A DNA stretch of 44,986 nt, from positions 1-44,986 of the forward strand of contig JAHDDP010000026.1 of assembly GCA_020629285.1 (NCBI GenBank). The letters run 5' to 3'. Every line of letters starts with the position of its first letter. The first letter of the stretch is position 1. Shown in pieces: positions 1 through 44,986 of the stretch. The translations under genes and the position numbers were made by a program. The DNA is from Maribacter sp. (GTDB taxonomy: Bacteria; Bacteroidota; Bacteroidia; Flavobacteriales; Flavobacteriaceae). The notes under the pieces were generated by a model. It worked only from the letters and a program-made list of their open reading frames with translations, was not told the DNA's origin and did not search any database.

Positions 1-15
1 GCTTTGTTACCCTTG

Positions 16-23
16 CAAAGTTA
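16..23 (-). promoter_or_regulatory. -7 promoter box for a gene left of the window
   Basis: Read on the minus strand this is TAACTTTG, matching the Bacteroidota -7 consensus TAnnTTTG. It lies beyond the SusD terminator and points out of the window, so it probably drives a minus-strand gene that begins left of position 1. I see no clear -33 TTG at the usual 17-23 base distance. Confidence 0.4.
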
Positions 24-60
24 ATTTTTTTGTTGCTAAGTAAATGTGAAAGTTTATCAT

Positions 61-91
61 AAAAAAAGCCCCTATTAGAAATAGGGGCTTT
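61..91 (-). terminator. Rho-independent terminator of the SusC/SusD unit
   Basis: A perfect 12-bp stem (65-76 with 80-91, GC core gcccct/aggggc) has a 3-base loop. On the minus strand it is followed by a run of seven T (61-67). It lies 20-50 bases after the SusD stop. Confidence 0.85.
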
Positions 92-112
92 CATCAATTT
101 AACCGATTAAGT

Positions 113-1531
113 TTATTCAAAAGGAACTACTTGATCAGATGTTTTATTTGCAACAAGAATATCATTTAAATCTATTACAGTAGTAGCTACCCCTGTAGCC
201 GCATCATAAGTAATCGCATCTAAATCTGTAACAACAGCAGAAATAAAAGAAGGAATTACTGGAGTTGTACCCAAATCACCTTCGTTGATATTTTCATTAA
301 TTAAAATTTCATTTTCATCGATGACAAGTTTTACACCCATATCTACCATACGTAACCCCTCAGCAATAAAAACCTCTTGCCTAGTTCTATATAGTAAAGA
401 CAAGCCTTCATCATCATCTTGCATAGCCGCAATATCTTCTGCGGTTAATGACGTACCAGAAACCGAGGGCACATCAATATCACCTAATTGACGGTCCAAA
501 ACAAGACCAGCTCTACCATTTACCACTACTGAGGAATTATCAGGTCGAGAACCTTCGTCTACCTGAGAACGTTGCTCAATAGAATCATCAATACTACGCA
601 CTTCCCTTGTAGATATTAAATTTAAAAGAGCCGTCAAATTTGTTCTTGCACCAGCAATATCATCATCAGAAAGATTCGCTTCAGCTAATATTAAATAAGC
701 TTCTTCCGCTTTTAAATAATGAACAGTTGCATCCTCGTTCGGATCTAAAAATGAATACTTAGGATCTACAAAATCAAGCGTTGGAAGAGGCTGAAGATCG
801 TCGAACGTAGCTCTCTCGTATAATGCATCTTCAAAAGTATTACTCGGACCATTTGATTCGTCAAACATAGCCACTCTATCAAAAGAACCATCTAAAGATA
901 ATGCCGCCGTAGCTGCTGTAACAGCTTCGGACTTATTACCTAAATAATAGTTAGCTCTTGCTTTAGCCAAATAATATTCTGGCTTTGCATTTAAAGCTAT
1001 TGCCGCATCCAAAGAGGTAATTGCATTTACATAATGCTCATTGGAAGTAACAGGCACACCTACTGGCTCTTGAGGCAATGCAGAAAAATACATTCCAGAA
1101 AACAAATAAGATATTCCTTCAAAATAATTAAACTCAGCCTCTATTTCAGCATTATAATTAGGATCACCTGGACCAACTTGCCCAATACCAAATACCGCTA
1201 ATTCTCTTAAGCGCTGAATTTGTCGCTGAGTATCTCTCATATCTGGATCGGTAATTTGAATTAACAATCCATCCATAAACTGATTAAAAAAGGTCTGGGT
1301 ATTTACATAATTATCTGAACCCAATTCTGAAAGCACCAAAGTCTCATTAAAGACATTTGCCAACTGCCTTTCAAGACCAGTAAGCCAAATCGAAGCTGAA
1401 TTAGGCTGACCAACAACCGAAGCCTCTGATAAATTAGGATTCTCAACTTCTTTATAATCAACAACGTCGCCGAAGTCTCCTGTACAGCCAAATACTAAGA
1501 TGGCTGTAGAAATTATTATTAATTTTTTCAT
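113..1531 (-). CDS. SusD/RagB-family outer-membrane nutrient-binding lipoprotein
   Basis: This is the surface lipoprotein that caps a SusC-type TonB-dependent channel and binds the substrate. The ATG at 1531 is preferred to a TTG at 1558 because it puts a Lys-Lys-Leu signal peptide at the very N-terminus. The signal ends in VFGC, so Cys16 is the likely lipidated residue. The body (about 472 residues) is mostly helical, with a TPR-like stretch (YYLAKARANYYLG and following) and an EEAYLILAEANL helix typical of SusD. It is 16 bases downstream of the SusC gene and clearly cotranscribed. The substrate cannot be read from sequence. No glycoside hydrolase or sulfatase is nearby, so it may serve peptides or another polymer rather than a glycan. 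Confidence 0.85.
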   Translation of the reverse strand: MKKLIIISTAILVFGCTGDFGDVVDYKEVENPNLSEASVVGQPNSASIWLTGLERQLANVFNETLVLSELGSDNYVNTQTFFNQFMDGLLIQITDPDMRDTQRQIQRLRELAVFGIGQVGPGDPNYNAEIEAEFNYFEGISYLFSGMYFSALPQEPVGVPVTSNEHYVNAITSLDAAIALNAKPEYYLAKARANYYLGNKSEAVTAATAALSLDGSFDRVAMFDESNGPSNTFEDALYERATFDDLQPLPTLDFVDPKYSFLDPNEDATVHYLKAEEAYLILAEANLSDDDIAGARTNLTALLNLISTREVRSIDDSIEQRSQVDEGSRPDNSSVVVNGRAGLVLDRQLGDIDVPSVSGTSLTAEDIAAMQDDDEGLSLLYRTRQEVFIAEGLRMVDMGVKLVIDENEILINENINEGDLGTTPVIPSFISAVVTDLDAITYDAATGVATTVIDLNDILVANKTSDQVVPFE

Positions 1532-1547
1532 TTTTACAATATTTTTT

Positions 1548-4361
1548 TTAAAATTCAAATCTTAAAGAAGCTATATATGTTCTTGGAGCAGATTCTGTAC
1601 CATAGGCAAACCCTCCACTAGCAAAACCATTTTGTGCCGCAATACCAGAACCTGTAGTTTCTGGATCAAAATTACCTGCTGTCCAATTAAATGGATTCGT
1701 TACGGTAACACCTAATCTGATATTACTAAACAAAGGCTTCGCAATATCTCCAAAATTATAAGAAGCACCGATATTTCTCACCTTCAAGAAATCATTGTCA
1801 AACACGAAGAAATTAACATAGTTAAAAGGAGAAGTTGTTCCAATCAATTCTTCAGGAATACCAGTATCATCCGTTCCTCTCAAATGTCTTAACAAGAAAC
1901 TTAAGTCTGTAATCTTGCCTCCAAATTGGTAGTCTGCAGTTGCAAAGAAATTAAAATCACCATAGGTATAATTTAATCCCATTGACCCAAAATTAGGAGC
2001 GAAAGTATCCCCTAAAGCAGTATTAGCTTCAAATTCATAAGAACCATCATCTTGAAGTACAGCAGCCGTACCTCTTAAATAACCAAGACTTTGCCCCTCT
2101 TCAACAACAGAACCCAATACCGTAAAACCACCGACAACAAATGGTGGGGCTCCTCCAGAATCGGTAACTAAGTTTTCATTTGTATTGTATGAGAGATTTA
2201 ATGTAAGATTTTGTTTCTCCGTCTGAATAGGTGTTACCGTAAGTGCCAATTCATAACCCTTATTCTCAACCTCTCCAATATTTTGTATTTGATTCAATTG
2301 ACCAGATGAAGGAGCCGATTGAGGCGTAAATAAAGCATCTTCGGTAATTCCAATATACCTTGTACCACTGAAAGTTAATCTATCTCTAAAAAAACCAAGT
2401 TCCAAACCAAATTCAGTTGTCTTAACTCTTTCCGAAACCAACTCGTCATTACCTGGATTATCGAATGTAAACGACGGCCCACCCAAAAACGGATTTTGAG
2501 CAAATGTCCTATCTTGATCAAAAGGCTGTGCGAAATTAGTCGCCTCACCATAATTGGCTCTTAATTTAATCGTAGATATTGTATTACTAATAGCGGCATT
2601 CTGATAAAAATCATGGTCACTAAGGTTATACGTAAGACCTATTTTAGGCAATAGTAATGGATCAGTATTTTGTCCAGAAATGGTGTTCTTATCCAATCTA
2701 CCACCAAACTCTAAGAAAGCAACATTATAAATACCAATATTTTCCAGAAAATACAAACCGTAATTAGCATTCTCCAATACAAAATCAGAAAAAGTCTGCT
2801 CAGAGAAATTGTTTAACGACCTTGTACCATCAACACCACCAGAACCATTTAATCTATTTTGCCTATCTGTAGTTCTAAAGAACTGTCCACCAAAAATACT
2901 TACAAAAGAAAAATTGTCTGTATAAGCTTTATGAGTTAGATTTAAATCTGTCGTTAAAGTAAATGCCGACCTTAAAACTCTTGTAAGCTCACCTTGATCC
3001 GTTGTACCTTCGGCAACAGAACCAAGCTCTACTTGCAAAGCATTACTTAACAGCTCTTCCTGAACCGTATTCCTATTATCAATACCAATAGTTGCATTAA
3101 CCTGAAAATTTTCATTAATATCGTAAATGAATTTATTCGAAGCTGTAATACGGTTGGTAGTACTTGAAATATCCACTAACTGACCTATTCGGCTGTACCT
3201 TGCAAGCTCATCTTGCCATTCTGAATCCGTAAATTCATCCGTAGCACCTCTCGCAGACCCTTCTATACCAGAGAATCTAGAAAAACTTGTGTTGGCATTA
3301 TAATCAAGATTAGACTCAAAATTCACATAAGAAAAAGAGCCTTGGTACCTTAATTTATCAGTTACTCGAGCAGTCAAACCAAAAGTAAATGTTCTTCTAA
3401 TTTGCTCGTTAATATCATTATAGCTATCATCTTTATATAAACTTCCACCAAAATTGTATGAAAACTTATCAGACCCACCATTTAATCCAACCCTATATTG
3501 CTGTGACCAACCTGGTTGAAATATTGCTTCGGCAGTTCTATCATATCTCAAGTAATCTTCGGTCGCCTTAATAGCTCCAACACTACTTTCAAAGTAAGCA
3601 GAGCTTTTTCCATCCTTACCTTTTTTCGTTATAATCTGAATAATACCATTAGCAGCATCAGCACCGTACAAAGTAGTTGCCGCACCACCTTTAATATATT
3701 CAATTCTCTCAATGGATTCCATAGGAATATCCGCTAGAGCAGACACGTTGGCACCACCTGTAGCAATACCTAATTGCGGGTTTGAATTTAAGTTATCTAC
3801 ACGAATACCATCAATAATTACAACTGGTGTAGCCGATGAAGCTGCCGATATAGGTCCACGAGTACGAATAATGGCCGCCGTACCCGGTTGACCTGAACTC
3901 AACCTAACCTGTGCGCTTGGGGTCGTAGACTGTAACAACTGATCTATTTGATTCGCTGGCAACTTTTCGATTTCCTCAGAATCTAAAACATCAACGGTTG
4001 TTGACAGTTTTCTACGAGCAATACCCGAACCCTGACCTGTTACAATTACCTCTTCCAATGCTTCTGCATCTTCTTCCATTTGTACATTAACAGTACTGGA
4101 CACACCAATTGTCATTGTTACTGTTTTCTGACCTAAGTAAGAAAATCTTAATTGTTCACCTTCGTTCGCATTAACGGCAAAATTACCATCAAAGTCTGTT
4201 TGAGACCCGTTAGTTGTTCCAACAACTACAACGGACACTCCCGGTAAAGGCAAACCGCTCTGATCGGTTACAACACCGGTCACTGTTTTTTCCTGTGCAA
4301 AGGAAAATGTCATGAAGAGCACCAACAAAGGTGTCAACATCCACGTCAACTTCTGTTTCAT
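1548..4361 (-). CDS. SusC/RagA-family TonB-linked outer-membrane transporter
   Basis: This is a TonB-dependent beta-barrel that imports a substrate presented by the SusD-like lipoprotein encoded just downstream. The signal peptide ends near FSFAQ (residue 23). A carboxypeptidase-D-like regulatory domain follows at about 25-90 (VTGVVTDQSGLPLPGVSV, then DFDGNFAV). Then come a TonB-box-like EEVIVTG and a plug domain with the family hallmark YGADAANGIIQIITKKG near 235. The remainder is barrel and ends in LRFEF, with the terminal Phe expected for barrel assembly. The length of 937 residues is at the short end for SusC, which is often about 1000. No regulator (ECF sigma/anti-sigma or hybrid kinase) and no CAZyme accompany it in the window. 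Confidence 0.92.
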   Translation of the reverse strand: MKQKLTWMLTPLLVLFMTFSFAQEKTVTGVVTDQSGLPLPGVSVVVVGTTNGSQTDFDGNFAVNANEGEQLRFSYLGQKTVTMTIGVSSTVNVQMEEDAEALEEVIVTGQGSGIARRKLSTTVDVLDSEEIEKLPANQIDQLLQSTTPSAQVRLSSGQPGTAAIIRTRGPISAASSATPVVIIDGIRVDNLNSNPQLGIATGGANVSALADIPMESIERIEYIKGGAATTLYGADAANGIIQIITKKGKDGKSSAYFESSVGAIKATEDYLRYDRTAEAIFQPGWSQQYRVGLNGGSDKFSYNFGGSLYKDDSYNDINEQIRRTFTFGLTARVTDKLRYQGSFSYVNFESNLDYNANTSFSRFSGIEGSARGATDEFTDSEWQDELARYSRIGQLVDISSTTNRITASNKFIYDINENFQVNATIGIDNRNTVQEELLSNALQVELGSVAEGTTDQGELTRVLRSAFTLTTDLNLTHKAYTDNFSFVSIFGGQFFRTTDRQNRLNGSGGVDGTRSLNNFSEQTFSDFVLENANYGLYFLENIGIYNVAFLEFGGRLDKNTISGQNTDPLLLPKIGLTYNLSDHDFYQNAAISNTISTIKLRANYGEATNFAQPFDQDRTFAQNPFLGGPSFTFDNPGNDELVSERVKTTEFGLELGFFRDRLTFSGTRYIGITEDALFTPQSAPSSGQLNQIQNIGEVENKGYELALTVTPIQTEKQNLTLNLSYNTNENLVTDSGGAPPFVVGGFTVLGSVVEEGQSLGYLRGTAAVLQDDGSYEFEANTALGDTFAPNFGSMGLNYTYGDFNFFATADYQFGGKITDLSFLLRHLRGTDDTGIPEELIGTTSPFNYVNFFVFDNDFLKVRNIGASYNFGDIAKPLFSNIRLGVTVTNPFNWTAGNFDPETTGSGIAAQNGFASGGFAYGTESAPRTYIASLRFEF

Positions 4362-4569
4362 AAAATTTGTTTTTTGAATTAGCTTGCGCCAAAAGTCTTA
4401 AAATTTGCTTAGTATTCCAAAAGCTATATTAACCCAAAAAAATTATATGTTAAAAAAACACTTATTATTATTTTTTTTTCGAATAAATCGCGATTCTGTT
4501 GAAAATAAAACAATTTATTAACATTAATTTGTTATTGAAAATTCAATATTTTAAGTTAAAAAATTCTTA

Positions 4570-5151
4570 ATGCTTCTTAAATTTTATAAAAATATTAACG
4601 AAACAGGAACTGATGAGGCTGGTAGAGGATGCTTAGCGGGACCTGTGACCGCTGCAGCAATAATACTGCCAGAATCTTTCCAGAATTCAATTTTAACAGA
4701 TTCAAAACTTTTATCTGAACGAAAGAGAGAAATGCTCGAACCTTTGATAAAACAAGAAAGCACTTGTTTTGGAATAGTACATATTCAGCCTAAAATAATA
4801 GACGAAATCAATATTTTAAACGCATCTATTTTGGGCATGCATCGGGCTTTAGATCAATTGTCACAAAAACCTGAATATATAATTGTCGACGGCAATAGAT
4901 TCAAATCCTACAAAGACATTCAGCACTCTTGTATCATAAAAGGAGACTCGAAGTACTTAAGTATTGCCGCAGCTTCGGTATTGGCAAAAACAGCACGTGA
5001 TGCCTACATGATAAAATTACACGAAGAATACCCTATGTACAATTGGAAGAAAAACAAAGGTTACCCTACCAAAGAACATAGAGCTGCAATTAAGAAATAC
5101 GGTCCTACAAAACACCACAGAATGAGTTTTAAGCTTTTGGCAGACAACTAA
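4570..5151 (+). CDS. rnhB: Ribonuclease HII
   Basis: It cleaves the RNA strand of RNA-DNA hybrids and nicks at single ribonucleotides in DNA. The 193 residues are normal length. The family motif [13 protein letters not shown] gives catalytic Asp15 and Glu16; Asp107 (VDGN) and Asp126 ([13 protein letters not shown]) complete the metal-binding set. The C-terminal [20 protein letters not shown] block is also typical. The start at ATG 4570 places the DEAGRG motif at its usual distance from the N-terminus. The gene is divergent from the SusC gene across a 208-base AT-rich gap in which I found no full TAnnTTTG box; TTAATTTG near 4528 is the closest match. Confidence 0.96.
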
Positions 5152-5171
5152 AGTTTATTTAACAAATAGTA

Positions 5172-5179
5172 TAACTTTG
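5172..5179 (+). promoter_or_regulatory. -7 promoter box before the propeller lipoprotein gene
   Basis: TAACTTTG matches TAnnTTTG and ends 14 bases before the ATG at 5194. A convincing -33 TTG is not visible. The box lies in the short gap after rnhB, so the next gene may have its own transcript. Confidence 0.45.
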
Positions 5180-5193
5180 CACAAACTTTTCGC

Positions 5194-7647
5194 ATGAGGC
5201 TTACTTTATTATATGCTTTAATTATTCTTTTAAGCGTATCCTGTACATCTAAAAAGCAATCTGAGAATTCTATCTTAGACCTAACTCCCAGTAATGCCAC
5301 TTTAGTTCTGAAAATAAATGATTTTGAAACTCTTAGTAAAGAACTTTCTACGAATGAAATTTATAATTCTATTGAATCGCAAAAGCCTTTTGTAACTATA
5401 AAAAACATTTTATCTCCTATTTCTCATTTTTCGAATAAAAGGAAAGGATTATTAGCCCTGTCCGCCGATAGTACAAAAATAGATTTCACCTATATTTCAA
5501 CAGATAGCCTAAATATTTCTAATCAAGATAGCATAACCAACAAAAACATAGAAACGCTTTCTTTTAACGACTATAACATCACCAGATACGAAATTGAAAA
5601 GGATACATTTTACAGCACATTTTTAGAGAAAAATTGGGTATTAAGCTCTTCTCAACCCTTATTAGAAAACATAATAAATTCTCTTGACACTCCTTTGAAA
5701 AACGAATCCTTAAAACGATTTTATACTGTATCCGATAATGAAAAAGTTGCAAATATTTGGATAGATATTGAGAAAGGCGAATTGCTATTCAATAAATTAC
5801 TTTCTGACAATAAAGACATTGCAAATTTCACAAGTTGGATAACCCTTGATCTAACTTTTAACGATACCGAAATTCTTCTAAATGGCGTAACAGAATCGAA
5901 TACAGACAAAAACCAATTCCTTAATTTACTTAATGGTACTAAACCAATTCAAAATAATACATGGAACTTTACACCTAGTAATGTAAATACGTTTACATCT
6001 TTTGGATTAGATGATTTTTCAAAATACACTCAAAACAAAACCCTGAACAACCATGCCACTACAAATTTAGATTCACTACTTTATACTGTAGAAGAAATTG
6101 GTATAACCAAATACGACAATGAATCTGTTTTGTTTCTAAGAACATACGGTACCGCCACATTATTAGATTATATTAATGAAGAGAAGATTAGTACGGAGGA
6201 ATTTAGCAGTAACGAAATCTGGGGGTTAAAATCTAATATTGAAATTTTTGACCCACTAACTCCCTTGATCGGAGAACAATCTTTTGAATACGCCAGTATT
6301 TTAGAGAATACTTTTCTCTTTTCTAAATCAAAGAGCACGCTAGAATCTGTTATTACCAAAATAAAAACAGAAGACACTTTTAACAACACCTCTTTATTCA
6401 AAAATGCCGAAAACAAACTGACCTCATCAGCCAGCGTATTGTCTATTTCTAATTTAAAAGGTTTTGTTTCCCTCTTAAATGAATCGGTTTCTAAGACTTT
6501 AGGAGATTCTTTTGAACAAAGTAAACTGAACGACTATGTTTTTGGATCACAATTAATTGCTGATGCAGACTTTTTTCATATCAATTTTTTAATCAAAAAA
6601 AACACGAAAGAAGAGGAACAGAACTCGGTCTCTTCCGCATTTGAAGTTCAATTTGATACCGACTTGGCTACATTACCCCAATTTGTAACCAACCATAGCT
6701 CTGGCAGAAAAGAAATTATTGTTCAAGACCAAGAAAATACGCTCTACTTAATCTCAAGCAGCGGCAAAATTCTTTGGAAAAAACAACTTAATGGAACTGT
6801 ACAGGGTAAAATTCAACAAGTAGACCTTTTTAAAAATGGGAAGCTACAGTTTGCATTTAACACGAACAACGAGTTTTTAATCTTGGATAGAAACGGTAAA
6901 GAAGTTGCTCCGTTTACTAAAAAATATTCCGGTGGCAATTTAAATCCTTTAGCAGTTTTTGACTACGAGGGTCGTAAAAATTACAGATTTGTAGTTACCC
7001 AAGGTAAAAAAGTTTTCATGTATAACAGTAAAGGTGATATCGTCAAAGGCTTTACCTATGATACTGCAGAAGCCAATATTCTTGATGCCCCACAACATTT
7101 TAGAATTGGCAATAGAGACTACCTAGTTTTTAAACTTGAAAATGGTCAATTAAAAATTACAAATAGAGTTGGCAAAACACGAATTAACGTAAAGGATAAA
7201 TTCTCTTTCTCTGAAAATGAAATAAGGCTTTATCAAAATAAGTTCACTTTCACATCTATTGATGGTATTCTATATCAAGTGAATTCTCAAGGAAAAATAA
7301 CCTCAAGCAACTTAAGTCTTGCTAAAGACCATGGCGTGGATGCTACTTCAAGAACTTTAGCAATAATGAACGATAATATTTTAAAGATTCGCAACAAGAA
7401 AGTAGAGCTTGAACTAGGGGTATACACCAAACCCACCATTTTCTATCTTAACGATAAAATTTATGTCTCAGTAACCGATATTCAGAATCAGAAAATATAT
7501 CTGTTCGATAGTCAAGCTGAGCCAATCCCTAATTTTCCAATATTTGGCAGTTCTGTAATTGATATGGCAGATATGAATTTAAACAAGAAGGTCGAATTCG
7601 TATATAAAGATCAAGATAACAGCATTAAAGTTTTTAAAATACGATGA
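5194..7647 (+). CDS. Large lipoprotein with C-terminal beta-propeller-like region
   Basis: The function is unknown. The signal peptide is followed by a lipobox ending at Cys17 (LLSVSC), so the protein should be a periplasmic or outer-membrane lipoprotein. Residues 25-480 have a repeated alpha/beta character that reminds me of DUF3352-type proteins. From about 490 to the C-terminus there are repeated short strand units such as NTLYLISSSGKILWKK, NEFLILDRNGKEV and KKVFMYNSKGDIVKG, spaced like blades of a PQQ/WD-type propeller. It ends IKVFKIR. It follows rnhB by 42 bases; this pairing is, as far as I recall, common in flavobacteria. A scaffold or binding role is possible, but no catalytic motif is visible. 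Confidence 0.8.
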   Translation: MRLTLLYALIILLSVSCTSKKQSENSILDLTPSNATLVLKINDFETLSKELSTNEIYNSIESQKPFVTIKNILSPISHFSNKRKGLLALSADSTKIDFTYISTDSLNISNQDSITNKNIETLSFNDYNITRYEIEKDTFYSTFLEKNWVLSSSQPLLENIINSLDTPLKNESLKRFYTVSDNEKVANIWIDIEKGELLFNKLLSDNKDIANFTSWITLDLTFNDTEILLNGVTESNTDKNQFLNLLNGTKPIQNNTWNFTPSNVNTFTSFGLDDFSKYTQNKTLNNHATTNLDSLLYTVEEIGITKYDNESVLFLRTYGTATLLDYINEEKISTEEFSSNEIWGLKSNIEIFDPLTPLIGEQSFEYASILENTFLFSKSKSTLESVITKIKTEDTFNNTSLFKNAENKLTSSASVLSISNLKGFVSLLNESVSKTLGDSFEQSKLNDYVFGSQLIADADFFHINFLIKKNTKEEEQNSVSSAFEVQFDTDLATLPQFVTNHSSGRKEIIVQDQENTLYLISSSGKILWKKQLNGTVQGKIQQVDLFKNGKLQFAFNTNNEFLILDRNGKEVAPFTKKYSGGNLNPLAVFDYEGRKNYRFVVTQGKKVFMYNSKGDIVKGFTYDTAEANILDAPQHFRIGNRDYLVFKLENGQLKITNRVGKTRINVKDKFSFSENEIRLYQNKFTFTSIDGILYQVNSQGKITSSNLSLAKDHGVDATSRTLAIMNDNILKIRNKKVELELGVYTKPTIFYLNDKIYVSVTDIQNQKIYLFDSQAEPIPNFPIFGSSVIDMADMNLNKKVEFVYKDQDNSIKVFKIR

Positions 7648-7765
7648 CACGTTAGATTGCTTAATTTATAAATGTTTATATGCAGACTATACACATTCCC
7701 TGAAAACCTAATTTGAATTTTGTATTTTTAAATAGTTATTAATCAGAATCTTAACTGTATCAAAA

Positions 7766-8458
7766 ATGAAAATTAAATTACTTAATTCATTATTTCTTAT
7801 AATCGGAATCACATTCGTTACCGCTCAAGATAACTGCAGCGCGTTCTACCCTATGAACGAAGGTGTTTCAATGGAATACACCAATTACAATAAAAAGGGG
7901 AAAGTTGAAGGGGTTAGCACTTATAAGGTGACAGAAGCAAACCATGCTGGCGACACCACTACCGCTACCATGTCTATAAACTTAAAAGACAACAAAGGCA
8001 AAGATATTTATAGCACAAGCTACAATTTAACATGTACCGGCAATATGGTAACTTTAGATTACGAATCTCTACTACCTACTGAAATGATGGAACAGTATGG
8101 TGATATGGATATTGAAATATCTGGAAATGATATCGAGATACCCAATGAGCTAAGCGTAGGACAAAACCTTAAAGATGCCAATGTTGCCATGAAGATCAGT
8201 ATGAGCGGTATTAATATGAACATGACCGTTGATATGACGAATAGAAAGGTTGAGAAAAAAGAAAGTGTAACTACTACTGCAGGCACATACGATTGTTTTG
8301 TTTTATATAGTGAGAATCGTTCTAAAATGATGATGGCTAACCAAGTTTATCCATCGAGAGTTTGGCTAGCCGAAGGTATTGGCATGGTTAAACAAGAAAC
8401 CTACAAGAAAAACGGAGACGTTATGAGCAGCACGATGCTTACGGCACAAAGTAAATAA
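7766..8458 (+). CDS. Secreted TapB/DUF3108-like protein
   Basis: This 230-residue protein has a clear N-terminal signal peptide ending near VTAQ (residue 21), so it is exported. The mature part is beta-rich, with two cysteines (CSAFYP and NLTC) and the pattern VTTTAGTYDCFVLYSE followed by VWLAEGIGMVKQETY. That pattern is shared by the TapB/DUF3108-like family of periplasmic proteins: a strand, a TxAGTFxC turn, then WxAxGIGxVK. The biochemical role of these proteins is not known to me. It stands 118 bases after the propeller lipoprotein gene and is closed by its own terminator. Confidence 0.7.
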   Translation: MKIKLLNSLFLIIGITFVTAQDNCSAFYPMNEGVSMEYTNYNKKGKVEGVSTYKVTEANHAGDTTTATMSINLKDNKGKDIYSTSYNLTCTGNMVTLDYESLLPTEMMEQYGDMDIEISGNDIEIPNELSVGQNLKDANVAMKISMSGINMNMTVDMTNRKVEKKESVTTTAGTYDCFVLYSENRSKMMMANQVYPSRVWLAEGIGMVKQETYKKNGDVMSSTMLTAQSK

Positions 8459-8477
8459 TAACTTGACCAAATTCATA

Positions 8478-8507
8478 AAAAAACCGAGGCTTACACCTCG
8501 GTTTTTT
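8478..8507. terminator. Bidirectional terminator between the TapB-like gene and lipB
   Basis: The stem ccgagg/cctcgg (8484-8489 with 8496-8501) is extended by A/T pairs, with A7 on one side and T6 on the other, so it can work for both convergent genes. The stop codon of lipB (8491-8493) lies in the loop, and the 3' arm is made of the last lipB codons. Confidence 0.85.
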
Positions 8508-9204
8508 CTATTATTTCCGCCTCAAAAAGCACTTGAAAATGCTTTAATAGCTTTTGTTTTACCTCATCTAAATCAACCTCCTTTTTGCCCAATTCCACAT
8601 TCAACGAAGTAACTGCCTTACCTTTTATTCCGCATGGGATCATCATATCAAAATAACCTAAATTGGCATTGACGTTCAATGCAAATCCATGCATAGTTAC
8701 CCATCTACTGGCTCTTACACCCATTGCGCATATTTTACGTGCAAACGGAGTACCGACATCTAACCAAACACCGGTTTCACCTGGTGAACGTTCAGATTTT
8801 ATTCCGTATTCGGCTAAGGTCAATATGACCATTTCCTCCAACAACCGAAGATACTTATGTATATCTGTAAAGAAATTATCTAAATCTAGTATAGGGTAGC
8901 CTACAATCTGTCCGGGACCATGATAGGTTATATCTCCTCCCCTATTTATTTTATAAAAAGTAGCTCCTTTAGCTGCCAATACTTTTTCATCTACTAGCAG
9001 ATTAGAAATATCCCCACTTTTACCTAGCGTATAAACATGTGGGTGTTCCACAAAAAGAAAATGATTGGGAGTCTCTAAATTCATCTCTTCTCTTCTATTT
9101 CTTATTTTAAGATCAAGAGTTTCTTGAAACAGTTGTTCTTGATAATCCCAAGTTTCTTTATAATCTTTAAGACCTAAATCTTGTACGCGCACCTTCTTAT
9201 TCAT
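8491..9204 (-). CDS. lipB: Octanoyltransferase LipB
   Basis: It transfers octanoyl from octanoyl-ACP to lipoyl domains, the first step of lipoate attachment in the cytoplasm. The 237 residues carry RGGDITYHGPGQIVGYPILDL, the catalytic Lys157 (ARKICAMGVR) and the acyl-accepting Cys191 (MIPCGIKGKAVTSLN). The ATG at 9204 is used. Upstream, TATCTTTG at 9209-9216 is a -7 box lying so close that the transcript would start at or within a few bases of the ATG. The final codons form one arm of the shared terminator. lipA is not in this window. Confidence 0.95.
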   Translation of the reverse strand: MNKKVRVQDLGLKDYKETWDYQEQLFQETLDLKIRNRREEMNLETPNHFLFVEHPHVYTLGKSGDISNLLVDEKVLAAKGATFYKINRGGDITYHGPGQIVGYPILDLDNFFTDIHKYLRLLEEMVILTLAEYGIKSERSPGETGVWLDVGTPFARKICAMGVRASRWVTMHGFALNVNANLGYFDMMIPCGIKGKAVTSLNVELGKKEVDLDEVKQKLLKHFQVLFEAEIIEKTEV

Positions 9205-9208
9205 CTTA

Positions 9209-9216
9209 CAAAGATA
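9209..9216 (-). promoter_or_regulatory. -7 promoter box directly before lipB
   Basis: On the minus strand this reads TATCTTTG, a match to TAnnTTTG, and only four bases separate it from the lipB ATG. If it is used, the lipB mRNA is leaderless or almost so. No -33 TTG is evident. Confidence 0.4.
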
Positions 9217-9230
9217 TGAAAAGCAAAAAC

Positions 9231-9968
9231 CTATTTTTCTAACTCTACCTCGATAACCATAGACTCTGGATCCTTCATCATCTCCAAGAAGTTTACTTCA
9301 TGAATCATAGTTTTTCCATCCATTGAAAATGTAGCCTCTTCAATATTGGTAGATTTCACCCTTCTTGGAAAATGATACTTAAATGTATATGTAGACCCAG
9401 ATAAAAACATTTCGGCACTTGCCAAGCTGTCTATACTTTGTTCAAACAATTCTTGATTTAAGATAACGGTCTCACGCTTAAATGTATTTTTTTTAAAACT
9501 ATAATTAACAGTAGTTGTTTCTTCTGTTGCACCACCGGGCATTGTCTTACCACCAGCAACCGGACCTATCGAACTTGCATTTTGGAAAGCGTTGAACGCA
9601 TCATTAACTTCTGACACTTTCTTAAAGTCTGTAAACATATTAAAATTCATGACTCCGCCTTCTGGATCTACTATCATACGTAAGCTGAAAGGTTCTAATT
9701 TTTTAAGCTTAGCTTGCTCTTCTGGCGACAACTGCGCTATACTATCCTTTTTCTCTCGCAATAAGTCTTTAAAAACCAACGTAGAATCTATTGCTTTATC
9801 CAATTCCGTTGAATCGGTTTCGGGTATCATTTGCATCATCTCATCACCATCGAAAAGAATGCTCATTTTACCTGACCCGTCTTCGTTGAAATAAATTTCT
9901 TCCGTAAAATTACAAGCAGCAATACATACTGTTATAACAATAACAGCTAATATTTTAAAAAGTCTCAT
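9231..9968 (-). CDS. Conserved lipoprotein of unknown function
   Basis: The signal peptide ends in IAAC, so Cys19 is the likely lipidation site and the protein sits in the envelope. The mature part of about 227 residues begins NFTEEIYFNEDGSGKMSI. It contains a charged helical segment (about 50-95, rich in Lys/Glu) and a beta-rich C-terminal part ending MVIEVELEK. The opening pattern 'xExxxFxxDGSGxxSxxFD' is one I associate with flavobacterial lipoproteins annotated only as hypothetical. It lies 26 bases before lipB on the same strand and 11 bases after the small YqaE/Pmp3 gene, so the three could be one transcript. Confidence 0.75.
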   Translation of the reverse strand: MRLFKILAVIVITVCIAACNFTEEIYFNEDGSGKMSILFDGDEMMQMIPETDSTELDKAIDSTLVFKDLLREKKDSIAQLSPEEQAKLKKLEPFSLRMIVDPEGGVMNFNMFTDFKKVSEVNDAFNAFQNASSIGPVAGGKTMPGGATEETTTVNYSFKKNTFKRETVILNQELFEQSIDSLASAEMFLSGSTYTFKYHFPRRVKSTNIEEATFSMDGKTMIHEVNFLEMMKDPESMVIEVELEK

Positions 9969-9979
9969 GTGTTTTGGTT

Positions 9980-10135
9980 CTAGTTAGGATTATTCAATAT
10001 GACCAATGCAGCGATTACACCTGGCACCCAGCCGCAAAAAGTCAAAAGTAGAACAATTACAAAAGAACCGCAACCTTTACCAAGAACTGCTAAAGGTGGA
10101 AAAAAAATGGCTAGTAATACTCTAATTAAACTCAT
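9980..10135 (-). CDS. YqaE/Pmp3 (UPF0057) small membrane protein
   Basis: This short gene codes for 51 residues: MSLIRVLLAIFFPPLAVL, then a GKGCGSF turn, then VIVLLLTFCGWVPGVIAAL and ending VILNNPN. Two membrane helices separated by a short Gly/Cys turn, with the IFFPPLAV and GWVPGVIHA/AAL-type signatures, define the Pmp3/YqaE proteolipid family, whose members are about 50-60 residues long. The family is linked in yeast and plants to membrane potential and salt or cold stress; its bacterial role is unclear. The ATG at 10135 gives the full family length. It precedes the lipoprotein gene by 11 bases. Confidence 0.9.
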   Translation of the reverse strand: MSLIRVLLAIFFPPLAVLGKGCGSFVIVLLLTFCGWVPGVIAALVILNNPN

Positions 10136-10231
10136 TTGATTATTATTTTGATTGATTGATGTACCTTATAAGTCGCAATTGTAAACACTTTGTTACAAAA
10201 TCAGCTAATTTTATTGACCAGAACGCTACCA

Positions 10232-11284
10232 ATGCTCAGAACAATATTCTTTATTCTTACTCTCTTTTCCTGCTTTATAGCTTCATCTCAATATAAATTT
10301 GAGGGTCAGATTGCAGACCTACAAAGCGAAAAAACCATTTACTTATCCATCATTGAAGATTACAGGAAGTTTGGTAGAATATCAATGGAACAGATTCTCA
10401 AAAAAACAACTACCGATTCTTTAGGATATTTCAAATTTACCGGAGATAATCTTATCGATGAAAATAGAGTCTATAGAATACACTTAGATGATTGTTCTGA
10501 GGCTTCTGTAAACTCCGAACACTTCTTTGGAAGCTGTGAGTTTAGTAGAAATGTTCTTTTTATTGCCAATAATAACGACACCATTAACTTCCCAACATCA
10601 TTTGCCAATGAAGTACTTTGTGAAATTACCTCAACCAATAGTAAGTCTGCCGCATTTTTAAATATTGACGTTTTGAAGGAAGAAATGGCTTTTGACTTTA
10701 ATGAATTTAGAAGCGCAGCGAATAAAAAACTGAATTCCAAAAAGTGGTTCAAGACTTTACAGAAGTATGGAGAAAATTTAAACGAACCCTTAGCTGAACT
10801 ATATATTTTCGATTTCTTGTCAGATAAGCGAAACGAAACATATGCCTATTATCTGAAAAATATTGAGAACACAAATTATTATGATGAACTTGGCGAAAGA
10901 CTAGTAACCAAATACCCTAATGCGTCCTTTACAGAGTTGTATTTAAATGATATAACTATAGATCAACAAGTAGCCAATAGAAATTCGCCTAGCTCTAATT
11001 TCTATAAATGGTTGATACCTGCTTTGCTTATACTATCTATTTTATTGAATATATATTTAATTCTGAGACAAAAAAGACATTCACGAACCCTACAAAACCA
11101 GTCTTTAGCAAGGCTCACCGAGCAAGAAAATAACATTATACAACAAATTCTAGAAAATAAAACCAATAAGGAGATTGCTGCAATTATGTTTATCAGTGTA
11201 AGCACCGTAAAAACCCACATTAACAACGTCTACAAGAAATTAGAGATATCTTCAAGAGATGAAATAAAGCAACGTTTTCAATAA
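10232..11284 (+). CDS. Membrane-anchored LuxR/GerE-type transcriptional regulator
   Basis: This is probably a one-component regulator that senses in the periplasm and binds DNA in the cytoplasm. The ATG at 10232 is chosen over an upstream TTG because it starts a signal or anchor segment (MLRTIFFILTLFSCFIASSQ). Residues 21-255 are predicted periplasmic; their start, a Q-x-KFEGQI strand pattern followed by TTTDSLGYFKFTG, resembles the DUF4369 domain found before some thiol-disulfide oxidoreductases. A membrane helix is at about 260-280 (WLIPALLILSILLNIYLIL) and is followed by RQKRHSR. The GerE helix-turn-helix is at 295-350 (LTEQENNIIQQILENKTNKEIA, STVKTHINNVYKKL). Residues 1-20 may be cleaved. 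Its targets are unknown; the exported thioredoxin-fold gene 108 bases downstream is a candidate. Confidence 0.85.
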   Translation: MLRTIFFILTLFSCFIASSQYKFEGQIADLQSEKTIYLSIIEDYRKFGRISMEQILKKTTTDSLGYFKFTGDNLIDENRVYRIHLDDCSEASVNSEHFFGSCEFSRNVLFIANNNDTINFPTSFANEVLCEITSTNSKSAAFLNIDVLKEEMAFDFNEFRSAANKKLNSKKWFKTLQKYGENLNEPLAELYIFDFLSDKRNETYAYYLKNIENTNYYDELGERLVTKYPNASFTELYLNDITIDQQVANRNSPSSNFYKWLIPALLILSILLNIYLILRQKRHSRTLQNQSLARLTEQENNIIQQILENKTNKEIAAIMFISVSTVKTHINNVYKKLEISSRDEIKQRFQ

Positions 11285-11392
11285 TTATATTTAAATATCC
11301 ACCTAGGTTCTAGTACTCATTTCCACCCCACGAAATCAATTTTGTTTTAACAATTTCAAGAATTTTCAGGTCTAATCTAAAAACCGAAAATC

Positions 11393-11956
11393 ATGAAATT
11401 ATCATTTCTATTAACCACTCTATTATTCAGCTTTTACTTAACGAGCTTCTCCCAGCATACAAACCAAGAGGTAATCTTAGAAAACCAACAACCCTTTTTA
11501 TTAGGAGAAATTACGGCGAAGGCACTTTCATCTAACTCCTACCGATCATGGTATGAACAAAACTTTGAAAATTATGAAGCCGACCAAAACAAAATTGATG
11601 TTCTTAAAGACAAACTATCTTCATTTAATATTTTAGTCTTTATGGGCACCTGGTGCGGCGATAGTAAACGTGAAGTACCAAGATTTCTTAAAATTCTAGA
11701 ATTAGCAGACTTCCCCCTTGAGAACTTAAAAATAGTTGCGCTAGACAAACGAAAAGAATCTTACAAGAAAAGCCCAAAAGGTGAAGAGTGGGGATTGAAC
11801 ATCCGCAGGGTTCCCACATTTATTTTTTATAAGAACGGAAAAGAGGTGAATAGAATTATTGAAACGCCTGTTACTTCGCTAGAAGACGATATCTTAAAAA
11901 TTATTTTAAAACAAGAGTACATACCCAATTACACATCATCATTACATTTCGATTAG
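11393..11956 (+). CDS. Exported thioredoxin-fold protein with CGDS motif
   Basis: An N-terminal signal peptide (ending near SFSQ, residue 21) exports the protein to the periplasm. The thioredoxin fold is visible from about residue 75: NILVFMGTWCGDSKREVP (Cys88), then KIVALD and the cis-Pro loop RRVPTFIFYKNGKEVNRI. The active site is CGDS in place of CxxC, leaving one cysteine, so a classical dithiol/disulfide exchange is not possible. A TlpA-like scaffold, monothiol or binding role is more likely. I recognise this CGDS variant as a recurring type in Bacteroidota. It follows the membrane-bound regulator whose sensor part itself recalls a domain of thiol-oxidoreductase proteins. Confidence 0.85.
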   Translation: MKLSFLLTTLLFSFYLTSFSQHTNQEVILENQQPFLLGEITAKALSSNSYRSWYEQNFENYEADQNKIDVLKDKLSSFNILVFMGTWCGDSKREVPRFLKILELADFPLENLKIVALDKRKESYKKSPKGEEWGLNIRRVPTFIFYKNGKEVNRIIETPVTSLEDDILKIILKQEYIPNYTSSLHFD

Positions 11957-12040
11957 AATCATCAATCGATAACCTGTATTTAATTGAGTATCTTATGCTA
12001 ACTTTTAGAACCTTTACAATAGTTATTACGTTAAGTAAAC

Positions 12041-12766
12041 ATGAAATACTCACACATGCTTTATAATTTGACCTTAGTTACTTTTCTATTTAGCTTTTTA
12101 ACATCATGCAGTCAAACCGAAGAAATAAGGTCAGAACAAATAGGGAACGTTACAATTAATGAAGAAATCATTACCTACTTAGCTCTTGGCGATAGTTATA
12201 CGGTTGGGGAGAGCGTTGCTTTTGAAGATAGTTTTCCCGCTCAGTTAAGTACAGAAATAGAGAAAACCAAAAATCGTGTGGTCAATACGACCGTTATTGC
12301 ACAAACCGGCTGGAGAACAGACGAACTTATCGCCTCTATTGGCAATCGAGAATCTGCAGATTATAATTTGGTAACGTTGTTGATCGGTGTAAACAACCAG
12401 TTTCAGTCTAGACCATTTTCTCAATATGAAGCCGAATTTGAAATATTATTGAATAAAGCTATCAGCCTAGCTGGCAATGATTCCAATAAGGTAATCGTTC
12501 TTTCAATTCCTGATTACTATTTTACCCCATACGGACAAAGTAATGGTAATGAACTAATCTCAATTCAACTTGACGGATACAACAATTTTGCAAAATCTAC
12601 AGCGAAAGCAAAAGGAGTTACTTTTCTTGATATTACGGATATTACCCGAAGAGGATTAGACGAAAAAGAATTGGTAGCCAATGACGGTTTGCACCCATCG
12701 GCACTAGCATATCAAAAATTTGTTGAAAGACTCTATCCTTTAGTGTCCACAAGATTGAAAGATTAA
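12041..12766 (+). CDS. SGNH/GDSL-family hydrolase lipoprotein
   Basis: This is an envelope esterase or lipase of the SGNH superfamily. The signal peptide ends in SFLTSC with Cys23 as the likely lipidated residue. Block I is ALGDSYTVGE with the nucleophile Ser52; the oxyanion Asn lies in LIGVNNQFQ (block III); block V is NDGLHPS with Asp215 and His218. All catalytic residues are present. The length of 241 residues is typical. An in-frame ATG five codons later (12056) would also give a signal peptide. It is 39 bases before lysS, but lysS has its own promoter. The substrate is unknown; deacetylation of cell-surface glycans or lipid esters are the usual choices. Confidence 0.87.
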   Translation: MKYSHMLYNLTLVTFLFSFLTSCSQTEEIRSEQIGNVTINEEIITYLALGDSYTVGESVAFEDSFPAQLSTEIEKTKNRVVNTTVIAQTGWRTDELIASIGNRESADYNLVTLLIGVNNQFQSRPFSQYEAEFEILLNKAISLAGNDSNKVIVLSIPDYYFTPYGQSNGNELISIQLDGYNNFAKSTAKAKGVTFLDITDITRRGLDEKELVANDGLHPSALAYQKFVERLYPLVSTRLKD

Positions 12767-12785
12767 GACATATCGATTATATTTG
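12755..12785 (+). promoter_or_regulatory. lysS promoter (TTG-N20-TATATTTG)
   Basis: A -33 TTG (12755-12757) is followed after 20 bases by a perfect -7 box TATATTTG (12778-12785), in line with the flavobacterial rule TTG-N17-23-TAnnTTTG. The predicted leader before the lysS ATG is under 20 bases. The -33 element overlaps the end of the SGNH hydrolase gene. Confidence 0.7.
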
Positions 12786-12805
12786 CCAGCTAAATAAACG
12801 TCGGC

Positions 12806-14494
12806 ATGCAATTATCGGAGCAAGAGCTTATCAGAAGAGAGAAATTAGACAAATTAAGAGCACTGGGTATCAATCCTTATCCTGCTGCTTTATATCCTGT
12901 AAATTCCACATCAGAAAGTATAAAATCTGACTATGAAGAAGGCAAGCAGGTAATTGTTGCCGGTAGACTTATGTCTCGTCGTATTCAAGGTAAGGCCTCT
13001 TTTGCCGAGCTACAAGATAGTACTGGTAGAATTCAGGTATATTTCAATAGAGATGAAATTTGCCCTGGCGAAGACAAAACCTTGTATAACGATGTTTACA
13101 AGAAGTTGCTGGATATTGGTGATATCATTGGTATTGAAGGTGAGCTTTTTACCACTCAGGTAGGTGAAAAAACGATTATGGTGAAGAAATTTACCATGCT
13201 AAGCAAATCGCTAAGACCTTTACCATTACCTAAAAAAGATGCCGAAGGCAAAGTATATGACGAATTCAATGACCCTGAATTACGTTACCGCCAACGTTAT
13301 GTTGATTTAGTAGTGAACCCAAAGGTGAAAGAGAATTTTATTAAAAGAACGAAAATCACCAATAGTATTCGTGAATTTTATAACGCAGCCGGTTATTTGG
13401 AAGTAGAGACTCCGATTTTACAGCCTATACCTGGTGGTGCAACTGCTCGTCCGTTTCTAACGCATCATAATGCATTAAACATTCCTTTATATTTAAGAAT
13501 CGCCAACGAGCTTTACTTAAAGAGGTTAATTGTTGGTGGTTTTGATGGTGTTTATGAATTCTCCAAGGATTTTAGAAACGAAGGAATGGACCGTACCCAT
13601 AACCCAGAATTTACCGTAATGGAATTGTATGTTGCATACAAAGATTACAACTGGATGATGGATACCACAGAGAAACTATTGGAGAAAATTGCGCTGGATT
13701 CTAACGGTACTACGAAAGTTACCGTTGGTGAAAACGAAATTGAATTTAAAGCTCCGTACGCTCGTGTGCCAATTTTAGAAGCTATAAAAATACATACAGG
13801 TTATGATGTTGCAGGTATGCCTGAGGACGAACTTCGCGAAACTGCCAAGAAACTAGGTCTGGAAGTTGACGAAACAATGGGTATCGGTAAACTTATCGAT
13901 GAAATATTCGGTGAAAAATGTGAGCACTTCTATGTGCAACCAACATTTATTACGGACTACCCAAAAGAAATGAGTCCGCTAACCAAAGAACACAGAGACA
14001 ACCCGGCTTTGACAGAGCGTTTTGAGCTAATGGTAAATGGTAAAGAGCTTGCTAACGCTTACTCTGAGCTTAATGACCCTATAGACCAAAGAGAGCGTTT
14101 CGAAGAACAATTAAAGCTGTCTGAAAAGGGAGATGACGAGGCAATGTTCATTGATCAAGATTTTCTTAGAGCTTTGGAATATGGTATGCCTCCAACTTCC
14201 GGTATTGGTATCGGTATTGATCGTTTAGTTATGTTGATGACCAATAATGCATCTATACAAGAAGTATTATTCTTCCCTCAAATGAGACCAGAGAAGAAAC
14301 CTTTACAATTGTCTGACAATGAAAAGGTAATTTTTGATATTCTAAAAGGCGAAAAGAAAATGGAACTTGACGCCCTTAAAACGAAAGCGGATTTAAGTAA
14401 TAAAGCTTGGGACAAAGGGATAAAAGGGATTACAAAGCAACAGTTGGCTAAAATCTATAAAGAAGAGGACGTTCTTTTAGTGGAAATTTTATAA
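12806..14494 (+). CDS. lysS: Lysyl-tRNA synthetase, class II
   Basis: It charges tRNA-Lys. The N-terminal OB-fold anticodon-binding domain is at about 50-150 ([23 protein letters not shown]). Class II motif 1 follows near 190 ([29 protein letters not shown]), motif 2 near 250 ([20 protein letters not shown]) and motif 3 near 475 ([13 protein letters not shown]). The length of 562 residues exceeds the usual 500 because of a C-terminal extension of about 60 residues (from [17 protein letters not shown]) that looks like a small winged-helix-like module; such tails occur in Bacteroidota LysRS. The ATG at 12806 lies just after a good promoter. Confidence 0.97.
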
Positions 14495-14552
14495 TAGTCA
14501 TTTCAAGGAACGGTAAAAAATAGTAGCTTAGAAGCTGGCAAAACCAACCAGC

Positions 14553-15983
14553 ATGAATCTAAGTAGTAAAATAGGTCTGTTTACAGGTCCTATCATATTT
14601 TTCATTCTTATTTCTTTACCCGATGTACTCATCTCAGAAAATGCAGACGCCGTCATAGCTGTTGCACTTTGGATGGTTATTTGGTGGGTTACCGAAGCGG
14701 TTTCTATTTCTGTAACCGCATTGCTGCCCTTGTTGCTATTTCCTATTTTAAAAGTAATGCCCATTGGTGATGTTGGAGCAAACTACGGGAGCCCAATAGT
14801 TTTTCTATTCTTTGGGGGTTTTGTCATGGCGTTGGCTTTAGAAAAAGTCAATCTTCATAAACGTATTGCCTTAAACATCATTAGACTTACGGGTACAACA
14901 GCGAATAAAGTAGTTCTCGGTTTTATGATCGCTACCGCTGTTTTAAGTATGTGGATCAGTAATACGGCGAGTACCGTAGTCATGTTACCCATTGCCATGT
15001 CGGTTATTAACCTACTCATAGAAGATGAAGACGGATTTACAAAACGAGACCGAAACTTTGCCTTAAGCGTGATGTTAGGTATTGCCTTTGCTGCCAACGC
15101 TGGTGGAATTGCAACTGTTATTGGCACGCCCCCAAATTCAGTTCTAATTGGCTTACTAGAAAATGAATACAATATTGAAATATCATTTTTAAAATGGATG
15201 ATCATTGGGCTTCCGTTTTCCCTTATCATGATTTCCATTTGCTATTTTGTTCTGGTAAAAGTGTTTTTTCCTACTCAGGGTTTAAAATTTAAAGCTTCAA
15301 AAACCATAATTCATGAAGAGCTAGAAAAATTAGGTCCTACTTCCGGGAAAGAAAAAATGGTGCTTATCATTTTCGGAGTTACTATTTTCTTATGGGTGTT
15401 TAGAACTTTGATCAATTCCATATTTCCAAGCTTAGGCTTATCTGATACACTAATCAGCATGTTTGCCGCCATTGCCCTATTTACGTTACCATTCAATCTT
15501 AAAAAAGGTGATTTTATTTTAGAATGGAAAGATACCCAGAAACTAGCCTGGGGAATTCTTATTTTATTTGGTGGCGGACTCTCATTAGCCAAAGGCATGT
15601 CGGTTTCTGGTATCGTCGATTTAGTAGCTGAAGTTATTGGGCAAAGCGACCTTAGTATTCTACTAACGGCATCTTTATTGATTTTGTTAATGTTGTTTAT
15701 GACAGAGCTGATGAGTAACGTAGCACTTGTAGCAGTTCTTGCCCCAGTAGTGGCAGGTATCGCAATCGGTCTAGGCTTACCTATAACATATTTATTGATA
15801 CCAATAACCATTGCCAGCAGCTGTGCTTTTATGTTACCTATGGCAACACCACCAAACGCAATAGTCTTTGCTAGCGGTTATATAAAAGTCCACGAAATGG
15901 CACGCGCAGGAATAATTCTTAATCTTATTGCAGTGCTCTTATTAATTGGATTATTTCAATTTGTGCTGCCATTATTATTCTAG
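14553..15983 (+). CDS. DASS/SLC13-family sodium-coupled dicarboxylate transporter
   Basis: This is an inner-membrane carrier that imports C4-dicarboxylates, citrate-like acids or sulfate with sodium. The 476 residues form about 11-12 membrane segments. The two SNT-type sodium/substrate motifs of the DASS family are present as ISNTASTVVMLPIA (about 133-146) and TELMSNVALVAVLAPV (about 385-400); each is followed by a Pro-rich hairpin, including GTPPNSVLIG and ATPPNAIVFASGY. The second repeat has SNV in place of SNT, which is common. It follows lysS by 58 bases and is closed by a hairpin. Confidence 0.93.
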   Translation: MNLSSKIGLFTGPIIFFILISLPDVLISENADAVIAVALWMVIWWVTEAVSISVTALLPLLLFPILKVMPIGDVGANYGSPIVFLFFGGFVMALALEKVNLHKRIALNIIRLTGTTANKVVLGFMIATAVLSMWISNTASTVVMLPIAMSVINLLIEDEDGFTKRDRNFALSVMLGIAFAANAGGIATVIGTPPNSVLIGLLENEYNIEISFLKWMIIGLPFSLIMISICYFVLVKVFFPTQGLKFKASKTIIHEELEKLGPTSGKEKMVLIIFGVTIFLWVFRTLINSIFPSLGLSDTLISMFAAIALFTLPFNLKKGDFILEWKDTQKLAWGILILFGGGLSLAKGMSVSGIVDLVAEVIGQSDLSILLTASLLILLMLFMTELMSNVALVAVLAPVVAGIAIGLGLPITYLLIPITIASSCAFMLPMATPPNAIVFASGYIKVHEMARAGIILNLIAVLLLIGLFQFVLPLLF

Positions 15984-15999
15984 CAATTTTCTTAAATAA

Positions 16000-16029
16000 A
16001 TAAAGCCCTTACCATAGCAAGGGCTTTAT
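16000..16029 (+). terminator. Terminator hairpin after the DASS transporter
   Basis: A perfect 11-bp stem (16000-16010 with 16019-16029, core aagccctt/aagggctt) has an 8-base loop. The T tract is short, so strength is uncertain. Confidence 0.65.
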
Positions 16030-16176
16030 AAGCGACTAATTCAGAATTAACAAATGTTTATTCCTACTTAATAGACGCCTTTCATTCAGCATTGTTACAA
16101 ATAGGCTTAAGAAATTATTAACTATTTGTTACAGATATTATTTCAATCTTTGAAAGATTACCAAACTAACTCACAA

Positions 16177-18666
16177 ATGAAAAGAAAATTACTAGTAAAA
16201 TTATTGCTGTTTGTATGTGTTTTCGGTTACCAAAATGCCGAAGCCCAAATTTTTAAGAAAAAGAAAAAAGATACGGAGCAAGAATCTAAAAAACCTTCAA
16301 AAGATAAAATTCAACCTTACAATAAAGTGATCACTAAAGATGCCGTAAGTGATGCGGGACTTTTTACTACCCACGTAGTTGACGAGAATCACTTTTTTGA
16401 AATTCCAGATTCACTGTTTAACAAAGAAATGTTGATGGTAAGTCGTATTTCTAAAACTGCCTCAGGTATTGGTTTTGGTGGCGGAAAAATAAACACTCAG
16501 GTTTTACGATGGGAAAAGAAAGATAAAAAAGTATTGCTTCGTGTAGTATCCCATGACGTAGTGGCGGCAGATTCTTTACCTGTACATGAAGCCGTTGTAA
16601 ATTCAAATTTTGAACCAGTTTTATACTCATTCGATATAAAGGCTGTTCAGAAAGATTCACTTAACCCAACTACTGTCATAGAAGTAAACGATATTTTCAC
16701 TAAGGATACCAAAGCTCTAGGTATGCCTGAAAGATTTAGAAAAAGATATAAAGTATCTCGTTTAGATGAAGGCAGAGGCTATATTGAATCTATCAAAAGT
16801 TACCCTTTAAATGTTGAAGTACGCCATGTAAAGACGTATTTAGCAAGTGCAGCACCAAGCAACCAAACCCTTGGTTCTATTTCCGTCGAAATCAACAACT
16901 CAATGGTGCTGTTACCTGAAGAACAAATGAAACGCAGATATTTTGATGAACGTGTAGGATGGTTCTCTAGAGGCCAGGTTGATTACGGTTTAGAAGCTCA
17001 AGAGAGTAAGACCGTTAAATTTCTTGATAGATGGCGTTTAGAAGTAAAAGATGAAGATCTTGAAAAATATAAGAACGGTAAACTTGTAGAACCTAAAAAA
17101 CAAATTGTCTATTATGTTGATAGAGCTACACCAAAAAAATGGGTGCCGTTCATTAAACAAGGTATAGAAGATTGGCAAGTTGCCTTTGAAGAGGCTGGTT
17201 TTAAAAATGCAATTATTGCTAAAGAGCCGCCTTCTGTAGAGGAGGATCCAGAATGGTCTCCAGAAGATATTCGTTATTCCGTAGTACGTTATTTAGCTTC
17301 ACCAATACCAAATGCAAACGGACCTCATGTTAGTGATCCTCGTAGTGGCGAAATTTTAGAGTCTGACATTAACTGGTACCATAATGTAATGACCTTGTTG
17401 AGAAACTGGTACTTTGTACAAACAGCAGCTATTAATCCTGCGGCTAGAAGCGTTTCTTTCGATGATGACGTAATGGGTCGCCTAATTCGCTTTGTGTCGT
17501 CTCATGAAGTTGGGCACACCTTAGGTTTACCACATAACATGGGTAGTAGTGTTGCTTATCCTGTAGATTCGCTTCGTTCTAAAAACTTTACAAAGAAATT
17601 TGGCACCGCTCCATCGATTATGGATTATGCGCGTTTTAACTATATAGCTCAACCCGGCGATGAAGGCGTTGCTTTAATGCCAGATATCGGTGTTTATGAT
17701 AAATATGCAATTAAATGGGGATACAAGCCTATTTTAAACACTACTGCAGAAGAAGAAAAATCTACTCTAGACAAATGGATCCTTGCACACGCAGGTGACC
17801 CTCTATATCGTTTTGGACACCAACAGGTAGGTGATATCGTTGATCCTAGCTCACAAACCGAAGATTTAGGTGACGATGCCATGAAAGCTAGTGAGTATGG
17901 TATTGCCAATCTTAAAAGGATTGTACCAAAATTAATTGAGTGGACCGCAGAGGACGGTAAGACTTATGAAGATCTGGACAAGTTATACGGTCAGGTATTC
18001 TCTCAATTCAATAGATACATGGGGCATGTCTCGAATAACATTGGCGGAGTTTATGAAAACCATAAGACCTACGATCAAGAAGGTGCCGTCTATACAGCAG
18101 TAGCTAAAGAAAAACAACAAAGAGCGATGGCCTTTCTTCATGAACAGCTATTCAATACCCCAATGTGGATGCTTGACCAAGATATTTTGGAACGCACAGA
18201 GTACTCTGGCTTCTTAGAGCAAATGCGTTCTATGCAAGTACGTACACTAAACAATGTATTAAGCTTAGGGAAGATGGCTAGGTTAATTGAAAATGAGACC
18301 ATAGATAAGTCTGAAGCATATACACTTGCTCAAATGATGAGCGAATTAAGAAAAGGAATATGGTCTGAAGCTAAAAATGGCAAAGCCGTAGATACCTACA
18401 GAAGAAACTTGCAAAAAGCACATATAGATCGTTTAGCATATTTATTAACAGCAGACAATCAAGCCAAAGCTTCTGATTTCGGTGGCTACAGAAAATCAAC
18501 AGTTGTCAACACTAGCCAATCTGACATTAGGACTATTGCAAGGGCAGAACTGAACATTTTAAAGCGCGATATTAGAAATGCACGAAATAGAACCTCTGAT
18601 TTGATGACAAAATATCATTACGACGATGTTTTTGAGCGTATTAACGTCATTTTAGACCCTAAATAA
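16177..18666 (+). CDS. Secreted zinc-dependent metalloprotease (DUF5117/DUF4953 type)
   Basis: This is a large exported protein with a zincin catalytic site. The ATG at 16177 is chosen over an upstream TTG because it starts a Lys-rich signal peptide that ends near NAEAQ. The zinc motif HEVGHTLGLPH places the ligands at His443, His447 and His453 with catalytic Glu444, the metzincin HExxHxxGxxH pattern; the Met-turn may be the SIMDYARFNY stretch that follows. The N-terminal half, with VSRISKTASGIGFGGGKINTQVLRWEK, matches the DUF5118/DUF5117 regions that precede this catalytic domain in Bacteroidota. The total is 829 residues. Its substrate is unknown. It is monocistronic between two hairpins. 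Confidence 0.9.
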   Translation: MKRKLLVKLLLFVCVFGYQNAEAQIFKKKKKDTEQESKKPSKDKIQPYNKVITKDAVSDAGLFTTHVVDENHFFEIPDSLFNKEMLMVSRISKTASGIGFGGGKINTQVLRWEKKDKKVLLRVVSHDVVAADSLPVHEAVVNSNFEPVLYSFDIKAVQKDSLNPTTVIEVNDIFTKDTKALGMPERFRKRYKVSRLDEGRGYIESIKSYPLNVEVRHVKTYLASAAPSNQTLGSISVEINNSMVLLPEEQMKRRYFDERVGWFSRGQVDYGLEAQESKTVKFLDRWRLEVKDEDLEKYKNGKLVEPKKQIVYYVDRATPKKWVPFIKQGIEDWQVAFEEAGFKNAIIAKEPPSVEEDPEWSPEDIRYSVVRYLASPIPNANGPHVSDPRSGEILESDINWYHNVMTLLRNWYFVQTAAINPAARSVSFDDDVMGRLIRFVSSHEVGHTLGLPHNMGSSVAYPVDSLRSKNFTKKFGTAPSIMDYARFNYIAQPGDEGVALMPDIGVYDKYAIKWGYKPILNTTAEEEKSTLDKWILAHAGDPLYRFGHQQVGDIVDPSSQTEDLGDDAMKASEYGIANLKRIVPKLIEWTAEDGKTYEDLDKLYGQVFSQFNRYMGHVSNNIGGVYENHKTYDQEGAVYTAVAKEKQQRAMAFLHEQLFNTPMWMLDQDILERTEYSGFLEQMRSMQVRTLNNVLSLGKMARLIENETIDKSEAYTLAQMMSELRKGIWSEAKNGKAVDTYRRNLQKAHIDRLAYLLTADNQAKASDFGGYRKSTVVNTSQSDIRTIARAELNILKRDIRNARNRTSDLMTKYHYDDVFERINVILDPK

Positions 18667-18765
18667 TCATACGTTTTATGATCGACAAAATGCACCTCTC
18701 GATGAACAACCAATATCATCGATGAATGAAATGTATTAACCACATTTTAAATATTCTAGACATCA

Positions 18766-18797
18766 AAAAAAGCCCATTACACAACAATGGGCTTTTT
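18766..18797 (+). terminator. Terminator after the metalloprotease gene
   Basis: The stem gcccatt/aatgggc (18772-18778 with 18786-18792) has a 7-base loop. It is flanked by A7 upstream and T5 downstream and lies about 100 bases after the metalloprotease stop. Confidence 0.8.
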
Positions 18798-18846
18798 CAT
18801 GCGTTATTCTTTTTTAGATTAGCAATGAATTTAAAACCCCCAAATC

Positions 18847-19026
18847 ATGACAAATAAATTAAAGAGTCTTATTTACCTAGCTTGTTTCATTTGTGCATCT
18901 GTTGTATATCACCAAAACACTAATGATGACGTACAAGAAGAAATCGTAACTAATACTTATGATCAAGAAGCCGATATCGTAATCAACCCTTACAAAACAA
19001 TGGAGGGAAGAGCACCGGCAAATTAA
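18847..19026 (+). CDS. 59-residue exported peptide, unknown function
   Basis: This short ORF begins at ATG 18847 with MTNKLKSLIYLACFICASVV, a Lys-containing start followed by a hydrophobic stretch of about 14 residues: a signal peptide or single membrane anchor. The remaining 39 residues are acidic and polar (about nine Asp/Glu) and end with TMEGRAPAN. I do not recognise the family. Support for a real gene comes from its position: it is the only ORF in a 225-base segment enclosed by two independent terminators (18766-18797 and 19051-19082), so a separate short transcript is expected. A small secreted peptide or an sRNA-like transcript are the alternatives. Confidence 0.6.
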   Translation: MTNKLKSLIYLACFICASVVYHQNTNDDVQEEIVTNTYDQEADIVINPYKTMEGRAPAN

Positions 19027-19050
19027 AACATTTAAAATATTTACCTACTT

Positions 19051-19082
19051 AAAAGCGCGGCTACCTACAGCCGCGCTTTTTT
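19051..19082 (+). terminator. Strong terminator after the 59-residue peptide gene
   Basis: A perfect 12-bp stem (19051-19062 with 19069-19080, core agcgcggct/agccgcgct) has a 6-base loop and is followed by a T6 run. It is the most GC-rich terminator in the window. Confidence 0.9.
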
Positions 19083-19188
19083 ATTTGATGCATATTAGCC
19101 AGCCGTTAAACTTTTACTAAAATCAGGCTTGTAATTAAACCAATTTGAAATCTTCGTGTCAAAGTACCAAATAATAAAAACAATAAGT

Positions 19189-19644
19189 ATGAAAAAAATC
19201 ATAATCGCCATTTTAGTAATGGCAGGAATATCAGCAACGGCACAGGATCATAACATGAAAGGCAAAAGAGGTGATATGAAAGATTTATCTCCTGTACAAA
19301 TTGCCACTTTACAGACGAAGAAAATGACCTTGGCGTTAGATTTAAATGAATCGCAACAGTCAAAAATCAAAACTATTCTTACCGAAGATGCTACTGCTAG
19401 AAAAGCAAAAATGGAAGAGCGAAAAGCGAACAAGGAAGATGGTAAAAAAGTTTTGACCGCAGATGAAAAATACGCGATGCAAAACGAGCGATTAGATCAT
19501 AAAATTGCACGTAAAGAGCAAATGAAATCTATTCTTAATACGGATCAATATGAGAAGTGGGTAAAAATGGAAGGCAGAAAAAAAATGCGAGGTAAAGGAA
19601 AACATCATGGCGACAAAAAAGAAAAACGCTCTTCTAAACAATAG
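19189..19644 (+). CDS. Spy/CpxP-like periplasmic protein
   Basis: This is an exported, very basic helical protein of 151 residues. The ATG at 19189 begins a signal peptide (MKKIIIAILVMAGISATAQ) and is preferred to an upstream in-frame start at 19156. The mature part has two LTxxQ-type segments typical of the Spy/CpxP fold: LDLNESQQSKIKTIL near 60 and ILNTDQYEKWVKME near 125. The tail is Lys/Arg/His-rich (KKMRGKGKHHGDKKEKRSSK). Spy-like proteins act as ATP-independent chaperones or stress sensors in the periplasm; in Bacteroidota such proteins are common and mostly uncharacterised. It is a single-gene unit with its own terminator. Confidence 0.8.
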   Translation: MKKIIIAILVMAGISATAQDHNMKGKRGDMKDLSPVQIATLQTKKMTLALDLNESQQSKIKTILTEDATARKAKMEERKANKEDGKKVLTADEKYAMQNERLDHKIARKEQMKSILNTDQYEKWVKMEGRKKMRGKGKHHGDKKEKRSSKQ

Positions 19645-19664
19645 AATTTTGACAATATTGATTG

Positions 19665-19695
19665 AAAAAGACTTGCTTTAAGCAGGTCTTTTTTG
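19665..19695 (+). terminator. Terminator after the Spy-like gene
   Basis: A 12-bp stem with one G-U pair (19666-19677 with 19681-19692) has a 3-base loop, with an A run before and T run after. Confidence 0.8.
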
Positions 19696-19897
19696 CATTT
19701 CAACGAAGGCTGATTTTTAACCCAAGTGTACTAAAACACAGCATTGAGAACATAATGCATTCGTTCATGGATGAATTTGAGTATTTGACCAATAAATTTT
19801 ACGTTAACACGGTAATTAAGGTACTTAGGTATTTCAAATTCGAGACAAATTTAATTTTAACCAGCAGTCTCTATTTTGAATTTCAAGATACTAAGCC

Positions 19898-22800
19898 ATG
19901 ATAACAAAAAAATTAGGTTATTTAATATTTCTTCTAACCTTAAGTCTTTTGACCGGTTGTCAACAAGAACTTTATAAGTCTAACAACAAATTCAATATTC
20001 CTGAAAAAAGTACCGAAGAGCCACTTGTTCAGTTTTTGATCGAGCCTACCAATTATAGCGCTATTCTTGAAACAGAGAATTTGGCTAAGGCTTTCGACTA
20101 TTCTAAAATTGCACATAAAACCCTATGGGTAAATCAATTTAATGAAAAACTCAACATATCTCCTACTACAAGAGTCGTAACGGTACACGAAACAGCCGGC
20201 TTAAGCACTATTGCCATAGATAGCCTTTTAAAGTTTGTATCTAAAGGTGGTACTCTGTTGGTCACTAAAGCTGCTAAAGACGAACGTATGTCTTACTTTT
20301 TTGGTATGACACCAGATGCAGATTGGAGCACGAACATAGAAGCCTCTGGCCTATTCTTCAACAAAGCTCTTTTTCCTGGTATGCAAGGGCGAGGTTTTGA
20401 TAACAAAACCGTTCATCTTGGCTTTGACAGCTCTAATTTTTCTAGTAACATCAATGTTTTAGTCTCAGCACACAACAACCAAGATTATCCAGTTTTAATA
20501 GAAAATAGAATTGGTAACGGAAAAGTGATTTTATATAATTCATCTCAAATTCTTAAAAAAGAAATGAGAGGTCTTCTATTTTCTGCAAGTCTACTAGGTT
20601 TAGAGGGTATACCCTACCCTATTGCAAATATCGGAACCTTGTTTCTTGATGATTTTCCTTCCGCAATGTATGATGATAACGGTAAGGCAATCAATATACA
20701 AAATGGCATAACCAAATCTGAGATGCTAAAAACCGATTGGTGGCCAAAAATGAAAGCCCTTGCACAAGAAGAAGATATTAAATACTCTGCCTACGTCACT
20801 TTCAATGCCAATGAAAAAAATACAGGCGACCTTAATTTTAAAAGTTGGGACCAAACCGGTTTGCTAGAAGGTAAAAATGAGAACGGCAAAAATAAATGGC
20901 TAACCAACGAATTTACGAACCGAGGTCATGAGCTTGGATTTCGTGGTTATAACGATCTTCCACTTTCCAAAAATTTATGGAAAGACACCGATATTATCTT
21001 AGACAACGCAAAGGCTTCTAGAGAAAAATGGGAAGACAATATTGCAAATACTCTGCCTAGTTCTTACGTAGCGCCTGACAATACAATCGATAGCCTAGGA
21101 CTAATCTCTCTTAAAAAAGGATTTCCTAGTTTAAGTTTTCTTCACACCTTTTTTTTAGGTGATTTATACAAAGGTGGAAATAGGGAATTTGACCCAGACC
21201 CGTTAAACAATAGATTTTTTGATTACCCTAGATTAAGTAGTGGTTATACTATATCTGAACAAGAGCAATGGGCAATAGAGTCTACATATTTATATACCGG
21301 TATTTGGTCTCATGTATTAAACACTAGTGATATTTTAAAGATAGGTAGTACAACAAATGCTATTGGTGAATTAAAAAAGCACATTGTTGATTACAAAAAA
21401 AGACACCCTTACATGAAGTTTTTAACTGCCAAACAGTCTACCGAAGCAGCAATGGACTGGCGTTACCAAAGTATTCGACATTTAAGTTACGAAGGGAAAT
21501 ATGAAGTTTCCAGTTCCTTGAATTCTGATGAGAAAAAAGACTCTTATTGGTTAATGTACGTTGAAGAACATAATAATGTAAAAGTACACGAAGCACTTTC
21601 GTTCGATCAAGCAGAATTTTCTTCAGTTCCTTTATTGAACGGATTTCTTTATAGTATTCAAACAAAATCACCTAATATAAGCGTTCCTGATATTCGACCG
21701 GAAATAAGAACTTTAATCGGCACAACTTCAACATTGATCACAAATACCAATAGTGATTACAAATCTTACAACAAGAGTAAACAAACTATGGTTCCGCTGA
21801 AACAAAAAATCGATAGATTGATTGTTGAGGAGAAAACAGAAGAGGCAACGAACTTAATGGAAAAGTTATTTAAGGATAACAAATTCATTAACGCTCAACA
21901 AATCATCACTTATGCCGAAGGGATGGAGTCACAAGGTAAAACCGAACAACTTTGGTCTCAGTTAAACGAATTATATTTAAAAAATCCTTCTGGCTCATAT
22001 GCTGATTTTTCTAGAGATATAAGCACCGTAAGTAATTACCCCTCACCTGCCATTAAAAAAATGTGGATGGAGAGACAAATGGAATGGGGACAAAATGATG
22101 AAACTATTTTAAAAGAATACTACAACAGTTTTAATACTGAAGATAACACTGAAATTATTGAACAGGTTTTAGATGTTCTTTACACGATAGAGCCAACGGA
22201 AGAGAACAAGTTGACGTATTACGAATTTCTAGTAAACTCTAATAATGAAGATCTTCTATCAAAACTAGATGACATTGAACCTTGTAGTATTTCAAATAGA
22301 GATTTAGCAACATCAATTAGTCATATCTATGCAGACAAACTAAATTTCGAAAGAGCTGAGCAATGGCAAAAATGCGGTAACATTTCTCCAGAAACCGTTA
22401 AAGAATGGAAAGAAAAAACAAGAACAATAGAAAGTAAAAAGTTTTCGGATTTCGAATATTATGTAAGATACCTATTGGTAAATGACCCCGACAAAGCGGT
22501 TACAGAGTTAAGGGAAATTGAAACATGTAGACCTGACCTAATAAGAATATCTAAAAACATAGCATTTCTATTTGCCGATTATACTCAATACCAAAAAGCT
22601 TTGGATTGGAGCACTTGTACAAATACCGTACCCGTAGCTAAATTGCTAGACTGGAACTTAGAATTTGCAAATGGTAGATACTTAAAGAAAGTGTATGCTA
22701 AGCATATAGAGAAAAATCCTAGAGATTACAACACCATGAACCACATGGCAAAAATCTTATTATTAAAAGGTGATGTAAATAGTGCCGGTGAAATTGCAGT

Positions 22801-23827
22801 AAACATACCACCTGCTAAAATTGACCCAGATTTTAAAATTGCATTTAACAATGAAGTAAAAGCAACATCTAAAGAAAAGCAATCTTTATACATAACCAAG
22901 TTTAAAGTGCTAATGGATGATGCCATCGTAAAAAAATCAGAAACTGAATCTCGAAAAAAGAAAGGTCATTCCATCGGGCTTACTTCAACGGCTATGGCAG
23001 ATGAGTTTAACCCTACACTTTTCAATAATGCATTTCACTTTGGTTTTTATAATAAAAAGCTAGATTTTCACCAATTTTCTATTGTTCAAGGTACGGCATA
23101 TACCATTTTAAAAGATACGATTGTACCTAATGATATTGGCAGAGATTTATTAGGTATAGCATATGTCTATAAAAAAGAATCTAATCAAAAAAGGCCATTT
23201 TATGTTGGCGCAAGGGTAGAGATGGATAACTTCAATAAAGTATTTTTCCATTTTAGATCTGGAATAGATTTTATCGGTGATACCAGTACATCTTCTTTAA
23301 GTGTAAAAGCTCATCCTGTTACAACAGGACCTGGGTATGATTTAAATATTTACAATATACAGGCAAAAGCGGCACAAGAGTTTGAATATTCATCTAATTT
23401 AAATCACGAGTTTTATATAAAAGCCGATTATTATACCGATAGTCAATATTATGCTATTGGTGGTACACGCGTAGAATATAACTTATTGAATTTAGATAAA
23501 TTTAAACTAGGACCGTTAATTGAGGGTGCCTATGGTGTTGGTTCTGAAGATAGACGAAATGGATTCCCTTACTGGCTAACAAAAGACAGACTTTTTGCCG
23601 GTGGCGGACTGCAATTTCAACTAGGTAATGATGACTCTGATTTTAACCTGAAAAGCGATTTCTCCCTTTTTGCCGAGCAAGATGAAGATAGCTTTCAACG
23701 CTATGAAGGTGAATTATCATATAGAATCAAAAACTTCACCACTATTAACCTAAACTATTCTTACTTTACAATTGACAAGTTTTTCTCAAATGCTGTTCAA
23801 TTAGGTATTCAGTATAATTTTAAATAG
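19898..23827 (+). CDS. DUF2194/deacetylase-like + TPR + outer-membrane beta-barrel fusion lipoprotein
   Basis: This 1309-residue envelope protein may modify and export a surface polysaccharide. The signal peptide ends LLTGC with Cys21 in a good lipobox. Residues 45-240 look like the amidotransferase/trimerisation-type fold (KGGTLLVTKAA near 116; a later IGNGKVILYNSSQ). Residues 245-560 resemble DUF2194 and NodB-like deacetylases: FLDDFPS with Asp251/Asp252, and RGHELGFRGYND with His344; the second His usual in HxxxH is replaced by Arg. Residues 640-1000 are helical and TPR-like (repeated A-E/QW and YxxALDW elements). From about 1023 to the end there is alternating beta-barrel sequence, finishing VQLGIQYNFK. 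PelA and PelB carry similar parts as separate proteins. It is monocistronic, with no glycosyltransferase nearby. The domain calls are from pattern only; the barrel and lipobox are the surest. Confidence 0.7.
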   Translation: MITKKLGYLIFLLTLSLLTGCQQELYKSNNKFNIPEKSTEEPLVQFLIEPTNYSAILETENLAKAFDYSKIAHKTLWVNQFNEKLNISPTTRVVTVHETAGLSTIAIDSLLKFVSKGGTLLVTKAAKDERMSYFFGMTPDADWSTNIEASGLFFNKALFPGMQGRGFDNKTVHLGFDSSNFSSNINVLVSAHNNQDYPVLIENRIGNGKVILYNSSQILKKEMRGLLFSASLLGLEGIPYPIANIGTLFLDDFPSAMYDDNGKAINIQNGITKSEMLKTDWWPKMKALAQEEDIKYSAYVTFNANEKNTGDLNFKSWDQTGLLEGKNENGKNKWLTNEFTNRGHELGFRGYNDLPLSKNLWKDTDIILDNAKASREKWEDNIANTLPSSYVAPDNTIDSLGLISLKKGFPSLSFLHTFFLGDLYKGGNREFDPDPLNNRFFDYPRLSSGYTISEQEQWAIESTYLYTGIWSHVLNTSDILKIGSTTNAIGELKKHIVDYKKRHPYMKFLTAKQSTEAAMDWRYQSIRHLSYEGKYEVSSSLNSDEKKDSYWLMYVEEHNNVKVHEALSFDQAEFSSVPLLNGFLYSIQTKSPNISVPDIRPEIRTLIGTTSTLITNTNSDYKSYNKSKQTMVPLKQKIDRLIVEEKTEEATNLMEKLFKDNKFINAQQIITYAEGMESQGKTEQLWSQLNELYLKNPSGSYADFSRDISTVSNYPSPAIKKMWMERQMEWGQNDETILKEYYNSFNTEDNTEIIEQVLDVLYTIEPTEENKLTYYEFLVNSNNEDLLSKLDDIEPCSISNRDLATSISHIYADKLNFERAEQWQKCGNISPETVKEWKEKTRTIESKKFSDFEYYVRYLLVNDPDKAVTELREIETCRPDLIRISKNIAFLFADYTQYQKALDWSTCTNTVPVAKLLDWNLEFANGRYLKKVYAKHIEKNPRDYNTMNHMAKILLLKGDVNSAGEIAVNIPPAKIDPDFKIAFNNEVKATSKEKQSLYITKFKVLMDDAIVKKSETESRKKKGHSIGLTSTAMADEFNPTLFNNAFHFGFYNKKLDFHQFSIVQGTAYTILKDTIVPNDIGRDLLGIAYVYKKESNQKRPFYVGARVEMDNFNKVFFHFRSGIDFIGDTSTSSLSVKAHPVTTGPGYDLNIYNIQAKAAQEFEYSSNLNHEFYIKADYYTDSQYYAIGGTRVEYNLLNLDKFKLGPLIEGAYGVGSEDRRNGFPYWLTKDRLFAGGGLQFQLGNDDSDFNLKSDFSLFAEQDEDSFQRYEGELSYRIKNFTTINLNYSYFTIDKFFSNAVQLGIQYNFK

Positions 23828-23846
23828 CATTATAACTAACTTAAAT

Positions 23847-23875
23847 AAAAGAGCCCTCATAAGAGGGCTCTTTTT
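23847..23875 (+). terminator. Terminator after the fusion lipoprotein gene
   Basis: A perfect stem gagccctc/gagggctc (23851-23858 with 23863-23870) with a 4-base loop has A4 before and T5 after. Confidence 0.9.
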
Positions 23876-23943
23876 ATATATTCGATTATATTACGCTTTA
23901 GATATAGTAATTACATGCACTATTTCTAACTTAAATATATTTT

Positions 23944-24318
23944 ATGAAAATTATACAAATCATTCTTATATACTTATTAGCTCTTTTAATGCTTGCAGGA
24001 GCATTTAACCATATTTATGCACCAGAAACTTATAAAGCATTTATACCAAGTTTTATTTCTGAAAATTTAGCAAATATAGTATCCGCTGCTATCGAAGCAA
24101 TTATTGGTGTTGCTTTAATTATTCCTAAATACAGAAAATGGGGCGGACTCGGTTTTGCTCTACTAATGATGTTCTTTTTGCCAATTCATATATGGGATTT
24201 AACAAAAGAAATACCTGCAATCGGTTCTAAAATCGGTGCTATAGTCCGTCTTGTTGTTCAAATACTATTTATAGCTGCCGGTTGGTGGATTTACAAATCT
24301 TATAAAGGCAAAGATTAA
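23944..24318 (+). CDS. DoxX-family membrane protein
   Basis: This 124-residue integral membrane protein has four predicted helices: about 4-22, 44-62, 70-88 and 97-117. The pattern [14 protein letters not shown], then [20 protein letters not shown] and LPIHIWDL, is that of the DoxX/DoxD-like superfamily. Members are linked to quinone or thiosulfate redox chemistry or to envelope redox balance, but the role of this type is unknown. It is convergent with hemL; the two stop codons share the palindrome TTAA (24315-24318), and no terminator lies between them. Confidence 0.8.
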
Positions 24319-25595
24319 AATTCTATATCTCTCAACGCATTTATAGTAGCATCTAAATCTTCGTAACTCAAAGCATCATTTAAAAAATAACTTTCAAAAG
24401 CACTTGGCGGCAAGTAAACACCGCGTTCTAACATACCATGAAAGTATTTCTTGAACGTTTCATTATTACCTTTTGCAGAAGAAGCAAAATCAACAACAGG
24501 CTCATCAGTAAAATGTACAGATATCATACTACCATAACGGTTAATTTGATATGCTACCTTTTTCTCGGTTAACACTTCTGCAATACCTTTATGTAAGTAT
24601 TCTGCCTTATCAGCCAAACTTTCAAATACTGTAGGGTTATTGTTTAATTCGGTCAGCATAGCCAAACCTGCGCTCATGGCCAACGGATTACCACTTAAGG
24701 TACCTGCTTGATAAACTGGACCATCTGGAGCAAGAAAATCCATTATTTCTGTTCTTGCCGCAAAGGCACCTACTGGTAATCCACCTCCAATAACTTTACC
24801 ATAAGTAACGATATCAGCTTTAATATTCAGAACTTCCTGTGCTCCGCCTTTAGCTAAACGAAACCCCGTCATTACCTCATCGAAAATCAATAGAATTCCC
24901 TCTTGGGTACAAATATCACGTAACCCTTTCATAAAAGCGTCCGTAGGTACAATACAACCCATATTACCCGCAATTGGCTCAATGATTATGGCAGCCAATT
25001 CACCTTTATTGGCTTGCACCAATTCTTTCACTCCTGCTAAATCATTATAATCTGCCAACAAGGTATCTTTTGCGGTACCCTGAGTAACACCTGGACTGTT
25101 AGGACTACCAAAAGTAACGGCACCACTACCCGCTTGAATCAAAAACGAATCTGAATGACCGTGATAACAACCGGAAAATTTTATAATCTTATCCTTACCT
25201 GTAAATCCTCTTGCCAAACGAACTGCACTCATGCAAGCTTCTGTTCCGCTATTCACAAATCTAATCTTATCCATATTAGGCACCATAGAGATAGCCAATT
25301 TCGCAAGCTCTGTCTCTATTTCAGTTGGCATACCAAATGAAGTACCGTTCTGTGCCTTTTCTACAACTGCATTAATTACAGGCTCATGGGCATGACCCAA
25401 TATTAACGGACCCCAAGATGCGATATAGTCAATTAACTTATTACCATCTTCATCATACAAATAAGCACCTTTAGCTTTTTTTACAAATATCGGATCTCCA
25501 CCAACTGCTTTAAATGCTCTTACAGGTGAATTTACTCCGCCTGGTATATATTTTTTCGCCTCTGCAAACAGGGCGCTACTTCTTTGATAAATCAT
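24315..25595 (-). CDS. hemL: Glutamate-1-semialdehyde 2,1-aminomutase
   Basis: It converts glutamate-1-semialdehyde to 5-aminolevulinate in the C5 heme pathway, using PLP. The 426 residues are full length. Visible signatures are [16 protein letters not shown] (about 18-33), the cofactor region [27 protein letters not shown]-like [17 protein letters not shown], and [15 protein letters not shown] with the Schiff-base Lys267. The gene is the last of a four-gene minus-strand unit, 20 bases after the glucosaminidase. Its 3' end overlaps the convergent DoxX gene by four bases. Other hem genes are not in the window. Confidence 0.97.
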
Positions 25596-25615
25596 GCTCT
25601 TACTAAATTTTACTA

Positions 25616-26437
25616 TTATTTGACTTTAATTGGCTGACCAATAGATAAGTCTGCACTACGTAAATTATTCAACTTCATTAATTCATCTACGCTCATATAA
25701 TACTTTCTAGATAATGAATACAAAGTATCACCCTTTTGTACGGTGTGTATGTTACTCGCATCGTTTGTAACTACTGTTGTATTTTTATAATTGTTTTTTC
25801 TAGATTGTCTGTCATATTTATGCAAATCATACTTTTCTATTAAATAGATGAGTTTTTGCGGGTATTTTGGATCGGTTGCATAGCCTGCCTTTCTTAAGCC
25901 TCTTGCCCACCCTTTATAATCGGTATGTCTTAAATTGAAAAGAAACGCATACCTAGACCTTGTCGTCAAGAAAATACTATGGTCTCTAAAAGAATACATG
26001 GGATGGTTATATTTTCTAAAACACTCTCCTTTTTCGTCATCATCGTGAAAATCATAATCACCTTCCCAACCTTTATGACATTTTATACCAAAGTGATTAT
26101 TGGTTTTCATCGCCAATTCCCCTTTTCCGTTTCCACTCTCCAAAAGTCCTTGTGCCAAGGTAATACTTGCCGGTATACCGTAGCCCATCATCTCTAATTG
26201 TGCCGTCTCGGCAAATGTGTTAATGTAATCTGAAGGTGAATCTATACGGAAACGAACAAATTTAGAGGGTTCTGCCGGTAGACTTGCTTTTTCTTCATTC
26301 CTTGAAATATCTAAAGTTGATTTTCTACGTTCTGCCTGTACATTTTTGGTACGTAATTGGTCTGAGTATTTTTTCTTGGATTTACAAGATGACAACCCGA
26401 TACCCATTAACAATACCAATAAAATTATCTTTTTCAT
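25616..26437 (-). CDS. LysM-containing N-acetylglucosaminidase lipoprotein
   Basis: This is a peptidoglycan hydrolase of the outer envelope, 273 residues. The signal peptide ends LSSC (Cys18). The glucosaminidase domain (GH73-like, FlgJ C-terminal type) is at about 70-205, with [19 protein letters not shown] carrying the catalytic Glu, then [24 protein letters not shown] and [18 protein letters not shown] single LysM repeat is at about 229-273 ([16 protein letters not shown]). Its start codon overlaps the stop of the upstream PLP-enzyme gene (ATGA, 26434-26437), implying translational coupling. A weak alternative promoter box (26446-26453) lies just before the ATG. Confidence 0.92.
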
Positions 26438-27360
26438 ATATGTAACAAAGGTAAATTTTTCTTTTTCAGTACACTATTCATGCCAGCAATACCTTGTAAA
26501 CCACCTGTATGTACCGCCATAATTTTGGTTCCTACGGCAAAAGTATCACGCTTAACCATATCGAACAACCCAAAAATCATTTTTCCGGTATAAATTGGAT
26601 CTAAAGGAATACCTGTTTTTTCTTTAAACTCATTTATAAATAGAATTAGCTCTTCGGATGTTTTTGCGTAACCTCCAAAATGATAATCGGTCAATAGTTG
26701 CCAACGTGTATTGTTGACCATTTTATTAATTTCATCTTTTAAAAAATCGCCTTTCAACGCTGAAAACCCAAAAACGTTCTGATGAGGAAAAGATGATTTA
26801 ATTAATCCGGATACTGTACCTCCTGTACCAACGCTACTGCACACAACATCAAATTCCTCGTCATCGTTTGTGATAATCTCTTCGCAGCCTTTTATCGCCA
26901 AATCATTTGTACCTCCCTCAGGCACCAGATAAAACGGACCGAAGTCGTTATGTAATGTATCAATAAATACTTGACTTTCCTTTTCTCTATAGTCGCTTCT
27001 ACTTATAAATTTAAAACGCATACCATCATCATAAGCCCTCTTTAACGTGGCATTCGTTTTCCAAGAATTTTCTAGCTCTTCTCCACGTATAATTCCTATT
27101 GCTTTGAAACCCTTTTCCTTTGCCGCATAAGCAGTGGCGGCTATATGATTAGAATATGCCCCACCAAAGGTTAATATGGTATGCTGATTTTCTGCCTTTG
27201 CAGCCAATAAATTGTATTTGAGCTTTCTGTACTTATTACCAGAAATGAAAGGATGCAGAAGATCTTCGCGTTTAATAACAAGGGTAACTTGCTTTTTTGC
27301 TAATAACGGATGTTCAACAAGTTGATTTATGCTTTGCAAGTAGGGCGAATTTAACGCCAA
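26434..27360 (-). CDS. ACC deaminase/D-cysteine desulfhydrase-family PLP enzyme
   Basis: This cytoplasmic PLP-dependent enzyme belongs to fold type II. The 308 residues contain REDLLHPFISGNKYRKLKYN with the Schiff-base Lys43, then TFGGAYSNHIAATAYAA and the phosphate-binding SSVGTGGTVSGL. Members deaminate 1-aminocyclopropane-1-carboxylate or desulfhydrate D-cysteine; sequence alone does not decide, and D-cysteine or another D-amino acid is likelier in a non-plant bacterium. Translation must begin at the TTG at 27358-27360: an in-frame stop lies three codons upstream and no ATG occurs until about residue 95. This start overlaps the preceding gene's end by 10 bases. Confidence 0.9.
   Translation of the reverse strand: MALNSPYLQSINQLVEHPLLAKKQVTLVIKREDLLHPFISGNKYRKLKYNLLAAKAENQHTILTFGGAYSNHIAATAYAAKEKGFKAIGIIRGEELENSWKTNATLKRAYDDGMRFKFISRSDYREKESQVFIDTLHNDFGPFYLVPEGGTNDLAIKGCEEIITNDDEEFDVVCSSVGTGGTVSGLIKSSFPHQNVFGFSALKGDFLKDEINKMVNNTRWQLLTDYHFGGYAKTSEELILFINEFKEKTGIPLDPIYTGKMIFGLFDMVKRDTFAVGTKIMAVHTGGLQGIAGMNSVLKKKNLPLLHI
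26446..26453 (-). promoter_or_regulatory. Possible internal -7 box before the glucosaminidase gene
   Basis: On the minus strand this reads TACCTTTG (TAnnTTTG), eight bases before the ATG at 26437 and inside the end of the upstream gene. There is no -33 TTG, so it may be chance. Confidence 0.2.
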
Positions 27361-27680
27361 AGATATTTAATAAAGCTGAACGCTCTGCGATTTGTAAGAT
27401 AATCCATGTCATTTTCATGAATGTAAGCTTCACGCTCAAAACTTAAATTTTGGTATGCCTTATACGTATCTAAATAGCAAATTGCACGAATTACCCATTC
27501 AGTCAAATACAAAACATAAAAAGGTAGAATCAATAATTCTTGCTGCTGGCGCAAGTGAATTTTCTCATGATTTATGAGTGCATCATCATTTTTTAAACTT
27601 CCATTTTTTAAAAATATAAAGGGCCATAGTGAGAGCCCCACATAATTTTTATAGAAGAAATGTCTAAAAACCAATATCAT
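27351..27680 (-). CDS. Small HExxH protein, putative membrane-associated metalloprotein
   Basis: The function is unknown. The 109 residues contain NHEKIHLRQQQE, an HExxH zinc motif with His38, Glu39 and His42, and downstream SFEREAY with Glu82/Glu84 as possible third ligands (a gluzincin-like order). Between them is a hydrophobic helix (LLILPFYVLYLTEWVIRAI, about 49-67), and the N-terminus is also hydrophobic. This arrangement resembles the catalytic core of M56/M48-type membrane peptidases in miniature, but it is far shorter than any known active member. It is the first gene of the four-gene unit ending in hemL and overlaps the next gene. A -7 box TATCTTTG lies 25 bases upstream. Confidence 0.75.
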   Translation of the reverse strand: MILVFRHFFYKNYVGLSLWPFIFLKNGSLKNDDALINHEKIHLRQQQELLILPFYVLYLTEWVIRAICYLDTYKAYQNLSFEREAYIHENDMDYLTNRRAFSFIKYLWR

Positions 27681-27704
27681 AAATTTAATTTGATAATGTT
27701 ATAA

Positions 27705-27712
27705 CAAAGATA
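27705..27712 (-). promoter_or_regulatory. -7 promoter box of the HExxH-PLP enzyme-glucosaminidase-hemL unit
   Basis: On the minus strand this is TATCTTTG, a match to TAnnTTTG, 25 bases before the first gene's ATG at 27680. No clear -33 TTG is seen. Confidence 0.5.
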
Positions 27713-27876
27713 AAGCCAAAATTACATTGTAAGAAAATTACCGGTTTTTGTTGCCAACAAAACCGTTTAATGGTCAAAATACTGTTTAAGCGCTTTAACA
27801 ACTACCCTCATAAGTTCTTACTTCTGGGTTATCAACAGAAAGAAGTAACTTTATACCACAAAAAGGCATTGATCAT

Positions 27877-28035
27877 ATGAAAGAAATAATACCTATTGAA
27901 GAGGGTGATTTTTACTGGTCTGAAAACGGCTTTAGGGTATTCACCAAACAATATCACCTTAAACGAGGGTATTGCTGCGAAAGTGGTTGCCGACATTGCC
28001 CGTATGGCTATGATCCTAAAACGAATACGCGATAA
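27877..28035 (+). CDS. DUF5522-type Cys-rich small protein
   Basis: This 52-residue protein begins at ATG 27877 (MKEIIPIEEGDFYWSENG, then FRVFTKQYHLKRGYCC) and continues ESGCRHCPYGYDPKTNTR. The block 'FTxxYHLKRGYCCxSGCRHCPYG' is the hallmark of the DUF5522 family, small proteins with four closely spaced cysteines (CC-x3-C-x2-C) that probably bind zinc or an iron-sulfur cluster. There is no signal peptide, so it is cytoplasmic. In some other bacteria I recall this motif as part of larger proteins. It has no close operon partner here; the DUF4136 gene follows after 73 bases. Confidence 0.85.
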   Translation: MKEIIPIEEGDFYWSENGFRVFTKQYHLKRGYCCESGCRHCPYGYDPKTNTR

Positions 28036-28108
28036 ATTTTAACATAGCTCGGCATGATATTTGCAAATGTTTTGTTAGAAAAAATAAGTACTTAAAATAT
28101 ATAACGTT

Positions 28109-28678
28109 ATGAAAAGCATCAAATTACTCGGTTTACCTCTACTCCTTTTAGTTTTTATAACTTCTTGCTCATCGGTCAGCGTACTTTCCGATTATGATCA
28201 AAAAGTGGATTTTAATGTTTATAAATCTTACGCCTTTTACAAAACAGGCATAGATAAAGCCCAGATATCAGATTTGGATAAAAAACGTATTCTACGAGCT
28301 ATTGAAACCGAAATGAGCTCTAGAGGCTTTGTAAAGTCTGAAACACCAGATATTTTAGTTAGTATTTTCACTAAAGAACAAGAAAGAGTCGATGTTTACA
28401 ATAACAACTATGGCTGGGGCGGCGCCTGGGGATGGGGTTATAACCCATGGGCATGGGGACCTGGTTTTGGCTGGGGAGGAACTAGTGTTAGCGCAAGCAC
28501 GCAAGGATCTCTTTACATTGACCTTATCGATAATAAAACCAGCGAATTGGTTTGGCAAGGCAAAGGTGTAGGTACACTTTCAAACACTAAAAACATCGCT
28601 AAAAAAGAAGAACGTATTAGAGAATTCGTTTCTCAAATTTTAGAGCAATACCCACCTAATGCGGTTGCTGCGAAATAA
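28109..28678 (+). CDS. DUF4136-domain lipoprotein
   Basis: This 189-residue envelope lipoprotein has a signal peptide ending ITSC (Cys20). DUF4136 begins with DYDQKVDFNVYKSYAFYK and continues with KKRILRAIETEMSSRGF, PDILVSIFTKEQE and, after an insert, GSLYIDLIDNKTSELVWQGKG. The insert at about 97-125 is very rich in Gly and Trp (nine Trp), as seen in several flavobacterial members. The function of the family is not known. The gene is followed by a strong hairpin terminator and is convergent with the Lrp/AsnC gene. Confidence 0.9.
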   Translation: MKSIKLLGLPLLLLVFITSCSSVSVLSDYDQKVDFNVYKSYAFYKTGIDKAQISDLDKKRILRAIETEMSSRGFVKSETPDILVSIFTKEQERVDVYNNNYGWGGAWGWGYNPWAWGPGFGWGGTSVSASTQGSLYIDLIDNKTSELVWQGKGVGTLSNTKNIAKKEERIREFVSQILEQYPPNAVAAK

Positions 28679-28698
28679 TAAAAGAACAACTTTAAACG

Positions 28699-28736
28699 AG
28701 GGCTTGTAGATAAAATCATCTGCAAGCCCTTTTTAT
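28699..28736 (+). terminator. Terminator after the DUF4136 gene
   Basis: A 13-bp stem with one G-U pair (28699-28711 with 28718-28730) has a 6-base loop and is followed by T5ATTT. It ends directly before the stop of the convergent Lrp/AsnC gene. Confidence 0.85.
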
Positions 28737-29204
28737 TTATAGCAAAGGAAAATGGGTATCGTTTTTAACTTCATTCAAAACGAAGGCACTTTTAACATTA
28801 CCTACACTTGGTAGAGATGCAATTTTAAATTTCGCAAAATTATAATAAGCATCTAGATTTTTAACAACTACTTTTAAGTGGAAATCAAATTCCCCGCCTA
28901 CCACAAAGCACTCTACCACCTCTGGATATTTCATGACCTGTTCAAAGAAATCATCCATCATGGCTCCTTTTTGGGCTTCTAATGAAACAAAACTGAAAAC
29001 CGTAATACTTTCTTCAATTTTATCTTTGTCTAAAATGGCTACATAGTTTTTGATATACCCTTCTTGCTCCAACCTTTTAATACGTTCATAAACCGGAGTT
29101 TTGGTAAGTCCCAATTGTTCTGCAATAGATTTAGCAACCGTCTTAGCATCTTTCTGTAAAATTTTTAAGATCCCCCTATCTATATCATCTAATTTTTCTG
29201 TCAT
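28737..29204 (-). CDS. Lrp/AsnC-family transcriptional regulator
   Basis: The 155 residues carry an N-terminal winged helix-turn-helix (LDDIDRGILKILQKDAKT, then LGLTKTPVYERIKRLEQEGYI) and a C-terminal RAM/AsnC ligand-binding domain (about 70-150, VVGGEFDFHLKVVVKN). The ATG at 29204 gives the usual family start; a GTG at 29237 would add 11 residues. It is divergent from the aromatic amino acid hydroxylase gene across a 169-base AT-rich gap, an arrangement that often means the regulator controls its neighbour. By inference its ligand may be phenylalanine or another amino acid. I saw no full -7 box in this gap on either strand. Confidence 0.93.
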   Translation of the reverse strand: MTEKLDDIDRGILKILQKDAKTVAKSIAEQLGLTKTPVYERIKRLEQEGYIKNYVAILDKDKIEESITVFSFVSLEAQKGAMMDDFFEQVMKYPEVVECFVVGGEFDFHLKVVVKNLDAYYNFAKFKIASLPSVGNVKSAFVLNEVKNDTHFPLL

Positions 29205-29373
29205 TACTTTTTCCTGTTTTATTATTGTTATCCGCACTTAAAAAGATCTTATTCCTTTTTAATCTATAATTAAAAGTATTATTTCCTAATTTAAACAATA
29301 TTAACAATTAATTAGTCTTTAAATCATATATTTAAAAGAAACAATGTGAATCTAGCGTAAAAAAATTAAGGGC

Positions 29374-31131
29374 ATGAGTACTTCCGAATATGAAAGCAAT
29401 CCTATTTTAGATAAGCTTCCTAAGCATTTAAGACAATACATTAAACCTCAAAATTATGAGGACTATACGCCTATCAATCAAGCTGTGTGGCGTTATGTGA
29501 TGCGAAAGAATGTAGATTACCTAAGTAAGGTTGCACATAAATCTTATTCTGAAGGATTACGAAAAACAGGTATTTCAATTGACAATATCCCAAACATGTA
29601 CGGCATGAACCGTATTCTTAAGGATTTAGGCTGGGCTGCTGTTGCCGTAGACGGATTTATACCACCTGCTGCATTTATGGAATTTCAAGCATACAACGTA
29701 CTGGTAATTGCGTCAGACATTCGACAGTTAGAAAACATCGCCTACACTCCCGCTCCAGATATTATTCATGAAGGTGCCGGTCACGCCCCTATAATTGCCA
29801 ACCCAGAATATGCAGCTTATTTAAGACGTTTTGGTGAAATAGGATGCAAGGCTATATCTAGTGCTAAAGATTTTCAACTTTATGAAGCTGTTCGTCATTT
29901 ATCAATTATTAAAGAGGCTAAGGGCACTCCCGAAGAGGATATTGAAAAGGCAGAAAAGCATATTGAATTTCTTCAAGAGAATATGGGCGAACCCAGCGAA
30001 ATGGCGCTTATTAGAAATTTACATTGGTGGACCGTTGAATACGGACTTATAGGCACTTTAGAAGACCCAAAGATTTATGGAGCCGGATTGTTATCATCTA
30101 TTGGCGAAAGTCAGTGGTGTATGACCGACAAAGTCAAAAAACTGCCTTACTCTATAGAAGCGGCTAAAACATCTTTTGATATCACCAAAAAGCAACCGCA
30201 ACTATTCGTCACTCCCGATTTTGCATTTTTAAGTCAGGTGTTAGAAGATTTTGCCAATACCATGGCGTTACGAAAAGGCGGACTCTCAGGTTTACAGAAA
30301 CTTATAGACTCTAAAGAATTAGGCACAATTGAACTAAGTACTGGCTTACAAGTATCTGGTAATTTTGAATCTTTGATTTCTCATGATGGCAAACCTATTT
30401 ACTTTCAAACGAAGGGTAAATCTGCGTTGTCATACCGAGAAAAAGAATTGGTGGGGCAAGATATAAACCAACATGAAACCGGTTTTGGCTCTCCTATTGG
30501 TAGACTTAAAGGAATCAATATTCCTATTGAAGATATGAGTCCGCGTGATCTAAAAGCCTATAAAATCTATGAAGGGGAAATTGTTTCATTAGATTTTGTT
30601 GGTGGTATAAATGTTACCGGTAAAATCATAACCGGTACTCGTAATCTTCTAGGACGTATAATATTAATCACTTTCGAGAATTGTAAAGTGACACATAAAG
30701 GTATTACACTTTTCGAATCTAACGAAGAATTGTACAACATGGCAATTGGTGAAGAAATTGTTTCCGCCTATCATGGTCCTGCAGATTTAAAAAGTTTTGA
30801 CCTTTTAGACCATTCGTTAAGTACCGGCAGCCAAAATAAGGAAAACGTAGGTTTAAGCGAACTGGAATCTTACTATAAATTAATTCGTGATTTTAGAGAA
30901 GGCAACAACACCATTATCTCTAGAACAAAGGTTTTTGAAGTAATACAAGAAAAATACCCGAAAGATTGGTTATTGCCTATTGAAATTTATGAATTGGCAA
31001 TTTTAAGTAATGAAAAAATACTACCGGAGAAAATAAAGGCACATCTTGAAAATATTAAGCAAGATCAACCTAACCTTGGACAATTAATTGATGACGGATT
31101 AGAATTGGCAGCTATAAAATCTAAGGTTTAA
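29374..31131 (+). CDS. Phenylalanine 4-monooxygenase-like aromatic amino acid hydroxylase, long form
   Basis: This iron- and pterin-dependent enzyme converts phenylalanine to tyrosine. The iron site is visible: PDIIHEGAGHAPI gives His132 and His137, and HWWTVEYGL gives Glu222, the 2-His-1-carboxylate triad of the family. The catalytic domain covers about 1-320. The protein is 585 residues, twice the common bacterial length of 260-300; the extra C-terminal half (about 330-585) includes GTIELSTGLQVSGNFESLI and DMSPRDLKAYKIYEGEIVSLDFVGGI and does not look like the N-terminal ACT domain of animal enzymes. Long forms are, to my knowledge, typical of Bacteroidota. It ends convergent to, and overlapping by 11 bases, the DUF4230 gene. 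Confidence 0.92.
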   Translation: MSTSEYESNPILDKLPKHLRQYIKPQNYEDYTPINQAVWRYVMRKNVDYLSKVAHKSYSEGLRKTGISIDNIPNMYGMNRILKDLGWAAVAVDGFIPPAAFMEFQAYNVLVIASDIRQLENIAYTPAPDIIHEGAGHAPIIANPEYAAYLRRFGEIGCKAISSAKDFQLYEAVRHLSIIKEAKGTPEEDIEKAEKHIEFLQENMGEPSEMALIRNLHWWTVEYGLIGTLEDPKIYGAGLLSSIGESQWCMTDKVKKLPYSIEAAKTSFDITKKQPQLFVTPDFAFLSQVLEDFANTMALRKGGLSGLQKLIDSKELGTIELSTGLQVSGNFESLISHDGKPIYFQTKGKSALSYREKELVGQDINQHETGFGSPIGRLKGINIPIEDMSPRDLKAYKIYEGEIVSLDFVGGINVTGKIITGTRNLLGRIILITFENCKVTHKGITLFESNEELYNMAIGEEIVSAYHGPADLKSFDLLDHSLSTGSQNKENVGLSELESYYKLIRDFREGNNTIISRTKVFEVIQEKYPKDWLLPIEIYELAILSNEKILPEKIKAHLENIKQDQPNLGQLIDDGLELAAIKSKV

Positions 31132-31735
31132 TAACTTGCAAACTTTCTAAAGATTCAATGGTCTGTTCTTGATACGTTAATCGCCACCCCATTGAATTAG
31201 TAAGAATATAGAATTTTTGCAATTCGCTAATCAGCCTGTTTTCTGCATTGGTACGCAATGCTGAAGCTTCTACCTTTTTCATTAAAGAAGCATTTACTGT
31301 TTTCTTTATTTTATTATAGTCGGCAGCATCAAATTGGTTCAAGTAATCTGCGGTGACATCATAATATTCAAAATCAGGATTCAGGTTAATTTCTGCTTCC
31401 GGTATGCTTTTGATCTTCACCGTTTTGGTTGCCTCGTCAATTTCAAAATCAATCTTACTTAAATCATAGGCGACGGTTACATCTGCATTTACTACTACTA
31501 ACGCTTTTTTCTCTGCTCTCAACAACGGACCAAAAAGTTCTTTTGAGTCTTTATAATTATAAACCTCTGCAAAATGACCCTCTGTTACCACTAATTTAGA
31601 AACATTGGTTATTTCTTGCTGAATGAGCATAGAATTTTCCTCTAGAATAGATTTATCTTCTTTACTGTCATTACAAGAACGAACAATAAAAACCAATGCC
31701 AAGGTTATTATAACGCCAGCTATAAATTTCTTCAT
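31121..31735 (-). CDS. DUF4230-domain protein
   Basis: The 204 residues begin with a hydrophobic membrane anchor (AGVIITLALVFIVRSC); Cys21 could make it a lipoprotein, but the lipobox (VRSC) is weak. The rest matches DUF4230: ITNVSKLVVTEGHFAEVYNYKDS, then LVVVNADVTVAYDLSKIDFEID and a C-terminal helical part with NAENRLISELQKFYILTNSMGW. The function of the family is unknown. Its ATG overlaps the stop of the GSCFA gene by four bases (31732-31735), so it is translated as the last gene of the TPR-GSCFA-DUF4230 operon. Confidence 0.87.
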   Translation of the reverse strand: MKKFIAGVIITLALVFIVRSCNDSKEDKSILEENSMLIQQEITNVSKLVVTEGHFAEVYNYKDSKELFGPLLRAEKKALVVVNADVTVAYDLSKIDFEIDEATKTVKIKSIPEAEINLNPDFEYYDVTADYLNQFDAADYNKIKKTVNASLMKKVEASALRTNAENRLISELQKFYILTNSMGWRLTYQEQTIESLESLQVIKP

Positions 31736-32688
31736 GATTTTAATGTGTTAAATTCCATAAACGGATAGTCTTTCTGTATGCGAAACATTTTTTTGCTTAG
31801 TGATGTCAAAAACTTTTGATGTGCCTCACCTACAGGATTAAAAGGTCGATGCTTTAAACCGCGCTGAATTTCATCAACGTTTTTCATGACCCTCGTCGTA
31901 CCATCATCAATCCATACTTCGCAAAACTTCTCCCATATATAATCTATTGCCACTTCGTTAGGGTGAATCATATCCTTAGCATAAAAACGATAATCTCGAA
32001 GTTCATCCATCATAATTTCATAACTAGGAAAATAAGAAATACCCTCATTCAGCACCTTATGTACTGCAGAAATTAAATGCGATTTGCTTAATTGATTTTC
32101 TACGAAGCCGTCTTTTAAATGCCTAACAGGCGATACCGTAAATATAAATTGTGCAGTTGGGTTTATTGAACGCACCATTTCAATAATACGTTCTAAACTC
32201 TCTTTAACATCATCAACATTCAACAACTCTTTTGTAAAATTTGCCTGAGGTACTTTATGACAATTGGCAACAACTTTTTCACTCGCATTATTACGATACA
32301 CCCAAGCAGTGCCTAAAGTGATAATAATGTGACTTGCTTTTTTTAGTTGCGCAGTAGTGCTTTGTACTGCTTCATTTAAATCGTCAATAATTTTTTCTTT
32401 GGATGAATTACTAAAACAAGAATGTGCATCGAAACTATGCCATTGCTCATTGGCATGAAACACATCTTTTTCCGTAACCACCTCTTGATGAACTGACTTT
32501 TGAATAAGTTTTTCAATTGCCAAAGGATGAAATAAAATACCAAACGGATTCTGTAATCCCTGAAATTTAAAGTATTCTAGTTTAGCCCCAATATTCTCTG
32601 AAAAACAAGAACCTAGAAGTAACAACCGACTTGAATAGTCAATCGGATTCTTAGATTTCGTTAATGGTATTTGAGTTAACAGATTCAT
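31732..32688 (-). CDS. GSCFA-domain protein
   Basis: The 318 residues contain the namesake motif as LLLGSCFSENIGAKL (about 24-38), then GLQNPFGILFHPLAIEKL, TLGTAWVYR, FTVSPVRHLKDGFVENQLSKSHL and KDMIHPNEVAIDYIWEKF. The GSCFA family is related to SGNH/GDSL hydrolases: the Ser of GSCF and the late MIHPNEVA block sit where the Ser and His of such enzymes lie. No enzymatic activity is established that I know of. There is no signal peptide, so it is cytoplasmic. It overlaps by four bases with both neighbours and is therefore translationally coupled to them. Confidence 0.9.
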   Translation of the reverse strand: MNLLTQIPLTKSKNPIDYSSRLLLLGSCFSENIGAKLEYFKFQGLQNPFGILFHPLAIEKLIQKSVHQEVVTEKDVFHANEQWHSFDAHSCFSNSSKEKIIDDLNEAVQSTTAQLKKASHIIITLGTAWVYRNNASEKVVANCHKVPQANFTKELLNVDDVKESLERIIEMVRSINPTAQFIFTVSPVRHLKDGFVENQLSKSHLISAVHKVLNEGISYFPSYEIMMDELRDYRFYAKDMIHPNEVAIDYIWEKFCEVWIDDGTTRVMKNVDEIQRGLKHRPFNPVGEAHQKFLTSLSKKMFRIQKDYPFMEFNTLKS

Positions 32689-33536
32689 TTAGGTCGCGAA
32701 CTCTCGTTTAACTTATGAAACACTTGATATGGATAAATTTCATAAACTACATTATCCTCATTTATAGTATTTTCTCCATTTTCAAAGGCTTTTTTCTCCC
32801 ATTCAGCACCTTCTTCATTTCCTAACTTGGTCATACTTTTACCCTTAAAATAAAGCGCCTCCGCGAAATTCTTATATACTTTCAAAGACATATCAAAAGA
32901 AGTAATCGCCTCTTGATAATTACCCAATTCAAAATCTGCAATGCCCAAATAATACCAATCTAAATAATGACAGGCTTCTTGCGGAGGATCATTTGGAAAA
33001 TCTTTAAACTGCTGTTCTTTACTAAACAACAAAAACTCTTTGGCTTTTGAGAATTCATTTAATTGAAGGTAGTCTAATCCAATATAAAAATTATAAGTGT
33101 GATCCATTACATAACCATCACCAAACTCTTTTTTGGCTCTCATGAATTCAGAAATCGATCCTATGTAATCTTTTGAGAAAATACATCTCATGAAACCGCT
33201 ATAATCCAAATATTTCTCGGGTGCATATTCAACGGCCTTTTCTAAAAACGGTTCTCCTAATTGATATTTTCTAGATTTGTATAGCCCCATAGCTTTTAAT
33301 TGCCATAGCCAAGCGCTCTCAGGAACAATCGTAAGCGCAGAATCTAAATATTGCTGATACTCCAAAGAATGCATAGGGCTCTGAAAAGATTTCTCTACAT
33401 AATCCCTAACCTGAACAGAATCGTTAGCCGACAAGACTTTTTTCTCTACCTTTTTACCACCTTTTAGTTCTTCTTCTTTTTTATCAGAAAGATTACAAGA
33501 CGCTATAACCAATAATAAAATAACATATCTCTTCAT
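32685..33536 (-). CDS. TPR-repeat lipoprotein
   Basis: The 283 residues start with a short signal peptide and lipobox (LLLVIASC, Cys14). A Lys/Glu-rich linker follows (EEELKGGKKVEKK). From about 75 the sequence forms tetratricopeptide-like helical pairs: SAWLWQLKAMGLYKSRKY, DYLQLNEFSKAKEFLLFSK, then the clear TPR YYLGIADFELGNYQEAITSF and ALYFKGKSMTKLGNEEGAEW. Such proteins usually bind partners in the envelope. It is the first gene of the three-gene unit with GSCFA and DUF4230 and starts 70 bases downstream of alaS on the same strand. Confidence 0.85.
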   Translation of the reverse strand: MKRYVILLLVIASCNLSDKKEEELKGGKKVEKKVLSANDSVQVRDYVEKSFQSPMHSLEYQQYLDSALTIVPESAWLWQLKAMGLYKSRKYQLGEPFLEKAVEYAPEKYLDYSGFMRCIFSKDYIGSISEFMRAKKEFGDGYVMDHTYNFYIGLDYLQLNEFSKAKEFLLFSKEQQFKDFPNDPPQEACHYLDWYYLGIADFELGNYQEAITSFDMSLKVYKNFAEALYFKGKSMTKLGNEEGAEWEKKAFENGENTINEDNVVYEIYPYQVFHKLNESSRPK

Positions 33537-33606
33537 AAATTATAGTGTTGCAAGAATCCATACCTGATTAAAAACGGAGCATCATCAAAACGCTGGTAAG
33601 ATAACC

Positions 33607-36222
33607 TTACCCTAAGTAACTTTTAGCCTGCGCCAAAGCATCGGCTATACCACCAGGGTTTTTACCTCCCGCAGTTGCAAAGAAAGGCTGACCGCCACCA
33701 CCACCTTGAATATACTTGCCAAGCTCACGAACAATGGTTCCAGCATTCAGATTCTTAGAAGCAACCAATTCTTTAGATATATAACAAGACAATAAAGCTT
33801 TACCATTTTGCTCCGTACCAAAAAGTAAAAATAAATTATCCTTATTACTTCCTATTTCAAAGCTTAAGTCCTTTATACCGGCAGCATCCAAGTCAATTTT
33901 CTTTGCTAGAAATTGAACTCCGTTTAACTCTTCAAGCTCAGAAAGCAGATCACCTTTTAAGTTTTTCGCTTTGTCTTTCAATAACTCGGCTACCTGCTTT
34001 TTAAGACTACTGTTCTCTTCTTGAAGACTAGAAACCGACTTCACTGGGTCTTGTGTATTGCCCAAAACCCCTTTTATTTCGGTCAATAATTTATCGTTAT
34101 CTACATGTAAATCCTTCACCGCATCACCTGTAATTGCTTCAATTCTTCTTATTCCTGCAGCAACTGCCCCTTCTGACTTTATTTTAAACTGCCAGATATC
34201 CGCCGTGTTTTTCACATGCGTACCACCACATAATTCTATAGACTGACCAAAACGAATTGTTCTAACGGCGTCTCCATATTTTTCTCCAAACAATGCCATT
34301 GCACCATCTGCAATTGCAGCTTTCATTGGTACATTTCTTTCTTCTTGAAGTTGTAAATGTCCGTCTATACGAGCATTCACAAAATTCTCCACTTCCTGTA
34401 ATTCTTCTGGCGTCATTTTAGAAAAATGTGAAAAATCGAATCGTAAATATTTAGAATGTACAGAAGATCCTTTTTGTTCTACGTGTTTTCCTAAAATTTC
34501 GCGTAAAGCCTGATGCAACAAATGCGTTGCCGTATGGTTTGCCTCTGTTCTATTACGCTGCTTTTTATCAACTACTGCTTTAAAACTCTCACCTAAATGC
34601 TTTGGCAGGTTTTTTGCAAAATGTATGATTTCATTATTCTCTTTTTTGGTATCCGTAATATACACTACATCTCCATGAGTATCCTCTAAATATCCTTTAT
34701 CACCAACTTGACCACCACCTTCTGCGTAAAATGGAGTTAGATTAAACACCAACTGAAACTGAGTACCGTCTTTTTTTGAAACTACTTTACGGTATTTTGT
34801 AATTTTCACTTCAACATCTAGCATATCATAACCAACGAACTCCTGTTCGTTATCGTCCTGTAAAACTTCCCAATCTTCTTTAGATATTGTTGATGCGGAT
34901 TTTGATCTATTCTTCTGCTTTTGCATAGCCGCATCGAACCCCGCTTCATCTAATTGATATCCTTTTTCACTTAGAATTAGAGCAGTTAAATCTATAGGAA
35001 ACCCAAATGTATCATACAATTCAAAAGCTTTACCGCCATCAACTGTTTTGCCTTTGGTATTCTTGATTATAGTATCTAACAGCAATAATCCCTGATCAAG
35101 GGTTTTTAAGAAAGAGTGCTCTTCTTCTTTAATTACGTTTTCAATCAGTTGCTTTTGTTCTTTCAATTCGGGGTATGCATCACCCAAAGATTTGATAAGT
35201 ACATTTACCAAACGAAACATAAAAGGCTCTTTGATATCTAAAAATGTGAATCCGTACCTTACTGCCCTTCTTAATATTCTTCTTATTACATAACCTGCAC
35301 CAGTATTGCTTGGTAACTGACCATCTGCAATTGAAAACGCCACAGCCCTTATATGATCACTAATTACGCGAATGGCTATATCAATTTCTTCATTTTTACC
35401 GTAATCAGAATCTGTAATCGTTTCTATTTCTCTAATTAACGGAGTAAAAATATCGGTGTCGTAATTACTTTGAACTCCCTGTAACACCATACAAAGACGC
35501 TCAAAACCCATACCCGTATCTACATGTTTCGCCGGTAAGTTTTCTAAAGAGCCATCTGCCTTACGGTTGTATTGCATAAATACCAGATTCCAAATCTCCA
35601 CTACCTGCGGATGGTCTTGGTTGACCAAGCTTGCTCCAGAAACTTTAGCCTTTTCTTCTTTTGAACGAATATCTACATGAATTTCAGAACATGGTCCACA
35701 AGGACCTTGATCGCCCATTTCCCAAAAATTATCCTTCTTGTTGCCCATGATAATTCTATCTTCAGGCACAATACCTTTCCAAAGATCAAAAGCTTCAGTA
35801 TCCAATTTTAATTGGTCAGCATCATCACTTCCTTCAAAAACCGACACATACAAACTGTCCTTATCAATTTTAAGAACTTCCGTCAATAACTCCCAAGCCC
35901 AGGTAATAGCTTCTTCCTTAAAATAATCGCCAAAACTCCAATTACCCAACATCTCAAACATCGTATGGTGGTAAGTATCTTTACCTACCTCCTCTAAATC
36001 ATTATGTTTACCACTTACACGTAAACATTTTTGGGTATCTACCACTCTAGAACTTTTTGGCTGATTTATACCTAAAAAGTATTCTTTAAACTGATTCATA
36101 CCCGCATTTGTAAAAAGCAAGGTTGGGTCATCTTTTATGACCATAGGTGCAGAAGGCACTATTTTGTGTTCTTTACCTTTGAAAAAATTCAGAAATTGAG
36201 TTCTTGTTTCTTTGGAATTCAT
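33607..36222 (-). CDS. alaS: Alanyl-tRNA synthetase
   Basis: It charges tRNA-Ala and hydrolyses mischarged tRNA. At 871 residues it is full length. The order of parts is normal: class II core at 1-450 ([53 protein letters not shown]), then the editing domain with zinc-binding [12 protein letters not shown] and [11 protein letters not shown], a coiled-coil (about 705-740, [17 protein letters not shown]) and the C-Ala domain ending [19 protein letters not shown]. It is divergent from the M23 peptidase gene. A small inverted repeat (33595-33611) overlaps its stop codon, but without a T run. Confidence 0.97.
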
Positions 36223-36272
36223 CTAAAATGCTAAGCTTTTACAAATTTTAACGGTTTCTATAAAACTATCTT

Positions 36273-36280
36273 TATATTTG
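36273..36280 (+). promoter_or_regulatory. -7 promoter box of the M23-MerR-LemA-TPM operon
   Basis: TATATTTG is a perfect TAnnTTTG match, 47 bases before the M23 peptidase ATG at 36328. A TTG at the usual distance is not present. Confidence 0.5.
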
Positions 36281-36327
36281 TTTGTTCCCTAATAATTGAA
36301 AAAACAAAAATAGGATAAATAACATTC

Positions 36328-37305
36328 ATGTCTAAGGTAAAATACTATTACGACCCAGACACGCTGTCGTACCGTAAAATAGAACCCGAAAAATCTAAAC
36401 GTTATAGAAATATAGCCTTCTTTATTTTGGGCTCATGCCTTTTTGGGTTTTTAGCGTTAATTCTTCTGCTTAACACCAACTTAGTCAATACACCAAGGGA
36501 ACTTTCTTTATCTCGTGAAGTCAAAAATTACGAACTGCAATACGAGCTCTTGAATAAGAAAATGGAACAAATTGAAGAGGTTCTAGGGAACATAGAAGAT
36601 AGAGACAACAATATTTACCGCTTATATTTTGAAGCCAACCCTATACCAGACGAACAGCGAAAAGCTGGTTTTGGGGGTATTAACCGATACAAATCTTTAG
36701 AAGGTTTCAATAATTCTGAAATGATCGTCTCTACTACAAAGAGACTGGATATCATTAAAAAACAAATGGCCATTCAATCTAAATCATTGGATGAAATTAC
36801 CAAGCTAGCAGAGGAAAAAGAAAAATTATTAATGTCGATACCTGCTATTCAGCCTATCAGCAATGAAGATTTAAAACGTATGGCATCTGGATACGGATGG
36901 AGGTCCGATCCTTTTACCAAGGCCAGAAAAATGCATTACGGCATGGATTTTACCGCTCCAAAAGGTACACCGATTTATGCTGCCGGTGATGGTAAAATTA
37001 CTAGAGCAGACAACAACTCATCTGGATACGGAAAACACATACGCATTGAACATGGATACGGATATTTAAGTCTTTATGCTCACCTAAGCCAATACAATGT
37101 TAAGAAAGGTCAAAAAGTAAAAAGGGGCGACCTAATAGGTTTTGTAGGAAGCACAGGTAGATCAGAGGCACCACACTTACATTACGAAGTATGGAAAGAC
37201 AACGAAAGAATAAACCCTATGAATTTCTATTATGGTAGTTTATCGCCAGAAGAATTCGAAAACATGTTGAAATTCGCTAATCAAGAAAACCAATCATTGG
37301 ATTAA
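36328..37305 (+). CDS. M23-family membrane-anchored peptidoglycan endopeptidase
   Basis: This cleaves peptide cross-links in peptidoglycan, or acts as an LytM-type activator. The 325 residues begin with a cytoplasmic tail of about 28 residues (YYDPDTLSYRKIEPEK), a membrane helix (about 29-49) and a coiled-coil segment (about 55-85 and 130-170). The M23 domain is at about 185-300. The zinc ligands are intact: His203 and Asp207 (MHYGMDFTAP), and His285 within HLHYEVW, with His283 as the catalytic partner, so it should be an active enzyme. The YYYDPDTLSY start is typical of this Bacteroidota type. It overlaps the next gene's ATG by one base (TAATG). Confidence 0.95.
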   Translation: MSKVKYYYDPDTLSYRKIEPEKSKRYRNIAFFILGSCLFGFLALILLLNTNLVNTPRELSLSREVKNYELQYELLNKKMEQIEEVLGNIEDRDNNIYRLYFEANPIPDEQRKAGFGGINRYKSLEGFNNSEMIVSTTKRLDIIKKQMAIQSKSLDEITKLAEEKEKLLMSIPAIQPISNEDLKRMASGYGWRSDPFTKARKMHYGMDFTAPKGTPIYAAGDGKITRADNNSSGYGKHIRIEHGYGYLSLYAHLSQYNVKKGQKVKRGDLIGFVGSTGRSEAPHLHYEVWKDNERINPMNFYYGSLSPEEFENMLKFANQENQSLD

Positions 37306-37634
37306 TGCAGATAGATCTCCCAGAAAAAAGATATTATGGTATTGGCGAAGTTGCCCGTGCCTTTGGCGTAAACGCTTCACTAATTCGTTTTTGGGAGAAA
37401 GAATTCGATGTGCTTCAACCTAAAAAAAATGCAAAGGGAAATAGAAAATTCACCCCTCAAGACATTAAAAATCTTCAATTGATATATCATTTGGTAAAAG
37501 AAAGAGGTTTTACTCTTGATGGCGCCAAAATACATTTAAAAGAAGAAAAACAAAAAACGCTTTCTAATTTTGATATTATTCAAAAGCTGGAACGGGTTAA
37601 AGCTGAATTAAATAAAATCAAAGATCAATTATAA
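37305..37634 (+). CDS. MerR-family DNA-binding protein, short form
   Basis: The 109 residues consist of a MerR winged helix (YYGIGEVARAFGVNASLIRFW, followed by EKEFDVLQPKKNAKGNRKFTPQDI) at about 9-75 and a short coiled-coil tail (SNFDIIQKLERVKAELNKI). The C-terminal effector domain of classic MerR proteins is absent, so it has no evident ligand-binding part. It is embedded in an operon with an M23 peptidase upstream (one-base overlap) and LemA/TPM genes downstream (10-base gap), which suggests a link to envelope maintenance. As far as I recall this M23-MerR-LemA order is conserved in flavobacteria. Confidence 0.93.
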   Translation: MQIDLPEKRYYGIGEVARAFGVNASLIRFWEKEFDVLQPKKNAKGNRKFTPQDIKNLQLIYHLVKERGFTLDGAKIHLKEEKQKTLSNFDIIQKLERVKAELNKIKDQL

Positions 37635-37644
37635 CACAACCATT

Positions 37645-38244
37645 ATGAAAAAAGGATTAATTGCACTAATCGTCATCGCTGTTTTAGCATTTGGACTATA
37701 CCAGTGGGGCGTTGGCTTTAACAACACTGCCGTTGCATTAAAAGAAACATCTACCAAAACTTGGGCAAATGTAGAAAGTGCCTACCAACGTAGAAATGAC
37801 CTCATAGGCAATCTTGTAAAAACCGTACAAGGTGCTGCAGACTTTGAAAGAGGTACCTTGACAGATGTTATCGAAGCAAGAGCAAAAGCAACATCGGTCA
37901 ATATTGACCCTACTAATATTACACCTGAGCAACTGGCACAATTCAACCAAGCACAAAGCGGATTAAGTGGTGCATTAAGTAAATTACTGGTAACAGTAGA
38001 ACGCTACCCTGATCTTAAAGCAAACCAAAACTTTCTAGAGCTACAATCGCAATTAGAAGGTACAGAAAATAGAATTAACGTAGCAAGAGATAGATTCAAC
38101 GCAACTGTAGAACCATACAACCTACACATTAAAAAATTCCCTAATTCTATATTGGCAGGTTTTCTAAACTTTGATGAACTAGCTTATTACAAAGCAGATG
38201 CCGGTTCAGAAGATGCACCTGATGTAGATTTTGATTTTGAATAA
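37645..38244 (+). CDS. LemA-family protein
   Basis: This 199-residue protein has one N-terminal membrane helix (GLIALIVIAVLAFGLYQWG) and a long helical bundle. The LemA signature is clear: KTWANVESAYQRRNDLIGNLVKTV, then the RYPDLKANQNFLELQSQLEGTENRI block and RFNATVEPYNLHIKKFPNSILAG. LemA proteins are anchored with the bundle outside the inner membrane; their function is not settled. Pairing with TPM-domain genes directly downstream (six bases) is a widespread arrangement. The C-terminus is acidic (SEDAPDVDFDFE). Confidence 0.97.
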   Translation: MKKGLIALIVIAVLAFGLYQWGVGFNNTAVALKETSTKTWANVESAYQRRNDLIGNLVKTVQGAADFERGTLTDVIEARAKATSVNIDPTNITPEQLAQFNQAQSGLSGALSKLLVTVERYPDLKANQNFLELQSQLEGTENRINVARDRFNATVEPYNLHIKKFPNSILAGFLNFDELAYYKADAGSEDAPDVDFDFE

Positions 38245-38250
38245 CAGCCT

Positions 38251-38688
38251 ATGTCTAGAGTAGAAGATTTTTTATCGGCAACAGAAGAGCAAGAGGTAGT
38301 AGAGGCTATTCTTAAGGCTGAAAAAAATACTTCTGGGGAAATTAGGGTACATATTGAGGGTCACACCCGAAAAGACCACTACGAGCGCGCTAAAGAGGTT
38401 TTTCATTTATTGAAAATGGATAACACAAAGAAAGAAAACGGCGTATTGATTTATGTTGCCGTAACCGACAAGAAGTTCGTTATATGTGGTGACAAAGGTA
38501 TAGATAAGGTCGTACCCAAAGATTTTTGGCAAACCACTAGAAATAGTATTCAAACACATTTTGAAAAGGGAGCTTTTAAAGACGGACTCGTTGCCGGGGT
38601 TTTAAAAGCTGGCGAAGAATTAAGAAGTCATTTTCCTTGGCAATCAGATGACACCAACGAATTAAGCAATGAGATATCTAAAGGTTAG
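38251..38688 (+). CDS. TPM-domain protein (cytoplasmic type)
   Basis: This 145-residue protein has no signal peptide. The TPM domain covers most of it: EEQEVVEAILKAEKNTSGEIRVHIEG, then KKENGVLIYVAVTDKKFVICGDKGIDKVVPKDFW and FKDGLVAGVLKAGEEL. TPM domains occur in TLP18.3/Psb32-like proteins; phosphatase activity is reported for some plant members, while bacterial ones are unassigned. It overlaps the next, exported TPM gene by 20 bases and is part of the LemA operon. I read the pair as a cytoplasmic or surface-attached and an exported version of one module. Confidence 0.9.
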   Translation: MSRVEDFLSATEEQEVVEAILKAEKNTSGEIRVHIEGHTRKDHYERAKEVFHLLKMDNTKKENGVLIYVAVTDKKFVICGDKGIDKVVPKDFWQTTRNSIQTHFEKGAFKDGLVAGVLKAGEELRSHFPWQSDDTNELSNEISKG

Positions 38689-39463
38689 CCTTATAATTCT
38701 TTTTCTTTGGTGTACTCCATCATGGAGCCAATTTGAGATACCCGAAAAACCGGCATTACAAACCAGTGTCTATGATTACACCAATCTTCTTACCGATCAG
38801 CAAAAAGTAGCTTTAAGCCAAAAACTGGTTCGATATTCAGATAGCACCTCAACACAAATTGTAATTACCATCATTGCGAGTACTAACGGTGAAAACATCA
38901 ATTACCTTGGTGCAAACTGGGGTCAAAAATGGGGTATTGGACAGAAAGGCAAGGACAATGGTATTCTCATAATTCTAGCTGAAAACGACAGAAAAGTCGC
39001 TATTAGCACAGGCTACGGTGTTGAAGGTTCTTTAACCGATGCACTTTCTAAACGAATCATTGAAAATGTAATTCTCCCTGAATTTAGAGTAGGAGATTAT
39101 TACGGCGGACTTAACAAAGGTTCTGATGTCATTTTTCAAGTATTAAACGGCGAATTTCAAGAAGACAGAACTTTTGGTGATAACGGAGGTACTCCGTTTT
39201 CATCTCTTCTTCCATTTATCATATTTGTAGTAATCCTCTTCATTCTTTGGAGTCGCAAAAATGACGATAACGATAGTCATGGTGGCAGGAGACGCGGAGG
39301 CTTGAGTCCGTGGGATATGATTATTCTCAGCAACATGGGTCGCTCAAGCGGTTCTAGTGGCGGATTCGGTAGCGGCGGAGGCGGAAGCTTTGGTGGTGGC
39401 GGATTCGGAGGAGGTTTCGGCGGCGGCGGCTTTGGCGGCGGCGGCGCTTCTGGAGGGTGGTAG
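38669..39463 (+). CDS. YgcG-like exported TPM-domain protein with Gly-rich tail
   Basis: The 264 residues start with a signal peptide (MRYLKVSLIILFLWCTPSWS). The TPM domain is at about 32-155 (VYDYTNLLTDQQKVALSQKL; IGQKGKDNGILIILAEND; ISTGYGVEGSLTDALSKRII). A membrane helix follows at about 176-194 (SLLPFIIFVVILFILWSRK), then a tail of about 50 residues made almost only of Gly, Ser and Phe, ending GGGGASGGW. This is the standard YgcG architecture: an extracytoplasmic domain, one helix and a cytoplasmic Gly-rich tail. The gene overlaps the previous TPM gene by 20 bases and is the last of the M23-MerR-LemA-TPM-TPM operon. Confidence 0.93.
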   Translation: MRYLKVSLIILFLWCTPSWSQFEIPEKPALQTSVYDYTNLLTDQQKVALSQKLVRYSDSTSTQIVITIIASTNGENINYLGANWGQKWGIGQKGKDNGILIILAENDRKVAISTGYGVEGSLTDALSKRIIENVILPEFRVGDYYGGLNKGSDVIFQVLNGEFQEDRTFGDNGGTPFSSLLPFIIFVVILFILWSRKNDDNDSHGGRRRGGLSPWDMIILSNMGRSSGSSGGFGSGGGGSFGGGGFGGGFGGGGFGGGGASGGW

Positions 39464-39537
39464 TTTTATTTCCAAAAAATTACCAAGTCTGTTTTATCAA
39501 AAATGTTTAATATAAGTCAATAACCATTCCCTTCTTG

Positions 39538-39592
39538 GCAGGGGTTAGGGGTGGGTTGTTGGTTGTTGGTTGTTGGTTGTTGGTTGCTGGTT
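39538..39592 (+). repeat. G-rich run and (GGTTGTT)n heptamer repeats
   Basis: After a G-rich run (GGGGTTAGGGGTGGG, about 39541-39555) the heptamer GGTTGTT occurs four times in tandem from 39554 to 39581, followed by one variant copy (GGTTGCT) and a partial copy to 39592. The repeat lies between two convergent genes and codes for nothing that I can see. The G runs might allow a weak G-quadruplex. Confidence 0.85.
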
Positions 39593-39600
39593 AACAACTC

Positions 39601-39626
39601 AAAAAAAAAAAAAAAAAAAAAAAAAA
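39601..39626. repeat. Homopolymer A26 tract
   Basis: Twenty-six consecutive A occur on the plus strand. On the minus strand this is a T26 run directly after the terminator hairpin of der. Such a tract is unstable in replication and hard to sequence, so its exact length is uncertain. Confidence 0.9.
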
Positions 39627-39665
39627 TGGTCAAATAATTCTTCTGCGCAAAATATTTGACCATTT
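39601..39665 (-). terminator. Terminator of der with an extreme T tract
   Basis: A perfect 13-bp stem (39624-39636 with 39653-39665, core atggtcaaata/tatttgaccat) has a 16-base loop. It lies 65 bases after the der stop and on the minus strand is followed by the T26 run. It may also stop plus-strand transcripts, weakly, because TTTCTTGTTTCTTT follows there. Confidence 0.8.
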
Positions 39666-39729
39666 CTTGTTTCTTTACCTGATGATCAGAGTTTATTCTT
39701 AAACCTGATTAACTGAATTCCATAGCAAC

Positions 39730-41034
39730 CTACTTCTTTCTCATAAACACAGTGATAGGCACACCAGAGAAATCATATTCTTCACGAATTTTATTCTCTA
39801 GATAACGCTTATATGGCTCACGTACATATTGCGGCAGGTTACAGAAGAAAGCAAACTGCGGATACGGAGTTGGTAATTGCGTACAAAACTTTATTTTAAC
39901 GAATTTGCCCTTATACGCCGGTGGTGGATAATTTTCTATTATAGGCAACATTGTTTCATTGAACTTACGGGTAATAATCTTTTTATTACGATTATTATAT
40001 ACCTCAACTGCAGTTTCTATTGCCTTAAAAATACGTTGCTTTGTCAATACAGAAACAAAAAGAATAGGCACATCTGTAAATGGCTCAATAGCTTTTTTAA
40101 TTTTATCGGTATAGTGCTTTATAGTATTGGTCTCTTTATCCTCTACCAAATCCCACTTATTCACAAGAATTACAATCCCCTTGTGGTTACGTTGTGCTAG
40201 CCAGAAAATATTTTCTACCTGACCGTCAAAACCTCTTGTGGCATCTAACATTAAAATACAAACATCGCAATGCTCAATTGCCCTAACCGAACGCATTACG
40301 GAATAGAACTCCAGATCTTCCTTCACTTTTGCCTTACGACGAATACCAGCGGTATCAACTAGGTTAAATTCAAATCCGAATCTATTATACTTGGTATCAA
40401 TACTATCTCTAGTAGTACCTGCAATATCGGTCACAATATATCTATCCTCCCCAATAAGTGCATTTATAAATGATGACTTACCGGCATTAGGCCTACCTAC
40501 AACGGCAAATCTTGGCAGATCACTTTCCTCTTCTACAACATCTGGCAACTTTTCTACCAAGGCATCTAGCAATTCTCCAGAACCACCTCCGTTTATACTA
40601 GATAAGGTATAATACTCACCAAGGCCTAAAGAATAAAACTCAACAGCATCCTCAGCTCTTTTGGCATTATCAACCTTGTTGACAGCCAAAAAAACAGGCT
40701 TCTTGACCCTTCTAAGTAACTTGGCAACATCTTCGTCCATACCGGTAACACCAGTTTCAACGTCTACCATAAAAATAATGGCATCAGCTTCTTCGATCGC
40801 CAATTCAACTTGCCTATCAATTTCCTTTTCAAAAACATCATCACTACCTACAACATAACCGCCGGTATCAATAATCGAAAACTCTTTTCCGTTCCAATCA
40901 CTTTTACCATAATGGCGATCACGTGTAACACCGCTAACGGCATCAACAATAGCCTCGCGTCTTTGAATTAATCTATTAAAAAATGTTGATTTTCCTACAT
41001 TAGGTCTCCCTACAATGGCAACAATAGCACCCAT
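39730..41034 (-). CDS. der: Ribosome-assembly GTPase Der (EngA)
   Basis: This double-domain GTPase acts in 50S subunit maturation. The 434 residues contain two G domains: [15 protein letters not shown] (P-loop 1 near residue 8) with DTGGYV and NKVD, and [16 protein letters not shown] (P-loop 2 near 180) with [11 protein letters not shown] and NKWD. The C-terminal KH-like domain covers about 350-434, ending [11 protein letters not shown]. It is full length. The ATG at 41034 is 16 bases after a -7 box. Its position near era, with an unrelated gene in between, is notable. Confidence 0.97.
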
Positions 41035-41049
41035 AGCTTAAATTTGGTG

Positions 41050-41057
41050 CAAAGGTA
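41050..41057 (-). promoter_or_regulatory. -7 promoter box of der
   Basis: On the minus strand this is TACCTTTG (TAnnTTTG), 15 bases before the der ATG, in the gap after the acetyltransferase gene. A proper -33 TTG is not visible. It would let der be transcribed independently of the upstream gene. Confidence 0.45.
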
Positions 41058-41078
41058 ATATTTAAAGTGGCAATTACA

Positions 41079-41819
41079 CTATATATCTTGAATAGAGAGA
41101 TTTAATTGAACATTATCAAAATTTTCCAATTTATAAAATTGTTGCTTTTTAGGTGTAGATAAATAAGATTCTCCAACGTCTCTTTTGCGAATGATTTTTG
41201 CGGGCGAACCATAAGCAACAATGTTATTACCAAAATGGTCTACGACAAGAGAACCTGCTCCAATAATAGTATGTTGGCCAATTTCAATACCATTTACAAT
41301 ATTTGCCCCTAGACTAACCGCAGAAAACCTGCCTAGTTTTAAATTTCCACCTGTACATACCGATGGCGCCAAACTTGAATATGAATCCATTATACCATCA
41401 TGACCTAATGAAGAATTTGTATTAATAATACAAAAGTCATGGACAATAGAGTTTGCATTTACTATAGCACCTGGCATAAATACATTACCACAACCCAAAA
41501 GAACATCTTTTCCTAAAATAGCTTTGGGGTGGATAGTATTTATAAAATTAAAATCTGGAATTATTTTAAAAATTTTATCTACTATAAATTTTCTTACCCA
41601 ATTATCTCCTATAGCTACAATACCACCAAAAATATTGAAACTATCAATTAAATACGGTAAATCTTTTTCAGAACCTAGAATTTGATATCCATTAATATTA
41701 GTTCCTTTTTGCTTGAAAGAATCAACAAAACCAACAACATTGTATTTACCCTCTTTTTCTATGCAATCCAAAACGACACTACCATGACCAGAGGCACCAA
41801 AAATAATTACATTTTGCAT
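41079..41819 (-). CDS. PglD/NeuD-like sugar O- or N-acetyltransferase
   Basis: This acyltransferase probably decorates an amino sugar or sialic-acid-like sugar of a surface glycan. The 246 residues have an N-terminal Rossmann-like PglD domain (about 1-80: NVIIFGASGHGSVVLDCIEKE, NVVGFVDS, YQILGSEKDLP) and a left-handed beta-helix of hexapeptide repeats (about 95-205: HPKAILGKDVLLGCGNVFMPG, IINTNSSLGHDGIMDSY, the Ala/Ile-rich IVNGIEIGQHTIIGAGSLVV). The catalytic His is probably in NSSLGHDGIM. It ends with an unusual basic-polar tail of about 30 residues. Its base composition seems more AT-rich than its neighbours, and no other sugar gene is near, so it looks like an insertion between era and der. 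Confidence 0.9.
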   Translation of the reverse strand: MQNVIIFGASGHGSVVLDCIEKEGKYNVVGFVDSFKQKGTNINGYQILGSEKDLPYLIDSFNIFGGIVAIGDNWVRKFIVDKIFKIIPDFNFINTIHPKAILGKDVLLGCGNVFMPGAIVNANSIVHDFCIINTNSSLGHDGIMDSYSSLAPSVCTGGNLKLGRFSAVSLGANIVNGIEIGQHTIIGAGSLVVDHFGNNIVAYGSPAKIIRKRDVGESYLSTPKKQQFYKLENFDNVQLNLSIQDI

Positions 41820-42051
41820 TTCAACGGGGATTTATGACATTTTATCGATAAATCAAAAATAATGTATTCTTTTCAAATTAAAGACTAAAACCTTCAATTG
41901 AGGTAAAAATTTATGATGGCAGCTAATATTGAAAGCTTAGTTCTCATCAATACACTGATAACTAAAGCTTTCAAAAACAGACAAAGATTTTTTAAAAAAA
42001 TAAAATCTAACCCCTGATTATAATGGCACTGAACTGTAACTTAGATTATTT
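41820..42051. other. 232-base non-coding gap with an imperfect inverted repeat
   Basis: No ORF of note is present. Positions 41929-41942 and 41960-41974 form a 14/15-base inverted repeat (core gaaagctt/aagctttc with one extra A) with a 17-base loop. There is no T run on the minus strand, so it is a poor intrinsic terminator for era; it could be a processing hairpin or an operator. A short palindrome around ATCGAT is at about 41845. Confidence 0.5.
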
Positions 42052-42936
42052 CTATTTATTATAACCAAATCGCTTCAGTTGACGCGCATTACTACGCCAG
42101 TTTTTATTCACTTTTACATATAATTCTATATGGACTTGTTTGCCGAAGAATTTCTCCAAGTCTTTTCTAGCTTCTACCCCTACTTTTTTTAGAGCCGAAC
42201 CTTTATGACCAATAATAATACCTTTTTGAGAATCGCGCTCTACCATAATTACGGCACGCATGCGAATAATATCTTCATCTTCAAAAAACTCCTCAGTTTC
42301 TATTTCAACTGCATACGGAATTTCCTTTTTGTAATTCAATAAGATTTTCTCTCGTATCGTTTCATTTACAAAGAAACGTTCTGGCTTATCCGTTAATTGA
42401 TCTTTTGGATAATATGCCGGTGACATTGGCAACAATTCTATAATACGCTCAAAAACACCTTTAACATTAAAATTAGATAATGCAGAAATAGGATGCAACT
42501 CTACACTCGGCAGCATTTCTTGCCAATACTGAACCTGCTCTTCCAACAATTCTTGCGTAGCGGTATCTACCTTGTTCAACAATAATAAAACAGGAATTTT
42601 ACTATTTTTAATTTTCTCAAAGAAAGCCTCATCTTTCAATGCCTTCTCACCTATTTCAACCATATACAAAAGTACATCGGCATCTTCGAATGCAGATTTC
42701 ACAAAATCCATCATACTGCTTTGAAGTTGATATGCAGGTTTTATGATACCTGGAGTATCAGATAAAATAACCTGGAAATCATCCCCATTCACAATACCCA
42801 AAATACGATGTCTCGTAGTTTGTGCCTTTGAAGTAATAATGGATAATTTTTCACCCACAAAAGCATTCATCAATGTTGACTTACCTACATTAGGATTTCC
42901 TATTATATTTACAAATCCGGATTTATGATCTCCCAT
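42052..42936 (-). CDS. era: Ribosome-maturation GTPase Era
   Basis: It binds 16S rRNA during 30S assembly. The 294 residues have the G domain at 1-170 (GNPNVGKSTLMNAFVG; TTRHRILGIV switch region; DTPGI; NKVD) and the C-terminal KH RNA-binding domain (about 200-285, with IIGHKGSALKKVGVEARKDLEKFFGKQVHIEL, in which GHKGS is the GxxG-like loop). It ends RQLKRFGYNK. The ATG at 42936 is 11 bases downstream of the SpoU methyltransferase gene, so the two are probably cotranscribed. Confidence 0.97.
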   Translation of the reverse strand: MGDHKSGFVNIIGNPNVGKSTLMNAFVGEKLSIITSKAQTTRHRILGIVNGDDFQVILSDTPGIIKPAYQLQSSMMDFVKSAFEDADVLLYMVEIGEKALKDEAFFEKIKNSKIPVLLLLNKVDTATQELLEEQVQYWQEMLPSVELHPISALSNFNVKGVFERIIELLPMSPAYYPKDQLTDKPERFFVNETIREKILLNYKKEIPYAVEIETEEFFEDEDIIRMRAVIMVERDSQKGIIIGHKGSALKKVGVEARKDLEKFFGKQVHIELYVKVNKNWRSNARQLKRFGYNK

Positions 42937-42947
42937 AATTTTATCTT

Positions 42948-43412
42948 TTAACGCATACGCGGTTTTGATAGATTTCTATCATACATAACAATACTACCGG
43001 CTACTGCCACATTAAGGCTTTTAACCGATTTAAAACGAACCAAATGGTGCGATTTTTCACAAGCTTTATTCGACAGTCCGTGATCCTCAGCCCCAAGTAA
43101 ATATACACATCTTCTAGGATGCTTAAATGTTTCTAAGTCTACCGCACCTTTTTTCATTTCTACACCAACCAGCATAGCACCTTTCGGTAAATTATCATAG
43201 AACGCATCAAACGTTTCGTAATGAAAATAAGGCATAGCCTTCACCGCATGGTGCGTATCACTTGCTTGTTTGGCATATCTATTACCAATGGTGAAGATAA
43301 AACTAGCTCCAAGATTTTGTGCCGTTCGCCACAACACTCCCAAATTTTCAGGTGTTTTTCCGTTTTGGATACCAATACCAAAAAATTCATGTTCAAAATT
43401 ATCAGTGCTCAC
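42948..43412 (-). CDS. SpoU/TrmH-family RNA 2'-O-methyltransferase, short
   Basis: This 154-residue enzyme has the trefoil-knot SPOUT fold only, with no N-terminal substrate-binding extension. Motif 1 is NLGVLWRTAQNLGASFIFTIG (about 23-43), motif 2 is LLGAEDHGLSNKAC (GxExxGL type, with Asp in place of the middle residue), and motif 3 is SLNVAVAGSIVMYDR. The length is like TrmL-type tRNA methyltransferases. The RNA target cannot be told from sequence. It lies between era (11-base gap) and the AGCS symporter gene, which overlaps its start by 11 bases. Confidence 0.9.
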   Translation of the reverse strand: MSTDNFEHEFFGIGIQNGKTPENLGVLWRTAQNLGASFIFTIGNRYAKQASDTHHAVKAMPYFHYETFDAFYDNLPKGAMLVGVEMKKGAVDLETFKHPRRCVYLLGAEDHGLSNKACEKSHHLVRFKSVKSLNVAVAGSIVMYDRNLSKPRMR

Positions 43413-44763
43413 TCTTTAACTTCTGAAAGTATTTCTTTGCTTCTTTATTAACCTTTGGAGCCAACAAAAGTACGGCAATCATATTAGGTATCACCATTAG
43501 TGCGTATGACAAATCAATTAAATTCTTTACCAACTCCAATGATGCTACTGCAGCGAAGACAATCATTATTACAAAATACCAGTTGTAAAACTTACCGATT
43601 TTAGCATTGGTCAAGAAAGACAATGATTTTACACCGTAATACGAATAAGTAAACAAGGTAGACAATGCAAAAGCAGTAACAATAACCATTAATAATACAT
43701 CTCCCCAACCAAATAAGGTTTTTTTAAAGGCCGATAACGTCATTACTATTCCGCTTGAGTCTTCTAAATACGCTCCACTTAATATGATTACAATTGCGGT
43801 AAACGTACATACTAAAATGGTATCAATAAACGGACCCAACATGGCAACCAACCCTTCACGAATTGGTTCATCATTCTTAGATTGCCCATGGTACATAGGC
43901 GCACTACCTAAACCAGCTTCGTTAGAAAACATTGCCCTACGGACACCTATAATTACAAGACCCCAAAATCCGCCCGTAGCTAAAGATTTAAAATTCCAAG
44001 CTTCTACAAATATCATTTTCAAAGCCGGTAGTATTTGACCGGAGTTCATAGCCATTACCGCTATTACAGCAACTAAATATACAGCTACCATGAACGGAAC
44101 TATTGCAGATGCAACTTTCGCTATCTTGGTTAATCCGCCGAAAATGACAAATGAGGTTATGACAGCTAATATAAGACCTATAGTCCATTTCCAATTCTCG
44201 TCACTCATATCCATTATGGTAGCCCCAGGATCAACTACGCTCATAAAAGTTTCTGTAAACTGGTTAGCAGTAAAAACACCAAGAAATCCGAACAGGCCAC
44301 AAACTGCGAAAAATATAGCCAACGGCTTAGCCTTTTCACCTAGTCCTTTAGTGATATAATACATAGGACCACCCTGCATTTTTCCGTCAGAATCTGTTCC
44401 CCGATACATAATTGCCAAACTACAAGAATAAAACTTGATACACATACCGATCAATGCAGTCATCCAAATCCAAAAAACTACTCCGGGACCACCATCATGT
44501 ATGGCTATGGCAACGCCTGAAATATTTCCTAAACCAACTGTTGCCGCAACAGCTGCTGACAAGGCTTGAAAAGAACTAACATCTCCCTTGGAGTTTTTAT
44601 TATTATATTTACCCGCAGTAATTGCGATTGCATGACCAAAAAAAAGATAAGGCATTAGTTTTGAATAAAAGACAAGAAAGAGCCCCCCACCTATTAATAA
44701 AAGAAACATTGGCCACTCAGTATATGGCAATGCGCTTGCTATAAAGTCATTAATTGTATCCAT
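43402..44763 (-). CDS. AGCS-family sodium:alanine symporter
   Basis: This inner-membrane carrier takes up alanine or glycine with sodium. The 453 residues contain about 11 membrane segments and the family signatures VAATVGLGNISGVAIAIHDG followed by GPGVVFWIWM near 75-100, QGGPMYYITKGLG near 130 and RAMFSNEAGLGSAPM near 290. The C-terminus is short and charged (EAKKYFQKLKSEH). The ATG at 44763 is used. It faces an initiator tRNA gene divergently across 191 bases; I see no TAnnTTTG box on the minus strand in that gap. It probably leads the transcript into the SpoU gene and era. Confidence 0.95.
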   Translation of the reverse strand: MDTINDFIASALPYTEWPMFLLLIGGGLFLVFYSKLMPYLFFGHAIAITAGKYNNKNSKGDVSSFQALSAAVAATVGLGNISGVAIAIHDGGPGVVFWIWMTALIGMCIKFYSCSLAIMYRGTDSDGKMQGGPMYYITKGLGEKAKPLAIFFAVCGLFGFLGVFTANQFTETFMSVVDPGATIMDMSDENWKWTIGLILAVITSFVIFGGLTKIAKVASAIVPFMVAVYLVAVIAVMAMNSGQILPALKMIFVEAWNFKSLATGGFWGLVIIGVRRAMFSNEAGLGSAPMYHGQSKNDEPIREGLVAMLGPFIDTILVCTFTAIVIILSGAYLEDSSGIVMTLSAFKKTLFGWGDVLLMVIVTAFALSTLFTYSYYGVKSLSFLTNAKIGKFYNWYFVIMIVFAAVASLELVKNLIDLSYALMVIPNMIAVLLLAPKVNKEAKKYFQKLKSEH

Positions 44764-44837
44764 AGAATTGTAAAAAACCGAAGTTATGGATTTAATGTTT
44801 TTTAAAAGATAATGCTCTTAAAAAATATTCAAATAAG

Positions 44838-44870
44838 TTTGGAATTAAGAGAAAATGTGTTGTATATTTG
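44838..44870 (+). promoter_or_regulatory. Promoter of the initiator tRNA (TTTG-N21-TATATTTG)
   Basis: The -33 element TTTG (44838-44841) is followed after 21 bases by TATATTTG (44863-44870). Both elements match the Bacteroidota consensus and this is the best promoter in the window. The tRNA begins 84 bases downstream, so a 5' leader must be removed by RNase P. Confidence 0.8.
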
Positions 44871-44954
44871 CAGCCCGTTACAAATAGTAGCGCACCTTTA
44901 TTTCGTCAGCTTAATGATCTGAAGTCGCAAGACAAGTGAGATAAAAACCCATAT

Positions 44955-44986
44955 CGCGGGGTAGAGCAGTAGGTAGCTCGTCGGGC
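44955..44986 (+). tRNA. Initiator tRNA-Met (fMet), 5' part, cut by the window edge
   Basis: The last 32 bases read as the 5' half of a tRNA: acceptor strand CGCGGGG, TA, D stem GAGC with loop AGTAGGTA, D stem GCTC, and then the 5' side of the anticodon stem TCGGG and the first loop base C. Starting with C (unable to pair normally with A72) and the GGG at the end of the anticodon stem are hallmarks of bacterial initiator tRNA. The anticodon itself is outside the window, so the identity is strong inference. Confidence 0.85.

Follow-up and report, generated by a model that had tools for sequence, protein, structure and literature searches.

The fusion gene and its domains

The window, a stretch of 44,986 nucleotides from Maribacter sp., holds 41 ORFs, among which the fusion ORF and ten others were searched with Pfam and the rest were read as translations. 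The features of the fusion gene are as follows.

19664–19694, + strand: terminator-like stem upstream of the fusion gene (-16.3 kcal/mol, z -4.6)
19898–23827, + strand: whole gene, predicted fusion lipoprotein of PelA_DA-PelB type, an orphan with a degenerate catalytic site (1309 aa)
19898–19960, + strand: signal peptide and lipobox LLTGC, Cys21
19961–20626, + strand: CBM114-like alpha/beta domain, residues 22–243 (approximate boundary)
20627–21565, + strand: CE26-like domain, residues 244–556
20648–20653, + strand: D251/D252, equivalents of D262/D263 of BcPelA_DA, kept
20942–20944, + strand: R349, replacing the BcPelA_DA metal ligand H350
20954–20956, + strand: D353, replacing the BcPelA_DA metal ligand H354
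21320–21322, + strand: N475, replacing the BcPelA_DA catalytic acid H488
21695–22963, + strand: helical hairpin (TPR-like) region, residues 600–1022 (AlphaFold2 model)
22967–23821, + strand: predicted 16-stranded outer-membrane barrel, residues 1024–1308 (AlphaFold2, Foldseek)
23847–23874, both strands: terminator-like stem downstream of the fusion gene

The motifs named in a preliminary description of this DNA, that is LLTGC (Cys21), FLDDFPS (D251/D252), RGHELGFRGYND (H344) and the C-terminal YNFK, are all present in the 1309-aa ORF; of 84 aligned rows, 80 keep Cys21 and the remaining four are pieces without the start. The N-terminal half, described there as deacetylase-type, indeed matches DUF2194 (PF09960) over residues 29–556 (E 7.9e-46, 157 bits against a curated cut-off of 30.4). 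The only solved relative found for the DUF2194 region is the Pel de-N-acetylase PelA_DA of Bacillus cereus (BcPelA_DA; CE26/CBM114), which is matched over residues 60–533 of the window protein (phmmer E 1.2e-37). The TPR-like middle and the barrel following it in the same chain were likewise recovered: AlphaFold2, given a 62-row alignment (pLDDT 88.5, pTM 0.57), modelled residues 560–1309 as helical hairpins and then a 16-stranded barrel in which a short helix separates strand 7 from strand 8. When this model was compared with the PDB by Foldseek, the best five of 1289 matches were cellulose, PNAG and Pel export pores at modest TM-scores (query TM 0.30–0.34), and the lower ranks were general porins and repeat proteins. 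Because the relationship to DUF2194 and PelA_DA is joined in one chain to these export-pore matches, the gene is predicted to be a PelA_DA-PelB type fusion lipoprotein. It stands alone between its terminator-like stems, as described before, with no PelF or PelG adjacent.

Alignment with BcPelA_DA showed that the MT1 aspartates of CE26 are present in the window protein and that P405 and R458 are kept as P393 and R445. The MT2 HxxxH metal ligands are absent, H350 and H354 aligning with R349 and D353, so that both metal histidines have been lost; the MT5 catalytic acid H488 is also absent, with N475 at the aligned position. In the preliminary description only the second His of the metal site was taken to be lost, as an Arg, and H344 was counted among the site's residues; H344 is ruled out as a ligand by the same alignment. 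Since three catalytic residues are lost, the protein should not, judging from the alignment, deacetylate by the CE26 mechanism. The binding of (GalNAc)6 in B. cereus PelA_DA is aided by E115, W147 and D231, and these sugar-binding residues are only partly common to the window protein, where E98 corresponds to E115 but M131 and K218 stand for W147 and D231 (hand count).

Gene runs in relatives and distribution in the genus

The preliminary description had raised the possibility that homologues neighbour pel genes elsewhere in Bacteroidota, and this proved to be the case. Of 77 fetched loci, 63 share a conserved five-gene run, in the order PelF, PelG-like, GH114, GT-C-like membrane protein and, as the closing gene, the fusion. 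The scan behind these loci was seeded by two patterns, one of them the MT2 motif with either His or Arg, and may have passed over copies in which the motif differs. A separate scan found the same PelF-to-fusion run in ten family genomes, and six f23 genomes hold the run with additions. PelF in the relatives scores 161.5 bits with NF038011 (cut-off 100; one protein). With our own PelG-like profile, six proteins of the f23 genomes scored 4e-119 to 2e-129 and a G563 protein 3e-98, and PF16933 is passed at those loci by G563 and four of the six f23 genomes, in one of the four only with neighbours in the frame. The Flavobacteriaceae PelG-like protein tested falls below the PF16933 threshold itself; with the PelG assignment bridged by our profile to the PF16933-positive proteins, the relatives carry predicted PelF and PelG side by side, the pairing by which a pel operon is recognised. 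To our knowledge, a GT-C-like glycosyltransferase is not known from pel operons. No PelC was recognised among the five conserved genes, and no PelD c-di-GMP receptor or PelE among ten Pfam-scanned proteins (nine from locus L028, one from L032); as L028 was scanned gene by gene and no c-di-GMP receptor was recognised in it, regulation may differ.

The window gene is a diverged orphan relative of the fusion that closes this Bacteroidota pel-like run. Profiles for PelF (PF11997), PelG (PF16933), the PelG-like protein and the 13-TM protein gave no match in the host assembly, which is 83% complete. Among 36 genus genomes, PelF was found in exactly the four with an operon-borne fusion copy, together with the PelG-like and 13-TM proteins. 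Thirteen full-length orphan copies occur in the genus, and one species, G302, holds both a live (operon) and a dead (orphan) copy. G302 is also the only full-length-orphan genome with PelF; service of the orphan by a distant pel-like run is therefore not supported in the other 12 of 13, the host included, although the absence counts for less in the host (83% complete) and in G308 (94% complete). A strongly scoring GH114 gene that stands alone is present in nine of the 36 genomes, eight of which carry an orphan or broken form. It is nevertheless rejected as a present partner, being missing from seven orphan-bearing genomes (the host among them) and adjoining housekeeping genes in the four neighbourhoods read; the co-occurrence may reflect shared ancestry only.

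These distributions bear on the claim that the gene forms a compact, self-sufficient export system, or one exopolysaccharide modification and export system in a single gene that perhaps works with an unrelated synthase encoded at another place in the genome. Both parts do lie in one chain, and the pore and sugar-binding domains are kept. The deacetylase residues are lost, however, the intact relatives belong to a gene run, and PelF, PelG-like and 13-TM proteins are missing from the host and the other eleven orphan genomes named above, which makes such a system improbable.

Loss of the active site and selection on orphans

The catalytic residues are intact in 71 of 71 distinct operon-borne copies (L036, L105, L100 and L113, which are contig-cut or stop-split, being counted for these residues only) and not intact in 16 of 16 partnerless copies, where L115, L116, L123 and L124 have short flanks and are partner-free in 20-kb stretches and L088 lies at a contig edge. 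Four pieces without the CE region and ten identical proteins had been dropped before this count, and a further nine identical proteins from the earlier alignment. In scans not seeded by motifs the picture was the same, with 10/10 operon-borne copies intact and 3/3 orphans lost in one of them, and 4/4 operon-borne copies intact in the scan of the 36 genus genomes. None of the 15 Maribacter orphans counted retains either zinc histidine, and in 14 of them the acid is replaced too; within the clade of orphans, the acid position is still occupied by His in L077 (G286), which has R349 and D353, and by Ser in L123. In L086 the aspartates have been lost too, independently. An AU test on the alignment without its CE columns rejected one common origin for the dead copies (p-AU 4.25e-07), with the qualification that the group had been defined in the knowledge of a previous tree and that the tree was built by a quick method; catalytic loss in partnerless copies would thus have come about through at least two separate events.

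The orphan fusion is dispensable in the genus, because 16 of the 36 genomes have no match, G303 and G313 hold only remnants at the same site, and the copy in G317 is broken. These absences and remnants would suit a decaying relic, whose role was lost with the operon and whose surviving copies are merely unbroken so far while the gene is being removed. We consider this unlikely, as thirteen full-length copies are present in the genus and the median dN/dS by domain is 0.036–0.071, close to the values of the neighbouring genes lysS and hemL. The overall Maribacter orphan median is 0.056 (31 pairs; a simple counting method at high dS, with pairs outside dS 0.05–1.2 left out and L124 dropped). The changes also cluster rather than spread: among sites conserved in operon-borne copies, 21 of 69 in the CE domain have changed or have ceased to be fixed in orphans, against 3/23 in the barrel and 1/10 in the TPR region, and none of 17 CBM sites is altered. 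The Maribacter orphans thus appear to be under purifying selection, and their changes fall mainly in the catalytic domain.

That the protein is still an active hydrolase or deacetylase with a metal-free or re-wired mechanism, for which the kept D251/D252, P393 and R445 and a CE-like domain under strong constraint (dN/dS 0.046) would speak, is very doubtful given the replaced histidines and acid in the Maribacter orphans, the lost aspartates of L086 and the MT1/2 mutants of BcPelA_DA, which according to the available portion of the report do not restore adherence (PMC13254593).

Proposed role and comparison with known systems

The window protein is probably best read as a diverged orphan fusion that is now a non-deacetylating, polysaccharide-binding outer-membrane pore or anchor, kept without a synthase. 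By analogy with Pel biology, in the operon-borne relatives PelF would polymerise a GalNAc-type polymer, the PelG-like protein would carry this polymer over the inner membrane, its decoration or trimming would fall to the GT-C-like and GH114 proteins, and the fusion would deacetylate it and let it pass through the barrel of the same chain. In the lineage of the window gene, the zinc site and the catalytic acid are gone and a synthase and flippase of the Pel kind were not found in the host assembly, while the putative sugar-binding domain, repeats and barrel seem to be retained under purifying selection. The protein may now act without deacetylation, as a putative polysaccharide-binding pore or anchor, and the cargo passed or held would most likely be another cell-surface or environmental glycan. 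A wider scenario, to which we give slightly less than an even chance, is that the Bacteroidota pel-like run combines a lipidated deacetylase-pore chain with a GT-C-like glycosyltransferase, and that on at least two occasions this chain became separated from its operon and lost its active site, Maribacter having retained it as a sugar-binding pore with a different function.

If this is true, the gene would represent a pseudo-enzyme pore that was exapted from a role in polysaccharide export. The literature describes the coupling of Pel deacetylation to PelB export as unclear; with deacetylase and pore apparently fused in one chain, stoichiometry and path can be tested directly. With live and dead copies in pairs, what the deacetylase domain does as an enzyme can be told apart from what it does as a structural part, and the five-gene run brings a GT-C-like component into Pel-type synthesis.

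The polymers of BcsC and PgaA are cellulose and PNAG, and we know of no deacetylase carried on either chain. Both pores, like PelB, have 16 strands, and they take ranks 1–4 of 1289 in the Foldseek comparison of the window model (PDB 9B8H, 9B8A, 6TZK, 4Y25). A parallel to the fusion itself is BcsZC of Zymomonas, in which a periplasmic hydrolase is fused to an outer-membrane export pore; the hydrolase acts on cellulose and is not a deacetylase, and the available portion of the report describes no inactive orphan (PMC7112194). BcPelA_DA (PDB 9ZAU; PMC13254593) has the same order of CBM-like and deacetylase domains as the window protein, with H350, H354 and H488 in place of R349, D353 and N475. 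It has a membrane helix where the window protein has a lipobox, and only the latter has repeats and a barrel fused behind its deacetylase-like half. In Pseudomonas PelB, as seen in PelBC (PDB 9H80; PMC12141448), repeats precede a 16-stranded barrel and a short helix lies between strands 7 and 8 (Plug-I comparison), both matched in the window model, whereas the window chain also carries a deacetylase-type domain and a lipobox. Pseudomonas PelA and PelB are two proteins, PelA carrying the hydrolase, which in relatives of the window gene is a separate GH114 gene (PMC12022489). The PelA protein binds the PelB repeats, which are also the predicted docking site of its deacetylase domain (PMC12022489), and the fusion would therefore hold the same two parts together.

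The fusion protein of the window

The product of the fusion gene is 1309 residues long and carries a lipobox (Cys21); both the lipobox and the sequence motifs named in the preliminary description were found again in the translation. The gene and its flanking structures are as follows:

19664-19694, terminator-like stem on one side of the fusion gene
19898-23827, forward strand, open reading frame of the fusion
23847-23874, terminator-like stem on the other side

Residues 29-556 match DUF2194 in Pfam (E 7.9e-46), and NCBIfam returned no match to the protein. A DUF2194 gene of Fusobacterium nucleatum tops the list of genes reduced in Porphyromonas gingivalis coculture (log2 -6.0; PMC9848294, Table 2). 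At E up to 1, the sole solved relative by sequence is 9ZAU (E 1.2e-37), the Pel de-N-acetylase PelA_DA of Bacillus cereus (BcPelA_DA), on which the CAZy families CE26 and CBM114 were founded (PMC13254593). In the phmmer alignment, with chain positions counted by hand at an offset of 25 from the published numbering (PMC13254593), D262/D263, P405 and R458 of BcPelA_DA align with D251/D252, P393 and R445 of the window protein. H350, H354 and H488 align with R349, D353 and N475, so three catalytic positions are lost. The MT1/2 mutants of BcPelA_DA (MT1, the aspartates; MT2, the HxxxH metal ligands) did not restore adherence (PMC13254593).

A repeat region followed by a barrel had been proposed from the sequence, and structure prediction bore this out. 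The AlphaFold2 model of residues 560-1309 (62 rows; mean pLDDT 88.5, pTM 0.57) has helical hairpins to about residue 1022 and 16 strands after it. Foldseek gave 1289 PDB matches with E up to 10. The top five are BcsC (9b8h, 9b8a), PgaA (4y25), BcsC (6tzk) and PelB in PelBC (9h80), with E of 9.8e-10 to 9.2e-7 and TM-scores by query length of only 0.30-0.34; further down, most of the matches listed belong to general porins or repeat proteins. Lipidated barrel proteins have precedents in OprM and NalP. PelB, a 16-stranded barrel as are BcsC and PgaA, carries a short Plug-I helix that lies between its strands 7 and 8 (PMC12141448), and the window-protein model likewise predicts a short helix at the Plug-I position (model residues 585-589).

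Gene runs that contain the fusion

A scan of the family matched the window protein in 13 of 299 genomes, one of them the host's. The host, G286 and G075 share the window's neighbour genes, and no partner genes were seen there. In the other ten, examined for neighbours as the preliminary description had proposed, the fusion (~1335 aa) ends a conserved run of five genes, preceded in order by PelF-like, PelG-like (~535 aa), GH114 and ~13-segment membrane (13-TM, ~660 aa) proteins. A contig end truncates the fusion in G202, and some of the ten have further same-strand genes after the fusion. In one run (L028), PelF was confirmed by DUF3492 and GT4 in Pfam and by NF038011 in NCBIfam (161.5 bits, cut-off 100) and GH114 by Pfam; the PelG-like and 13-TM proteins gave nothing above cut-off in either database.

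The best 80 of 100 relatives from a pattern-seeded contig scan correspond to 77 loci (L037-L113), titled to Flavobacteriaceae or its genera, with L072, L096 and L104 titled to order or phylum only. All five genes are present in 63 loci (plain order in 60), part of the run in three on short contigs, and none of it in 11. In 30 of the 77 loci the run has another GH114-containing protein (~340 aa) in its vicinity, oppositely oriented in L066, L068, L069, L070 and L078, all Salegentibacter.

These loci hold 64 plus-strand 13-TM-type proteins of 630-700 aa, including the one modelled:

L041:8022-9998, forward strand, 13-TM protein

None of the 13-TM proteins scanned exceeded the cut-off in Pfam or NCBIfam. 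In the model (34 rows; pLDDT 85.7, pTM 0.86), ranks 1-22 of 308 structural matches are oligosaccharyltransferase, PglB, AglB, DPY19, AftA, ArnT, AftD or ALG entries, which we take to be GT-C fold enzymes, a few matches being named only by their containing complex. All 12 matches with E up to 0.001 are entries of these same enzymes. TM-scores by query length are 0.29-0.39. The protein models as resembling GT-C glycosyltransferases in fold, its activity being putative.

The fusion was matched in 20 of 36 genus genomes. Full-length orphan-type copies, standing without partner genes, occur in 13 (G302 counted); one further copy is ended by a contig edge (G321), one is broken (G317), G303 and G313 keep remnants at the same site, and G304, G312 and G315 have the operon copy only. 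Four genomes have PelF: G302, G304, G312 and G315. The same four, and no others, have PelG-like and 13-TM proteins. In G302 an orphan (L138) occurs alongside an operon copy in a complete run (L139): a dead and a live copy in one species, a natural paired experiment. A standalone GH114 gene with a strong score (L174:8851-9693; like genes in L175-L177) was found in nine of the 36 genomes, eight of which also carry the orphan or its broken form. The host assembly gave no such gene. Each of the four copies read begins like a lipoprotein.

Among 296 genomes of a phylum-wide draw, PelG had some match in 12 and one above cut-off in five, and eight stretches around such matches were examined. Six, all of one family (f23; L160-L162, L164-L166), show a 13-TM gene followed by a fusion of 1283-1314 aa, an extra ~530-aa protein encoded after the PelG-like gene and before GH114 and, where the stretch shows the run whole, two small genes after the fusion. 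Their PelG-like proteins match our PelG-like profile at 4e-119 to 2e-129. A second PelF-related glycosyltransferase (~395 aa) was also seen in these runs. The seventh stretch (L163) has a related run whose DUF2194 gene is interrupted by the stretch end, and the eighth (L167) no such run.

Catalytic residues and selection in orphan and operon-borne copies

Among distinct proteins with the CE region covered, the residues D, D, H, H and H are all retained in each of the 71 that have one or more operon partners; none of the 16 without a partner keeps all five (Fisher p 8.4e-18, kinship ignored). R349/D353 is found in 15 of the 16, 13 of them a single Maribacter clade in the 81-row tree, with L057 (broken) and L088 (contig edge) outside that tree; position 475 retains His in L077 (from G286) and is Ser in L123. 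The sixteenth, from a Croceivirga MAG (L086), has lost the aspartates as well, and no PelF was found in its genome. One of the two seed patterns behind the 77 loci was the MT2 motif, so that set is not bias-free; scans without a motif seed agree, with operon-borne copies intact in 10/10 and the residues lost from orphans in 3/3 in the family, and operon-borne copies intact in 4/4 in the genus.

The 81-row tree places the orphan clade within Maribacter operon-borne sequences (SH-aLRT 100, stem 0.71), with a long-branch warning at this clade, and a mixture-model 28-row tree gives the same position. A single clade of dead copies was rejected in the 28-row tree with CE columns left out (p-AU 4.25e-07), the tested group having been chosen after an earlier tree. 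A fair count of the losses is two events.

By a counting method, median dN/dS is 0.056 in orphans (31 pairs; CBM 0.036, CE 0.046, TPR 0.071, barrel 0.051) and 0.142 in operon-borne Maribacter copies (12 pairs). In three species pairs, orphans gave 0.048-0.065, lysS and hemL 0.025-0.048, and the remaining neighbour genes 0.022-0.154, with one value undefined. Thirteen orphans were compared at sites that 95% or more of 67 operon-borne copies share. In the CE part, 21 of 69 such sites are altered or unfixed, 10 of them having changed to one new residue. Elsewhere the figure is 4 of 52 (signal 0/2, CBM 0/17, TPR 1/10, barrel 3/23; one of the four replaced; Fisher p 0.0027). Therefore the catalytic part was remodelled, and elsewhere in the protein the conserved core was mostly retained. 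Between window 19898-23827 and L077:9992-13921, dS is 0.84-0.89 in CBM and CE and 0.36-0.40 in TPR and barrel; this unevenness along the gene suggests intragenic recombination.

Comparison with known Pel and Bcs systems

PelA binds the PelB repeats, which enhances deacetylation, and the proposed path leads through PelB to its porin (PMC12022489). The fusion would lock this arrangement into one chain, and the orphan probably serves as a sugar-binding pore or anchor that has lost deacetylation. No fused PelA-PelB in Bacteroidota appeared among the matches listed in open-licence full text; other literature may have one. In Zymomonas, a BcsZC fusion has been described, a precedent for a modification enzyme joined to a pore (PMC7112194).
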